Shown here: piece by piece, positions 1 through 64,000 of the stretch
Layout of the letters: each line of letters begins with the position of its first letter
Position numbering within the stretch: the stretch's first letter is position 1
Assembly: GCA_022560615.1 (NCBI GenBank)
Contig: JADFSR010000003.1
Coordinates: forward strand, 124,001 to 188,000
Direction: 5' to 3'
From: Gemmatimonadota bacterium
GTDB lineage: Bacteria; Gemmatimonadota; Gemmatimonadetes; Longimicrobiales; Gaopeijiaceae
Length of the DNA stretch: 64,000 nt
The notes under the pieces: model-generated
Database searches by the model: none
Seen by the model: the letters and a program-made list of their open reading frames with translations, nothing else
Told to the model about the DNA's origin: nothing
Program-made: the position numbers and the translations under genes

Positions 1-2
1 AT

Positions 3-425
3 GATCTCGCCGAGCTCGATGAGGTAGAGAAGATTCTGTTGCCTGCCGAAGAACATCAGGGTGTCGCGCCGCTCCTCGACGCTTTGGGCGCGCTCGACGA
101 CTTAACGGGCGTCGGACTCACGGATCCGCTCGGGTGGTTCGCGGCGGCTGAGATCGCGCGGGACGACCTGGAGGCGCGTCCCTTGGCCCGGGGATTGTTT
201 CTCGCTTATGCCGACGCCGATCCGGACGATCCTTGGGTGCCGAAGGCACTGCTTGCGGCGCTCACGGTTGCGTTCGACGACACCGATCGTGCCTGGCTTC
301 TCGGGCGTCTGGAGACGCATGCTCGGAGCCCGTACGTTCTGGCCGCACGGGGCGCGCCCGCGCCGGGCTTCGAAGCGCTCGAGGAGGATTTGGCGCTGCG
401 TCTGAGGGAGATGAAGAACCGATGA
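3..425 (+). CDS. C-terminal part of an unrecognised protein (cut by window edge)
   Basis: The reading frame is open from base 3 to a TGA at 423-425, giving 140 visible residues with no start inside the window, so the gene begins upstream. The protein is acidic and Leu/Ala-rich, looks mostly helical, and ends in a charged helix. Its repeated Leu-Ala-Asp patterns would fit a TPR-like or other helical-repeat protein, but no family motif is recognised. The stop overlaps the pyrD start (ATGA), which implies translational coupling. It does not resemble PyrK, the usual partner of class 1B PyrD. Coding status is supported by the overlap and the uninterrupted frame; the function is unknown. Confidence 0.7.
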   Translation, partial: DLAELDEVEKILLPAEEHQGVAPLLDALGALDDLTGVGLTDPLGWFAAAEIARDDLEARPLARGLFLAYADADPDDPWVPKALLAALTVAFDDTDRAWLLGRLETHARSPYVLAARGAPAPGFEALEEDLALRLREMKNR

Positions 426-1360
426 GGTTGGAGACCGAGCTGTTCGGCGTCCGGTTCCAAAATCCGGTGCTTCTGGCGGCAGGCACGTGCGGTTTCGGTC
501 AAGAGTTGAGTGAGGTCGTCGATCTCGAATCGCTGGGCGGCTTGGTGACCAAGTCAGTGACGGTGGAGCCGCGCGTCGGGAACGCGGCGCCCCGGGTGGC
601 CGAGTTCGGCGGGGGGATGCTCAACTCCATCGGCCTCACGAATCCGGGCCTCGCGCTTACCAAGCGTGAAAAGCTGCCCTGGCTACGAAGCAACGTGCGC
701 AACGCTCAGGTGCTCGTGAGCCTCGCTGGTCATACGGTCGAGGAGTACTTCGAGCTGATCGAGGGCCTCGACGGCGAAGACGGCTTTCTCGGCTTCGAGG
801 TGAACCTGTCGTGCCCCAACGACGCCAAACGAGGTGGCCCGCCCTTTGCGCTCGACGTCACCGCCGTCGCCGAGATCCTCGCGGGGTGTCGGGTGCGAAC
901 CCAGCGGCCGCTTCTCGCCAAGTTGGCCCCCAACGACCCGGATTTGGCCGGGACCGCGCGCGTCGCCACCGACTCGGGTGCCGATGGTCTTACGCTCGTG
1001 AACACTCTCCCAGGTCTCCTGCTACGTAGTGATACGGGCGAGCCCGAGTTGGGAGCGGGGACGGGGGGAGTGAGCGGTCCCGCGCTCAGACCGGTCGGCT
1101 TGAGGGCGGTGCAAGAGGCTCGGAAGGCGACGGACCTGCCTCTCCTAGGCGTCGGCGGAGTGCTGGCTGCGGAGGACGCGGTCGCCTATGCCCGTGCGGG
1201 GGCCTCGCTCGTTCAGATCGGGACCGCCACGTTTGCTGCGCCCCGCGCGGCAGAGATGGTCGTGGCCGGCCTCGCGAGCTGGGGACGCCGGCACCGAGTC
1301 GGCGCGTGGACCGACCTGATGACGGAATCCCCCAACCGAGAGAGTGCGTGGCAGACGTAA
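422..1360 (+). CDS. pyrD: Dihydroorotate dehydrogenase, class 1 (PyrD/PyrDB-like)
   Basis: This TIM-barrel flavoprotein of 312 residues oxidises dihydroorotate to orotate in de novo pyrimidine synthesis. The motif NLSCPN at residues 128-133 carries Cys131, the catalytic base of class 1 cytosolic enzymes; class 2 membrane enzymes have Ser there. TKS at 43-45 matches a conserved FMN-binding Lys, and the C-terminal GVGG and QIGT segments match the FMN phosphate site. The ATG at 422 overlaps the preceding stop by 4 bp. A longer in-frame extension upstream is possible but lacks family similarity. The next gene is pyrF, which overlaps this one. No pyrK is visible, so the electron acceptor (class 1A or 1B) is not settled. 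Confidence 0.93.
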   Translation: MRLETELFGVRFQNPVLLAAGTCGFGQELSEVVDLESLGGLVTKSVTVEPRVGNAAPRVAEFGGGMLNSIGLTNPGLALTKREKLPWLRSNVRNAQVLVSLAGHTVEEYFELIEGLDGEDGFLGFEVNLSCPNDAKRGGPPFALDVTAVAEILAGCRVRTQRPLLAKLAPNDPDLAGTARVATDSGADGLTLVNTLPGLLLRSDTGEPELGAGTGGVSGPALRPVGLRAVQEARKATDLPLLGVGGVLAAEDAVAYARAGASLVQIGTATFAAPRAAEMVVAGLASWGRRHRVGAWTDLMTESPNRESAWQT

Positions 1361-2043
1361 TCGTGGCGCTGGACTACCCGTCGGCGGAGGAGGCGCTCGC
1401 GATGGTCGAGCAGCTGGGTCAACCGGCGACGTTCTACAAGGTCGGACTCGAGCTGTACACTCGTGGTGGCCCCAGCGTCGTCGAGTCGCTGGCCGCCCTG
1501 GGCAAGCGGGTCTTCCTCGACCTCAAGCTGCACGATATCCCCAATACGGTCGCAGGCGCCGTGCGCTCCGCTTCGGAGTTGGGCGTGGACCTCTTGACGG
1601 TGCACACCGCAGGGGGCCCCGCGATGCTCGAAGCGGCGGCAGAGGCGTCCGGTCCCGACATGCGGATCCTCGGCGTAACGCTGCTGACCTCTCTCACGTC
1701 GACCGATCTGGAAGTCGTTTGGGGAAGGGAGATCCGATCGATTCGGGAGGAGGTCGGGCGGCTTACCGATCTGGCTGTCGCGTGCGAGCTCGACGGAGTC
1801 GTCGCGTCGGCCCTGGAGGTTTCATGGATACGGAACCGCGTCGAGCAGGACTTCCTGGTGGTCACGCCCGGAATCCGGCCCACGGGGGCCGATCGAGGGG
1901 ATCAGAGGCGGGTAGCCACGCCCGCCGACGCGGTCTCGGCGGGTTCCGACTACCTGGTGGTCGGGCGGCCGGTCACGCAGGCCGACGATCCGGTTGCGGC
2001 CCTGGCGGCCCTGCTTGCCGAGCTGGGGTCGGATGACTCTTAG
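1348..2043 (+). CDS. pyrF: Orotidine 5'-phosphate decarboxylase
   Basis: This enzyme decarboxylates OMP to UMP, the last step of UMP synthesis. The motif DLKLHDIPNTV (from residue 58) holds the catalytic Asp58, Lys60 and Asp63, and Lys31 completes the charged network. A phosphate-binding region is seen near the C-terminus (TPGIRP and VVGRPVTQA). With the GTG at 1348 the protein has 231 residues, typical of the type 1 family, and starts just before the first beta strand (ADVIVALDYP). A GTG at 1306 would add 14 non-conserved residues. It overlaps pyrD by 13 bp and cysS by 11 bp, so these genes are probably co-transcribed and translationally coupled. Confidence 0.94.
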   Translation: MADVIVALDYPSAEEALAMVEQLGQPATFYKVGLELYTRGGPSVVESLAALGKRVFLDLKLHDIPNTVAGAVRSASELGVDLLTVHTAGGPAMLEAAAEASGPDMRILGVTLLTSLTSTDLEVVWGREIRSIREEVGRLTDLAVACELDGVVASALEVSWIRNRVEQDFLVVTPGIRPTGADRGDQRRVATPADAVSAGSDYLVVGRPVTQADDPVAALAALLAELGSDDS

Positions 2044-3466
2044 GGTCCACAACACCGCCACGCGATCGCTCCAGGACTTCGAGCCGCTCGAGGCCGGTAC
2101 CGTACGTGTGTACGGCTGCGGCCCAACGCTCTACGACGACGCGCACATCGGCAATTTCCGAACATTCCTCTTCTTCGACCTGGTGCACCGCTATCTGGAG
2201 TGGAGCGGCTACGACGTCCACTTCGTCATGAACCTCACGGACGTGGACGACAAAGTCATCGAGTCGGCCGTCGAGTCGGGGATGACGGTCACCGAGAAGA
2301 CCGCGCCCTTCGGCGAGGGCTTTCTCGCAGATTCGAGGACGCTCGGCATCCGCCCGGCCGAGTGCTATCCCAGGGCGACGGACTACATTGGGAGGATGGT
2401 CGACTTCGTGCAGCGGTTGGTCGACGGTGGGCACGCATATCCCGCGGACGACGGAGCGGTGTACTTCTCGATTGCGAGCTTTGCGGATTATGGGAAGCTG
2501 AAGGGCATCGACACTTCGACGCTCAAGGTGGGCGCACGCGTCGCGCACGACGAGTACGACAAGGAAGATGCCCGCGACTTCGCGCTCTGGAAGGCCGCGA
2601 CGGCCGAGGACGAACAGGTCGGGGCCGCGTGGGATTCTCCATGGGGCCGGGGTCGGCCGGGTTGGCATCTCGAATGCTCGGTGATGAGCACGACCGAGCT
2701 AGGCGACACCCTCGACATGCACCTGGGGGGTGAGGACCTCGTCTTCCCCCATCATGAAAACGAGATCGCACAGTCTGAGGCTGCGACCGGGCGTCCTTTC
2801 GTTCGAAACTGGATGCATGTGAAGCACTTGTTCGTCGACGGCAAGAAGATGTCGAAGTCCCTCGGCAACTTCATCACGCTGCGTGAGCTGCTCGACGAAG
2901 GTCACGACCCCGCGGCGATCCGGCATCTACTCATCTCGTCACACTACCGCGGAGACCTGAACTTCACGCGGCAGGGTCTGGAGGCCTCGGGCGCCGCACT
3001 GCAGCGCCTGCTCGACTTCGAGAGCCGCTTGAAGGGGATCGCTGTGGACGCCACCGCGGATCCGTCGGGGCTTCCCGAAGCTGCGAACCAGGCGCTGGAG
3101 TCATTCCGTGCCGCCATGGACAACGACTTCAACTCGGCTGACGCGCTCGCGGTCGTCTTCGTGTTCGTCAGCTCGGTGAACGCCGCATTGGACGGCCACG
3201 GGGCGGTTTCGGCGTCGGATCGTGATGCCGCGCTCGACGCGCTCCACTCCATGGACGCGGTGCTCGCGCTACTCGAAGTCGCGCACGCCTCCCGGGCAAT
3301 TGACGACGAGCTGGCCGCCTACGTCGAGGGGAGGATCCAGGAGCGTACCGAGGCGAGGGCGAACAAGGACTTCGCCACCTCGGACGCGATCCGGGACGAG
3401 CTGGCGGGCAAGGGCATCGTCCTGGAGGACGGTCCGGATGGGACTCGGTGGAAGGTGGTGGGATAG
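2033..3466 (+). CDS. cysS: Cysteinyl-tRNA synthetase
   Basis: This class Ia synthetase charges tRNA-Cys. HIGN at residues 38-41 is the HIGH signature and GKKMSKS further on is the KMSKS loop. Cys29 (YGCGPT), the Cys in WHLECS and the HHENE segment form the conserved zinc site that selects cysteine. The protein has 477 residues, close to the usual 460-480. The ATG at 2033 starts immediately before the conserved LRVHNT strand, whereas the upstream in-frame start lies inside pyrF. The helical DALR-type and C-terminal anticodon-binding region is complete. Confidence 0.96.
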   Translation: MTLRVHNTATRSLQDFEPLEAGTVRVYGCGPTLYDDAHIGNFRTFLFFDLVHRYLEWSGYDVHFVMNLTDVDDKVIESAVESGMTVTEKTAPFGEGFLADSRTLGIRPAECYPRATDYIGRMVDFVQRLVDGGHAYPADDGAVYFSIASFADYGKLKGIDTSTLKVGARVAHDEYDKEDARDFALWKAATAEDEQVGAAWDSPWGRGRPGWHLECSVMSTTELGDTLDMHLGGEDLVFPHHENEIAQSEAATGRPFVRNWMHVKHLFVDGKKMSKSLGNFITLRELLDEGHDPAAIRHLLISSHYRGDLNFTRQGLEASGAALQRLLDFESRLKGIAVDATADPSGLPEAANQALESFRAAMDNDFNSADALAVVFVFVSSVNAALDGHGAVSASDRDAALDALHSMDAVLALLEVAHASRAIDDELAAYVEGRIQERTEARANKDFATSDAIRDELAGKGIVLEDGPDGTRWKVVG

Positions 3467-3468
3467 AT

Positions 3469-3831
3469 GTGAGTCGAGACCCGGAAGGCCCCGTCGGCGC
3501 GTGGGATGAGCTCGAGCGCCGTCGCGTACTTCGAGTCGCGGTGGCATACCTGGCCGCGGCTTTCACCATTGTGCAGGCAGCAGACTTGTGGCTGCCCGGC
3601 CTGAGCGCGCCCGACTGGGCCGTCCGCTTCGTGTTGGGTGCCGCGGTGCTGGGGTTTCCGGTCGCTATCGTGCTAGCGTGGACCTACGATGTTTCGCCTG
3701 AAGGCATCGAGAAGACGCCGGAGGATGCAACCGCCGACCCGACCTACGACGCGGGTCCGGGAAGGCTTTGGGCCGCGTTCGTGCTAGCGGCCGGCGCAAT
3801 AGGTGCCGTGCTCTGGACGATGCGTCGCTGA
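3469..3831 (+). CDS. Small integral membrane protein with three predicted helices
   Basis: This 120-residue protein has an N-terminal ELERRRVLRVAVAY segment, a first helix around residues 26-44, a second around 50-71 ending in WTYDVSPEGIEK, and a third near the C-terminus (LWAAFVLAAGAIGAV). The pattern E-L-x-R-R-x-V-x-R-V-A-x-A-Y ... Q-x-A-D ... P-x-W ... FP-x-A-x-V-L-A-W-x-[YF]-x-[VL]-[ST]-P-E-G-I is the membrane domain usually found at the N-terminus of larger proteins carrying TPR, TolB-like or cyclase domains. Here it stands alone. The GTG at 3469 begins 2 nt after the cysS stop; an in-frame GTG at 3448 would overlap cysS. The function is unknown. The last helix ends 20 bp before the tRNA cluster. 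Confidence 0.75.
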   Translation: MSRDPEGPVGAWDELERRRVLRVAVAYLAAAFTIVQAADLWLPGLSAPDWAVRFVLGAAVLGFPVAIVLAWTYDVSPEGIEKTPEDATADPTYDAGPGRLWAAFVLAAGAIGAVLWTMRR

Positions 3832-3851
3832 CCCGTAGCTTTCTTGCCCGC

Positions 3852-3924
3852 GCTGGCGTAGCTCAACTGGTAGAGCAGCTGATTTGTAATCAGCAGGTTG
3901 GGGGTTCGAGTCCCTTCGCCAGCT
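3852..3924 (+). tRNA. tRNA-Thr (anticodon TGT)
   Basis: The sequence folds into a full cloverleaf. The acceptor stem GCTGGCG pairs with CGCCAGC, the anticodon arm GCTGA/TCAGC has the loop TTTGTAA, and the T-loop is TTCGAGT. Anticodon TGT reads ACA. No CCA is encoded. It is first in a Thr-Tyr-Gly-Thr-tuf series matching E. coli thrU. Confidence 0.96.
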
Positions 3925-3941
3925 TGCCTCGATTCACAGCC

Positions 3942-3957
3942 CTCTCGGGGCCGAGAG
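3942..3957 (+). other. Small hairpin between tRNA-Thr and tRNA-Tyr
   Basis: CTCTCG and CGAGAG form a perfect 6-bp stem around a GGGC tetraloop, 17 bases after the first tRNA. It could be a processing signal or stabilise the tRNA precursor end. There is no T-tract, so termination is unlikely. Confidence 0.4.
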
Positions 3958-3985
3958 ACCCATGCGATCAGGCGCTTTTCGGCCC

Positions 3986-4020
3986 TTTACGCCTCCAGCG
4001 ACCCGAGTTACCTTTTTATG
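3986..4020 (+). promoter_or_regulatory. Possible promoter between the tRNA genes
   Basis: TTTACG is followed after 17 bp by TACCTTTTTATG. The second element resembles the -10 of the rpsL promoter in this window (TACCTTTATG) and the TAnnTTTG -7 element known from Bacteroidetes. It would serve tRNA-Tyr, tRNA-Gly, tRNA-Thr and tuf1. A terminator-like hairpin starts only 15 bases after the candidate -10, which weakens the call. Confidence 0.33.
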
Positions 4021-4034
4021 CTCGTTCGCAAAAG

Positions 4035-4064
4035 GCCGCCTCAGTCGCCTGGGGGCGGCTCTTT
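4035..4064 (+). terminator. Terminator-like hairpin between tRNA-Thr and tRNA-Tyr
   Basis: GCCGCC (4035-4040) and GGCGGC (4054-4059) form a GC-only stem with a 13-base loop, followed by TCTTTT. It could partly terminate transcription after the first tRNA, or act as an attenuator before tRNA-Tyr. The T-tract is short. Confidence 0.5.
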
Positions 4065-4133
4065 TCCGCATTTAGGAGGTGGTGCGGAGAGGTCGGCCGG
4101 GCGCCCCGATGGGACGGTTCGGGTGCGAGAGCC

Positions 4134-4215
4134 GGTGGGGTACCGAAGCGGTCAAACGGGGCAGACTGTAAATCTGCTGGCATAGCCTTCGGAGGTTCGA
4201 ATCCTCCCCCCACCA
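4134..4215 (+). tRNA. tRNA-Tyr (anticodon GTA)
   Basis: This is a class II tRNA with a long variable arm. The acceptor stem GGTGGGG pairs with CCCCACC, the anticodon arm GCAGA/TCTGC has loop CTGTAAA with anticodon GTA, and the variable arm TGGCATAGCCTTC precedes GGAGG-TTCGAAT-CCTCC. CCA is not encoded. It corresponds to tyrU in the E. coli tufB transcript. Confidence 0.96.
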
Positions 4216-4254
4216 CTTCGTGTCTCGCTGACAGAAGAGGATAGGGGAGGCGCT

Positions 4255-4328
4255 GCGGGAGTAGCTCAGTTGGCTAGAGCATCAGCCTTCCAAGCTGAGG
4301 GTCGCGGGTTCGAGTCCCGTCTCCCGCT
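4255..4328 (+). tRNA. tRNA-Gly (anticodon TCC)
   Basis: A full cloverleaf is present: acceptor GCGGGAG with CTCCCGC, anticodon arm TCAGC/GCTGA with loop CTTCCAA (anticodon TCC, reads GGA and GGG), and T-arm GCGGG-TTCGAGT-CCCGT. CCA is not encoded. It corresponds to glyT in the E. coli order. Confidence 0.96.
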
Positions 4329-4363
4329 TGTAGCGAAGCAGCTGACTAAAAGAATCGATGCGC

Positions 4364-4435
<72 letters not shown>

Positions 4436-4436
4436 T

Positions 4437-4454
4437 GCTGCCGTATTCGGTAGC
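4437..4454 (+). other. Hairpin between tRNA-Thr and tuf1
   Basis: GCTGCCG and CGGTAGC form a 7-bp stem with one G-U pair around a TATT loop, right after the tRNA 3' end. A processing site separating the tRNA precursor from the tuf mRNA is the most natural role. This is inferred from position only. Confidence 0.4.
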
Positions 4455-4479
4455 GGAAAAACACGACCCGACTTAGAGA

Positions 4480-5866
<1,387 letters not shown>

Positions 5867-6128
5867 ATGAGTTGGGGCACGGGGAACACGAGTTTGTATG
5901 AAGACCAAGACGGTGGCCCAACCACCGTGCGAAAGAGAGAGCATCTCAGAAGAAAACGGTCGAGGGGACCGCAGACCCGTCCCCCGCTCTGACGACGCTC
6001 TGCTGCGCGTAGCAGCAGAGAGAGGCAAGCGGAGGAAGTAGGAGAACGGGAGTGACAAGCGGCCGAACGGCTGAGGAAGAGCGGGGGACGGGTCTACGGT
6101 CCCCCCTCCACGAGAGGAAAAGAAAGGG
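5867..6128 (+). promoter_or_regulatory. Structured leader between tuf1 and rpmG
   Basis: No gene is seen here. The stretch is dominated by paired repeats: ACGGTGG/CCACCGT (5910-5916 and 5922-5928), a 27-bp inverted repeat with one mismatch (5964-5990 and 6078-6104), and a 9-bp perfect hairpin inside its loop (5998-6020). The last arm ends 24 bp before the rpmG ATG. It would form a very stable structure in the leader of the rpmG-secE-nusG-rplKAJL-rpoBC mRNA. Possible roles are feedback control by a ribosomal protein, an RNase III processing site, or a small inverted-repeat element. Confidence 0.55.
5964..6104 (+). repeat. 27-bp inverted repeat upstream of rpmG
   Basis: Arm 5964-5990 and arm 6078-6104 pair at 26 of 27 positions; the mismatch is C5972 opposite A6096. 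The arms contain GGGGACCG and CCCGTCCCCCGCTCT. The 87-base loop contains the hairpin CTCTGCTGC-GCGTA-GCAGCAGAG. The core GGGACCGCAG recurs in the rpsJ leader hairpin. No open reading frame or transposase lies inside. Confidence 0.85.
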
Positions 6129-6278
6129 ATGCGCGACAAAGTGATCCTTGCCTGTCAGGAGTGTAAGGAGAGGAACTACAACAAGACGAAGAACAAGCGT
6201 CTCCACCCCGAGCGCGTGGAGTACCGGAAGTACTGCCCTCGGTGCCGGACGCACACGCAGCACAAGGAAACGAAGTAG
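6129..6278 (+). CDS. rpmG: 50S ribosomal protein L33, zinc form
   Basis: This is a 49-residue protein of the large subunit near the E site. Cys9-x-x-Cys12 and Cys36-x-x-Cys39 form the zinc ribbon of the C+ type. The pattern KERNY-x-x-x-KNKR is typical of L33. The ATG follows GAAAGGG. It precedes secE by 2 bp, the usual rpmG-secE-nusG order. The mRNA leader holds a large inverted repeat. Confidence 0.94.
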
Positions 6279-6280
6279 CG

Positions 6281-6493
6281 ATGGTTGTTGTCGAGAAAAT
6301 CCAGGAAACGAAGACCTTCGTGGAGGAGTGCTGGATCGAGCTCCAGAAGGTGACGTGGCCTGACGCGGATCAGCTCCGGAGCGCGACCATCGTGGTCGTG
6401 GCTTTCACGATCGTGGTCTCGATCATCATCTGGATGATGGACAAGTTCTCTGGTTGGGTTGTGGGGTTGATCATGGGGATCTTCGGAGCCTGA
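6281..6493 (+). CDS. secE: Preprotein translocase subunit SecE
   Basis: This 70-residue clamp subunit of SecYEG is the short single-helix form. The amphipathic segment FVEECWIELQKVTWPD is the conserved SecE signature just before the membrane helix at about residues 35-55. A second weak hydrophobic stretch ends the protein. The ATG at 6281 begins at the conserved region. The stop overlaps the nusG ATG by one base. Confidence 0.94.
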   Translation: MVVVEKIQETKTFVEECWIELQKVTWPDADQLRSATIVVVAFTIVVSIIIWMMDKFSGWVVGLIMGIFGA

Positions 6494-7047
6494 TGGCTGA
6501 GACTGCGGCGGAAACGCGCTGGTACGCGATCCAGACCTATTCCGGGCACGAGAACAAGGTCCAGCGGCTCATTGAGCGCCGGATCGAGGATGAGCCGGGC
6601 GAGGGGGACGCGCAGGAGATCCGCGAGGTTCTGGTCCCGACGCAGGAAGTGACCGAGATCCGCAGCGGGAAGCGTGTGACCGTTACGAAGCGACTTTACC
6701 CCGGCTATGTGCTGGTAGAGATGGTTCTGAACGAACGGACCCAGTACGTGATCAACAACATCCAGGGCGTGATCAAGTTCGTTGGGCAGGGGCGTGTACC
6801 TCAGCCGCTGCGCGAAGAAGAGATCAACAAGATTCTCGGCGTCGAGGTCGAGACCGAGACTCAAGACCGCGAGGAGATTCTCTTCCACGTGGACCAGGTC
6901 GTCGAAGTCACGCAGGGGCCGTTCACGGACTTCAGTGGAACGGTTCAGGAGGTGTATGCCGACAAGGGGAAGGTCAAGGTCGAGATATCGCTGTTCGGTC
7001 GACCGACCTCCGTCGAGCTCGATTACACGGACCTGAAGGGTTACTAG
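6493..7047 (+). CDS. nusG: Transcription termination/antitermination factor NusG
   Basis: NusG binds RNA polymerase, promotes processive elongation and links to Rho or the ribosome. The 184 residues contain the NGN domain (starting RWYAIQTYSGHENKV) and a C-terminal KOW domain (VTQGPFTDFSGTVQEV). The motif LYPGYVLVEM is the polymerase-binding part of NGN. The ATG at 6493 gives the standard N-terminus. The rplK start follows 3 bp after the stop. Confidence 0.96.
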   Translation: MAETAAETRWYAIQTYSGHENKVQRLIERRIEDEPGEGDAQEIREVLVPTQEVTEIRSGKRVTVTKRLYPGYVLVEMVLNERTQYVINNIQGVIKFVGQGRVPQPLREEEINKILGVEVETETQDREEILFHVDQVVEVTQGPFTDFSGTVQEVYADKGKVKVEISLFGRPTSVELDYTDLKGY

Positions 7048-7050
7048 ACG

Positions 7051-7476
7051 ATGGCGAGAAAAGTCATTGGCTTCATCAAGCTCCATGTGCCGGGTGGCCA
7101 AGCCAACCCGGCGCCGCCGGTCGGTCCCGCTTTGGGCCAACACGGTGTCAACATCATGGAGTTCTGCAAGCAGTTCAACGCGAAAACCCAGGACAAGCAG
7201 GGCATCACGATCCCTGTGGAGATCACTGTTTACGCGGACCGGTCCTTCTCGTTCATCACCAAGACGCCGCCGGCGTCGGTGTTGATCTTGCGCGCGATCG
7301 GGCTGCCGAAGGGCTCTGGTGAGCCCAATCGCGAGAAGGTCGGAAAGATCTCCCGGGGGCAGCTCGAAGAGATTGCATCGACCAAGATGGAAGACCTCAA
7401 TGCCAACGACATGGACGCCGCCGTGCAGATGATCGCCGGCACGGCCAGATCGATGGGTGTGGAAGTAGAGGGGTAG
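7051..7476 (+). CDS. rplK: 50S ribosomal protein L11
   Basis: This 141-residue protein of the GTPase-associated centre binds 23S rRNA together with L10-L7/L12. It shows the proline-rich hinge [15 protein letters not shown] and the C-terminal rRNA-binding motif. The Lys-rich N-terminus, normally trimethylated by PrmA, is intact. No L1-type leader fits before it, since only 3 bp separate it from nusG. Confidence 0.97.
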
Positions 7477-7497
7477 CAGCCACGGACCCCGCCCAGA

Positions 7498-7525
7498 CCA
7501 CCGGCTGAGAGCCGTCAGGCGGTGG
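7498..7525 (+). promoter_or_regulatory. Nested stem-loop between rplK and rplA
   Basis: CCACCG (7498-7503) pairs with CGGTGG (7520-7525). A second hairpin, GGCT-GAG-AGCC, can form at 7503-7513. It lies in the 75-bp space before rplA. L1 often regulates the rplK-rplA unit by binding its mRNA, and this is the only structured spot there. The match to a known L1 site was not established. Confidence 0.3.
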
Positions 7526-7551
7526 GAGGGTTCACGAACGGCTCGTAAGAG

Positions 7552-8250
7552 ATGGCTACAACAGGCAAACGTTACGCTTCCGCACGCTCCGGCGTCCCGG
7601 TGGGCGTCAAGTTCGCTCCTGACGAGGCGGTCAGGCTCGTCAAGGAGCTCGCGTTCGCGAACTTCGATGAAACCGTCGAAGTCGCGACTCGACTCGGGGT
7701 CGATCCCCGACAGGCAGACCAACTAGTGCGCGGCACCGTCGTTCTCCCTCACGGGACGGGCAAGGCCGTGCGCGTTCTTGTCATCGCCCAGGGTGAGAAG
7801 GAGACAGAGGCAATGGAGGCCGGCGCGGACTATGTGGGTGTCGAGTACCTCGAGAAGATCCAAAGCGGGTGGCTGGATTTCGACGTCTGCGTTGCGACCC
7901 CGGACCTCATGGGCAAAGTCGGCCCCCTGGGCCGGGTGCTCGGTCCTCGCGGGCTGATGCCGACTCCGAAAGCCGGGACCGTGACATTCGACGTCGGTCG
8001 GGCGGTCAGCGAGATCAAGGCGGGCAAGATCGAGTTCAGAGTCGACAAGACCGGGAACGTGCATGCGCCGATCGGGAAGGTGTCGTTCTCGGAAGATCAG
8101 TTGAAGGACAACCTGGGCGCCTTCATGGACCAGATCGTGCGTTCGAAGCCCTCCGCAGCCAAGGGCACGTACCTCAGGAGCGTGACGGTCTCCAGCACCA
8201 TGGGACCGGGCGTCGCCATCGACCCCAACCTGTACCGCAAGGGGGCCTGA
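7552..8250 (+). CDS. rplA: 50S ribosomal protein L1
   Basis: L1 forms the mobile stalk that moves deacylated tRNA from the E site and commonly represses its own operon. The length of 232 residues is standard. The signature [18 protein letters not shown] is present, and the N- and C-terminal halves form domain I around domain II. The TGA overlaps the rplJ ATG by one base, so no intergenic L10 leader exists between these genes. Confidence 0.97.
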
Positions 8251-8777
8251 TGGACCGCACGACGAAAGAGAGCTTCGTCTCGGATCTCCGCGACCGCATC
8301 AACAAGGCGCCGGTGGTCTACCTGACGGACTTCACGGGGCTCGACGTGAAAGCGATGACGGCGCTGCGTCGGTCCATCAAGGCGTCGGGTGCCGAGTACC
8401 TCGTCGTCAAGAACCGTCTCGCCAAGCGAGCCTTTGCGGAGACGGAGCTTCCGGACATCTCAGGGAGTCTCGAGGGGCCGACGGGCATGGTGTTCGGATA
8501 CGAGGACGTGGTGGCGCCTGCCAAGGCGCTCAGCGATTTCGCGAGGGACCACGATCAGAAGCCGGTGTTCAAGCTCGGGATCATGGACAACAAGATCCTG
8601 CCGGCCGAGCAGGTGGACGCGATCGCGAAGCTGCCGTCACGGGCCGTGCTCTACTCGATGCTTGCCGGCGTGTTGGAGGCCCCGATGGCTGCTCTCGCGA
8701 GCGCGCTCGAGGCCAAGCTTCAGGAGATGGCCGGACTGATCGATGCCCTCAGAGAAGAGCGCGAGAAGGCAGGCTGA
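8250..8777 (+). CDS. rplJ: 50S ribosomal protein L10
   Basis: L10 is the base of the L7/L12 stalk. The 175 residues show the conserved N-terminal region ([18 protein letters not shown]) and the KNRLAKRA motif. The long C-terminal helix binds L7/L12 dimers. The gene overlaps rplA by one base. In E. coli the L10-binding leader precedes rplJ; here there is no room for it, so any feedback site must lie within rplA or elsewhere. Confidence 0.97.
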
Positions 8778-8838
8778 ACAAACAGGGTCAACCCAATCGC
8801 CGGCAGACAGCCGGGTGAATCAGGAGGAAGCAGGAACC

Positions 8839-9222
8839 ATGGCGACGAATCAGGAAGAGCTGCTCGAAACCATCGGCAACATGACCGTTCTCGAGCTGTC
8901 GGAGTTCGTTGACGCCTTCAAGGACAAGTTCAACGTCACTGCGATGGCTGCTCCGGTTGCGATGCTGCCGGGCATGGCCGGTCCAGGCGCTGAAGCTGCC
9001 GCCGAGGAGAAAGACGAGTTCGACGTCGTTCTCGAGAGCTTTGGCGACAAGAAGATCCAGGTCATCAAAGTCGTGCGCGAGCTCACCGGCCTCGGTCTCA
9101 AGGAGGCGAAGGATCTCGTAGATGGTGCCCCGGGCACGATCAAAGAAGGTGCGAGCAAGCAGGAGGCCGAGGAAATGAAATCCAGGCTCGAGGACGTCGG
9201 CGCCGCAGTCGCGCTCAAGTAG
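8839..9222 (+). CDS. rplL: 50S ribosomal protein L7/L12
   Basis: This 127-residue acidic stalk protein recruits translational GTPases. The N-terminal dimerisation helix ([15 protein letters not shown]) is followed by an Ala/Gly/Pro hinge and the C-terminal factor-binding domain ([20 protein letters not shown]). The ATG at 8839 follows a strong AGGAGG-type site (8822-8827). An upstream in-frame start would lie within rplJ. Confidence 0.97.
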
Positions 9223-9229
9223 GGCTCTG

Positions 9230-9362
9230 GCGTTGCAGCCTGCCTTCAGGGCAGCGAACGCGAAGCTGGCCTGCGGCCCGCGCCGCCGCGCGGGTCGGAA
9301 GCTATCGCGCGACAACATGGGCTAGTCACACGGAACGCCGCTCACCCGTCGTCAGGGTGAGC
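9230..9362 (+). promoter_or_regulatory. Three hairpins between rplL and rpoB
   Basis: The 160-bp gap holds three perfect or nested stems: GCGTT(9230-9234)/AACGC(9257-9261) enclosing CTGCC/GGCAG, CCCGCGC/GCGCGGG at 9277-9294 with loop CGCC, and GCTCACCC/GGGTGAGC at 9340-9362 with a 7-base loop. In E. coli the same junction carries an attenuator and an RNase III site that set the ratio of L7/L12 to RNA polymerase. A similar function is plausible. There is no T-tract. Confidence 0.45.
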
Positions 9363-9382
9363 CGTTATAAGGGGGACGTACG

Positions 9383-12300
9383 TTGGAACTGCGCAAAGAC
9401 AACCGCCCGATCCTGGATTTTGCCAAGCTCGGTCGTGTCATGCCGATGCCGAACTTGCTGGACGTTCAGCTCCGCTCGTTCGAGCAACTCGTCGATCCCG
9501 ACAGCAATCCCGACGAGCAGTGGGATTTCGGGCTCGACCGTGTCTTTTCTGAGATCTTTCCGATCTCGGATGTGAACGACTACTTCACGCTCGAGTTCGT
9601 CAGTGCCGCGCTGGGCGAGCCGAAGTACTCCGTCGAGGAGTGCATGGAGCGTGACATGACCTACGCGGCGCCGCTCAAGGCCACGCTCCGCCTCATCGTC
9701 TGGGAACAGCCGGAAGAAGACGAAGAGGAGAGGAGGAAGAGGAGGAAGAGGAAAAAGAAGGAGCCGCCCCCGGCGGACCGTCGGCCGGTCGATATCATCG
9801 AGAAAGAGGTCTACCTCGGTGACCTGCCGCTCCTGACCGAGCTCGGCACGTTCATCGTCAACGGCGCCGAGCGCGTCGTCGTGAGCCAATTGCACCGGTC
9901 CCCGGGCGTGGTGTTCGAGGAGAGCATCCACCCGAATGGGACGAAGCTATATAGCGCTCGGATCATTCCGTTCCGTGGATCATGGGTCGAGTTCACGCTC
10001 GACATCAATGACATCTGCTACGTCCACATCGATAAGAAGAAGAAGTTCCCGGCGACCGCCCTCCTGAGGGCGCTCGGCTACGGAACCGACGCGGAGATCT
10101 TCCAGCTCTTCTACGACGTGACCCAGGTCAAGCTCACCGGGAAGAACGCGACTACGCTCGAGGAGCTCGAGGGCAAGGTCGTTGCCGAGGAGTTCGTCGA
10201 TCCGGAGACCGGCGAGATCCTCATTGAGAACGGCGAGGAGATCGCTGAAGAGGTCAGGGAGATCCTCGAGCGTCTCGGCACGAAGAAGCTCAAGATCTAT
10301 ACGACGGATCGGCAGACGCCTCGCGGCGACAGCCCCATGATCAAGAACACGATCAAGAAGGACCCGACCGACAGTGAGGAAGACGCGCTGTACGCGATCT
10401 ACTCGCTGCTCCGACCGGGTGACGCGCCGAACGTCGACACAGCTCGTGCCGCGCTCGAAAGGGTCTTCTTCAGCCCGAAGCGCTACGACCTCGGCCGGGT
10501 TGGCCGGTATAAGATCAACCAACGCCTGGGCGTGGACATCCCTCGCACCCAGACGGTGCTCACCAAAGACGATTTCATCTCCATCATCCGGCACCTCATC
10601 GAGCTCAACGAGGGCCGCGGCTACACGGATGACATCGATCATCTCGGCAATCGCCGCGTGCGTACGGTCGGTGAGCTCATCGCCAACCAGTTCTCCGTCG
10701 GCTTGAGCCGCATGGCGCGCCTCGTGAAGGAGCGCATGTCGATCAATACCGACCCGGACAAGGTGAATATCGACGACCTGGTCAACGCGCGGACCGTGTC
10801 CGCCGTGATCCAGGCCTTCTTCGGCTCGTCGCAGCTCAGCCAGTTCATGGACCAGACCAATCCTCTCGCCGAGCTGACGCACAAGCGTCGGTTGTCTGCG
10901 CTCGGGCCGGGTGGTCTGACGCGTGAGCGCGCGGGCTTCGAAGTCCGTGACGTGCACTATTCCCACTATGGGCGCATGTGCCCGATCGAGACTCCGGAGG
11001 GTCCGAACATCGGGCTCATCACATCGCTCACGACCTACTCGCGGATCAACGATCTCGGCTTCGTCGAGACGCCGTACAGGGTGGTCAAGAAGGGCAAAGT
11101 CACGAACAAGATCGAGTGGCTTTCCGCCAACGAAGAGGAAGGCGCCCGCATCGCCCAGGCCAACGCGCCGCTCGGCGAGAAGGGAAACTTCTTGAAGGAG
11201 TTCGTCCTCTGCCGTGCGAAGGGTGACTTTCCGCTGCTCCGGCCCGGGGAGATCGACTATATGGATGTCTCGCCAGACCAGCTGGTCTCGGTCGCCGCGG
11301 CGTTGATTCCCTTCCTGGAGCACGACGACGCGAACCGGGCGCTGATGGGCTCGAACATGCAACGCCAGGCGGTGCCGCTCCTCTACACGGATGCGCCACT
11401 CGTGGGCACGGGTCTCGAGGCGAAAGTAGCGTTGGACTCGGGTGCGGTGATCACCGCACGCCGGGGCGGCACCGTCACGCACGTCACCGCCGACGAAATC
11501 CTGGTCGACACCGGCTCGATAAAGCCGGGCCATGCGGACCAGCCGCTCGCGAAGCTCACGCGGTTCGACCGATACCGCCTCAAGAAATTCTGGCGGACCA
11601 ACCAAGACACGGCGATCAACCAGCGTCCGCTGGTGTCGATCGGCGAGACCGTTAAGCCTGGCGACATCATCGCGGACGGCCCGAGCACCGACGCGGGCGA
11701 GCTCGCTCTGGGCCGCAACGTGCTCGTCGCCTTCATGCCCTGGTACGGTTCGAATTTCGAGGATGCGATCGTCATCAGTGAAAAGCTGGTGAAGGACGAC
11801 GTCTTCACCTCGATCCATATCCAAGAGCTCGAACTGCACGTCCGGGACACCAAGCGCGGCATGGAAGAGATCACGCGCGAACTCCCGAACGTCGCCGAGG
11901 AGAGCCTCGTTGATCTCGACGAGCGCGGCATTGTGCGAATCGGGGCGAGGGTCAAGGCTGGCGACATCCTGTGCGGCAAGATCACCCCGAAGGGCGAGAC
12001 CGAGCTCTCTCCCGAGGAGAAGCTGCTCACCGCGATCTTCGGTGAAAAAGCGAAGGACGTGAAGGATTCGTCGCTGCGCGTGCCCCCGGGAATGACGGGC
12101 ACGATCATCGACGTGAAAATGTTCTCTCGCCGGATCGACGATCCGCTGCTCGAAAAGGAGCACGGCGCCAAGATCGGTGACTTGCGCACCTTGGAACGTG
12201 AGGAGATCCAGCGGATCTCCGAAGCGCGTGACGAGGAGCTACGCGGCATCCTCAATCGCCAGACCGTAAGCCTGATGCTCAAAAAGGGCACGGTCGAATC

Positions 12301-13636
12301 GCTCTTGAAAGAGGGCGAGAAGTTCACGAAGGAGAGCATCGACGAGATCAACTTCAAGAAGGTCGATCTCGCGACGTTCAAGCTTCAGAACAAGGAAGCC
12401 AGCGAGAGGATCCGGCGGCTCGTGGATGAGGCCCAGAGCCGCATCCAGCGGGTCAAGGAGAAGACAGAGGAGCAGATCGACAAGGTCTTCCAGCCCGATG
12501 AGCTCCCGCCAGGCGTGGTTCAGCTGGTGAAGGTCTATGTCGGAGAGAAAAGGAAGATCTCCGTCGGCGACAAGATGGCCGGACGTCACGGGAACAAGGG
12601 CATCGTCGCCAGGATCGTGCCCGAAGAGGAGATGCCGTTCCTCCCGGATGGGACCCCGGTCGAGATCGTTCTCAATCCGTTGGGCGTGCCGTCACGCATG
12701 AACCTCGGGCAGATTCTGGAGACTCACCTCGGATGGGCCGGCATGATACTCGGCTTCGAGTCCAAGAGTCCGGTATTTCAGGGGGCCAACGAGAACGAAG
12801 TCGGCGCCCTTCTCAAGCTTGCCGGACTGAAGTGGGTCACGGATGCCCTGCACCTCGAGGCCCAACCGCCGGTCACGGAGGACGGGATCGAGCAGCTCGT
12901 GAGTACGGCCAACTTGCTTCCCGTCGTTATGGCCGGCAGCGATGAGGGCAACGGGAACGGCACGCACGCGGTGGGACACACCCATGGTATCGGCCAACCT
13001 CTCGACGCTTACCTGGCGCTCGATCTGCGTAAGAAACAGCAGAAGTTCATCGACGACCTCGCAGGGTTCTTGGTCGCCGCTGCCGAGGAGATCTCGGCGC
13101 GAGGGGACGACAAGATGGCGACGCTCTTCCCGGCGATTCAGAAGCTCAAGGGCCGCTCGAGCATCAAGTCGGGTCTCGACGACGCGGTCGTCGAGCTCAT
13201 GGAGTACGCGGAGATCTTCCCCAACGGAAAGATTCGGCTCCGAGATGGCCGGAGCGGTCGCCGCTTCGACTTCCCGGTCACCGTTGGCTCGGTGTACATG
13301 CTCAAGCTCAGTCACCTCGTGGATGACAAGATCCACGCGCGCTCAATCGGACCGTATTCGCTGGTTACACAGCAGCCGCTCGCCGGGAAGGCACAGTTCG
13401 GCGGGCAACGCTTCGGTGAGATGGAGGTGTGGGCGCTCGAGGCATACGGTGCGGCGCACACGCTGCAGGAGATCCTCACCGTCAAGTCGGACGACGTGCA
13501 GGGTCGCTCGAAGGTCTACGAGGCCATCGTGAAGGGTGAGAACATGCCGAAGCCGGGAATTCCGGAGTCGTTCAACGTGCTCGTGAAAGAACTTCAGGCT
13601 CTCGGCCTGAGCGTAACGCTCGGGGAGGAAGGGTAA
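9383..13636 (+). CDS. rpoB: RNA polymerase beta subunit
   Basis: This catalytic-core subunit has 1417 residues. The rifampicin pocket is intact and looks drug-sensitive ([20 protein letters not shown] and [10 protein letters not shown]). The C-terminal [12 protein letters not shown] and the switch region are present. The TTG at 9383 follows AAGGGGG and starts before the first conserved strand. Residues 109-135 are a charged insertion (acidic run, then Arg/Lys-rich, then PPP) just before [11 protein letters not shown]. coli has a short loop there. The insertion is encoded partly by a 42-base all-purine run at 9722-9763. The stop overlaps rpoC by one base. Confidence 0.98.
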
Positions 13637-16600
13637 TGATCGATTTTCCTAGGACCCGCGATCAGAGCGGATCGGACTTCGAGTTCATTCGGGTCAAGAT
13701 CGCCTCTCCGGAGGAGATCCGGGGCTGGTCGTTCGGCGAGGTCGTGAAGCCCGAGACGATCAACTACCGCTCGTTCAAGCCGGAGCGCGACGGTCTGTTC
13801 TGCGAGCGCATTTTCGGGCCCGTAAAGGACTGGGAGTGCCACTGCGGGAAGTTCAAGCGCATCCGCTTCCGGGGTCATGTATGCGACCGGTGCGGTGTCG
13901 AAGTGACGCTCTCCAAGGTGCGGCGCGAGCGCATGGGGCACATCGAGCTCGCGGTGCCGGTGGCACACATCTGGTTCTTCAAGACACTCCCGAGTCAGCT
14001 CGGATACCTGCTCGGCATGACGCTGCGCGACCTCGAGAAGGTCATCTACTACGCGGCGTACGTCGTCACGCATCCCGGAAAGCAGGAAGTGGAGTTCCAG
14101 GATCTGCTCGACGAGGACGAGTACTACGATCTGCGCGTGAAAGCGCGAGACGAGAACGACGAACAGTTCAAGGCCGAGATCGGTGCGGAGGCGGCGCGCA
14201 CGCTGCTCAAGCTGCTCGATACACCGGACAAGAAGATCAAGGATCGGAATGCCGATGGCCGTGGGCTCGACCGGCTCGCCGAATGGCTTCGCTATGAGAT
14301 CGTGCACGAAACGTCCCAGCACCGGAAGAAGAAGAAGCTCAAGCGGCTCAAGGTGGTGGACGCGCTGCGCAACTCGGGCGATACCGCCGACACGCGGAAC
14401 CGTCCAGAGTGGATGGTCATGGACGTGGTTCCGGTCATCCCGCCCGATCTTCGTCCGCTCGTACCGCTGGACGGTGGTCGCTTCGCGACCTCCGACTTGA
14501 ACGACCTGTACCGGCGAGTCATCAACAGGAACAACCGGCTCAAGAAGCTCATAGACATGCGCGCTCCGGAGGTCATCCTCCGCAACGAGAAGCGCATGCT
14601 GCAGGAGGCTGTCGACGCACTCTTTGACAACGGTCGCCGATCGAAGGCGATCCGGGGTCGCGGCAAGCGTCCGCTCAAGTCGCTCAGCGACATGCTGAAG
14701 GGCAAGCAGGGCCGTTTCAGGCAGAACCTGCTCGGCAAGCGTGTGGACTACTCCGGCCGTTCGGTCATCGTAGTCGGGCCGGAGCTCAAGCTGCACCAGT
14801 GTGGCTTGCCGAAGGCGATGGCGGTCGAGCTGTTCAAGCCGTTCATCATCCACGAGCTCGAGAAGCGCGGCGAGGCCGAGACGGTGAAGCGCGCCAAGAA
14901 GATCGTGGAGCGCGCGGACCCGCAAGTGTACGAGGTCCTCGAGGACATCATCAAGGACCACCCAGTTCTGCTGAACCGTGCGCCGACGTTGCACCGGTTG
15001 GGTATCCAGGCGTTCGAGCCGGTGCTCGTCGAGGGCAAGGCGATCCGTATCCACCCGCTGGTGTGCGCGGCGTTCAACGCGGACTTCGACGGAGACCAGA
15101 TGGCGGTACACCTGCCGCTGTCGTTTGAAGCCCAGCTCGAGGCGCGCGTGCTCATGCTGGCGTCCAACAACATCTTGCTGCCGTCGAACGGTCGTCCCGT
15201 TTGTACGCCGACGCAGGACATGGTCATCGGACTGCACTACCTGACGAACCCCGGGCTCGAGATCACGGGTCTGGAGCGCGTGGCGAACGACTCGAAGGGG
15301 CCGAAGGCACAACGGGAGGACGCGAACGCCAAGTTGGACAAGATCTACGAGAGCGCACCCCACTTCTCCACCTATGGAGAGATCGAGATGGCGCTTGAGC
15401 AGGAGAAGATGACGTTCCAGAGCCCGGTCCATTACTGGGTCGGAGAGCAGCACGGCGAGGAGGACGGATACTGGGTGCGAACGTCCGCGGGTCGCGTGCT
15501 CTTCAATTCGATCATCCCCGACGAGCTCGGTTTCAAGAACCGCACTTTCGGGAAGAAGGAGCTCGGGGATCTGGTCTTCGACTGCTTCGACAAGATCGGT
15601 CTCGCCGAGACGCCGGCTTTCCTGGACGATCTCAAGGACTTCGGTTTCCGCTATGCCACAATGGGCGGCATCAGCGTCGGTATCGACGACCTAGAGGTGC
15701 CCCACGAGAAAGCCGAGATTCTCAAGAAGGCGGATGAGCAGGTGGCGCGTTTCCAGGAGGCGTATGCCAGCGGCTTTATCTCGAACGGCGAGAGGTACAA
15801 CAAGGTCATCGACACGTGGACCCACGCGAACAACGACGTGGCGGACGCGATGGTACGCCGCTTGGAGCGATCCAAGGGCGGCTTCAACCCTGTGTACATG
15901 ATGATGGCCTCCGGCGCCCGGGGTAACCGGGACCAAATGCGTCAGCTAGCCGGCATGCGGGGGCTGATGGCCAAACCGCAGAAGAAGCTCACGGGTGGTA
16001 TCGGCGAGATCATCGAGAGCCCGATCAAGTCGAACTTCCGAGAAGGCCTGTCGGTCGTGGAGTACTTCATCTCCACCCACGGTGCCAGGAAGGGTCTGGC
16101 CGATACGGCGCTCAAGACCGCGGACGCGGGCTATCTCACGCGCCGCTTGGTCGACGTCGCTCAGGACGTGACGGTCATGACCGACGATTGCGGGACGATT
16201 CTCGGCCTGGACATGACCGCGCTGAAGGAAGGTGAGGACATCATCGAGCCGCTCGCGGACCGTATCGTCGGTAACGTGGCGCTCGAGAACGTCTACGACC
16301 CGATCGATGGCGAGCTTCTGGTCGAGGCGGGTGCGCTCATTCTCGAGGACAAGGCCGATGCCATCGAGGATGCGGGTCTCCAGATGGTGAAGATTCGTTC
16401 GGTGCTCACGTGTGAGGCGAAGCGCGGTACGTGCAAGATGTGCTACGGCCGCAACCTCGCGACGATGAAGATGGTTGATACCGGTGAGGCAGTAGGTATT
16501 CTCGCAGCGCAGTCGATCGGTGAGCCGGGCACGCAGCTCACGCTGCGGACGTTCCACATCGGTGGTACGGCATCCCGCATCGCAGCGCAGACGCAGCGCA

Positions 16601-17922
16601 AGTCGAAGATCAAAGGCATCGTGGGCCTCGAGCGTGTCACCACGGTCGTGACGCCCGACGGTGATCGGATCATTACTTCTCGGGAAGGACAGATCCTTCT
16701 CAAGACCCAGGACGATGCTGTCCGTAGCCGCCTCTCAGTTCCCTACGGCGCGACGCTGGCCGTGGTGGAGGAGCAGGCGATCGAGGCTGGGGATCTACTC
16801 TTCAGCTGGGATCCGTACGCGGAGCCGATCGTCGCAGACTCGGCCGGCGTCATCGAGTTCGTCGACATCGTCGACGAGCAGACGATGCGCGAGGAGTTGG
16901 ACGAGTCCACGGGTCGGCGCCAGATGACGATCATCGAGGATCGCGAGAAGAAGCTCCACCCGACCATTCAGATCTGGAAGAACACCAAGAGGCGGGAGAA
17001 GCTTCGCGAGTTCATCATCCCGGTCGGTGCGCAGCTCACTGTCCACGATGGAGACGAGATCAAGGCGGGTGACACCGTCGCAAAGATCAGCCGCGAGGTC
17101 TACAAGACACGCGACATCACGGGTGGCCTGCCCCGCGTCGCCGAGCTGTTCGAGGCTAGGCGACCGAAGGATCCGGCGGTCATCACCGAGATCGACGGTG
17201 AGATCAGCTTCGGCGACATCAAGCGCGGCAAGCGTGAGGTCCACGTCACGCCAGAAACTGGTGAGTTGAGGACGTATCCGGTTCCGGTCGGCAAGCACAT
17301 GCGAGTGCACGAGGGCGACCGTGTCCGGGCGGGTGACCGTCTGAGTGAGGGGCCCATCAATCCACACGACATCCTGCGCATCAAGGGGACGCGGGCCGTT
17401 CAGGAGTACTTGCTGAACGAGATACAGGAGGTGTACCGGCTCCAGGGCGTCAAGATCAACGACAAGCACATCGGGGTCATCGTTCGTCAGATGCTCCAGA
17501 AAGTGCGCGTCACCGATGCCGGCGAGACCCAGCTGCTCGAGGGGGAGAACGTCGACCGGGTAGAGTTCCGCAACGTGAACCAGAAGGCGATCGAGGAGGG
17601 CACGAAACCGGCCCGTTCCGAGCCGCTTCTGCTCGGAATCACCAAGGCGAGCCTCACCACCGAGTCGTTCATCTCGGCGGCTTCGTTCCAGGAGACCACC
17701 AGGGTGCTCACCGACGCCGCAGTACGCGGTGCGCTCGACGAGCTCAAAGGTCTCAAGGAGAACATCATCATTGGCCACCTGATCCCGGCCGGTACGGGTG
17801 CGCACCGCTACCAGGCGGTGGAGTTCATGGTCGAGCAGTCGTTCTACGACGAGGAGATCATCCCGTTGGGCGAGCCCGGGGAGCTGGTGGCTGGGCTGGG
17901 GGTAGGCGGGGAGTCCGATTAG
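13636..17922 (+). CDS. rpoC: RNA polymerase beta' subunit
   Basis: This 1428-residue subunit holds the active site. NADFDGD at 481-487 carries the three Asp that bind catalytic Mg. The N-terminal zinc finger uses Cys68, Cys70, Cys83 and Cys86. A second zinc site is formed by the [13 protein letters not shown] segment. Bridge helix, trigger loop ([18 protein letters not shown]) and the C-terminal jaw are complete. The ATG overlaps the rpoB stop (TAATG). Two GC hairpins follow the stop, without a T-run. Confidence 0.98.
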
Positions 17923-17924
17923 AC

Positions 17925-17987
17925 GGGCCCCTCGGGCCCACATGTTTTGAGGGTGAGGGGCGCTTTCCTTCTCGGGGGGCGCCCCTC
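17925..17987 (+). other. Hairpins after rpoC
   Basis: GGGCCC-CTC-GGGCCC (17925-17939) and GAGGGGCGC (17955-17963) paired with GCGCCCCTC (17979-17987) lie between rpoC and the rpsL promoter. They may protect the 3' end of the rpoBC mRNA or slow the polymerase. No T-tract follows, so intrinsic termination is not supported. Confidence 0.4.
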
Positions 17988-17994
17988 GACTCCG

Positions 17995-18023
17995 TTGACA
18001 CCCTCTGGACCCTTCTCTACCTT
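17995..18023 (+). promoter_or_regulatory. Promoter of the rpsL (str) operon
   Basis: A perfect -35 TTGACA (17995-18000) is followed by a 17-bp spacer and TACCTT (18018-18023), continuing TATG. The -10 is weak by E. coli standards but fits TAnnTTT of the Bacteroidetes -7 element. Transcription would start near 18030, giving a leader of about 87 nt with a terminator-like hairpin before the rpsL ATG. Confidence 0.6.
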
Positions 18024-18076
18024 TATGTGCTGTAGTCGGACCGGCGATTCGCAACGACAGCGAAGAGCCAAATACG

Positions 18077-18100
18077 ACGCGCCGAGAGGCGCGTTTTTTT
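18077..18100 (+). terminator. Terminator/attenuator in the rpsL leader
   Basis: ACGCGCC (18077-18083) and GGCGCGT (18088-18094) form a perfect stem with GAGA loop, followed by six more T bases. This is a textbook intrinsic terminator only 16 bp before the rpsL ATG. It lies downstream of the predicted promoter. It may end rpoBC transcripts and also attenuate the str operon. The RBS-like CAGAGGGC comes right after it. Confidence 0.75.
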
Positions 18101-18116
18101 CACTATCAGAGGGCAA

Positions 18117-18488
18117 ATGCCGACGATCAACCAGCTCGTGAGGAAGGGCCGAAAGGCTGTTCAGAAGAAGAACAAAACCCCGGCTCTTCAGCGGAGTCCG
18201 CAGAAGCGCGGTGTCTGCACGCGCGTGTATACGACGACTCCGAAGAAGCCGAACTCGGCGCTTCGGAAAGTTGCTCGTGTGCGGCTCACGAACGGGTACG
18301 AAGTCACCGCATACATCGGGGGTGAGGGACACAACCTCCAGGAGCACTCGATCGTGCTCATCCGTGGCGGCCGAGTGAAAGACCTTCCGGGTGTTCGGTA
18401 CCACATCATCCGTGGTACGCTGGATACTTCAGGGGTCAGCGATCGTCGCCAGGGACGCTCCAAGTACGGGGCCAAGCGGCCCAAATAA
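18117..18488 (+). CDS. rpsL: 30S ribosomal protein S12
   Basis: This decoding-centre protein has 123 residues. The [16 protein letters not shown] motif and the [11 protein letters not shown] motif contain the Lys positions (43 and 88 in E. coli numbering) where changes give streptomycin resistance; both are Lys here, the sensitive form. It is the first gene of the str operon, preceded by a promoter and a terminator-like hairpin. rpsG starts 12 bp after the stop. Confidence 0.97.
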
Positions 18489-18500
18489 GGCAAGAAATAG

Positions 18501-18971
18501 ATGAGCCGTCGTTCCCGGGCTGAAAAGAGGGAGACTCCTCCCGATCCGCGCTTCGAGTCGCGTACCGTCACCAAGTTCATCAACAACTTGATGCGGGACG
18601 GTAAGAAGTCGGTCGCCGAGAAGATCTTCTACGACGCGGTCGACATTCTCGAGCAGCGAACCGGTCAGTCGGGGGTGCAGCTGTTCGAGCAGGCGCTGAC
18701 CAACACCAAACCGACGCTCGAGGTGAAGAGCCGCCGCGTCGGTGGCGCGACGTATCAGGTGCCGATCGAGGTTCGCCCGGAGCGCCGCGCGGCTTTGGCG
18801 ATGCGATGGTTGATTTCATACGCGCGTCGCCGTTCGGAAAAGAGTATGTCCGAGCGGCTCGCCGCAGAGCTTCTCGCCGCGAGCCGCGGCGAGGGCGCGA
18901 CGGTCAAGAAGAAGGACGACACGCACCGGATGGCGGAAGCCAACAAGGCGTTCGCGCACTACCGCTGGTAA
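18501..18971 (+). CDS. rpsG: 30S ribosomal protein S7
   Basis: This 156-residue protein organises the 3' major domain of 16S rRNA and touches the E-site tRNA. The N-terminal [10 protein letters not shown], the [14 protein letters not shown] motif and the [16 protein letters not shown] hairpin are typical. S7 is the usual repressor of the str operon, with its target between rpsL and rpsG in E. coli. Here that gap is only 12 bp, so the classical target cannot be present in the same form. Confidence 0.97.
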
Positions 18972-19033
18972 CCAGCGTCTAGAGGGACTGGTAGGACCGC
19001 GCCGCCCGCATGGGGTGCAAAGACAATTTGGGA

Positions 19034-19140
19034 CGCGATGGCCCCCTTTGTTTGGGGAACCGGGGCCCTCTCCGATCGAAGGAGCGCGGACGACTGTGGG
19101 CCCTGCGGGGCCGCAGCGGCAGGAGCCGCGCTCCTTTTTT
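19034..19140 (+). terminator. Terminator-like structure in the fusA leader
   Basis: GGAGCGCGG (19081-19089) pairs with CCGCGCTCC (19126-19134), followed by TTTTTT (19135-19140). The 36-base loop is itself GC-rich and can fold. A competing upstream pair exists: GGCCCC (19039-19044) with GGGGCC (19061-19066). It lies 58 bp before the fusA ATG, inside the rpsG-fusA gap. An attenuator controlling fusA-tuf2 relative to rpsL-rpsG is a reasonable reading. No promoter was recognised here. Confidence 0.6.
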
Positions 19141-19198
19141 GCGCCCCAATGACTGACAGTGACCAACGATGCACGGATGGATAGACGGACCTAGATAG

Positions 19199-21301
19199 AT
19201 GCCCAGAAAGACTCCACTACCGCAGCTGCGCAACATCGGCATCATGGCGCACATCGATGCCGGGAAGACCACGACCACCGAGCGCATCCTGTTCTACACG
19301 GGACGGGTGCACCGTGTGGGCGAGGTACACGACGGTGCTGCCACCATGGACTGGATGGAGCAGGAGCAGGAGCGAGGGATCACGATTACGTCCGCTGCCA
19401 CCACAGCTCATTGGCTCCGCAACGGTACCGATTACCGAATTAACATCATCGACACACCCGGCCACGTGGATTTCACGGCCGAGGTCGAACGGTCGCTGCG
19501 CGTTCTGGACGGTGCGGTGGCCGTTTTTTGTGCGGTGGGTGGTGTGGAGCCGCAATCCGAGACGGTTTGGCGCCAGGCGGACCGCTACACGGTCCCGCGC
19601 ATCGCGTTCGTCAATAAGATGGACCGTGTCGGCGCTGACTTCATAAACGTCGTCGGCATGATGCGCGACCGGCTGGGTGCGAACGCGCATCCGGTCCAGT
19701 ATCCGCTGGGCGAGGGTGAGCTCTTCACAGGGGTCGTCGACATCGTCGAGCGGAAGGCGATCATCTACGAAGGCGAGATGGGCTCGAAGTTCAGCGACGG
19801 TCCCGTCCCCGACGGCCTCGTCGACACGGTCGAGGAGTTGCGTCACACGCTGCTCGAGGCCGCGATAGAGCACGACGACGATCTCATCGAGAAGTACCTC
19901 GGGGGAGAAGAGCTCAGCAACGATGAGCTCCGTCACGCGATCCGTGCGGCGACCATCAAGGGTGTCATCTTCCCCGTCTTTTGCGGCTCTGCCTTCAAGA
20001 ACAAAGGCGTGCAGGCGCTCCTGGACGGGGTGATCGACTACCTGCCGTCGCCGATCGACGTGCCCGCGATTCAGGGGCACCTCCCACACCACGACGAGAC
20101 CTTCGAGACCCGCGAGGCGAGCGACGACGCCCCCTTCGCGGCTCTTGCGTTCAAGATCGCGACGGACCCCTACGTCGGTAAGCTGACGTTCTTCCGGGTC
20201 TACTCCGGCTCACTACCCGCCGGTAGCTACGTGTACAACGCCAGCAGGGATCAGCGAGAGCGCGTGGGCCGGATCCTGCAGATGCACGCCAACAAGCGTG
20301 AGGAGCGAGACGAGGTGTTCGCGGGCGACATCGCCGCAGCGATCGGCCTCAAGCACGTGAAGACCGGCGACACTCTGTGCGTCGAGACCCACCCGATCAT
20401 CCTGGAGGCGATGAGCTTCCCGGAGCCGGTCATCGCGGTCGCGATCGAGCCGAAGACGAGGGCCGACCAGGACAAGCTCACGAACGGGCTGGTCAAGCTC
20501 ACCGACGAGGACCCGACGTTCCGCGTCTTCACCGATCCGGAGACGAACCAGACGATCATCTCGGGCATGGGTGAGCTCCACCTCGAGATCATCGTCGATC
20601 GCCTCAAGCGCGAGTTCGGCGTCGAGGCCAACATCGGTCGCCCGCAGGTCGCGTACCGCGAGACGATCCGCAAGCGAGCCGAGAAAGTGGAAGGCAGGTT
20701 CGTCCGCCAGACGGGTGGGCGCGGTCAGTACGGCCACGTGGTCATCAACATCGAACCGGGCACACCCGGTTCGGGCTTCATCTTCGAGGACAAGATCCAC
20801 GGTGGCTCGATCCCTCGAGAGTACATCGGCTCCGTCGAAGCGGGGATCCGTGACGCGCTCGACTCGGGCGTGCTCGCCAGCTACCCGGTCATCGACGTGA
20901 AGGTCGAGCTGATCGACGGGTCGTACCACGATGTCGACTCGAGTGAAATGGCGTTCAAGGTCGCCGGCTCGATGGCACTCAAGGCGGGCATCAAGAAGGC
21001 CAAGCCGATCCTGCTCGAGCCGATCATGGACGTCGAGGTCGTGACTCCGGCCGACTACATGGGAGATATCATCGGCGACCTATCGGCCCGTCGGGGCAAG
21101 GTCGGCGGTATGACCGAGCGTGCGGGCGCGCGCGTCATCGGCGCTTCGGTGCCGCTCGGTGAGATGTTCGGCTATTCGACCACGCTTCGCTCGATGAGCC
21201 AGGGGCGGGCCGTGTATACGATGCAGTTCGCGCACTACGACGAGGTTCCGAAGTCGAAAGCCGAGGAAATCATGGCGACCGACGGCGGCGGAGCCGACTG
21301 A
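19199..21301 (+). CDS. fusA: Elongation factor G
   Basis: EF-G drives translocation and, with RRF, ribosome recycling. The 700-residue protein has the P-loop AHIDAGKT at 17-24, the DTPGHVDF G3 motif, NKMD for guanine specificity, and domains II to V. The GGRGQYGHV segment of domain IV is intact. The ATG at 19199 gives the canonical start. The gene is separated from rpsG by a 227-bp structured region, larger than usual in a str operon, and tuf2 follows after 44 bp. Confidence 0.97.
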
Positions 21302-21338
21302 GCTGGGAAACCAACCCTTTAGCCTGCCGAGCAAAGAG

Positions 21339-22724
<1,386 letters not shown>

Positions 22725-22885
22725 CGGATCTGGGACGCGGGGCAGGCAGGTAGAAGGACCGAAGCGGTCTGTGAAAACAGGAAGGATTGGCCACCTAGGG
22801 GTTCCTAGTGGGCTGATGAAGCAGGTGCGGTAAAAGAATGGCCGGAGGGACCGCAGTCCCTCCGGCCCGCCAAACAGAGGCCAAA
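22725..22885 (+). promoter_or_regulatory. Leader of the S10 operon
   Basis: No gene is present. The region holds GACCG-AAG-CGGTC (22757-22769), an imperfect hairpin around CCTAGGGGTTCCTAG (22791-22814), and a perfect 12-bp stem GGCCGGAGGGAC/GTCCCTCCGGCC with CGCA loop (22840-22867). The last hairpin ends 18 bp before the rpsJ ATG. In E. coli the S10 leader binds L4 to attenuate the operon. A comparable leader is likely here, but the ligand is unknown. The core GGGACCGCAG also occurs in the rpmG leader. Confidence 0.55.
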
Positions 22886-23194
22886 ATGGCTCAAAGAATC
22901 AGAATCCGACTGAAGGCGTTCGACCACTGGCTGATCGATCAGACCGCGGCCGACATTGTTCGGACAGCGCAGAAAACGGGCGCGACGGTGCGGGGGCCTA
23001 TCCCGTTGCCGACGCGGCGTGAGCGCTGGACCGTGCTTCGCTCGCCGCACATCGACAAGAAGAGTCGTGAGCAGTTCGAGCTGCGTACGCACAAGCGACT
23101 CATCGACATCGTCGATAGCCGCCCACAGACGATCGACGCGTTGACCAAGCTGGATTTGCCGGTAGGGGTCGACGTGGAGATCAAGGTCGACTGA
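22886..23194 (+). CDS. rpsJ: 30S ribosomal protein S10
   Basis: S10 (NusE) is a small-subunit protein and a NusB partner in antitermination. The 102 residues begin [17 protein letters not shown] and contain [21 protein letters not shown], the family signature. The ATG at 22886 follows ACAGAGG. A longer in-frame start at 22838 would run through the leader hairpin and is rejected. First gene of the S10 operon. Confidence 0.96.
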
Positions 23195-23207
23195 CGGAGG
23201 ACTCCGA

Positions 23208-23825
23208 ATGCCCGGATTGATCGGAAAAAAGATCGGCATGACGCGGATCTTCGATGACGAAGGGGTGCAGATACCCGTCACCGTCATTGAAGCCGGTCCG
23301 TGCGCCGTCGTTCAGGTGAAGTCCGAGGAGTCGGATGGCTACCGTGCCATCCAGCTCGGCTTCGGCGCCCAGAAGGCCAAGCGCGCTTCAAAGGCCGAAG
23401 TGGGACACGCAGCCAAGGCGGGCCTCGAGGCCGCGCCACGGCTCATGCGTGAGTTCGCCCCGGACGACGGTGAGGAATACGAGGTGGGCCAGCAGCTCAC
23501 CGTTGAGGTTTTTGAGGCCGGTGACCGCGTCAAGGTCACAGGCCGGTCGAAGGGTCGCGGATTCCAGGGCGTGGTGAAGCGCCATGGTTTCGCGGGGCGT
23601 CCGGCTTCGCACGGACACTCCCATTCCCGTACCCCAGGGTCCATGGGCCCGGGTACGGACCCGTCCCGCGTCATCAAGGGCAAGAAGTTGCCCGGGCGTA
23701 TGGGTGGGACCCGCACGACCATCCGGAATCTTCAGGTCGTCCGCGTTGATGGTGAGCGGAACCTGATTTTCGTGAAGGGCGGCGTTCCGGGCGCCCGTAA
23801 TGGCTACGTTCTGATCTCGAAGTGA
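23208..23825 (+). CDS. rplC: 50S ribosomal protein L3
   Basis: L3 is an early assembly protein reaching the peptidyl-transferase centre; 205 residues. The start [13 protein letters not shown] and the long internal loop containing [20 protein letters not shown] and PGRMGG are diagnostic. The Gln in the GSMGPGT/HG loop region methylated by PrmB was not assigned. An AGGAGG-like site precedes the ATG (CGGAGGACTCCGA). The stop overlaps the alternative rplD GTG. Confidence 0.97.
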
Positions 23826-23827
23826 CC

Positions 23828-24556
23828 ATGTACAAGGCGCGATATTACAAGGCTGACGGCAAGAAGGGGAAGGCACGGGCGTTGCCCGACAACCTCTTCG
23901 ACGGCGTCGTGAATGAGGGCGTCATGCACCAGGCGGTGAGGACGTACCTCGCGAACCAGCGACAAGGGACGGCATCCGCCAAGGGGCGTTCCGACGTCGC
24001 CGGTGGCGGCCGTAAACCCTGGCGTCAGAAAGGCACGGGTCGCGCCCGAGCGGGAACCATCCGGTCGCCCATCTGGGTGGGCGGTGGCGTTGCGTTTCCA
24101 CCGATCCCCCACTCGTGGCGTCAGCGTCTGCCCAAGAAGGTGAAGGCGCTCGCTCGGCGCTCGGCGCTCAATGACCGCGCCGAGCGCGACAGGGTCGTTC
24201 TCGCGGATTTGCCCGTCATGGAGGCCCCCAAGACTCGTGATCTCGTGAGCTTCTTGAGCTCGATCGCACCGGAGGGGAAGGTTCTCGTGCTGACCGATGG
24301 CAAGAACGAGAACCTGTACCTGTCAGCTCGTAACCTCTCGAACGTGTCGGTAGTGCCCTTCGGCGGCGAGTCCGTATACGACGTGCTCTGGGCGTACACG
24401 GTTGTCATCGAACGCTCGGCGCTAGACGACAAGGCTGAGGCTCCGGCTGAGGTCGAGGAGGTCGAGGTTGAGCCCGCCACGGAAGCGGAAGCAGAGCTGG
24501 AAGAAGAGCCAGAAGCAGAGGCCGAAGTGGGGACGGAGGAAGACGACGATGCGTGA
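23828..24556 (+). CDS. rplD: 50S ribosomal protein L4 with acidic C-terminal tail
   Basis: L4 lines the exit tunnel and often represses the S10 operon. The tunnel loop motif GGGRKPWRQKGTGRARAGT is intact. The protein has 242 residues, about 35 more than usual, because residues 204-242 form a tail made almost only of Glu, Ala, Val, Pro and Asp. The tail is not part of the L4 fold and is probably disordered. The ATG at 23828 is chosen; a GTG at 23822 would add two residues. The 3' end overlaps rplW by 8 bp. Confidence 0.95.
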   Translation: MYKARYYKADGKKGKARALPDNLFDGVVNEGVMHQAVRTYLANQRQGTASAKGRSDVAGGGRKPWRQKGTGRARAGTIRSPIWVGGGVAFPPIPHSWRQRLPKKVKALARRSALNDRAERDRVVLADLPVMEAPKTRDLVSFLSSIAPEGKVLVLTDGKNENLYLSARNLSNVSVVPFGGESVYDVLWAYTVVIERSALDDKAEAPAEVEEVEVEPATEAEAELEEEPEAEAEVGTEEDDDA

Positions 24557-24860
24557 CGCTTACGACATCATCTACGCGCCGGTGATCACCGAAAAGACCA
24601 GTGAGCAGATGGAGACCGACACCGTCTACACGTTCATCGTGAGCAAGCACGCCAACAAGATCGAGATCGGGCAAGCCGTCGAGCAGATCTGGGACGTGAC
24701 CGTGAAGGACGTCCGCACGATGCGCTATGCCGGCAAGGCGCGCCGGTCCCATATGGGGCGCATGGCCCGGAGCCAGACCCCGGGTCGTCGCGCGTCCTTC
24801 AAGAAAGCCGTGGTCCAGCTCTCTGAGGGCGACCACATTGAGCTCTACGAGGCCGGCTGA
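24549..24860 (+). CDS. rplW: 50S ribosomal protein L23
   Basis: L23 sits at the exit of the tunnel and docks trigger factor and SRP; 103 residues. [20 protein letters not shown] and the [15 protein letters not shown] region match the family. The ATG at 24549 lies inside the end of rplD. A start further upstream would read the L4 tail out of frame and is rejected. rplB begins 2 bp after the stop. Confidence 0.96.
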
Positions 24861-24862
24861 TC

Positions 24863-25702
24863 ATGGGAATCAAGAAATTCAAGCCGGTTACGCCCGGCCA
24901 GCGAACCCGGTCGGTTCTCGACAATGAGGTGCTGACCCGCAAGGGGCCGGAGAAGTCGCTCACCGAATCGCTGAGCTCCAGCGGTGGCCGCAACCATCAC
25001 GGGCACGTGACGGTTCGACGCCGGGGTGGCGGCCACAAGCGAAAGTACCGGATCGTCGACTTCAAGCGGAACAAACTCGATGTGCCGGGCTTGGTGAAGC
25101 ACATCGAGTACGACCCGAACCGCTCGGCCAACATCGCGCTGATCTTCTACGAGGACGGCGAGAAGCGGTACATCCTGCATCCGAAGGGACTCAACGTCGG
25201 CGACACGATCATGTCGGGTCCCAACGCGGACGTCCGCATCGGTTCGGCGATGCCGCTCGAGTTCGTGCCTCTCGGCACGGCGGTCCACAACGTCGAGCTC
25301 AAGCCGGCCAAGGGCGGTCAGCTGGCGCGTTCGGCCGGGGCTTCGGTCCAGGTCGTGGCGAAGGAAGGAGGCTTTGTCACGCTGAGACTGCCTTCGACGG
25401 AAATGCGCCGGTTTCGCAAGGAGTGCATGGCTACCATCGGAGAGGTCGGCAACTCGGACCACGAGTTGACCGTGATCGGCAAGGCAGGTGCAAACCGTTG
25501 GCGGGGCAAGCGCCCGAAGGTACGCGGTGTCGCCATGAACCCGGTCGATCACCCTCTGGGTGGTGGTGAGGGCCGGGCATCGGGTGGACGTCCTCCGGTC
25601 TCGCCGTGGGGCAAGACCGAGGGCAAGAAGACACGCAACAAGAAAAAGGAATCCACCAAGTACATCGTGCGCGGCCGCAAGCGCGGCAAAGCCACGCAGT
25701 GA
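24863..25702 (+). CDS. rplB: 50S ribosomal protein L2
   Basis: This 279-residue protein is required for subunit joining and peptidyl transfer. [22 protein letters not shown] near the N-terminus is diagnostic, as is the C-terminal region [19 protein letters not shown] with the conserved His of the peptidyl-transferase area. Standard length and start. Confidence 0.97.
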
Positions 25703-25719
25703 CCAGGGGCTGACCAACT

Positions 25720-26004
25720 ATGCCGCGTAGCCTAAAGAAGGGTCCGTTCATCAATGACAAGCTTCTTCTCAAGATCGAGATCATGAACTCTCGTAATGAG
25801 AAGAAGGTCATCAAGACATGGTCCCGTGCCTCGACGATCTCTCCGGATTTCGTGGGTCACACGGTGGCCGTACACAACGGCAACAAGTTCATCCCCGTGT
25901 ACATCACGGAGAACATGGTCGGACACAAACTCGGTGAGTTCGCGCCAACCCGCCTATTCCGCGGGCACAGTGGCAGGCTGGCCGACAAACGGTCCGGACG
26001 GTAA
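25720..26004 (+). CDS. rpsS: 30S ribosomal protein S19
   Basis: S19 is a 94-residue head protein that partners S13. [11 protein letters not shown] at the start and [17 protein letters not shown] later are family signatures. It lies 17 bp after rplB and 5 bp before rplV. Confidence 0.97.
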
Positions 26005-26009
26005 GCCCA

Positions 26010-26363
26010 ATGAAAGCTCGAGCAATCGCCCGGTACGTTCGCATGAGTCCCCGCAAGGTCCGGCTCGTCGTGGACCAGATCCGGGGTAAGTCGGTGAACG
26101 AGGCATACGCCATTCTTCAGTTCTCGAAGAAAGTCGCTGCCGAGCCTGTCGGTAAGACTCTTCGTTCGGCGGTAGCGAACGCACAGGACAGATCACAGGA
26201 CGAAGGCGACCTCCTCGATGTGGACGACCTGGTCGTTCAGGAAGCCTTCGTAGACGAGGGCCCGACGCTCCGTCGCTGGCGCGCGCGCGCGCAGGGGCGA
26301 GCAGCGCCGATCCGTAAGCGCACGAGCCACATCACCGTGGTCGTCGACAAAAAGGACGCCTGA
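26010..26363 (+). CDS. rplV: 50S ribosomal protein L22
   Basis: L22 spans the 50S subunit and forms part of the tunnel constriction; 117 residues. The N-terminal [20 protein letters not shown] motif and the C-terminal hairpin [21 protein letters not shown] are conserved. The hairpin shows no insertion of the macrolide-resistance type. Confidence 0.97.
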
Positions 26364-26367
26364 GGAT

Positions 26368-27027
26368 ATGGGACAAAAGACACACCCCCTCGGGTTCCGG
26401 CTCGGGATCGTCAAGGACTGGACGTCCCGCTGGTACGCCGAGCGCGATTTCCCGCGCCTCCTCAAGGAGGACGAGACGATCCGCAAGTACCTTCGTCGGC
26501 GCCTGGCTCATGCCGCGCTTGCGCTGGTTGAGATCGAGCGCAAGCCGAGCAAGATCGTCGTCACGCTGCACACCGCCCGTCCGGGTGTCGTGATCGGCAA
26601 GAGGGGCGCCGAGGTCGACAAGTTGCGCGACGAGCTCGCGATGCTCACCAACGCCGAGATCTCCGTGAACGTCGAGGAGATCAAGCAGCCGGAGGTGAGC
26701 GCGTATCTGGTAGCCGAGAACATCGCCCACCAGTTGCGTCAGCGCATCTCGTTCCGGCGCGCGATGAAGCGCGCGGTGCAGTCCGCGATCCGTGCCGGGG
26801 CCGAGGGCATCAAGATCCAGTGCGCAGGCCGTCTGGGTGGCGCCGAGATCGCAAGAACGGAGGGATACAACGAGGGCCGGGTGCCGCTGCATACGCTGCG
26901 CGCGGACATCGACTACGCCCAGGTGCCTGCGTTTACGACGTACGGCGTCATTGGTGTGAAGTGCTGGATCTTCAAGGGCGAGGTCGTCGAGGAGCGGCGT
27001 GGCCGCACCTACTCGACCGGCGGCTGA
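26368..27027 (+). CDS. rpsC: 30S ribosomal protein S3
   Basis: S3 forms part of the mRNA entry pore; 219 residues. It starts [13 protein letters not shown]. The KH domain GxxG is seen as VIGKRGAEV, and the second domain includes the [16 protein letters not shown] motif. It follows rplV after 4 bp. Confidence 0.97.
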
Positions 27028-27041
27028 GCGAGGAATAGACG

Positions 27042-27458
27042 ATGCTAGCTCCAAAACGAGTAAGGCGACGGAAGACCCACAAGGGTCGCATGCGCGGAAT
27101 GGCGTACCGGGGAAGCAAGGTCTCCTTCGGGGAGTACGGCCTGCAGGCGCTCGAGCCGACTTGGATCACCAACCGACAGATCGAATCGGCCCGTGTCGCC
27201 ATGACCCGTCACATCAAGCGTGGTGGCAAGGTCTGGATCCGGATCTTCCCGGATAAGCCGATCACTTCAAAGCCCGCTGAGACCCGCATGGGGAAGGGCA
27301 AGGGCAACCCCGAAGGTTGGGTCGCGGTGGTCAAGCCGGGCCGGATCATGTTCGAGCTCGAGGGCGTGAACGAGAAAGTGGCAGAGCAGGCGATGCGACT
27401 GGCCGCTGCGAAGCTGCCGATCAAATGCCGGTTCGTCGTCCGCGACCGCCAGCTTTAG
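27042..27458 (+). CDS. rplP: 50S ribosomal protein L16
   Basis: L16 helps place the A-site tRNA; 138 residues. [18 protein letters not shown] is the conserved start, and the [20 protein letters not shown] loop contains the Arg site hydroxylated by RoxA in some bacteria. Complete and of normal length. Confidence 0.97.
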
Positions 27459-27464
27459 GAGAGA

Positions 27465-27680
27465 ATGATGAAAGCCGATGACATCCGCGATTGGGATGAC
27501 ACTGAGATCGAAGCCCGGCTAAAAGAGCTTAGGGAAGAGCAGTTCAAGTTGCGTTTCCAGGGCTCGATGATGGCGCTCGAGAACGCGGGACTGCCGAGGC
27601 AGATCAAGCGCGATATCGCGCGCCTAAGGACCGTGCGTCGCGAGCGCGAGCTCGCGCAGAACTCCGCTGAGAACGCGTGA
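27465..27680 (+). CDS. rpmC: 50S ribosomal protein L29
   Basis: This is a two-helix protein of 71 residues near the tunnel exit. The segments [14 protein letters not shown] and the second helix [18 protein letters not shown] are typical. An AGGAGAG-like site precedes tandem ATG codons (27465 and 27468). The next gene overlaps or directly follows. Confidence 0.95.
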
Positions 27681-27691
27681 GCCAGGAAGCC

Positions 27692-28036
27692 ATGAGCGAG
27701 AACGAGAGCGAACAGGTCGAGGCCGAGACCCCGGAGACGGAGGTATCAGAAGCTCCCGCCGCCGCCAAACGCGAGGCAACGGGCGCGCGCAACCGACGCA
27801 AGGTGCGTGTTGGCCTGGTCGTGAGCGATAAGGGTGACAAGACCGTGACCGTCGTGGTCGAGCGTCGATTCGCCCACCCGTTGTACGGCAAGGGGGTCAA
27901 GCGCACCAAGAGATATCGGGTGCACGACGAGAAGAACGAGTATCACGTCGGCGACGCCGTGCGGATCGTGGAGACCCGCCCGCTGTCCAAGACCAAGCGT
28001 TGGCGTGTCACCGGTTTGGCCGAGCGCCAGGCCTAA
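27692..28036 (+). CDS. rpsQ: 30S ribosomal protein S17 with acidic N-terminal extension
   Basis: S17 is an OB-fold assembly protein. The core begins near residue 33 ([21 protein letters not shown]) and includes [19 protein letters not shown]. The first 32 residues are an extra segment rich in Glu, Ala, Ser and Pro, absent from typical S17 of about 85 residues; total 114. The ATG at 27692 follows CCAGGAAG; a GTG at 27677 overlapping the rpmC stop would add five residues. The extension resembles the acidic tail of L4 in composition. Confidence 0.93.
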
Positions 28037-28059
28037 CCGAACGTCAGAGGAATCGAGAG

Positions 28060-28428
28060 ATGATTCAGCAGGAGTCGATCCTCCGGATCGCCGACAACAC
28101 GGGCGCCAAGTCGGCACTCTGTATCAGGGTGCTGGGAGGTTCGGGACGCCGGTACGCCGGGGTGGGCGATGTCATCGTCGCAACCGTGAAGGATGCCATC
28201 CCCAACGCGGGTATCAAGAAGGGTGAGGTCGTGCGAGCCGTGGTCGTGCGGACCGCCAAGGAGACGCGTCGTCGGGACGGGACGTACATCCGGTTCGAGG
28301 ACAACGCGGCGGTCATCATCACCCCGCAGGGTGAGCCCCGCGGCACCCGGATCTTCGGACCCGTCGGCCGCGAGCTACGCGAGAGGAAGTACATGAAGAT
28401 CGTTTCCCTGGCGCCTGAGGTACTGTGA
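28060..28428 (+). CDS. rplN: 50S ribosomal protein L14
   Basis: L14 is a 122-residue protein at the subunit interface. [21 protein letters not shown] at the N-terminus and the [19 protein letters not shown] region are diagnostic. The ATG at 28060 follows GGAATCGAGAG. It overlaps rplX by one base (TGATG). Confidence 0.97.
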
Positions 28429-28763
28429 TGGCCAGGACCAAGTTTCAGATCATGAAGGGCGACCGTGTCCGAGTGATTCGCGGCAATGACCGCGACCTCG
28501 AGGGCGCGGTGCTCGAAGTCATGAAAGAGAAGGCGCGCGTGCGCGTCGAAGGCGTAAACATTCGCAAGCGGCATACGCGCCCGACGGAGGCGAACCCCGA
28601 CGGTGGCATCATCACCTTCGCGGCGCCGATCCACGTTTCCAACGTGATGCTCGTCGACCCGACGACCGAAGAGGCCAGCCGCGTACGCACGCGCGTCGAA
28701 GAGGACGGAACCAAGGAGCGGATCGCCGTGAAGACCGGCAATCCGATTCCCAGACCACAATGA
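28428..28763 (+). CDS. rplX: 50S ribosomal protein L24
   Basis: This assembly initiator protein of 111 residues has a KOW domain (MKGDRVRVIRGNDRDLEG) and the GVNIRKRHTRPT motif. The ATG at 28428 overlaps the rplN stop; a GTG at 28425 is in frame but adds only one residue. rplE starts in the last codons (ATGA overlap). Confidence 0.95.
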   Translation: MARTKFQIMKGDRVRVIRGNDRDLEGAVLEVMKEKARVRVEGVNIRKRHTRPTEANPDGGIITFAAPIHVSNVMLVDPTTEEASRVRTRVEEDGTKERIAVKTGNPIPRPQ

Positions 28764-29338
28764 AGATGGAACCGCGACTCAAGACTCACTATGCCGAATA
28801 CGTGAGGCCAAAGCTCCAGGAGGAGTTCGGCTACGCGAATTCGCACCAAATCCCGAAGGTCGTGAAGGTCGTGATCAACGTGGGCGCCGGTGAAGCGGCT
28901 AAAGACCGGAAGCTGCTCGATAGCATCATGGCCGAGCTCGAAGTGATCTCCGGCCAGAAGCCGCTGATGAACCGCGCCCGACGCTCGATCTCGAACTTCC
29001 AGCTGCGGGAGGGCATGCCGATCGGCGCTTCCGTGACGCTGCGCGGCCAAAAGATGTGGTTCTTCCTGGACCGCCTGATCAGCACGGTGATTCCACGTGT
29101 CCGTGACTTCCGGGGGCTCAAAACGCGCTCCTTCGACGGTCGCGGGAACTACACGATGGCCGTGAAGGAGCAGATCACCTTCCCCGAGATCGACTACGAA
29201 AAAGTTCGCAAGATTCACGGGATGGACATCACGGTGGTCACATCCACCGACAAGGATGACGAGGGTCTTGCCCTGTTGCGTGAGTTGGGCTTCCCGTTCC
29301 GCGGCGCGGTGCCGGTGCAAGTCGGCGCGACCGCCTAG
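28760..29338 (+). CDS. rplE: 50S ribosomal protein L5
   Basis: L5 binds 5S rRNA and contacts the P-site tRNA; 192 residues. PKVVKVVINVGAGEAA, MNRARRSISNFQLREGMPIG, and RDFRGLKTRSFDGRGNYTM are conserved. The C-terminal extension DKDDEGLALLRELGFPFR is normal for the family. Confidence 0.97.
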   Translation: MKMEPRLKTHYAEYVRPKLQEEFGYANSHQIPKVVKVVINVGAGEAAKDRKLLDSIMAELEVISGQKPLMNRARRSISNFQLREGMPIGASVTLRGQKMWFFLDRLISTVIPRVRDFRGLKTRSFDGRGNYTMAVKEQITFPEIDYEKVRKIHGMDITVVTSTDKDDEGLALLRELGFPFRGAVPVQVGATA

Positions 29339-29353
29339 GAGAGAGAGTTTCGA

Positions 29354-29539
29354 ATGGCCAGAAAGGCGCTCATCGAGAAGTCCAAGCGCAAGCCGAAGTT
29401 CGCCGTGCGGCAGCGGAACCGCTGTCAGCGTTGCGGGAGGCCACGGGCGTTCCTGCGGAAGTTCGGAATCTGCCGGATCTGTTTCCGGGAGATGTCGCTC
29501 AGGGGCGAGATCCCCGGTGTCCGCAAGTCGAGCTGGTAG
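29354..29539 (+). CDS. rpsN: 30S ribosomal protein S14, zinc type (type Z)
   Basis: This is the short 61-residue C+ form. Cys24, Cys27, Cys40 and Cys43 make the zinc finger in [20 protein letters not shown]. The conserved end [12 protein letters not shown] is present. It sits between rplE and rpsH, the normal location. Confidence 0.97.
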
Positions 29540-29555
29540 GAGGAACCAGACAGTC

Positions 29556-29948
29556 ATGATGACCGACCCCATCGCGGACATGCTCACCCGCATCCGGAAC
29601 GCCGGCCAGGCGGCCCACAAGTGGGTGGACATGCCCGTGTCCACGCAGAAGATCGAAATCGCACGGCTCTTGCAAGAGAGCCATTTCGTGCACGCCCATA
29701 AGGTGCTCGCGGACGGACGCTTCGGCGTGCTCCGGGTCTACCTGAAGTACTACGAGGGCAAGCCGATCATCCGTCACATCGAGCGTGTCTCACGTCCCGG
29801 CCGACGCACATACGTCGGCAAGGATGAGATCCCTCGGATACGGAACGGTCTCGGCATGGCAATCCTGTCGACCTCGGCCGGCATGCTCTCCGACCGCAAC
29901 GCCCGTGAGCAGGGCGTCGGTGGCGAGTTGATGGCCGTGGTCTGGTAA
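29556..29948 (+). CDS. rpsH: 30S ribosomal protein S8
   Basis: S8 is a primary 16S rRNA binder and the usual repressor of the spc operon; 130 residues. It starts (M)MTDPIADMLTRIRNA and has the C-terminal RVSRPGRRTYV and STSAGMLSDRNAREQGVGGELM motifs. The double ATG at 29556/29559 follows TAGGAGGAACC. Longer in-frame readings upstream overlap rpsN in another frame. Confidence 0.97.
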   Translation: MMTDPIADMLTRIRNAGQAAHKWVDMPVSTQKIEIARLLQESHFVHAHKVLADGRFGVLRVYLKYYEGKPIIRHIERVSRPGRRTYVGKDEIPRIRNGLGMAILSTSAGMLSDRNAREQGVGGELMAVVW

Positions 29949-29969
29949 GCAGCGAGCGAGAGAGAAACG

Positions 29970-30509
29970 ATGTCTCGTATTGGAAAGATGCCTATCGTGC
30001 TCCCCAAGGGAGTCGAGGTCGAGCAGACTAACGGCACGCTCAGCGTGAAGGGTCCGAAGGGCTCCTTGCAGCTCAACGCACACCCGGACATGAAGGTCGT
30101 CATCGACGGGGGAGAGGTCCGCGTAGAGCGGCCATCCGACGAGAAGAAGCACCGCGCGTTGCACGGGCTCACCCGCTCGCTGATCGCGAACATGGTGACT
30201 GGCGTGACCGACGGCTTCGCCAAGACGCTGGAGATCGTCGGTGTGGGCTACCGCGCAGATGTCACAGGGAAGGGCGTGACCCTAAGCCTCGGGTTCAGCC
30301 ATACTATCGACTACATGCCGGCAGACGGTGTCAGTATCGAGTGCCCGAACCAGACGACGATCGTCGTGTCCGGCATCGACAAGCAGAAGGTCGGCCAGGC
30401 AGCAGCGGAAATCCGCGGGTTCCGGCCGCCCGAGCCCTACAAGGGCAAGGGAATCCGATATAAGGGTGAACATGTCCGGCGCAAGGCCGGTAAGACTGCC
30501 GGGATATAG
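29970..30509 (+). CDS. rplF: 50S ribosomal protein L6
   Basis: L6 has 179 residues in two homologous domains near the factor-binding site. It starts [14 protein letters not shown] and has the signature [19 protein letters not shown]-type end. The start ATG follows GAGAGAGAAAC. rplR starts 2 bp after the stop. Confidence 0.97.
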
Positions 30510-30511
30510 CG

Positions 30512-30904
30512 ATGACGATGATCAAACAGAGCAAGCTCAGGAAGAGCCGTTCGCTTCAGCGGATGCGTCGCCACTTCCGAGTTCGGAACAAGGTGCGTGG
30601 CACCGCGGAGCGTCCGCGCCTCGTGGTTTTTCGCTCGTTGAAAAACATCGAGGGTCAGGTCGTCGACGACGACGCCGGCCGCACGCTCATCGGGCTTTCG
30701 ACCCTCAACGCGGAGTTGAAAGACTTCGCGGCCGAGGGTCAGAACTGCCGCGTAGAGCACGCCTACGTGGCTGGGAAGCTGCTCGGTGAGCGCGCGAAGG
30801 CCCTGGGAATCGACACCGTGGTCTTCGATCGCGGTGGATACAAGTACCACGGCCGGGTGAAAGCCTTCGCCGACGGCGCCCGAGAGGGAGGTCTGGAGTT
30901 CTGA
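30512..30904 (+). CDS. rplR: 50S ribosomal protein L18
   Basis: L18 is a 5S rRNA-binding protein of 130 residues. [19 protein letters not shown] and the C-terminal [20 protein letters not shown] are diagnostic. The start could be ATG 30512 or ATG 30518. The stop overlaps the rpsE ATG by one base. Confidence 0.96.
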
Positions 30905-31440
30905 TGGCTGGAAGAGACCAGAAGAAAAAGAAGAAGCAGGGGCGCGGTCGGGAGACCGATCTCGTCGAGAACGTCATCTTCATCAACCGCGTCGCCAAGG
31001 TCGTGAAGGGTGGACGGCGGTTTTCGTTCTCGGCGCTTGTTTCCGTGGGTGATCAGAAGGGGAACGTCGGCATCGCGCTGGCCAAAGCGAACGAGGTCGC
31101 CGAAGCGATTCGGAAGTCCTTCGAGCAGGCCCGCAAGAACATGGTGAGCGTGCCGATCCAGAACGGAACGCTCCCCCACGACATCGTAGGTCGGTGGGGC
31201 GCAGCCCGCGTGCTGCTTCGCCCCGCCGCCCCCGGTACGGGTGTGATCGCGGGTGGTCCTGTGCGAGCGGTGCTCGAGGCAGCGGGCGTGAAGGATGTGC
31301 TCACGAAGAGTCTGGGTTCGAACAACCCGATCAACGTCGTACGCGCCACGATGAACGGCCTGACGGAGCTCGTCACCGCCGAGCGAGTGGCCGAAGAGCG
31401 TGGCGTCACGGTGGCGGAATTGGGAGTGCATCGTGGATAG
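30904..31440 (+). CDS. rpsE: 30S ribosomal protein S5
   Basis: S5 helps hold decoding fidelity at the mRNA entry site; 178 residues. The double-stranded RNA-binding domain ([22 protein letters not shown]) and the C-terminal domain with [18 protein letters not shown] are complete. The N-terminal [11 protein letters not shown] is a basic extension before the domain. The stop lies inside the next gene's N-terminal codons. Confidence 0.97.
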
Positions 31441-31636
31441 GAAGAAGAAGCCCAAGATGATCAAGATCACCCAGACGCGCAGCGGGATCGGCCGGCTCAC
31501 CAAGCACCGCCGCACGCTTCGGGCGCTGGGAATAAAGCGTCACCAGCAGAGCGTGATCCATGAGGATAATGCGGCCATTAGGGGAATGATCAACCAAATC
31601 TCCTACATGATCGATGTGACTGAAGCGAATGACTGA
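31433..31636 (+). CDS. rpmD: 50S ribosomal protein L30
   Basis: This is a small large-subunit protein. The core [25 protein letters not shown]-type sequence is clear. The GTG at 31433 gives 67 residues with a basic leader (DRKKKPK) and has GGGAG upstream. An ATG at 31457 would give the classical 59 residues, but its ribosome site is more distant. The start is therefore uncertain, while the gene is not. Confidence 0.92.
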
Positions 31637-31779
31637 CCGCTGAAATCGGCGCTGAACGTCGTTAGGCTCCGGTCGTCGACCTGCGAAGTAGCGTTGCTAC
31701 TCCTCGGTCGCCGATCCTCGCCTGCCTAGTTCAGCATCCAATTTGAGCGGTCTTGGTGACAACAACGAGAGTTTGTGAC
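31637..31779 (+). promoter_or_regulatory. Structured gap between rpmD and rplO
   Basis: The 143-bp gap has no gene. GCTGAAC (31651-31657) pairs with GTTCAGC (31729-31735). Inside, CGACC (31677-31681) pairs with GGTCG (31706-31710), enclosing the hairpin AGTAGC-GTT-GCTACT (31687-31701). The nesting suggests a folded mRNA element within the spc operon. The spc operon normally has almost no space here. The function is unknown. Confidence 0.4.
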
Positions 31780-32241
31780 ATGGCAGAACTACATGATTTG
31801 AGCCCTCCCCTCGGCTCCCGCCGCCGCCGCAAGCGCGTCGGTCGCGGACAGGGTTCCGGTTTGGGCAAGACCGCGGGGCGGGGACAGGACGGCCAGAAGT
31901 CGCGCTCGGGCGGACGCATCCGCCGGGACTTCGAGGGTGGCCAGATGCCGCTCATGCGCCGGATTCCGAAGCGTGGCTTCAAGAACATCAACCGTGTCGA
32001 GTACCAAGTGGTCAACGTGCGGGACCTGGGCCGGTGTGACGGTGACGTGAGCCCGGACGCGCTCAAGGCGGTCGGACTCATAGCGTCGCTTCGCAAGCCC
32101 GTGAAGATTCTCGGGGAGGGCGATATGGAGAAGTCGCTGTCCGTGAGCGCGCACAGGTTCAGCAAGAGCGCTCAAGAGAAGATCGAGGCGGCAGGGGGAT
32201 CGGTGACGGTCATTGGCGCCACGGTCGAGGACGCTTCGTAG
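31780..32241 (+). CDS. rplO: 50S ribosomal protein L15
   Basis: L15 is a late assembly protein of 153 residues. It starts [27 protein letters not shown]-like and holds the GQKSRSGG segment and GFEGGQMPL-like [18 protein letters not shown]. The ATG at 31780 is chosen because an earlier in-frame GTG adds nine non-conserved residues. secY begins one base after the stop. Confidence 0.96.
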
Positions 32242-32242
32242 C

Positions 32243-33556
32243 ATGACGAATCCCGTACAAAACCTCTTCCGGGTTCCGGAGCTCAAGGAGAAGGTCCTCT
32301 TCACCTTGTTCATCCTGCTCGTCTATCGAGTGGGATCGCACATCACGGTGCCGAGCCTGGACGTGGCCGCGCTTCGTGAGCAGTTCAGTCAACTCGAGGG
32401 GACCTTCTTCGGCATCTACGACATGTTCGTGGGTGGCGGGCTGTCTCGCGCGACCATCCTGGCGCTGGGCATCATGCCGTACATCTCCGCGAGCATCATG
32501 TTTCAACTGCTCGCCGCGGTCTTCCCAACGATCGAAAAACTGCAAAAGGAAGGCGAAGAGGGCCGTAAGAAGCTGACCCAGTGGACGCGTTATACCACGA
32601 TCGTGTTGTCGGTCGCCCAGTCCTACGGGTACGCGTCGTTCCTGCAGGCGATTCCCGGCGCGGTCAGCACGCCTGGTGCGATGTTCACGTTCACGACGGT
32701 CGTCACGCTCACCGTGGGCGCGATCTTCGTCATGTGGCTCGGTGAGCAGATCACAGAGCACGGGATCGGCAATGGCATGTCGTTGCTGATCTTCTTCTCG
32801 ATCATCCAAGGGTTCCCGGCCGCGGTCGTGCGCACCTTCGAGTCGTTCCGGCTCGGTCAGCTCACAGGGTTCGCACTCGCTGCGCTGATCTTCGTGGTGG
32901 TCGGTGTCACCGCGGCGGTGGTCTCGATGACGATGGCGGCCCGAAAGATCCCGGTTCAGATCCCGCGCAAGGTCGTCGGCCGCGGTCGGATTCGAGAGGG
33001 CCAGAAGAGCTTCATTCCGCTGCGCTTGAACTCCGCGGGCGTCATGCCGATCATCTTTGCGCAGTCGTTCATCGTCGTACCGGGCACTTTGGCCGCGTTC
33101 TGGGACAACCCTTACCTCAACACCATCAACGAAATTTTCGCGCCGCAGGGCTGGCCCTACTACATCACGTATGGCTTCCTGATCGTGTTCTTCACGTACT
33201 TCTACACGGCGATCATTTTCAACCCGATCGACCTCGCAGAGAACCTGAAGAAGCAGGGTGGTTTCATCCCCGGTGTAAAACCGGGCGCGCGCACGGCGGA
33301 ATACATAGACCGCGTTCTGACACGTGTGACCCTACCCGGCTCGGTCTATCTGGCTCTCATAGCGCTCGTGCCGTTCTGGATCTTCGACTTCTTCCAGATC
33401 AACACCTTCTTCTTCGGCGGCACGAGTCTGCTGATCGTCGTGGGTGTGGGCTTGGACACCGTGCAGCAGGCGCAACAGTTGCTCATGCTCCGTCACTATG
33501 ACGGTTTCATGAAGAAGGGTCGCGTGAAGATGCGGGGCCGCTCGCGGTTCATGTAG
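32243..33556 (+). CDS. secY: Protein translocase channel SecY
   Basis: This is the pore subunit of SecYEG with ten predicted membrane helices; 437 residues. The signature LGIMPYISASIMFQLL in helix 2, the GEQITEHGIGNGMSLLIF motif near helix 5, and the GVKPGARTAEYIDRVLTR loop that contacts SecA and the ribosome are present. The ATG at 32243 starts just before the cytoplasmic RVPELKEKVLFTL segment. adk starts immediately after the stop, with no gap. Confidence 0.97.
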   Translation: MTNPVQNLFRVPELKEKVLFTLFILLVYRVGSHITVPSLDVAALREQFSQLEGTFFGIYDMFVGGGLSRATILALGIMPYISASIMFQLLAAVFPTIEKLQKEGEEGRKKLTQWTRYTTIVLSVAQSYGYASFLQAIPGAVSTPGAMFTFTTVVTLTVGAIFVMWLGEQITEHGIGNGMSLLIFFSIIQGFPAAVVRTFESFRLGQLTGFALAALIFVVVGVTAAVVSMTMAARKIPVQIPRKVVGRGRIREGQKSFIPLRLNSAGVMPIIFAQSFIVVPGTLAAFWDNPYLNTINEIFAPQGWPYYITYGFLIVFFTYFYTAIIFNPIDLAENLKKQGGFIPGVKPGARTAEYIDRVLTRVTLPGSVYLALIALVPFWIFDFFQINTFFFGGTSLLIVVGVGLDTVQQAQQLLMLRHYDGFMKKGRVKMRGRSRFM

Positions 33557-34210
33557 ATGTCGATGGTCGTCATCCTTCTCGGTCCGCCGGGTGTCGGAAA
33601 GGGCACGCAGGCCGTGCGTCTCGCGGATGCGATAGGTGGCGAGCACATCTCTACCGGAGATCTGCTGCGCGCGGCCCGCCGTGATGGCACCGAGCTCGGC
33701 AAGCAGGCTCAGGGCTATATGGATGCCGGCGAGCTCGTTCCCGACGCGCTGATCCTCGACCTCGTTCGCGACCGCTTGAGAGGCGTGGCAAGCGAGGCGA
33801 GCCTCCTGTTCGACGGCTTCCCACGAACGACCGCTCAGGCGGACGGACTCGATGCCGTGCTGTCCGAGGTTGGTCGGCAGGTCGACCGGGTCGTGCTCCT
33901 GGAGGCATCCGACGAGACGCTTCTCGAGCGGCTGAGTGGGCGGCGGAGCTGCACGGACTGTGGGGCGATCTTCAACGTGCACTTGAACGCCGCGGAGATC
34001 GATGGGATGTGCGACCGCTGCAGCGGTCGGCTCATCCACAGGACGGATGACGAGCCGGATACGGTGGCCCACCGCCTGGAGGTGTATCAAGAGCAAACAT
34101 CACCGCTGGTGGCCCACTACGAAGCGCATGATGCAGGCCTGGCACGGGTCCAGGCCGAGCGGGGCATGGACGACGTGTACGTGGACGTGCGAACCGCCGT
34201 GGGCGTCTGA
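33557..34210 (+). CDS. adk: Adenylate kinase, zinc-LID type
   Basis: Adk interconverts ATP+AMP and 2 ADP. The P-loop GPPGVGKGT is at residues 9-17, the AMP-site STGDLLR at 32-38, and FDGFPRT at 85-91. The LID domain has Cys132, Cys135, Cys152 and Cys155, the four-Cys zinc form found in Gram-positives and many others. Length 217. The ATG follows the secY stop directly; a second ATG lies two codons later. Confidence 0.97.
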   Translation: MSMVVILLGPPGVGKGTQAVRLADAIGGEHISTGDLLRAARRDGTELGKQAQGYMDAGELVPDALILDLVRDRLRGVASEASLLFDGFPRTTAQADGLDAVLSEVGRQVDRVVLLEASDETLLERLSGRRSCTDCGAIFNVHLNAAEIDGMCDRCSGRLIHRTDDEPDTVAHRLEVYQEQTSPLVAHYEAHDAGLARVQAERGMDDVYVDVRTAVGV

Positions 34211-34216
34211 GTCGCG

Positions 34217-35011
34217 ATGATCCATCTACGGACTCCCGAGGAGATGAACGCAGTCGGTCGCGGCGGCGCGATCATCGCCGGACTGCTCGGCGAGCTTCAT
34301 AAGCGGGTTGTTCCTGGCGTCTCGACCCAGGACCTCGACAGCGTCTGCGATGAGTATATCGTCTCACACGACGGTGCCGTGCCGGTTTTCAAGGGTCTGT
34401 ATGGGTTTCCTGGAAGCGTGTGCACTTCGGTGAACGAGGAGGTCGTTCACGGCATTCCGAGTGCGAAGCGCGTGCTGCGCGAGGGCGACATCGTTTCAAT
34501 CGACGTAGGTGTCAAGCTCGACGGGTGGTGCTCCGATTCGGCTTGGACGTTTCGCGTCGGTGAGGTGAGTGACGACGTGCAGCGATTACTGGACGTGGCC
34601 GAGCAGTCCCTGTGGGCCGCGATCGAGGCTTCCGTCCCAGGGAATCACGTGGGGGACATCGGTGCGGCGGTCGTGCGTACTGTGGACGGAACGAGCTTCG
34701 GCATCATCAGGGACCTCGTGGGACACGGCGTGGGACGGGACGTGCACGAGGAGCCACAGGTGCCGAACCAGGGACGGGATGGACACGGTCCGTTGCTGAG
34801 AGAGGGCATGGTTCTGGCCATCGAGCCGATGCTCTCGGCAGGTTCACCGAACATCAGAACCCTCGATGACGGATGGACGGTCGTTACTGCCGACCGAACG
34901 ACGTCGGCACACTTCGAGCATACCGTCGGAATCACGGCGGACGGTCCAAGGCTGCTGACTGCTTCCGGAGCCCCTGTTCATGCGGGTTCTGGCGCCCCGA
35001 ACGGCGCTTGA
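34217..35011 (+). CDS. map: Methionine aminopeptidase, type I
   Basis: This enzyme removes the initiator Met from nascent proteins. The dinuclear metal site is complete: Asp96, Asp107, His170, Glu203 and Glu234. His79 (VHGIP) is the conserved substrate-binding residue. Length 264. It follows adk after 6 bp. In most genomes infA comes next; here rpmJ follows after 62 bp with its own promoter. Confidence 0.97.
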
Positions 35012-35036
35012 GGCCGCACCAGAGCCGGGTTATAAT
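35008..35036 (+). promoter_or_regulatory. Promoter before rpmJ (alpha operon)
   Basis: TTGAGG (35008-35013), a 17-bp spacer and a perfect TATAAT (35031-35036) lie across the map stop codon. A start near 35043 would give a short leader of about 30 nt before the rpmJ GTG. This fits an independent alpha-operon transcript covering rpmJ to rplQ. Confidence 0.65.
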
Positions 35037-35073
35037 ATATGGCTATGCAACAAACGAAGGTGGAGATGTCGAA

Positions 35074-35190
35074 GTGAAGGTTCGAAGCAGCGTAAAGCCA
35101 ATCTGCGAGCACTGCAAAGTGATCCGCCGGAAGGGTGTCGTGCGCATTATTTGCTCGCGGGATCCCAAGCATAAACAGCGCCAGGGATAA
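35074..35190 (+). CDS. rpmJ: 50S ribosomal protein L36, zinc form
   Basis: This 38-residue protein has Cys11, Cys14, Cys27 and His33 as zinc ligands ([14 protein letters not shown] and [12 protein letters not shown]). The GTG at 35074 is the only start that gives the family length; GGTGGAG precedes it. A 10-codon frame, ATG 35045 to TGA 35077, overlaps this start and could couple translation, but it may be chance. Confidence 0.95.
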
Positions 35191-35207
35191 GAGAGAGCAA
35201 GTAAGAC

Positions 35208-35588
35208 ATGGCACGTATCGCTGGCGTAGACCTTCCGCGTGGGAAGAGAATCGAAGTCGCTCTGACCTACATCTACGGGATCGGCGCGAGCCGAGCGAAG
35301 GAGATCATCCGGGAGTGTGGCGTCGACGGAGACCGGCGCACGCAGGACCTCGACGACGATGACGTGAACCGCCTCCGTCGGCAGATCGAGGGGAACTACA
35401 AGGTCGAGGGCGCGCTGCGTACCGAGACCTCCATGAACATCAAGCGACTCATGGACATCGGTTGCTACCGGGGACTCCGGCACCGGCGGGGTTTGCCGGT
35501 GAGGGGTCAGCGGACGCATACCAACGCGCGCACGCACAAGGGCTCCAGAAGATCCATCGCGGGAAAGAAGAAGGCGCCGAAGAAGTAG
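35208..35588 (+). CDS. rpsM: 30S ribosomal protein S13
   Basis: S13 contacts the P-site tRNA and bridges the subunits; 126 residues. [25 protein letters not shown] at the start and [24 protein letters not shown] near the end are diagnostic. The basic tail GKKKAPKK is normal. It follows rpmJ by 17 bp. Confidence 0.97.
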
Positions 35589-35712
35589 GCTGTCCGACAG
35601 GCTCGCTGAGCCATCACTCGACGTGGCGTCACCCGAGGCACCAAACCCCGGATCGCCGCAGCCGCATTGTTAGAAGAGCAGGAACCAGGAACCAGGGATC
35701 AGGTGAGAGAAC
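35589..35712 (+). other. 124-bp gap between rpsM and rpsK
   Basis: No gene is present. A small hairpin GGCTC-GCT-GAGCC (35600-35612) follows the rpsM stop, and the direct repeat AGGAACC-AGGAACC lies just before the rpsK ribosome-binding region. In most genomes rpsM and rpsK are closer. S4 binding near rpsM is the known control point of alpha operons, but no S4 pseudoknot was recognised here. Confidence 0.3.
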
Positions 35713-36102
35713 GTGGCAAATCCAAAGACCCGTGCCAAGCGCTCGAAGAAGGTCGTAGAGGCTGAAGGCGTCGCTCACATCAAAGCGACCTTCAACAACA
35801 CGATCATCACGATCGCTGACAACCAGGGGAACGTCATCGTGTGGGCCAGCGCCGGAAAGGCGGGTTTCAAGGGCTCCAAGAAGTCGACCCCGTTTGCTGC
35901 CACCGTGGCCGCCGAACAGGCGGGGCGTGAGGCCGTCGGCATGGGCGTGAAGCGCCTCGACGTGCGTGTCCAGGGCCCGGGCTCCGGCCGTGAGTCCGCG
36001 ATCCAGGCGCTCGCCGCCGTTGGTCTCCAGATCAAGTCCATCCAAGACGTGACGCCGCTGCCGCACAACGGGTGCCGGCCGCCGAAGAAGCGTCGCGTCT
36101 AG
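35713..36102 (+). CDS. rpsK: 30S ribosomal protein S11
   Basis: S11 sits on the platform near the mRNA exit; 129 residues. [20 protein letters not shown] and the C-terminal [18 protein letters not shown] are conserved. The GTG at 35713 gives [12 protein letters not shown] and is preceded by AGGTGAGAGAAC. The stop lies in a short tandem repeat. Confidence 0.96.
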
Positions 36103-36121
36103 TCGCGTTTAGTCGCGTCTA
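36092..36121 (+). repeat. Three tandem 10-bp units at the rpsK stop
   Basis: GTCGCGTCTA, GTCGCGTTTA and GTCGCGTCTA follow each other; the first contains the end of the last rpsK codons and its TAG. The unit repeats the sequence around the stop, which suggests slippage duplication. It has no obvious function. Confidence 0.8.
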
Positions 36122-36141
36122 GAAGGGAATACCACCAAGCC

Positions 36142-36777
36142 ATGGCTCGTTATACCGGTCCCGTTTGTAAGCGTTGCCGCAGAGAAGGCCAGAAGCTCTT
36201 CTTGAAGGGGCAGAAGTGCTACACCGAAAAGTGCCCCGTCGAGCGGCGCCAGTACCCGCCGGGTCAGCACGGCCCCGCGCAGGCTCGCCGACGCAAGCAG
36301 TCCGACTACGCCGTTCAGCTCCGAGAGAAGCAGAAGGTGAAGCGGATATATGGGCTCCATGAGAAGCAGTTCCGCGCGCTCTTCGAGCGCGCTGCTCACG
36401 TCCCGGGCATCACCGGCGCGAACCTCATCGTTTCGCTCGAGACGCGTCTCGACAACATCGTCTTCCGCATGGGCTTCGCGGTCAGTCGTAGCGCGGCACG
36501 GCAGCTCGTGCGGCACCGTCATGTAGAGGTGAACGGCCGCATCGTCGACGTCCCCAGCTTCCACGTGAAGGCGGGCGACGAGATCGCGGTGAAGGCCAAG
36601 TCGAAGGACATCGTGCCCGTGCAAGGGGCTCTCGAGGCACGGACGCGTCCGGCGCTGGCAGATTGGCTCGCGCTCGACGAGAAGGCGCGTGTGGGTCGCT
36701 TGGTTCGCGAACCGACGCGTGCGGACATCCCGCTGGCGGCGCGGGAACAGCTCATCGTCGAGCTCTACTCGAAATAA
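36142..36777 (+). CDS. rpsD: 30S ribosomal protein S4, zinc form
   Basis: S4 starts 16S assembly and commonly represses the alpha operon; 211 residues. Cys9, Cys12, Cys26 and Cys31 form the zinc site of the C+ type. The S4 RNA-binding domain contains LDNIVFRMGFAVSRSAARQLVRHRHVEVNG. The C-terminal REQLIVELYSK is standard. Confidence 0.97.
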   Translation: MARYTGPVCKRCRREGQKLFLKGQKCYTEKCPVERRQYPPGQHGPAQARRRKQSDYAVQLREKQKVKRIYGLHEKQFRALFERAAHVPGITGANLIVSLETRLDNIVFRMGFAVSRSAARQLVRHRHVEVNGRIVDVPSFHVKAGDEIAVKAKSKDIVPVQGALEARTRPALADWLALDEKARVGRLVREPTRADIPLAAREQLIVELYSK

Positions 36778-36836
36778 TCGGGTCGCGGGGATTTCGTTGG
36801 GCGGGTCCCGGCGTCCAAGGCTAAACAGGAGGCAAT

Positions 36837-37880
36837 GTGGAATTAGATCTCACCGGACTGATACTCCCCGAGCGCATCGAGGGCATCGCGGATCCGGACA
36901 ACGCTCGGAACGCTCGCTTCGTCATCGAGCCGCTCGAGCGCGGCTTCGGCCATACGCTGGGCAACTCCGTTCGGCGTGTGCTGCTGTCGTCGCTGCGCGG
37001 CGCGGCTGTGTGGGGCTTCCGCATCGATGGCGTGGTGCATGAGCACCAGACGATCGCGGGTGTGGTTGAGGACGTTCACCAGGTGATCCAAAACCTGAAG
37101 GCGCTCGTGGTCACGCTCGATGACGACGTCGACGAGACGATCCTCGAGATCCGCCTCGGCAAGGCGGGTGTCGTCACGGCTGGTGATATCCAGCCGGTGT
37201 CCGGAGTCGAGATCATGGATCCGGATCACCATCTGTTCACGCTCCAGGAGGATCGTCAGCTCAACGTGGAGCTGCACGTGAACAAGGGTCGCGGCTTCGT
37301 GCTCGCCGACGCGCACCCCATTCCGCGGGGCGCCCCAGTGGACCTCGTACGCATCGACTCGATCTACAACCCGGTCCGCCGCGCGAACTTCACGGTCGAG
37401 GAGACCCGCGTGGGTCAGCGCACCGACTTCGATCGTCTGACCCTTCACATCGAGACCGACGGCTCGGTCGACCCGGAGCGCGCGGTGGCGTACGCCGCCG
37501 AGCTCGTTCGCAAGCACCTCGAGTACATGCTCTACTTCGGCGAGGGCGGCATTCCCGAGGTCGCGCCTCCCGGAGCGGTTGCGGTTCCCGAGCGCCTTCA
37601 GGACCTGTTCGAGCGGCCCATCGAGGATCTTGCGGAACTGTCCGTGCGCTCGCGAAACTCGCTGCAGAAGGAGAACATCCAGACGCTGGGTGATCTCGTG
37701 CAGCGCTCGGAGGACGACATGCTGCGGATCGAGAACTTCGGCAAGAAATCGCTCAAGGAGATCTCCGACTTCTTGGAGGAGCATGCGCTCCGTTTCGGCA
37801 TGCAGCTCGAGGAAGGCGAGGACGGGCGCCTCTTCTTCGTGGAGGAGGAAGCCGGGGCCGCAGCGGGCGGGGAGGAGTAG
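36837..37880 (+). CDS. rpoA: RNA polymerase alpha subunit
   Basis: Alpha dimerises to nucleate the polymerase and contacts activators and UP elements. The N-terminal domain has [18 protein letters not shown], the linker is around residues 240-255, and the C-terminal domain shows [21 protein letters not shown] with the helix-hairpin-helix residues. Length 347, slightly longer than the typical 330 because of a Glu/Ala-rich tail. The GTG at 36837 follows a perfect AGGAGG. Confidence 0.97.
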
Positions 37881-37882
37881 CC

Positions 37883-38236
37883 GTGCGGCACCGCAAGAAG
37901 GGAAGGAAGCTCTCCCGTACCGCAAGCCACAAGAAGGCGACCATGCGCAACATGGCCACGTCGCTGTTCCGTCACGAGAGAATCGAGACGACCACCGCCA
38001 AGGCCAAGGAGCTCCGTCCGTACGCCGAGCGTCTCATCACGCTCGCGCGCCGCGGGGACCTGCATGCGCGCCGCCTTGCCGCGACGAAGATCCAGGATCG
38101 CGAAGTGCTAGGGAAGCTGTTCGGCGATATCGCTCCGCGTTTCGCGGAGCGTCCGGGTGGCTATACACGTATCCTGAAGCTGGGGCATCGGAAGGGTGAC
38201 GCGGCAGAGATGTCGCTCATCGAGCTCGTCAACTAG
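37883..38236 (+). CDS. rplQ: 50S ribosomal protein L17
   Basis: L17 is a 117-residue protein, the last of the alpha operon. [25 protein letters not shown] is the diagnostic start; the C-terminal [19 protein letters not shown] is conserved. GTG start 2 bp after rpoA. A hairpin overlaps the stop codon. Confidence 0.97.
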
Positions 38237-38264
38237 TTTGTCGACCGCTTCCGACGGACAAACT
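38235..38264 (+). terminator. Hairpin at the end of the alpha operon
   Basis: AGTTTGTC (38235-38242) pairs with GACAAACT (38257-38264) around a 14-base loop; it overlaps the rplQ TAG. There is no run of T after it, so it may be a 3'-end stabiliser or a weak terminator. Confidence 0.4.
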
Positions 38265-38286
38265 CAAACTGGACAGGATTTCGCAC

Positions 38287-38853
38287 ATGGTGGACAACGC
38301 TTCCCGACGCGGCGCTGCCGACCTGGGCATGCCACTGATGTTCATGGCGTTCGTGGTCATCGGTGGTTTCATGTATTGGCTCAAGGGCGAGGCTGACGCG
38401 CAGCGCGAGCTCCGACTCGTGGAGGACACAACCGAGGTCGCCACCGACGATGTCGGTACGGCGACCACCGTCGCGGCGGCCGACCTGCAGACGGATCCCA
38501 CGCTTTTCGAGGGTCAGAACATCCGCGTAGCGGGGCTGGCTGTATTGAGCACGCTCGGGACACAGGGCTTTTGGCTGCAACTGCCGAACCAGAACCCCTT
38601 CCTGGTCTCGATGTCCGAGCAGGTGATGGCCGAGGGCCTCGTGCTTTCAGCGGGTCAGCCCGCAGGCGTGATCGGCGTGCTCTACGCCATGAGCGACTCC
38701 GTCGTGACCGCGTGGGTGGCCGCCGGCACCATCAGCGAGGGTGACAGACTCGCCGCCGAGTTCGCGACCTACTTCCTGGAAGCGAGTCAGGTCGTGCTCG
38801 GTAACGCGCCCACCGGTGATGGCAACGAGGGTGGCGCTGGCGCGGGGAAGTAG
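38287..38853 (+). CDS. Membrane-anchored protein of unknown function
   Basis: This 188-residue protein has one predicted membrane helix at about residues 14-33 ([19 protein letters not shown]), so the remaining 150 residues are probably periplasmic. The soluble part contains [26 protein letters not shown]-like sequence that could be an OB-type beta barrel (G-x-x-V-x-V-x-G ... G-x-W-L), and a Gly-rich end. No family is recognised. It lies between rplQ and rpmB on the same strand, 50 bp after the alpha operon. An ATG with GGACAGGA upstream supports the start. Cofactor-binding residues are not evident. Confidence 0.7.
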
Positions 38854-38915
38854 GAGCTCCGACGAAGTTAGGCAGGGTGCATCGCCGCCCGGCTAGGGAA
38901 AACCGAAGAGGTTAC

Positions 38916-39134
38916 ATGTCTAGAGTTTGCTACGTGTGTAATAAAGGCCCCGGGACGGGCAACAACGTGAGTCACGCGCACAACAAGACGCGGCGTCGCT
39001 GGCTGCCGAACCTTCAGACGTTCAAGATCGTCGACGAGAAGGGCGAGCGCCGTCGCGTGCGCGTGTGCACACGGTGCATCTCGGCGGGGAAGGTGACCAA
39101 GGCTCCGGCGCTGGTGGTGGAGGGGAATCCCTAG
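38916..39134 (+). CDS. rpmB: 50S ribosomal protein L28, zinc form
   Basis: This 72-residue protein has CYVCNKG at 5-11 and CTRC at 51-54, the four-Cys zinc form. [16 protein letters not shown] is the family core. The ATG at 38916 is 13 codons after an alternative in-frame start and matches the family start (SRVCYVC). rpmB is separated from its more usual partner rpmG, which is in the tuf1 cluster. Confidence 0.95.
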
Positions 39135-39159
39135 CCCTTTCCTAGCCCAGTAGGCGCCC

Positions 39160-40029
39160 ATGCGCGTCTTGGTCACGGGCGGTTCCGGTTTCATCGGATC
39201 GTACCTCGTCGAGCGTCTCCTGGATCGGGGGGACGAAGTCTTTGTGGTCGACAACCTCTCCACAGGAAGCCTCGACAACCTCTCGGCGGTGCGCCACCAC
39301 TCTGACCTGCACCTCAACGTCGATACGATCCTCAACCATCCCATGATGGACGAGACCGTTGCCAAGTGCGATCAAGTGATTCACCTCGCCGCGGCTGTGG
39401 GCGTTCGCAAGATCATGGAGCGGCCTGTCGAGACGATCACCACCAACGTGCGCGGTACGGAGATCATTCTGGATTGCTGCCACCGCCACGGGGTACCGCT
39501 CTTTCTCGCGTCGACCTCGGAGATCTACGGCAAGGCGGGCGGGAGTCTGCACGAAGAGCAAGACCGGGTGATGGGGAGCTCGACACATCGGCGCTGGGCG
39601 TACGCGTGCACCAAGATGCTCGACGAGTTCCTGGCGCTCGCGTACCACCACGAGAGAGGCTTGCCGGTCATCATCGCCCGTTTCTTCAACACCGTAGGGC
39701 CTCGGCAGGCCGGGCAGTGGGGCATGGTGCTGCCGAACTTCATCGCTTCCGCGATCCGGGGCGATCCGATCCAGGTCTTCGGCACCGGTGAGCAACTGCG
39801 GTCGTTCTGTCACGTGCAGGACACGATCCGCGCGGTCGAGGGCCTGGTCGCTGAGGAGGCGTACGGCGAGGGCTTCGAGGACATGGAGCGGCGCCAGCCC
39901 GACACCACTCGCATCCGCGAGCTGATCGCATGGGTTCCGGAGAACGACCTGGACGCGATCATCCGCTCGACGGTCGATCACATGAGGGCCCAAGCGGCCG
40001 AGTCGGCTTACGCCAAGGAGATTCGGTAG
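39160..40029 (+). CDS. NAD-dependent sugar-nucleotide epimerase/dehydratase with an internal deletion
   Basis: This extended SDR protein has GGSGFIGS at 8-15 (NAD binding), STSEIYG, and Y-A-C-T-K as the catalytic Tyr-x-x-x-Lys. The sequence EEAYGEGFEDMERRQPDTTRIRELIAW follows directly after AVEGLVA. In relatives these blocks are separated by about 40-45 residues containing a G-E-[VI]-F-N-[IV]-G strand and a helix. Length 289, against about 320-330. The missing part belongs to the substrate-binding domain. The enzyme is likely a UDP-glucose/UDP-glucuronate-type epimerase or decarboxylase; activity is doubtful. First gene of the polysaccharide locus, 25 bp after rpmB. Confidence 0.85.
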   Translation: MRVLVTGGSGFIGSYLVERLLDRGDEVFVVDNLSTGSLDNLSAVRHHSDLHLNVDTILNHPMMDETVAKCDQVIHLAAAVGVRKIMERPVETITTNVRGTEIILDCCHRHGVPLFLASTSEIYGKAGGSLHEEQDRVMGSSTHRRWAYACTKMLDEFLALAYHHERGLPVIIARFFNTVGPRQAGQWGMVLPNFIASAIRGDPIQVFGTGEQLRSFCHVQDTIRAVEGLVAEEAYGEGFEDMERRQPDTTRIRELIAWVPENDLDAIIRSTVDHMRAQAAESAYAKEIR

Positions 40030-40120
40030 CTTGCCTGAACCACTTCAGGAGGCGGTGCAAACTTGGCTCGACGACACGGCTCCGTCGCCTACAAAATGGC
40101 GTTGGTCGCCGTCCTGGCGG

Positions 40121-41734
40121 ATGAGACTACGCCGACCTTCAACAAGGCCACGACTAGGCGTGCTCGGAGGGCCGTTGCTCGTTCTCCTGGTCCTCCTACC
40201 GTCGGTGTCGTCCGCCCAGGACTCGGCGACGCTGCCCCCTCTCGATCCCGTCTATGAGGATCTGGCGCTCCTACAACGACACGGGCTGGTCCCGCGGGGC
40301 GTGGCTGCCCTCCGACCGCTCTCGCACGGACGCGTTGCCGGCCTGGTGAGAGAAGCGAGGTTGCGGTTCGAGGATGACAGCAGCGTGGGCCGACCTCGAG
40401 CCGACCTCGACGTGGTCTTGTCCCGGCTAGAGCGCCGATTTAGCCCTGAGCAGATAAACGCCGTGACAGGGCTCGCGGAGATCGAGATCGGTGGAGGCCG
40501 CAGCCCCGGGCGTGGCGTACCCACGAACGGCCTCGGAGAGCTGGACGTCGTTGTGAACCCGCTCTGGTCCGACCGAGGGGGCCGTGCCTATGGCGACGAA
40601 CTGACGGGCGCGGTGGCGCTCCGCGGCTCGGTCTCAGTGGGGCCCAACGTCGCGATCGGCCTGGCAGGCCGCGGTGCGACGCTCCGCGCTTCGGGCGTCA
40701 CGCCCAGGCGACGGGGCGCTGCCCTCGAAGCTGCATACGTAAGAGTCAGGCTGGGATCTATCGCCATGCAGATCGGACGCGATTCCTGGTGGCAGCATAC
40801 CGGCGGTGACGACGCGCTCCTGATGTCTCGCGACGCGCCGCCAGTCGATCTCATACGAATCGTCACGGACCGACCCTTGAGCCTCATCGTGCTCGGCGAC
40901 ACCGAATTCGCACTCACGGTCTCTGACCTGGGCCCGAATCAGAACTTTCCCCACGCGAAGCTGTTCGGCCTCAGCGTGACGACTCGCCCCGCGTCGTCGC
41001 TCCGATTGGGCCTCACTCTGGTGAACAAGCAGACGGGGGAGGGCGCTCCAGGCGCCTCGTTTTCGGACCGCGTGAAGGACCTCAGCTTCTTCTGGGACCT
41101 TTTTCGGACCGGGCGCGACTACACGTTCTCCGAGAAGATGTTCGGCTTCGACGCAGAGGTGGTGCTTTCCGAGGTATCCGGCGTTGGCCTCTACGGCGAG
41201 ATCGCCTTCACGGACTTCGCGACCGACCGGCTGGGCGATGTTCTGACGTCGGATGCCGGTTATCGCTTGGGCGTTCAGTTCCCACGGCTCGGCAGATCGG
41301 AGCGGCACAGCGTGGAGGTAGAGGGGGCGGTGACCACTTCGTTGCTCTACCGGCACCATCAGTTCACCACCGGGTGGGCCGTAGACGGCTTCAGCCAGGG
41401 CTCGGTGCTCGGTCCCGATGCCCGCCGCCTGGCCGCTCGCTATCGATTCGACGCACCGGCCACCGGGTGGGCGGCTGGACTGGGCGCCACGCTCGAGTCT
41501 CGCAGCGTAGATCCGCACGACGTCGTGCAAGTGCCTGTCAAGGACATCTCGCGTGCCGGCACGCTTCCCCATGAATGGCGCGCACGAGCTCGAGTGGATC
41601 TAACGAGGTGGTTCGATCAAGTCTCGGGGATCGAGCTGACGCTCGGTGTGGAGCGCGTCCGCAACTTCGCGTTCGAGGCGGACGCAACGCAGACCAACGG
41701 CTCTGCGCTCGTGCGCCTGTGGAGAACGTTCTAG
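40121..41734 (+). CDS. Wzi-like outer-membrane capsule assembly protein, copy 1
   Basis: The protein starts with a signal peptide (RRPSTRPRLGVLGG-LLVLLVLLPSVSSA, cut near SSA-QD) and has 537 residues. A helical N-terminal part (LLQRHGLVPRG and SHGRVAGLV) is followed by alternating beta strands ending in an aromatic Phe (VRLWRTF), typical of an outer-membrane beta barrel. DSWWQHTGG ... LLMSRDAPP matches the WWG ... LLLSxxAxPFP motif of capsule-assembly Wzi proteins. Wzi attaches polysaccharide to the cell surface. The start is uncertain: an AGGAGG at 40047-40052 is followed by TTG/GTG options upstream, but ATG 40121 places the signal peptide properly. Confidence 0.8.
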   Translation: MRLRRPSTRPRLGVLGGPLLVLLVLLPSVSSAQDSATLPPLDPVYEDLALLQRHGLVPRGVAALRPLSHGRVAGLVREARLRFEDDSSVGRPRADLDVVLSRLERRFSPEQINAVTGLAEIEIGGGRSPGRGVPTNGLGELDVVVNPLWSDRGGRAYGDELTGAVALRGSVSVGPNVAIGLAGRGATLRASGVTPRRRGAALEAAYVRVRLGSIAMQIGRDSWWQHTGGDDALLMSRDAPPVDLIRIVTDRPLSLIVLGDTEFALTVSDLGPNQNFPHAKLFGLSVTTRPASSLRLGLTLVNKQTGEGAPGASFSDRVKDLSFFWDLFRTGRDYTFSEKMFGFDAEVVLSEVSGVGLYGEIAFTDFATDRLGDVLTSDAGYRLGVQFPRLGRSERHSVEVEGAVTTSLLYRHHQFTTGWAVDGFSQGSVLGPDARRLAARYRFDAPATGWAAGLGATLESRSVDPHDVVQVPVKDISRAGTLPHEWRARARVDLTRWFDQVSGIELTLGVERVRNFAFEADATQTNGSALVRLWRTF

Positions 41735-41889
41735 AAGGTAGGCATGTCCCCCATCCTTCTGGCGGACGTTGTCGACGACTTCCTGAGTCTGCCACCGCTC
41801 TGGTAGCGACCCGCCGGCCAGCTGTATGTTGGGCGCCTCCCGTTCGAAGTTGTCAAGTCATTTCGTCTCCTCTTTTTCGACGGCATTCC

Positions 41890-43188
41890 ATGTCCCAGGA
41901 CATCGTCACCTTCGGCGTCATCGGCCTCGGCTACGTTGGCCTCCCGCTCTCTGTCGAGGCCGGTCGGAGCGGGTTGAAAGTGATCGGGTTCGACGTCAAC
42001 GACGCGGTCGTCACGGGCGTGAACGCGGGCCGGTCGCACATCCAGGACCTGACGGACGCTGACGTTGCAGCGTTGCTCGAACAGGGCCTGCTCGAGGCGA
42101 CCACGGACATGAGCCGGCTCGCTGAGTGCGACGCGATCTCCATCTGCGTCCCGACCCCGTTGTCGAAGACGCGGGACCCCGACGTCTCCTACGTCATCGC
42201 CGCTTCGGAGGCGGTCGCGGCGGCGCTGCGACCGGGCCAGCTCATCGTGCTCGAGTCGACCACCTATCCCGGAACGACCCGGGAGGTCATGCAGCCCACG
42301 CTGGAGCGCACGGGACTCGTGGTGGGAGAGGACTTCCACCTCTGTTTTTCCCCGGAGCGCGTAGATCCCGGAAACGAGACGTGGACGACCAAGAACACAC
42401 CCAAGGTCATCGGTGGGCTGACGGCGGCGTGCAGGGACGCCGGGGCCGCGTTCTACGAGCGGTTCATTGACAGCGTGGTACGTGTGTCGTCCGTGGAAGC
42501 GGCGGAGCTCACGAAGATTCTGGAAAACACCTTCCGGGCGGTGAACATCGGACTCGTGAACGAGGTTGCGCTCATCGCCGACCTGCTCAGGGTCGATGTG
42601 TGGGAGGTCATCGATGCTGCAGCCACCAAGCCGTTCGGATTCATGAAGTTCACCCCCGGTCCGGGTCTCGGCGGGCATTGCATTCCAGTCGATCCCCACT
42701 ACCTGGCGTGGAAGATGCGGACGCTCAACTACAAGACCCGCTTCATCGATCTCGCGTCGGAGATCAATGCCGAAATGCCGATCTTCGTGGTCGGCAAGGT
42801 GCGCGAGGTGCTGAACAGGAAGCAGCGGGCCGTGAACGGCTCGAAGATCGTATTGCTCGGTGTCGCCTATAAGCGTGACGTCGATGACGTGCGTGAATCA
42901 CCGGCGCTCGACGTGCTCAAGCTTCTCGAGGCCGACGGGGCCGAGGTCGTCTACCACGACCCGTATGTGCCGGAATGGAAGGAAGACGGAGTGATACGGC
43001 AGTCGCAGGCCCTCACGGAAGAGCTGCTGAGCGGCGCCGACGTGGTCGTGATTCTCACCGACCATACTGGTTTCGACTATGCGTGGATTCTGCAGAACGC
43101 CAAGGCGCTCGTCGACACGAGACACGCCGTGGTTGCGGCCGGGGCGGTCCCCGGGGGTGGTGTCGGCAGCTGGATCGTGAAGGGCTGA
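41890..43188 (+). CDS. UDP-sugar 6-dehydrogenase (WbpA/UDP-GlcNAc type)
   Basis: This NAD-dependent enzyme makes a UDP-uronic acid by two successive oxidations. The N-terminal Rossmann motif GVIGLGYVGLPL is at about residues 8-19. Catalytic Cys lies in GPGLGGHCIPVDP, and ENTFRAVNIGLVNE and GVAYKRDVDDVRESPA are family motifs. The 432 residues fit WbpA or WecC rather than UDP-glucose dehydrogenase (Ugd); the exact sugar is uncertain. A 155-bp gap separates it from Wzi-1. Next comes rmlC on the opposite strand. Confidence 0.9.
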   Translation: MSQDIVTFGVIGLGYVGLPLSVEAGRSGLKVIGFDVNDAVVTGVNAGRSHIQDLTDADVAALLEQGLLEATTDMSRLAECDAISICVPTPLSKTRDPDVSYVIAASEAVAAALRPGQLIVLESTTYPGTTREVMQPTLERTGLVVGEDFHLCFSPERVDPGNETWTTKNTPKVIGGLTAACRDAGAAFYERFIDSVVRVSSVEAAELTKILENTFRAVNIGLVNEVALIADLLRVDVWEVIDAAATKPFGFMKFTPGPGLGGHCIPVDPHYLAWKMRTLNYKTRFIDLASEINAEMPIFVVGKVREVLNRKQRAVNGSKIVLLGVAYKRDVDDVRESPALDVLKLLEADGAEVVYHDPYVPEWKEDGVIRQSQALTEELLSGADVVVILTDHTGFDYAWILQNAKALVDTRHAVVAAGAVPGGGVGSWIVKG

Positions 43189-43215
43189 ACCGGCTGACGA
43201 GACGTGCGTACCGTC

Positions 43216-43785
43216 CTACTCGAAGAGGGTCTCCGCCTCAGAGAGCAGCGGCAGGGCCCGGTCCTTGTCCGAGACGATGGGCTCCATTGGCCCGATGGGC
43301 CCGATGTTCGGCCACTCGATCCCGATGTCTGGATCGTCCCAGCGGATGCCGCGATCGAGCGTCGGCTCGTACTCTGCAGTGACCTTGTACACGACGTCGG
43401 CGCCGTCGCTAGTGACTGCGTAGCCGTGGGCGAAACCGGGCGGAACCCAAAGCAGGTGCCCGGTCTCGGCGGAGAGCGGAGTGCTGACCCATCGCCCGAA
43501 CGTCGGAGACGACCGCCGAATATCGACGGCGACGTCACAGATCTCGCCGCTGACGACCTGGATCAGCTTACCCTGGGCCTTCGGCTCCAGCTGGAAGTGA
43601 AGTCCGCGCAGAACGCCTGCCGCCGACCGCACCAGGTTGTCCTGAACGAACGGACCCTGATGGACATGCTGCTCGAACGCGGAGGCGCGAAACGTCTCGC
43701 TGAAGAAGCCTCGATCGTCGCGGTGCCGCGTCGGCAGAATCAGTACGACCTCGGGCAACGAGAGGCGTGTGAAGTGGAAGGTCAT
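43216..43785 (-). CDS. rfbC: dTDP-4-dehydrorhamnose 3,5-epimerase
   Basis: RmlC performs the epimerisation in dTDP-L-rhamnose synthesis. It is a cupin of 189 residues with DDRGFFSETF, GVLRGLHFQ (catalytic His) and VPPGFAHGYAV. The Tyr of YKVTAEYEP is also conserved. It is on the minus strand while the other rml genes are on the plus strand. Its start is only 5 bp from the rfbD start, so promoter and ribosome-binding sequence must lie inside the other gene. No Shine-Dalgarno sequence was found upstream. Confidence 0.94.
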   Translation of the reverse strand: MTFHFTRLSLPEVVLILPTRHRDDRGFFSETFRASAFEQHVHQGPFVQDNLVRSAAGVLRGLHFQLEPKAQGKLIQVVSGEICDVAVDIRRSSPTFGRWVSTPLSAETGHLLWVPPGFAHGYAVTSDGADVVYKVTAEYEPTLDRGIRWDDPDIGIEWPNIGPIGPMEPIVSDKDRALPLLSEAETLFE

Positions 43786-43790
43786 AGGCG

Positions 43791-44636
43791 ATGAAGGTAC
43801 TCGTCACCGGCGCGAGCGGGCTACTGGGTAGCGAGTTGGTCTCGGCGTACCGAGTCCGCGACGCGCGCGTCGTCGCGTGCGACTCCCGAGCGCTGGACGT
43901 GACCGATGCGTCCGGCGTCAGCGATCGCATCGGCTCGGAGGCACCAGATCTGGTGCTGCACTGCGCCGCCTACACCGCGGTCGACGAGGCCGAGTCGGAG
44001 CCGGAGCGAGCCCTCGCCACCAACGTCGACGGCACGCGAAACGTCGCCCAGGGGTGTGCCGCGGCCGGGGCCCATCTCGTGTACTTCAGTACCGACTTCG
44101 TCTTCGACGGCTGCAGCGAGACTCCGTATCGGACGGACGATGAGCCACACCCCCTGTCCGTCTACGGGAGGTCGAAACTAGCTGGAGAAGAGGCCGTGGC
44201 GGGTGCCGGCGTAAAGTGGACGACGGTTCGCAGCAGTTGGCTCTTTGGGGCAGCCGGCGCCAATTTCGTCTCGACCATCCTGGAGCGCGCGCGGAGCGGG
44301 GCGTCACTTCGTGTCGTGGACGACCAGCGAGGAAGCCCGACGTGGGCGCGCGACCTTGCAGAGACTACGGCGGCACTCGTCGACATCGGGGCGACCGGCC
44401 TCGTACACGTGACGAACGGAGGCACGGCCACATGGTACGAATTGGCTAGGGCAGCGCTCGAAGTGGCGGAGGTGGAGGCCGATCTCCAGCCGGTCTCGAG
44501 CGAGGAGTGGAAGGCCGCGGCGGCCAGACCGCGCGATTCAGTGCTCGATGTCACAGAGACGGAAACTCTGCTCGGACGATCCATGGTCCCATGGCCCGAG
44601 GCGCTTCGAGCCTTCCTGATGGGTAGCGCGTCATGA
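43791..44636 (+). CDS. rfbD: dTDP-4-dehydrorhamnose reductase
   Basis: RmlD uses NAD(P)H for the last step of dTDP-L-rhamnose synthesis. It has GASGLLGSE (NADP binding), AAYTAVDEAE, STDFVFDG and Y-G-R-S-K catalytic residues. Length 281, as expected. GAAGG upstream lies within the rfbC coding sequence. The stop overlaps rfbA by 4 bp. Confidence 0.95.
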   Translation: MKVLVTGASGLLGSELVSAYRVRDARVVACDSRALDVTDASGVSDRIGSEAPDLVLHCAAYTAVDEAESEPERALATNVDGTRNVAQGCAAAGAHLVYFSTDFVFDGCSETPYRTDDEPHPLSVYGRSKLAGEEAVAGAGVKWTTVRSSWLFGAAGANFVSTILERARSGASLRVVDDQRGSPTWARDLAETTAALVDIGATGLVHVTNGGTATWYELARAALEVAEVEADLQPVSSEEWKAAAARPRDSVLDVTETETLLGRSMVPWPEALRAFLMGSAS

Positions 44637-45409
44637 AGGGCGTTGTTCTCGCCGGCGGTCTCGGCACCCGGTTGCTCCCGATGACGAGGGTGACGAACAA
44701 GCACCTGCTCCCGGTCTACGACCGACCGATGATCTACTACCCGCTGCAGCAGCTTGCGCACGCCGGTATCGACGACATCCTGGTCGTGACGGGGGGCGAC
44801 AGCGCAGGCGACTTCCTGCGCCTGCTGCGTAACGGACACGAGTTCGGGCTCGAGCACGTGCGGTACGCGTACCAGGAGGGAGAAGGGGGGATTGCGGAGG
44901 CGCTCGGGCTCGCCGAGCACTTCGTGGGCGACGAACCGATGGTCGTGATCCTCGGAGACAACCTCTTCCAGCATCCCATCCGACAGGCGGTGGAGTCGTT
45001 CGCGGCAGAGCCGGAGGGCGCGATGATCCTCATCAAGGATGTCGACGATCCCGAGCGGTTCGGCGTCGCGCGCCTCGAGGGGGATCGTGTGGTCGAGATC
45101 ATCGAGAAGCCGACGGATCCACCGACGCGGTATGCGGTCACTGGCTGCTACTTCTACGACGGCGCGGTCTTCGACATCATCAACGCGCTCGAGCGCTCCC
45201 AGCGAGGTGAGCTCGAGATCACCGACGTGAACAGCGCCTACATCGAGCGCGGCGCCTTGCGGCACCATGTGGTGGACGGGTGGTGGACCGATGCGGGTAC
45301 CGTGACGTCGTTGTACCGGGCTGGCACGTTGGTCGCGGCCGAGCACGGGAACGCGGTCCTGCGACGGATGCGTCCGGAAGACGACAGCTTCGACCTCGGT
45401 GGCGCATGA
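44633..45409 (+). CDS. rfbA: Glucose-1-phosphate thymidylyltransferase (short form)
   Basis: RmlA makes dTDP-glucose, the first step towards dTDP-rhamnose. The signature GGLGTRLLPMTRVTNKHLLPV and the Mg-binding LGDNLF are present. The 258 residues are about 30 fewer than enterobacterial RmlA, lacking the C-terminal allosteric helices, a form seen in several phyla. It overlaps rfbD and rfbB by 4 bp each, which indicates a coupled rmlD-rmlA-rmlB unit. Confidence 0.92.
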   Translation: MKGVVLAGGLGTRLLPMTRVTNKHLLPVYDRPMIYYPLQQLAHAGIDDILVVTGGDSAGDFLRLLRNGHEFGLEHVRYAYQEGEGGIAEALGLAEHFVGDEPMVVILGDNLFQHPIRQAVESFAAEPEGAMILIKDVDDPERFGVARLEGDRVVEIIEKPTDPPTRYAVTGCYFYDGAVFDIINALERSQRGELEITDVNSAYIERGALRHHVVDGWWTDAGTVTSLYRAGTLVAAEHGNAVLRRMRPEDDSFDLGGA

Positions 45410-46437
45410 GGTATCTCGTGACGGGTGGCGCCGGTTTCATTGGCTCCAACCTCGTGCGCTACCTGCTCGAGAGCGATCCAGAGGCCCACGTGACCAACCT
45501 GGACGCGCTCACCTACGCCGGTAATCTCGGGAGCCTGGCCGACATCGAAGAGGACAGTCGGTACACGTTCGTCCACGGTGACATTTGCGACGCCGACGTG
45601 GTACGCCCAACGATGGACGGGGTCGATGTCGTGCTCAATCTGGCGGCCGAATCCCACGTGGACCGCTCGATTCTGTCCGATGCGCCGTTCGTGCGCACGA
45701 ACGTCATGGGGACCCAGACCCTGCTCGCAGCGGCGCTCGAGGTCGGTGTGCGGCGCTTCGTTCAGGTCTCGACCGACGAGGTGTACGGGGAGCTGCCCTG
45801 GTTCGATCCGGAGGACGTCGAGAGGCTGGCGCATCGATTCACCGAGCAGACTCCCGTCGCGCCCAGGTCACCCTATTCGGCAACCAAGGCTGCGGCCGAC
45901 CATCTCGCGCTGGCCTACCACACCACACATGGCCTCGACGTGGTCGTCACCCGGTGCTCGAACAACTACGGCCCGTACCAATTCCCCGAGAAGCTGATCC
46001 CTTTGATGATCACACATGCTCTCGAGGACCGACCGCTGCCTGTCTACGGGGACGGTTTGCACGTGCGGGACTGGATCCACGTGAGGGATCACTGCCGCGG
46101 CCTGCTCGCGGCCGCGGACCGAGGCGAGCCAGGCGCGGTCTACAACTTCGGCGGCAATGCGGAACGAACGAACCTCAGCGTCGTCCGAGCGGTCTTGAGC
46201 GTGTTGGGAAAGCCTGAAGACCGAATCGAGCGCGTCACGGACCGGCCCGGCCACGACCGACGCTACGCGATCGACGCCTCACGCGCCGAGGCCGAACTGG
46301 GGTGGACTCCCGACGTCGTGAACTTCGAAGAAGGCCTCGCCGATACCGTCGAGTGGTACCTGGCGCACGAGGCGTGGTGGCGCCGGGTGCAAAGCGGAGA
46401 GTACTGGGAGTACCACCAGCAGCAGTACGGATCTTAG
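45406..46437 (+). CDS. rfbB: dTDP-glucose 4,6-dehydratase
   Basis: RmlB converts dTDP-glucose to the 4-keto-6-deoxy sugar. GGAGFIGSNLVR (NAD binding), STDEVYGE (Thr-Asp-Glu catalytic triad) and YSATKAAADH are complete, and RCSNNYGPYQFPEKLIP is the family signature. Length 343. The ATG at 45406 overlaps rfbA. Its 3' end faces the tail of the wzc gene on the other strand, only 11 bp away. Confidence 0.96.
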   Translation: MRYLVTGGAGFIGSNLVRYLLESDPEAHVTNLDALTYAGNLGSLADIEEDSRYTFVHGDICDADVVRPTMDGVDVVLNLAAESHVDRSILSDAPFVRTNVMGTQTLLAAALEVGVRRFVQVSTDEVYGELPWFDPEDVERLAHRFTEQTPVAPRSPYSATKAAADHLALAYHTTHGLDVVVTRCSNNYGPYQFPEKLIPLMITHALEDRPLPVYGDGLHVRDWIHVRDHCRGLLAAADRGEPGAVYNFGGNAERTNLSVVRAVLSVLGKPEDRIERVTDRPGHDRRYAIDASRAEAELGWTPDVVNFEEGLADTVEWYLAHEAWWRRVQSGEYWEYHQQQYGS

Positions 46438-46448
46438 CCGCTCTCGTT

Positions 46449-48860
46449 CTACTTCTTGCCCCGCTTCTTGGTCCCGTCGTCCCCGTAGTAGTAGTCGTGG
46501 TAGTACCCGTACTTGCCGTAGCTGCTGTAGTAGCGGGAGTCCCTGCGGTAGTCCACGTCGTTCAGGATGGAGCCCAGGATCCGCGCGTTCACATTATTGA
46601 GCTGCTCGACCGCATAGGTGAGGGCGCTCTTCTCGGTTACGTTGGCCCGGGCGACCAGCACCACGCCGTCCACCTTGGTGCCCAGCACGGCTGCGTCGGT
46701 CACCACCGTGAGAGGAGCGGAGTCGATCAGCACGAGATCGTACTGCTCGTCCAGGGCCTGCAGAAGCGTCTTCATGCGCTCGGAGCCCAGGATCTCCGCC
46801 GGGTTGGGCGGATAGGCGCCACACGGCATGAAGTCCATCTTTCCGCTTTCGAGCAGATCGATCTCCTGGATCGCGTCGCCGATATCGGCGGTTCCGCCGA
46901 GCACATCGGTGAGGCCCGGTTCGCGATCTACTCCGAAGACGCCGTTCAACACGCCCCGGCGTAGGTCGGCGTCGACGAGCAACGTCTTGATGCCCTGTTG
47001 CACGAGCGTGATCGCGAGGTTGGCTGCGCTCGTGGACTTGCCATCCTGGGGTAGGGGGCTCGTGAAGACGATCGTCTTGGGTGGCTTGTCCGGGTTCGAG
47101 AACGTGAGGTTGGTCCTCAGGTTGCGGTACGCCTCGGAGACCGGGTTGCGCGGGTCGCGGCCGGCAACGAGCCGGGCGCCCAGCTCGCCCGTGCCACCGA
47201 TGGGCGACTTCACAGCCTTCGCGTTCCTTCCGTTCAGTCCGGACTGGCGGATACGCGGGATCATGCCCAGGATCGGCGCGCCCCCCGTCGAGTTCTGAAC
47301 GTCTTCACGCGTGTGAACGGTCTCGTCCAGGTAGTCGCGGGTGAAGGCGATCCCGACGCCGAGCATGCTACCCGCGAGCAGGCCGAAAAACAGGTTGAGC
47401 AGGGCACGTGGCTTGACTGGCTCAGGCGGGAGAATCGCCACGTCCACGACGCGCACGCGCGCGTCGTCCACGGCCTCCAGGATCAGGGCTTCTTGCAGGC
47501 GGTTTCGGAGGGTCGTGTAGACCTCCTCGAGCACGTCCGTCTCTCGCCTGAGCCGGAGCAGCTGAACCTGGGTCTCAGGGATGCGTTCGAGGTCCGCTCC
47601 AAACCGCTCGAGCATGTCGTCGAAACCGACCACTTGGTTTTCGAGCCCCCGCAGGTAGGTGAGCACCGTGTTGCGGAGCTGCAGCTCGATCTCGTGGACC
47701 CGGTTGGTCAGGTTGGCGACGTCCGGATCCTCCATCAGCCGGCGCTGAAGAAGCAGTGATCGCTCCGAGACCGCCGCGTTCAGACCCCGCAGTAGCTCGG
47801 AGGCCGCCGCGTTGGGAAAGATCGTCGGAAAGGAGATCAGCTTCGTGTACGGGGACGGGTCCGATGGGTCGGCCAGCGCAGCTTCCTGCTCGATTTCGCT
47901 GACCAAGGTACGTAGAGCGTCCCGTTCGGCCTCGATGACGCTCCGCTGCGCCTGCAGCGAAGCCATCTGCGTCACCTGTGCGTCGGCTTCTGCCTGGATG
48001 CTCACGACTTGGTTCAGCTCACGGAACTCGGTGAGCTCCTCCTCGGCCTGCCGGAGCTGGATCGAGAGGGTGTCGATCTGGTCCTCGAGGAAAGCGACCG
48101 TGCTCGTCGCTTCGCGCTTTCGAACCCGTTGCCCCTTGGCCATGTATTTCGAGGCAAGCGTGTTCGGAACCAGGTGTACCATCTGGGTGTCGCTCGACTC
48201 GTACCGCACCGTGACGATGGCGGCCTCGCGGTTCGGGCGGGAAACCGCGATCGCCTCGCGCAGATTCTGGACTGCCATGTTGAAGGTTGAGACAGCCACG
48301 ACTACCTGCGTGTATTCGGCTGCTGCCTCCCGCAACGTGAAGGTCACGCCGGGCACGGCTGCGGGGCTACGAATCGCTGCAGTACCGACCGAGGTTCGAG
48401 TCTTCTCTTCGGTGATCGAGAAGCTGCCGTCCGGGAGCGCGTCCAGAACATAGACGGCCTCCGGCGCCCACGGCTCCACGTGGATGGCACCCAGCAGCAC
48501 CGTGCGCGCCACGCCCCGAGGGGCCTGTACGTGGACCTGGAGACCCAGTGAGTCGACGACCTCCTCGGCGAGCGTCCGGCTCCGCAAGACCTCCATCTCG
48601 GTCTCGACTTCGCTACCCGTCGAAAGCGTCTGCAGGATGTCGAGTACCGGGATGTCCGAGCGTTCCTCCTCGATCTGGATCGAGGTCACCGATTGGTACA
48701 CCGGGACGGTATAGTACGTATAACCTGCGGCGGCGCCGACGCATGCAACGAAGGAGAACGCAATGACCAGCCAATTCCGCATCAGAAGGTTCCAGACCTC
48801 GCGAAGGTTGATCCCGTCCTCTTGACGGGCACCGCTGCCAAGGCCTCGCGTCGATCCCAT
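46449..48860 (-). CDS. Wzc-type polysaccharide co-polymerase and tyrosine kinase (BY-kinase)
   Basis: This inner-membrane protein has 803 residues. The Wzz domain has a first helix (IAFSFVACVGAAAGYTYY), a long periplasmic coiled coil, and a second helix (LLNLFFGLLAGSMLGVGIAF) at about residue 515-535. The cytosolic kinase has Walker A SPLPQDGKST (601-610), Walker A' TLLVDADLRRG (626-636) and Walker B DLVLID (708-713). The last 35 residues hold ten Tyr in a cluster, the autophosphorylation tail. The start at 48860 is chosen by alignment to the Wzz domain. It is transcribed with wza (8 bp gap). Control of chain length by phosphorylation is the known role of the family. Confidence 0.94.
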   Translation of the reverse strand: MGSTRGLGSGARQEDGINLREVWNLLMRNWLVIAFSFVACVGAAAGYTYYTVPVYQSVTSIQIEEERSDIPVLDILQTLSTGSEVETEMEVLRSRTLAEEVVDSLGLQVHVQAPRGVARTVLLGAIHVEPWAPEAVYVLDALPDGSFSITEEKTRTSVGTAAIRSPAAVPGVTFTLREAAAEYTQVVVAVSTFNMAVQNLREAIAVSRPNREAAIVTVRYESSDTQMVHLVPNTLASKYMAKGQRVRKREATSTVAFLEDQIDTLSIQLRQAEEELTEFRELNQVVSIQAEADAQVTQMASLQAQRSVIEAERDALRTLVSEIEQEAALADPSDPSPYTKLISFPTIFPNAAASELLRGLNAAVSERSLLLQRRLMEDPDVANLTNRVHEIELQLRNTVLTYLRGLENQVVGFDDMLERFGADLERIPETQVQLLRLRRETDVLEEVYTTLRNRLQEALILEAVDDARVRVVDVAILPPEPVKPRALLNLFFGLLAGSMLGVGIAFTRDYLDETVHTREDVQNSTGGAPILGMIPRIRQSGLNGRNAKAVKSPIGGTGELGARLVAGRDPRNPVSEAYRNLRTNLTFSNPDKPPKTIVFTSPLPQDGKSTSAANLAITLVQQGIKTLLVDADLRRGVLNGVFGVDREPGLTDVLGGTADIGDAIQEIDLLESGKMDFMPCGAYPPNPAEILGSERMKTLLQALDEQYDLVLIDSAPLTVVTDAAVLGTKVDGVVLVARANVTEKSALTYAVEQLNNVNARILGSILNDVDYRRDSRYYSSYGKYGYYHDYYYGDDGTKKRGKK

Positions 48861-48868
48861 GGATGCCT

Positions 48869-49483
48869 CTACCGAATGAACAGAGCGATGACGAGGGCGA
48901 CGGAGGCGCTGAGCGCGGTCGCCACGACGTTCGAGTTTCGGCTCATCCAACTCCGTTCGGGTACGAAGATCTGGTCGCCGGAGCGGATGAGCGAGCCGCT
49001 CAGTCGCGTATCGGAGCTGATGTCGATTGCGATCTCCTGGCCGTCACGGAGGATCCGGATCTTATCCGGATCGCCCAGTGCGGTCGCCCCTCCGGCCATG
49101 GCCAGAGCGTCGGCGATCGTGACCGTCTGGTCGACGAGATGAAGTCCCGGATCGTTGACAGAGCCGAAGATGCGAACCCTCTTGAGCACGATCACCTGGA
49201 TGTTGGGGTCTCGGAGGGTCCGCCCGTAGTCCGCGAGCAGACGCGCCTCCAGCGTGGCCGGTGTGTCGGCCAGCACGTTGTACTCGCCCACCCGCGGGAA
49301 TACTACTGATCCCGATTCGTCGACGATGAAGTCGCCCGACATGTCGAGCTCACGCCAGATGCTCAACCGGATTACGTCGCCGGGGCGAATCGTCGGGCCA
49401 CCACCCGCGGTCTCTTGAGCGCCGCTGGGCAGCGCCGGACTCAGAGCCATGATGCCAATCAATGCAGTAGTGATGCGTCGCAC
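48869..49483 (-). CDS. Short Wza-like polysaccharide export protein, copy 1
   Basis: A signal peptide (RRITTALIGIMALSPALPSGAQ) is followed by a polysaccharide-export domain (IRPGDVIRLSIWRELDMSGDFIVDESGSV) and one SLBB domain (KRVRIFGSVNDPGLHLVD). The end has a motif W-M-S-R-N followed by a hydrophobic helix (VVATALSASVALVIALFIR). There is no lipobox Cys, unlike E. coli Wza. Length 204. It is the promoter-proximal gene of the wza-wzc pair and is divergent from secA. Close in layout to 58865-59488. Confidence 0.88.
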   Translation of the reverse strand: MRRITTALIGIMALSPALPSGAQETAGGGPTIRPGDVIRLSIWRELDMSGDFIVDESGSVVFPRVGEYNVLADTPATLEARLLADYGRTLRDPNIQVIVLKRVRIFGSVNDPGLHLVDQTVTIADALAMAGGATALGDPDKIRILRDGQEIAIDISSDTRLSGSLIRSGDQIFVPERSWMSRNSNVVATALSASVALVIALFIR

Positions 49484-49695
49484 GGCATGGACGAGGGTTG
49501 AAGAGTCGTGTCAGGAGGCGGGTTCACCACAAACGCTTCCGCCTGCAATGTACCATTGGGCAAATATTGCAACAACGATGCCGGGCTTCTCGGCTCGGGC
49601 TTCCCGGATCGACAGGTGCGGTCCCGATCTTTCCCAGCGGAAGGGTGTAGACGGTTCGGCCCAATTTGCGTTCCCGTCGTACCTCTGCAGAATCC
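49484..49695. promoter_or_regulatory. Divergent intergenic region between wza-1 and secA
   Basis: The 212-bp space must contain promoters for both directions. On the minus strand a candidate was found (see 49547-49575). For secA no clear -35/-10 pair was recognised. No terminators or long repeats are seen. The region is less GC-rich near 49547-49580. Confidence 0.5.
49547..49575 (-). promoter_or_regulatory. Candidate promoter of wza-1/wzc
   Basis: Read on the minus strand, TTGTTG (49575-49570), a 17-bp spacer and TACATT (49552-49547) lie 64 bp before the wza start. The spacing is ideal and the surrounding sequence is AT-rich for this genome. Confidence 0.38.
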
Positions 49696-52998
<3,303 letters not shown>

Positions 52999-53119
52999 TC
53001 TCGGCACTCGGCTCCTGGTCATCGCGGGATCTCCGGCAACAGCTATCGGAATCACCGATGACGCATCATCTTAAGGCGTTCGGCGCTTCAGCCGGTCCCC
53101 CAGCCCCAACCACGACTTC

Positions 53120-55054
53120 ATGGACCCCACATCGCTAGTCGATCTGGTTGGAAAAGGCGGTCTCAGGTTCGCTAGACGTCACAGGCGGCTCGTGGCATCG
53201 GTCGTCTTCGGGGCCGTCGCGGCTGGGTCGCTCACGCTGGCGTACCTCGCGCGTTTCGAGTTCGAGTCAGCTGCGTTCGTTGGATGGGGCTTCGGCCAGG
53301 CTCTGGTTCTGCTCATCTTCATTCGCCTGGGCGTCAACTATTTCTTCCGCCTCGGCATCAGTCGCTGGAGGTTTGCGGGCACTCACGACTTTGTCCGGTT
53401 GCTGGGCGCGACCACGGTGGGCTCGGGGCTGTTCTTGGCTTTGACCTGGGGCTTCGCGTGGCTGCCTTCGGTGCCTCGATCCGTGATCCTCCTCGAGTGG
53501 GTTTTTAGCGCTTATGCGACAGGCGGCGTGTGGGTGATGTACCGCCTTGTATACGAATTCTTCCTGGTCCGACAGGCTACGGACCGGCGGCGCGTGCTTG
53601 TCGTCGGAGCCGGTGAGGCGGGGCAGTTGTTGGTGCACCAAATGCTCCGCTCGCGCATGGGATACGTGCCGGTCGCCATCGTCGACGACGACCCGTTCAA
53701 ATGGCGTACCCTCGTGCACGGTATCGAGGTAGTGGGGGCCACCAAGGACATCGGTGCGATCGCCAGGGCGTGCGCGGCGGACGAGATCGTGATAGGGATT
53801 CCCAGCGCTGGCACCGAGGATCTCCGTCGGATCGTGGAGAGCTGCGAGTCGGTGAGCCTACCTATGAAGATCCTTCCGGGGATCGACGAGGTGCTGCGTG
53901 GTCAGGCCTCGCTGAATCAGATCCGAGAGATCCAGGTCGAGGACCTCTTGGGAAGGGACCCAGTTCGACTGGAGCTGCCCGAGCTCGCTCAGGCCATGGA
54001 CGGTACCACTGTGTTGGTCACGGGAGCGGCGGGGTCGATCGGCTCTGAGCTCGCTCGGCAGATCGCCGTCAACTCACCCCGGTGCTTGGTCCTATACGAC
54101 CAGGCCGAGACCCCTCTGTACTTCCTCGAGCTGGAGCTCAGAGAGCTCGCCCCCCGAGTCGACATCGTACCCGTGGTCGCGAGCATCACTGATGCCGATG
54201 CGTTCGAGCGTGTGATCGACCGGTACCATCCCAAGATGGTGTTCCACGCGGCGGCCTATAAGCACGTGCCGATGATGGAGCACAACCCCCGCTCCGCTGC
54301 GCGGACGAACGTCGTCGGGACCCATATCGTCGGCAGTTTGGCGGCTGCGGGCGGTGCCCAGACGGTGGTCTTGGTCAGCACGGACAAGTCGGTCGCTCCG
54401 TCGAACATCATGGGTGCGACCAAACAAGTGGCCGAACGGGTGATTCTGAGCCTGCAAGCGAGATATCCCGACACCGCGTTCGGCGCTGTACGCTTCGGGA
54501 ACGTGCTCGGCAGCAACGGAAGCGTGATCCCGCTGTTCCGGAAGCAGTTGGAGCGAGGCGAGCCGCTCACCGTGACACATGAGGACGCGACGCGCTACTT
54601 CATGACCATCCCCGAGGCCGCTCAGCTGATCCTGAAGGCTTCGCTTCTGCGGTCCTTCCAGGGCCATGTAGCCATGCTCGACATGGGGGAGCCCGTGCGG
54701 ATCCTCGATCTCGCTCGCGACCTGATCCGACTCTCCGGTCAGCCCTTCCGCCTGGGGAAGAATGTCATCGTGACAGGCTTGAGGCCCGGGGAGAAGATCC
54801 ACGAGGAGCTGTCGGCTCCGGACGAGACGGTTCACGAGACCGAGGAGCGCAAGGTGTTCCTCGTAGAGACACCAGCCGGCTTCTCCGATTTGCCGTACGA
54901 GTTGGAGACGGCGCTCGAGTCAGCGAACCTCACGGGCGTTCTCGACTTTCTGACGGCGGAGTTCCCCGACGTCGTATGCCCAAGTGAGGGTCTAACTGTC
55001 GCTGAGCCCGGGACGCTTGATCCCGTTGAACTCGCGCACGAGGCTAGCGGATAA
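53120..55054 (+). CDS. CapD/WbpM-type nucleotide-sugar 4,6-dehydratase, membrane form
   Basis: The first part (residues 1-150) has four predicted helices; then comes a cofactor-binding domain (VLVVGAGEAGQLL), and a second SDR domain with GAAGSIGSELARQI. Catalytic residues are STDKSVAPSNIMGATK, where Met replaces the usual Tyr, as in WbpM/PglF. The enzymes make UDP-4-keto-6-deoxy-GlcNAc for rare sugars such as bacillosamine or QuiNAc/FucNAc. Length 644. Its last 11 bp overlap the end of the opposite-strand wzi-2. It begins 121 bp after secA. Confidence 0.92.
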   Translation: MDPTSLVDLVGKGGLRFARRHRRLVASVVFGAVAAGSLTLAYLARFEFESAAFVGWGFGQALVLLIFIRLGVNYFFRLGISRWRFAGTHDFVRLLGATTVGSGLFLALTWGFAWLPSVPRSVILLEWVFSAYATGGVWVMYRLVYEFFLVRQATDRRRVLVVGAGEAGQLLVHQMLRSRMGYVPVAIVDDDPFKWRTLVHGIEVVGATKDIGAIARACAADEIVIGIPSAGTEDLRRIVESCESVSLPMKILPGIDEVLRGQASLNQIREIQVEDLLGRDPVRLELPELAQAMDGTTVLVTGAAGSIGSELARQIAVNSPRCLVLYDQAETPLYFLELELRELAPRVDIVPVVASITDADAFERVIDRYHPKMVFHAAAYKHVPMMEHNPRSAARTNVVGTHIVGSLAAAGGAQTVVLVSTDKSVAPSNIMGATKQVAERVILSLQARYPDTAFGAVRFGNVLGSNGSVIPLFRKQLERGEPLTVTHEDATRYFMTIPEAAQLILKASLLRSFQGHVAMLDMGEPVRILDLARDLIRLSGQPFRLGKNVIVTGLRPGEKIHEELSAPDETVHETEERKVFLVETPAGFSDLPYELETALESANLTGVLDFLTAEFPDVVCPSEGLTVAEPGTLDPVELAHEASG

Positions 55055-56630
55055 GCGTGGGGCTCCACACCAGATAGACGTCCGCCCAGGCGTTCCACTC
55101 TCGCACGAACACGCGGCTCCCCCCGTGAAGGAGGCGCAGGAAGTCCCGGTTCTTTCTCCGGCTGATGGCCATTTCGACAGCTATGGTGACGGGCCCCAAC
55201 GCCCGGTCTACACCCAGACGCCCTCCGGCCCTGACGCCTAGAGTCCATTCCAGGTCGTGACCACGAAAGCCATGGTCGAAGGCGTGGACACGGAAATAAG
55301 TATCGTCGTCGCGGCGCGCCCTCTCGGCGAAGAAGCCGAAGGTGTGGCCCGCGCGCAGCCAGTCCACGGCCAGGTACTGGGCGTTCGAGCCGGGGCCGAT
55401 CCAGGTACCGAGCAGTTGTCCCCGATGGGTGTGGCCATGCCCTGTTCGGGGTGGCGCGTACGTCGTCGGGTCCGGTGTCGGCGCGTCAGGCTGCGGGAGC
55501 TCCATGGCTTGCTTCACGAGCTCACCCGACATCCTCCACCGACCGCCTGAGGACGTAGTGTCGGTTCGCGCGAAGCCCAACACGTAGATCAGACTCAGGC
55601 GGGTGTCGGACACGCCGGGCACAGGGTTCAGGAAGCCTTCCCCCCGGCCGATCTCGGCGTACGCCTCGAAACCCTCCTCGGGGAAGCCGAACCGGACAGT
55701 GAACGTCCCCATCGGGGTTCCCCTCCTCGCCGGGTCCTCGCCATCCGGATCTCCGGTGAGGAGTTGGCCCAACTGACGCAGCTTCAACTCTCCGTCCGGA
55801 AGCGGTTCGTGGCGGACGACGGAATAGGCCAACTCGAGACCGGGGACGAAGTCGATCCTCCACGCGAGCTGAAACGCCCCGAGAAGCGTCCGGTTGTTTC
55901 CTGGGTCCGCATCGTACCAGGGTGATTCCCGCAGCAGGCCCCACAACAACCGGCCGGTGAAGCCGCCGAGTGCAGTCGCCGCCGGGCGGCTGTTCTCCGC
56001 GTAAGCGTGAGGGAAGCCCCCCGACGTTCCGCTGAAGAGCAGCGGGTATCTCCGGGCGGGACCCCACCAGAGTGTTTCGTTGGACACGCCAACCGACAGC
56101 GGCCCGGCGCCGACTTCGAGAAAGCTGTTGCCGAGATCGAGCTCGAGGCTGCTTCCGCTGCCGGGGCGCATGAAGCGGTCGAGACCACGGTTCCCCCACG
56201 GATAGGAGAACCTGGAGAACCCCGGCGTCGTCGTATCGGGCAGCGAAAAAGCCAGGTTCTGCGCCCAAGCGATCTCGGGCTCCACGGAGAGGATGAGTCT
56301 GCCGCGCTGAACGCGGAATCCTCCGGACACGGCCGAAGACAGGCCTCGTCCGGCCCAATGCACGCCGTTGTTCCGATCGGCTGGGTATGCGCTCCGATAC
56401 GATCCCGTGCTCCGCCACGGCAGGAGACCCCACCCGGCGCTCGTGTCGACTTTTGGGCTCGGCGGCAAGGGAAGCCGGCGTAGGTCCAGGCAGCTCCGGC
56501 TTGCGCGTGCCGAGGAGAGCCTCACCCCGAGCGGGCAGATGTCTCCGGTACCCTGGGCAGCCGACGGGTCGAAGGCGCCCTGCGCCAAGAGGAGGACCAC
56601 GAGCGCGAAGAAGCGGGCTTGGGCTGACAT
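55044..56630 (-). CDS. Wzi-like outer-membrane protein, copy 2
   Basis: The 528-residue protein has a signal peptide (SAQARFFALVVLLLAQGAFDPSAAQ), followed by alternating strands. The WWGPARRYPLLFSGTSGGFPHAY motif is the hallmark WWGP ... LL-S ... FPH of the capsule assembly Wzi family and fits it better than copy 1. The ending (WADVYLVWSPTLIR) has an aromatic-rich strand. It is transcribed against capD and away from the RCC1 lipoprotein gene, whose start lies 57 bp away. Attachment of the polysaccharide to the cell surface is the inferred role. Confidence 0.82.
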   Translation of the reverse strand: MSAQARFFALVVLLLAQGAFDPSAAQGTGDICPLGVRLSSARASRSCLDLRRLPLPPSPKVDTSAGWGLLPWRSTGSYRSAYPADRNNGVHWAGRGLSSAVSGGFRVQRGRLILSVEPEIAWAQNLAFSLPDTTTPGFSRFSYPWGNRGLDRFMRPGSGSSLELDLGNSFLEVGAGPLSVGVSNETLWWGPARRYPLLFSGTSGGFPHAYAENSRPAATALGGFTGRLLWGLLRESPWYDADPGNNRTLLGAFQLAWRIDFVPGLELAYSVVRHEPLPDGELKLRQLGQLLTGDPDGEDPARRGTPMGTFTVRFGFPEEGFEAYAEIGRGEGFLNPVPGVSDTRLSLIYVLGFARTDTTSSGGRWRMSGELVKQAMELPQPDAPTPDPTTYAPPRTGHGHTHRGQLLGTWIGPGSNAQYLAVDWLRAGHTFGFFAERARRDDDTYFRVHAFDHGFRGHDLEWTLGVRAGGRLGVDRALGPVTIAVEMAISRRKNRDFLRLLHGGSRVFVREWNAWADVYLVWSPTLIR

Positions 56631-56686
56631 GCGGGAAGGCTATCACCTCTGGACGGGTGCGCGTAGGGTGGTTCACTTGTCCCGCC

Positions 56687-57775
56687 ATGAATCACGCCGG
56701 GCAGAGCCTCCGATCCGCCGTACCCTTGTTGGGTCTGCTCCTGGTCGCCTGCGACGTGACCGAGCCGGTGGTGGACTTCGACGAGCTGGAGTGGGTCGCC
56801 GTGTCGGCGGGGCGTGAGCACACCTGTGCCCTGACCGCGGAGGCTCGCCTCGCGTGCTGGGGTGCCAACGATCGGGGTCAGTTGGGAACGGACGACTCGG
56901 CGGATCGTGCCGATGCTACCTTCGTCCGGACTGCCGTCCGCTTCCGGGCGGTTTCGTCCGGCGGGCGCCATACCTGCGCCATCGACGTGCAACGCGCACT
57001 CTGGTGCTGGGGAGCCAACGACCTGGGCCAACTAGGCGACGGAACGTCGCAGGACCGTCGTACGCCGGTTCTGGTAAACATCCAGGGACCGTTCACTGAC
57101 GTAAGCGCGGGGGGCGAGCATACCTGCGCGGTCCGGGTCGCCGCCGAGGGTCTGTGCTGGGGGGCGAATCAGGCCGGGCAGGTCGGGAGCGGTGTGGACT
57201 CTCAGGGGGGGCTTCCGCCCAGCCCCATCCGCGGCGCGTTGACCTTTGCCGCCGTTTCAGCCGGTGGTACACACTCCTGCGGTGTGGCGAACGGAGGTGG
57301 TGGCTTTTGCTGGGGGGGGAACCAGACCGGAAGCCTGGGGACCGGCACGCTGATCGACAGCTCCTCGCCTGTGATCGTGTCCGGCGAAAGACTGTTTGTG
57401 GTCCTTCGGGCGGGGGACACGCACTCATGCGGCGTGGACGACCAAGCGCGCGGGTGGTGTTGGGGGAACAACCAATTCGGGCAGGTCGTGAGCACTCCCG
57501 TGCGGATCGAGGGGAGTCCGGTCTCCCGTTCGGACGCCTCGTTTCGCGACATCGGAGTGGGCGAGCACTGGACCTGCGCCCTACTCGCTCGAGGAGATGT
57601 ACGATGTTGGGGAGTGCGCTGGGATCGGACCGCGGCGGACGGAAGCCACCCGGTGTCTCGAGACGGGTGGGCGCCCGAAATCGGGTCGGCGAGCACTCCC
57701 GTCGCTCTTTCCGTCGGTGCTCGACACGCTTGCATCGTTTCCGAGGCGACGCGAGTCTTTTGCTGGGGCAGATAA
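56687..57775 (+). CDS. RCC1-repeat lipoprotein, seven-bladed propeller
   Basis: The protein has 362 residues. The signal ends LLGLLLVAC (lipobox LVAC), so it is probably a lipoprotein. Seven repeats follow, each with H-x-C near the start and C-W-G at the end, usually followed by x-N-x-x-G-Q-L/V-G. Six repeats have the pattern in full; the last ends at the C-terminus. Seven repeats match a closed RCC1 beta-propeller, and the two Cys per repeat could form a disulfide in each blade. Such proteins are abundant in Gemmatimonadota and Myxococcota. The GTP-exchange activity of eukaryotic RCC1 is not implied. It lies among export genes, so a surface role is inferred. Confidence 0.87.
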   Translation: MNHAGQSLRSAVPLLGLLLVACDVTEPVVDFDELEWVAVSAGREHTCALTAEARLACWGANDRGQLGTDDSADRADATFVRTAVRFRAVSSGGRHTCAIDVQRALWCWGANDLGQLGDGTSQDRRTPVLVNIQGPFTDVSAGGEHTCAVRVAAEGLCWGANQAGQVGSGVDSQGGLPPSPIRGALTFAAVSAGGTHSCGVANGGGGFCWGGNQTGSLGTGTLIDSSSPVIVSGERLFVVLRAGDTHSCGVDDQARGWCWGNNQFGQVVSTPVRIEGSPVSRSDASFRDIGVGEHWTCALLARGDVRCWGVRWDRTAADGSHPVSRDGWAPEIGSASTPVALSVGARHACIVSEATRVFCWGR

Positions 57776-57912
57776 TCTGTGCGCAACAACCGCTTTCGAC
57801 TTTTTTTTTGGAGATTGAGGGTTTGCCCTTGATGCGACTGGTACTAACTTGCGGGGCGCCATCCCAATAGGATGCCGACCAGTGGCAACCCCTTCCTTGT
57901 CCTCACGTAGCC
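57776..57912 (+). other. Gap between RCC1 gene and sugar transferase gene
   Basis: The 137-bp gap has no gene. A run of nine T (57801-57809) follows the RCC1 gene but no strong stem precedes it. CATCC-CAATA-GGATG is a weak hairpin near 57861-57875. A possible promoter lies at 57823-57850. Confidence 0.4.
57823..57850 (+). promoter_or_regulatory. Possible promoter of the wcaJ-wza-wzz-wzx operon
   Basis: TTGCCC (57823-57828) and TAACTT (57845-57850), separated by 16 bp, are a fair -35/-10 pair 62 bp before the sugar-transferase start. The motif continues TTGC, like TAnnTTG. Moderate similarity only. Confidence 0.33.
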
Positions 57913-58827
57913 ATGAGCGCTGACCAAGAGCGGCTTCGCGTCCGGGATCGGGCTGCCGTCGCTGAAGAGCGAGTCGACCAGGTACCGCCATCGCGGAACG
58001 GCCAACGGCCCAACGCGAAGCTGAGCATCGGGGAACTGGGAGAACGGGTGCTACGGGGGCAGGGTGTGAGCAACGGCGTAGCGCCGAGGCATGCCGCCGC
58101 GACCAACGGTGTGGGGCCGGAGCATGCTTCGACCAACGGCGCGAGGCTGGGGCGTACCTTAGTTGCGCATGACGTGGATTGGGATTCCTGCCTTCCGGAT
58201 CGCAGTTCCGGTCTGGCGTGGCGAGCGGGCCAGCGCGTCAAGCGGGTGCTCGACGCCGTTCTGGCCTTTGGCATGGTCCTGGCCCTTCTTCCGCTCTTCA
58301 TCGTCGTGGCTCTCATGGTGAGGCTCACGTCCCGGGGCCCGTCCCTCTACGTGTGTGAGTACGTGGGGCGGCGTGGGCGCCGCTTCATCGGCTACAAGTT
58401 CCGCACGATGGTGGCCGACGCGGAGGCCAAGAAGGCGGCGCTCCTTCATCTCAACCACATGAAGGGTCCGGCCTTCAAGATCCGGCGCGATCCTCGGATC
58501 ACTCCCTTGGGGCGAATCCTTCGCAAGTTCTCCATCGATGAGCTCCCCCAGCTCTGGAACGTGGTGAAAGGGGACATGAGCCTTGTCGGCCCTCGCCCAC
58601 CCCTGCCCGAGGAGTGGCTCGAGTTCAAGGACTGGCAGCGGGCCAAGTTGGCGGTGGTCCCGGGCATCACCTGCTTCTGGCAGGTCAACGGGCGAAGTGA
58701 CATCGTGGACTTCGACGAGTGGGCTCGCCTGGACTTGGAGTACATCGAGCGGTGGAGTCTCTGGGAGGACTCCAAGCTTCTCGTCCGGACCATCCCCGCC
58801 GTGCTCAAGGGCTACGGCGCCTACTGA
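57913..58827 (+). CDS. Initiating sugar phosphoglycosyltransferase (WcaJ/WbaP family)
   Basis: This monotopic enzyme transfers a sugar-1-phosphate to undecaprenyl phosphate and starts the repeating unit. The membrane helix (AVLAFGMVLALLPLFIVVALMVRL) is at about residues 113-137. The catalytic domain contains GYKFRTM, the Asp-Glu pair in FSIDELPQLWNV, KGDMSLVGPRPPLP, and PGITCFWQVNGRS. Length 304. The first 100 residues are not in the family core: they are polar and contain NG-A/V repeats (GVSNGVAPRH, ATNGVGPEH, STNGAR). That part may be disordered. Directly followed by wza-2, wzz and wzx genes. Confidence 0.92.
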   Translation: MSADQERLRVRDRAAVAEERVDQVPPSRNGQRPNAKLSIGELGERVLRGQGVSNGVAPRHAAATNGVGPEHASTNGARLGRTLVAHDVDWDSCLPDRSSGLAWRAGQRVKRVLDAVLAFGMVLALLPLFIVVALMVRLTSRGPSLYVCEYVGRRGRRFIGYKFRTMVADAEAKKAALLHLNHMKGPAFKIRRDPRITPLGRILRKFSIDELPQLWNVVKGDMSLVGPRPPLPEEWLEFKDWQRAKLAVVPGITCFWQVNGRSDIVDFDEWARLDLEYIERWSLWEDSKLLVRTIPAVLKGYGAY

Positions 58828-58864
58828 CGCTTTGGCCCCGCCCTGGGGCGCCCGTGTCCCGCCG

Positions 58865-59488
58865 ATGATGACAACGCCGATCCGCCCGTATCTGCTCTCT
58901 CTCATGCTGGTTGCCGCTCCGGTGGGCCTGCCGGCCCAAGCCCAGGACACGGCGGCCGATCCTCCGGTTCTGCCCGGTGACGTCGTCAGCCTCGAGGTCT
59001 GGCGGGAGGAGGATCTGACAGGGGAGTTCCTCGTGGACCAGCACTTCCTCGTCACGCTACCCTTGATCGGGGAGTTGGACGTCCGCGGGGAGACGGAGTT
59101 GTCCTTGCGGGAAAGGGTGCGGGTGCTCATGCAAGTGGAGCTCATCAACCCCTCCATCGGGGTCCACGTGCTCAAGCGTGTCCGTGTATTGGGGGCCGTG
59201 ATCGAACCTGGCATCTTCCTCGTCGATGCCACCATGAGCGTGGCTGATGCCCTGGCGTCGGCGGGCGGACGCACCCCGACCGCACAACATGGCGCGGTGA
59301 TCCTCAGGCGGGGCGGCGAGCTCATCGAGATCGATGTCTTCGAGGACACCCGTCTGTCGGACTTGGCTGTGCGGACCGGGGACGAGCTCCTGGTTCCGGA
59401 GAAAGGGTGGCTGGAACGCAATCTCGGTCCGGTGGTCACGGGGCTGACCGCGACTGCGGCTCTCATCTTCGCGGTATTGGCGAGGTGA
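58865..59488 (+). CDS. Short Wza-like polysaccharide export protein, copy 2
   Basis: The signal peptide ends in PAQAQ; no lipobox Cys is present. LPGDVVSLEVWREEDLTGEFLVD and KRVRVLGAVIEPGIFLVDATMSVADAL are the Poly_export and SLBB parts. The end has W-L-E-R-N then a hydrophobic helix (VVTGLTATAALIFAVLAR). Length 207. Layout and end motif match 48869-49483, so the two are paralogous. Two ATG codons (58865 and 58868) are possible. The last 4 bases overlap the next gene. Confidence 0.88.
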   Translation: MMTTPIRPYLLSLMLVAAPVGLPAQAQDTAADPPVLPGDVVSLEVWREEDLTGEFLVDQHFLVTLPLIGELDVRGETELSLRERVRVLMQVELINPSIGVHVLKRVRVLGAVIEPGIFLVDATMSVADALASAGGRTPTAQHGAVILRRGGELIEIDVFEDTRLSDLAVRTGDELLVPEKGWLERNLGPVVTGLTATAALIFAVLAR

Positions 59489-61113
59489 GCGTGGATTCCG
59501 GGCCACCGGGCTCGGCCCTCAGGCTCGCGAAGGCACTGCGTCGCCGTTGGCTCCTCGTGCTCGGCGCGCCGACCGCTACCACTCTGCTGGCGTTGCTCTT
59601 CATCTTTCTGGTGCGGCCGGTTTTCGAGGCGGGGGTGAGCATCCGCTTTCTCGAGGACCAGACCCCGCTCGGCGGTGCGCTGGCTTCGGCGGTCGGGCAG
59701 GGGGGCGGAGGGCTGTCCCTGCTGGCCAGCCTCGCGGGGCGCGCCGTGCCTACGCAGACGGAGGTCGCAGTGATGGGGAGCCGCGCGCTTGCGCGGGTCG
59801 TCATGAATGAGTTGGGGCTCCGGCTCGAGCTCCGCACCCCTTCCAGGGTTCGTCGCGGGGCGGTATTTCAGGAGGTCACCATTTCCGACGAGGCTGTCGA
59901 AGGGAAGTTCACCCTGGAGCGCGTGGCGGACGGTCAGTTCAGGGTCACGGGGCGGATCGTGGTGGATCGAAACGTCTTCCGGCCCATCCTGAACGAACGC
60001 AAGACCGAGGTGGACCTGGGCTCTGCCCGGGTGGGAGAGCCCCTTCCGATCGAGGGAGCCAGGATCGTCCTGGCGCCCGAAGCCGCCACCCTGAGGCGGA
60101 TTCGCTTCCGCATTCACCCGATGCAGGATGCTCTCGACGATTTCCAGAAACGGGTCTCCGTCGACCGGCCGAGGCGCGACGCCGATGTCGTGAGCATTCA
60201 CGTGCGCTGGACCGATCCCGAGGTCGCTGCCCGCGCTGCCGACCTGATGGCCATTCGCTTCATGGAGCGGCGTGAGGCGTTCCTGTCACGCGAATTCGGA
60301 CGCACCGCGGCATTCCTCTCCTCCGAGTTGGACAGTTTGCAAGAGGAGCTCGTAGTCGCGGAGGAGGCGCTACGGGTGTACAGGGAGGCGGAGGGCATCG
60401 TGGAGCCGGAGGCGCAAGCCAGGGTTGCGGTGGAACAACTTGCCGATCTCCAGGGGCGCAGAGACCTCATCGCGGCGGAGCGGCAGGCGCTGCTGACGCT
60501 CTTGGATGAAGTCCGTGCGATTCCGGTCGATGTCGCCGAGGAATCAAGCTTTCGCCGGCTCGTCTACTTTCCCACGCTCCTGGCCACCACCGCTACCGCC
60601 GAGCTCCTCTCACTCTTGGGGGAGATCGAGAACGAGAGGGCCGTGCTTCTGGATCGGCGAACGCCCGATGCCCGCGAAATTCGCGTTCTCAGCGACCGGG
60701 TGATCGAGCTCGAGAACCAGCTGCGCACCGTGGCGGAGACGTTCGTGGACGGCCTCGGCAACCAGGTCGTAGCACTCGACCAGCTCATCACCGACTTCCG
60801 AGGTGAGCTCGAGAGGGTACCGGCGGTGGAGATGGAGTACCTGCGCCGCCGGCGGCAGGTGGAGGTGCTGACCGAGCTGTACCTGTTCATGCAGTTGCGG
60901 CAGAAGGAGGCCGAGATCACCGCGGCCGGAGAGAGCGGTGGCGCTCGGATCGTGGATGCCGCCGAGGTCCCGATAGAGCCGGTACTGCCCCAGCCGATGC
61001 TGACGCTGATCATATCGGTCATCGTCGGGGTGGGCATCGGGGTCGGGGGCGCTGTGGCACTCGAGCATTCGGCGTCGGTGCTCGGCGAGGCTCCGCCGGA
61101 GGTCGCCGCCTAA
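59485..61113 (+). CDS. Wzz-like chain-length determinant protein without kinase domain
   Basis: The 542-residue protein has two helices: near residues 20-45 (LLVLGAPTATTLLALLFIFLV) and 510-530 (LTLIISVIVGVGIGVGGAVAL). Between them is a long periplasmic coiled coil with many Glu/Arg/Leu heptads. It has no Walker motifs and no Tyr tail, unlike the wzc-like gene at 46449-48860. The GTG at 59485 overlaps the preceding stop (GTGA); GTG 59491 is an alternative. It probably works with the export protein encoded just before it. Confidence 0.86.
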   Translation: MSVDSGPPGSALRLAKALRRRWLLVLGAPTATTLLALLFIFLVRPVFEAGVSIRFLEDQTPLGGALASAVGQGGGGLSLLASLAGRAVPTQTEVAVMGSRALARVVMNELGLRLELRTPSRVRRGAVFQEVTISDEAVEGKFTLERVADGQFRVTGRIVVDRNVFRPILNERKTEVDLGSARVGEPLPIEGARIVLAPEAATLRRIRFRIHPMQDALDDFQKRVSVDRPRRDADVVSIHVRWTDPEVAARAADLMAIRFMERREAFLSREFGRTAAFLSSELDSLQEELVVAEEALRVYREAEGIVEPEAQARVAVEQLADLQGRRDLIAAERQALLTLLDEVRAIPVDVAEESSFRRLVYFPTLLATTATAELLSLLGEIENERAVLLDRRTPDAREIRVLSDRVIELENQLRTVAETFVDGLGNQVVALDQLITDFRGELERVPAVEMEYLRRRRQVEVLTELYLFMQLRQKEAEITAAGESGGARIVDAAEVPIEPVLPQPMLTLIISVIVGVGIGVGGAVALEHSASVLGEAPPEVAA

Positions 61114-61118
61114 GCGCT

Positions 61119-62438
61119 GTGGCAGCCCCAGCCCGCATTCCTCCGGACCTCTCGACCCGCAGCCTAGCCCGCAACACCGGCTACAACGTCCTGGGGCAAG
61201 GCCTGCCACTCCTTGTCGCGCTAGCGGCCGTGCCTCTGCTGCTGCGAGGCTTGGGGGAGATACGATTCGGTATCCTGGGGCTGGTGTGGGTCTTCCTCAC
61301 GGTGTTCAGCGACTTCGGCTTCCATCGCGCCGGGACCCGGTTCCTGGCTCGGTCGCTGGGCGCAGGCGCTCCCGAGGAGCTGAACAGGATCGCCTGGATC
61401 ACCGTCGGAGCTCAAATGGCTTTGGGCGTGGCCCTGGCGCTCCTGATGGCGGCGAGCTCGGGAATCCTGGTCGAATCCGTGCTGCAAGTGGCTCCCGGGG
61501 CACGCGAGGAGGCCAGAGCCGCGTTCCTGCTGCTTGCGGCCGCAACGCCGATCCTTACCGTCGGAGCGGCCTTCCGCGGCTTCCTGGAGGCCGCCCAGCG
61601 CTTCGCTGTGCTGAACCTGATCCGTGCCACCGCGAGCACCCTGACCTACCTGCTCCCCGCCGGCGCCGTTCTGCTCGGGTGGGGCGTCGTTCCCATCGTG
61701 CTCCTATTAGTGGGTGTACGGGCGCTCCTCCTGGTGGGATTCTGGGTTGCCGCGCGGGACCTCTTGGTAGCTGGCCCGGAGGATCGTGGCTCAGAGCATC
61801 CGAGCTTGCGGGCCCGCGAGATCCTCTCGTTCGGGGGCTGGACGACCGTCTCGACCGTGGTGTCCCCGGTCCTTGTTTACCTCGATCGCTTCCTTCTCGG
61901 CGCGCTGGTGAGCGTAGCGGCTGTGGGGCTCTATACCGCGCCCTTCGAGCTGGTGGTTCGGGTTCTCCTGGTTCCGGGCAGCATTGCCGCGATCCTGTTT
62001 CCGGCTGTGAGCTCGGTCCAAGCTCAGGGAAAGGGGCTCATTGCGGCGTCGTTGGCACGGAAAGCGGGCATCGCCATCCTGGCGGTCGTAGGGCCTTTCG
62101 CTGTGGTGCTCCTGATCTTCGCGGGTCCTATTCTGCGCACGTGGCTCGGTCCCCAGGCGACACCAGAGATCGTGCTTGCGCTACAGATTCTCGCGCCCGG
62201 AGTCTTGGCGAATTCGTTGGCGTTCGTGCCGTTCTCGGTCCTGCAGGGACTGGGTAGGGCCGACGTGACGGGAAAGCTGCACCTGCTCGAGCTCCCTGTG
62301 CACATTGCCGTCGCCTGGTTCTGCATCAGCCGATGGAGCATCGTCGGTGCGGCGGGCGCCTGGAGCTTCCGGACCGTTCTGGATGCGGGTCTGCTTTTCT
62401 TCGCCGCCCGTGGATTGAGCGCGAGGAGCGCTCCTTGA
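61119..62438 (+). CDS. Polysaccharide flippase (Wzx/MATE-like)
   Basis: This 439-residue protein has twelve or so predicted helices. The start NTGYNVLGQGLPLLVALAAVPLLLRGLG and the segments GWTTVSTVVSPVLVYLDRFLLG and RVLLVPGSIAAILFPAVSS resemble Wzx/MOP flippases, which move lipid-linked units across the inner membrane. The start is GTG 61119, 5 bp after the wzz stop. The end lies in a tandem repeat shared with the next gene's start. Confidence 0.85.
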   Translation: MAAPARIPPDLSTRSLARNTGYNVLGQGLPLLVALAAVPLLLRGLGEIRFGILGLVWVFLTVFSDFGFHRAGTRFLARSLGAGAPEELNRIAWITVGAQMALGVALALLMAASSGILVESVLQVAPGAREEARAAFLLLAAATPILTVGAAFRGFLEAAQRFAVLNLIRATASTLTYLLPAGAVLLGWGVVPIVLLLVGVRALLLVGFWVAARDLLVAGPEDRGSEHPSLRAREILSFGGWTTVSTVVSPVLVYLDRFLLGALVSVAAVGLYTAPFELVVRVLLVPGSIAAILFPAVSSVQAQGKGLIAASLARKAGIAILAVVGPFAVVLLIFAGPILRTWLGPQATPEIVLALQILAPGVLANSLAFVPFSVLQGLGRADVTGKLHLLELPVHIAVAWFCISRWSIVGAAGAWSFRTVLDAGLLFFAARGLSARSAP

Positions 62439-62490
62439 GCCCTTTGAGCCCCTTGAGCCCCCTTGTAGCCCTGTGAGCCCTGTGAGCCCC
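62435..62490 (+). repeat. Tandem TTGAGCCC(C) repeats at the wzx/glycosyltransferase junction
   Basis: Six imperfect units of 9-10 bp follow each other (TTGAGCCC, TTGAGCCCC, TTGAGCCCCC, TTGTAGCCC, TGTGAGCCC, TGTGAGCCCC). The first unit contains the wzx TGA and the last two contain the possible GTG starts of the next gene. Slippage would change the spacing or the number of N-terminal codons. Confidence 0.8.
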
Positions 62491-63810
62491 GACCTTTCGG
62501 TGATCCTCGTGACCTGGAACGTCCGGGAGCTTGTGCTCACGTGCATCCAGCGTGTACTCGAGCGCAAGGGCGAGCTCGAGGTCGAGGTGATCCTGGTGGA
62601 CAACGGCTCTTCCGATGGGACCCTCCAGGCGGTTGCAGAGAGCTTCCCGCTCGTGCGGATCGTTCAGAATCATGAGAACCTGGGTTTCCCGCGGGCGAAT
62701 AACCTGGCTCTGGTCGAGGCCCGCGGCCGCCACGTCCTCTTTCTGAATCCCGACACGGAGGTCGGCGACGGCACGCTGGAGGCCTGCGTCCGAGAGTTGG
62801 ACGCGGATCCCTCCCTTGGCGCCGTCGGGTGCCGAGTTCTGCTTCCGGACGGACGAGTCCAGGTCGAATCCGCCCGACGACACTATCGACTTCTGGATCT
62901 CGTTTGGGAGGCTTTCTACCTCCATGTATTCTTCCCCCACAGTCGCGTGTTCGCGCACCAGGTGATGGGGGATTGGGACCACGAGGGCGATCGCGACGTA
63001 GAGGCGCTCATGGGTGCCTTCATCATGGTCCGCGGCGAGGCGGTATTGGATGTGGGCGGGATGCCCGACGAAGTGTTCATGTACCATGAGGATCTGGCGC
63101 TGTGCCTCCGTCTCGAGAAACGGGGTTGGAAAATCCGCTACCTCGGCGGCGTGACGACCTTGCATCACCACCGGGCGTCGACAGCACGGTCGTCTTCACC
63201 GCTGGAGCTGCTGGAAGGAGAGGTCCGAGTCCGACTGATACGGGAGCGCTCTGGCCTTGTGGCCGGCCTGGCGGCGCGACTCCTATTCGGCTTCAGGGCC
63301 GCCCTGCGGCTCTTCATCGCGCTGGCGGCGTGGCCCTTTGCGTCGCTAAGGGACCGGTTTCCCCAGGTCACGAACGTGCGGAAGCAGGCCGCGCTGCTCG
63401 TGTGGACCGTTTGGCCGGCGTTCGTGCGCAGACGCCTACGGGCCTCCGGAATTCCCGAAGATCTGCGACCTGGACTTCTGGTAGTCGCTCCAACCCCGCC
63501 CCCTGTTCACGGCGTCTCGGTCTTCACGAAGATGCTGCTCTCTTCCATCGAGCTGCGCACGCGATTTCGGGTCCACCATGTGGAGTTGGCTGACCGCCGC
63601 TCTGCGCGGCACCTGGCCGAAGTCCTGGTCGTTGCCTGGACTCGGCGACCCGCGCTCTGCTACCTCTCCCTTTCCCAGAACGCCCTGGCGTTCCAGAGGG
63701 ACGCCCTGCTCATCGCCGCCGCTCGGAGTTCCGGGGCGAGGGTCGTGACGTTCACTCGGGAGCGCTCTGTGGAGCGCGTGATGCAAGAGCTCGACGATGC
63801 CCTCACCTGA
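62473..63810 (+). CDS. GT2 glycosyltransferase fused to a fragment of a GT4 glycosyltransferase
   Basis: Residues 7-250 form a GT-A domain of family GT2: LSVILVTWN, VDNGSSDGT, ENLGFPRANN, FLNPDTEV (metal-binding Asp) and DLALCLRLEKRG. A hydrophobic region around 255-290 may touch the membrane. From residue 334 the sequence LLVVAPTPPPVHGVSVFTKMLL is the N-terminal strand-helix of a GT-B (GT4) enzyme, but it lasts only about 90 residues, then ends in FTRERSVERVMQELDDAL, which resembles the end of a GT4 enzyme. The central part, including the donor site, is absent. The GT2 part may be active. GTG 62473 or GTG 62482 is the start. Confidence 0.8.
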   Translation: MSPVSPDLSVILVTWNVRELVLTCIQRVLERKGELEVEVILVDNGSSDGTLQAVAESFPLVRIVQNHENLGFPRANNLALVEARGRHVLFLNPDTEVGDGTLEACVRELDADPSLGAVGCRVLLPDGRVQVESARRHYRLLDLVWEAFYLHVFFPHSRVFAHQVMGDWDHEGDRDVEALMGAFIMVRGEAVLDVGGMPDEVFMYHEDLALCLRLEKRGWKIRYLGGVTTLHHHRASTARSSSPLELLEGEVRVRLIRERSGLVAGLAARLLFGFRAALRLFIALAAWPFASLRDRFPQVTNVRKQAALLVWTVWPAFVRRRLRASGIPEDLRPGLLVVAPTPPPVHGVSVFTKMLLSSIELRTRFRVHHVELADRRSARHLAEVLVVAWTRRPALCYLSLSQNALAFQRDALLIAAARSSGARVVTFTRERSVERVMQELDDALT

Positions 63811-64000
63811 TGAGGTGATACAGGCGCCCCGGGTCGTCTCCCATAGCGAGCAGCGACCTTCGCGGGCGATCTGGGCCGGTGTGGTGCTGCTCGTAGTGGT
63901 TTCCGCAGTGGGAACCTCGTGGGACCCGTGGCTGACCCTTGGTCTGCTCATCGGCTGCGTGCTGTTTGGACTGACGGTGACGTGGCCCCTCGGGGTCATT
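63797..64000 (+). CDS. Start of a membrane protein, probably O-antigen polymerase or ligase (cut by window end)
   Basis: ATG 63797 overlaps the previous gene by 14 bp, and the frame stays open to the window end (68 codons). The N-terminus is short and polar, followed by two hydrophobic segments: AIWAGVVLLVVVSAVGTSW and WLTLGLLIGCVLFGLTVTW. The position after wzx and a glycosyltransferase, together with several helices, suggests a Wzy-type polymerase or WaaL-like ligase. Most of the sequence is outside the window, so this is provisional. Confidence 0.55.
   Translation, partial: MPSPDEVIQAPRVVSHSEQRPSRAIWAGVVLLVVVSAVGTSWDPWLTLGLLIGCVLFGLTVTWPLGVI

Follow-up and report, generated by a model that had tools for sequence, protein, structure and literature searches.

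The rpsL-rpsG genes of this lineage appear to be controlled by attenuation in their leader, where a promoter is followed by a leader hairpin (P1) and by an intrinsic terminator directly before rpsL. We regard attenuation as the best reading of these three elements and give it a probability of roughly 0.6, judged from sequence comparison. This control layout has already been predicted in other bacteria and is here traced in an undescribed lineage.

In the window, the whole stretch of 64,000 nucleotides analysed here, TTGACA (17995-18000) and TACCTT (18018-18023) lie upstream of rpsL on the forward strand with a spacer of 17 nt, exactly as the original prediction described the promoter. A generic sigma-70 scan of the window did not report it, because TACCTT agrees with TATAAT at only three of six positions. 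The promoter does fit what its recurrence marks as the genome's own consensus, TTGACA-N16-18-TAnnTT, which has ten copies in the 4.5-Mb genome vs one for a reversed control pattern. Most of the other nine copies stand directly 5' of a plausible gene start, and the genes behind such copies, named by eye from their translations, include purA, nuoA, truA and a tolQ-like gene. The purA leader (L226), in which ATCTGTC lies soon after the -10 and precedes a G+C-rich hairpin and GTTCTTCG, may be another attenuator-like leader.

We took the regions upstream of rpsL from 137 relatives, mostly of the same family, with others from the order, class and phylum. The strict promoter occurs 5' of rpsL in 124 of the 135 with enough sequence, compared with 0.7 expected from shuffling, and 101 of these 124 have a 17-nt spacer; as the relatives are not independent, such conservation counts are not P-values, and many of the relatives are draft assemblies. 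In 89% of relatives, G occupies the sixth position past the -10, and an initial block (GCTCTnGTC or GTCTGTC) follows the promoter in 100/124, where 3.7 are expected. The block reads GCTGTAGTCGG in the window (18029-18039; GCTCTnGTCGG or GTCTGTC in relatives), and together with the conserved G it places the probable transcription start at about G18029. Relatives whose leaders are very short and contain no terminator retain the block, which therefore belongs with the promoter or the early transcript and not with the attenuator. Of ten relatives tested, three contained the strict composite of promoter and block, and only at rpsL; a looser form occurs in the window's genome at rpsL, at prs (with an L25-like gene behind it) and at rpsA. 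The combination may mark translation-related promoters in this lineage. The promoters of rpsA (L221) and prs (L220; L25-like gene) share an initial GGGCTGTC/GGGCTCTC block with rpsL (promoter at locus base 1501).

We also considered whether the block is a boxA and rejected this, as GCTCTnGTC is unlike the GTTTGAAAATC-type motif of rrn leaders in two relatives (L236, L235). The rrn leaders of L235 and L236 carry boxA-like GTTTGAAAATC/GTTTGACAATC, and in L236 TTGACA-17-TATCGT lies upstream. A 16S rRNA model gave no match in the window's assembly (G000) or in G005, G022, G025, G256, G275 and G283. Most of these assemblies are single-contig, and the missing matches perhaps reflect masked or withheld sequence.

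The terminator (18076-18100, forward strand) is seen in the sequence, in the generic scan's list, in the predicted fold and in relatives. Its perfectly paired 8-bp stem, GACGCGCC/GGCGCGTT (18076-18083/18088-18095), encloses a GAGA loop and runs into seven Ts (18094-18100); 16 bases later rpsL (S12; 18117-18488) begins with its ATG at 18117. The perfect stem and the T-run ending 16 bp before rpsL had been anticipated correctly. When a criterion of at least six stem pairs, at least four of them G-C, followed by a T-run was applied mechanically to leaders, a terminator was found in 60 of 93 family members (4.0 expected), in 4/5 and 7/10 members of two sister families of the order (0.4 and 0.9 expected) and in 10/24 genomes from other parts of the class and phylum (1.1 expected). 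The rpsL leaders of other phyla contained one in 18 of 80 cases against 3.4 expected, in agreement with published predictions. About a third of the family genomes have no leader terminator by this criterion. Three leaders that failed it (L014, L019, L130) retain an imperfect stem and T-run, while in genus g5 the leader terminator is altogether absent from all members inspected (L005, L114, L116, L117). It is likewise missing from many relatives with short leaders in other parts of the class.

The T-run ends about 8 nt upstream of the Shine-Dalgarno-like AGAGGG of rpsL (18108-18113). This proximity, together with the strong rpsL expression that fast growth demands, would suit a hairpin that acts as a stability or translation element of the 5'-UTR and terminates nothing in vivo. 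We think this improbable, as a T-run directly after the stem is retained in most members although their stems differ. Nor is there support for a 5' end of the transcript that pairs with the ribosome-binding site: this end (GCUCUnGUCG) pairs with the Shine-Dalgarno or with rpsL codons in some minimum-energy folds, but a test against mismatched genomes spoke against this and the candidate was rejected.

The leader hairpin could in principle also belong to the genes upstream. In the window, rpoC adjoins the rpsL leader directly, and the hairpin might serve only to end rpoBC transcripts that run past rpoC, the outcome against which the original prediction was to be judged. However, the order in the window is rpoC, its own 3' hairpin, the rpsL promoter and then the leader terminator, so that the terminator sits 3' of the promoter and rpoC has a separate hairpin 5' of it. 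This upstream hairpin, GAGGGGCGC...GCGCCCCTC (17955-17987, forward strand), identified from the sequence and from comparison of relatives, is the probable end of rpoBC transcripts; a stem of at least eight pairs lies between rpoC and the rpsL promoter in 18 of 29 relatives, with 5.9 expected. Furthermore, promoter and terminator are kept where the upstream gene is on the opposite strand, whether it looks like a 2-isopropylmalate synthase (L013, L027; the L027 terminator has a weaker T-run and misses the strict criterion) or encodes a sensor-type protein (L021, L026), and also where rpoC is some 0.8-1.2 kb distant (L002, L010, L132). Since the leader terminator is retained with divergent or distant upstream genes, it is not merely that of rpoBC, and we consider such an exclusive role highly improbable. 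Promoter and leader are conserved together in relatives, and comparison across genomes establishes both as elements independent of rpoC.

Between promoter and terminator, the window leader folds into P1 followed by the terminator (z = -3.0). P1 (18043-18069, forward strand; GGC..TTCGC-AACGACA-GCGAA..GCC) shows compensatory changes at three pairs across eight close relatives, in which 94.7% of its cells are paired; for the whole leader structure the figure is 94.2%, and it falls to 53% or less once the partners are slid. The loop reads AAYGACR in most of these eight relatives. P1 differs in other subclades, and therefore no common ligand site is visible. A single leader structure for the whole family was rejected, as the alignments of subclades B and G have no shared P1. 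Complementarity of leaders to the 5' arm of their own terminator was not above that of mismatched genomes, in the family or in its subclades, and thus gives no sign of an antiterminator. No ATG, GTG or TTG occurs within 18029-18095, which makes a translated leader peptide before the terminator unlikely. Among the cis-regulatory families of Rfam 15, the rpsL leader gives sub-threshold hits only, as does a second element before fusA described below; only four tRNAs exceed the threshold in the window. A Thr-Tyr-Gly-Thr tRNA cluster lies at 3852-4435, upstream of the ribosomal-protein region.

These observations bear on whether the leader senses anything. An unregulated partial terminator could simply lower rpsL-rpsG transcription to a fixed fraction for the sake of stoichiometry, which would agree with the absence of an antiterminator and of a common ligand site, and with the variation of both P1 and the terminator loop between subclades. 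But a fixed attenuator would need neither the covariation in P1 nor the leader layout that has been kept, and the terminator lies immediately next to the ribosome-binding site, an arrangement seen in regulated leaders. We therefore consider a fixed terminator unlikely, while leaving it appreciable weight, and favour regulated attenuation.

Only 12 bp (18489-18500) separate rpsL from rpsG (S7; 18501-18971, forward strand), and because of this short gap an S7 site of the E. coli type is absent, as had been claimed; the gap holds no S7 operator structure and has no Rfam match. The missing site does not show that control has moved into the rpsL leader, and a simple move is contradicted by the second structured element in the rpsG-fusA gap, described below. 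That further step of the original prediction is not borne out, with no ligand, antiterminator or S7-like site found in the leader, whereas attenuation as such is well supported by conservation. In E. coli, translational repression acts through the S7 site between rpsL and rpsG (PMC10931766). This site concerns the same operon and presumably the same purpose as the attenuator described here, but control in this lineage would be exerted at transcription.

We propose the following model. The rpsL-rpsG genes would be transcribed from their own housekeeping-type promoter, starting at about G18029. RNA polymerase would first make a leader of about 70 nt that folds into P1, and the intrinsic terminator would then form just before the rpsL ribosome-binding site. 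Some transcripts would end at about 18095-18100, and the fraction reading through would set the expression of S12 and S7. Both termination at the leader hairpin in vivo and its regulation are what we infer from the conserved layout; as to the regulator, we can offer a guess. Most likely, a free ribosomal protein encoded in the operon would exert feedback, or a Nus-type factor would intervene, with P1 and the nascent terminator as the target. The mode of action would resemble that of L4 at the E. coli S10 leader and would not be a classical antiterminator switch. The S10 leader is subject to L4/NusA attenuation and has two hairpins, the second of them a terminator with a T-run, and no antiterminator. 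It thus shares its layout with the rpsL leader, a likeness of arrangement and not of compared sequence, and it belongs to a different operon.

Two other kinds of rpsL leader invite comparison. The 'Cand. Pelagibacter ubique' rpsL motif, which we take to be rpsL_ricks in Rfam, resembles the leader in position but forms a three-stem junction, and the window has no Rfam match to it. Like the RNAs described here, this motif is a structured RNA found 5' of rpsL and sometimes of fusA (PMC2704228); it is said to fail terminator criteria (PMC2965389). Closer are the rpsL-leader attenuators predicted in other phyla by Naville and Gautheret in 2010, following Merino and Yanofsky, who had earlier predicted such attenuators in 24 species (both PMC2965389). 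These leaders, as here, have an intrinsic terminator directly before rpsL; they come from other lineages and have no sequence or structure common to different phyla (PMC2965389), whereas here the promoter is conserved together with the terminator. Naville and Gautheret drew a potential antiterminator for each element with a derived structure, and we found none. The leader thus has the terminator and the upstream promoter of its own, but not the antiterminator pairing. We treat the latter as typical of rpsL-leaders rather than defining, because the authors themselves call theirs 'potential', and regard the present leader as a variant that would work like one.

A more elaborate conserved structured terminator, outside the account of the original prediction, is located between rpsG and fusA (EF-G; 19199-21301, forward strand). 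The element (19028-19140, forward strand) was recognised by pattern and alignment and by a covariance model, and is more novel than the rpsL leader; the literature searched contained no mention of it. It parallels the second candidate, a fusA-leader, of streptococci (PMC2965389). Of 51 family loci, with the window's own locus counted twice, 33 have a terminator in the rpsG-fusA gap, where 4.0 are expected. The motif consists of the nearly invariant ACGCGAYGGCC and GGCCCUCUCCG with a variable loop between them, and a two-stage terminator hairpin comes next; in the window the first hairpin, ACGCGAUGGCC...GGCCCUCUCCG, occupies 19033-19074 and the two-stage hairpin with its T-run 19080-19135, both on the forward strand. 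The fold of each of the 20 aligned members contains such a hairpin, interrupted by an internal loop. The pairs of the first hairpin never vary, and it is supported because its loops include UUCG and GGAA.

The covariance model, whose training set includes the window, scores the window's element at 98 bits. It detects a single copy in each of 26 of 298 genomes of the phylum, all 26 between rpsG and fusA. The exact pattern occurs once each in 27/117 family genomes, with one hit overall for a reversed control. L018, L027 and L014 have weak matches at the corresponding position, which suggest diverged relatives. The motif was not found in viral contigs, and mimicry of 16S or partial 23S rRNA was rejected, as the best matches were at chance level. 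In our model, this separate terminator would set the output of EF-G and EF-Tu independently. It is a tentative thought, possible but on the doubtful side, that the str operon is split by two independent RNA switches: the promoter-proximal S12/S7 attenuator, and a new single-copy class of rpsG-fusA RNA whose invariant internal-loop hairpin binds a translation component, be it S7, S12 or EF-G, and separately determines the output of EF-G and EF-Tu.

Taken together, feedback in ribosomal-protein operons is known in detail for a few model bacteria only, and the rpsL-leader has so far been a prediction with no common structure. Here, a single lineage provides more than 100 genomes in which the promoter and the position of the attenuator are conserved, along with a near-invariant partner element before fusA. 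A search for the regulator of the str operon thus has two concrete RNAs to start from, the rpsL leader and the fusA element.
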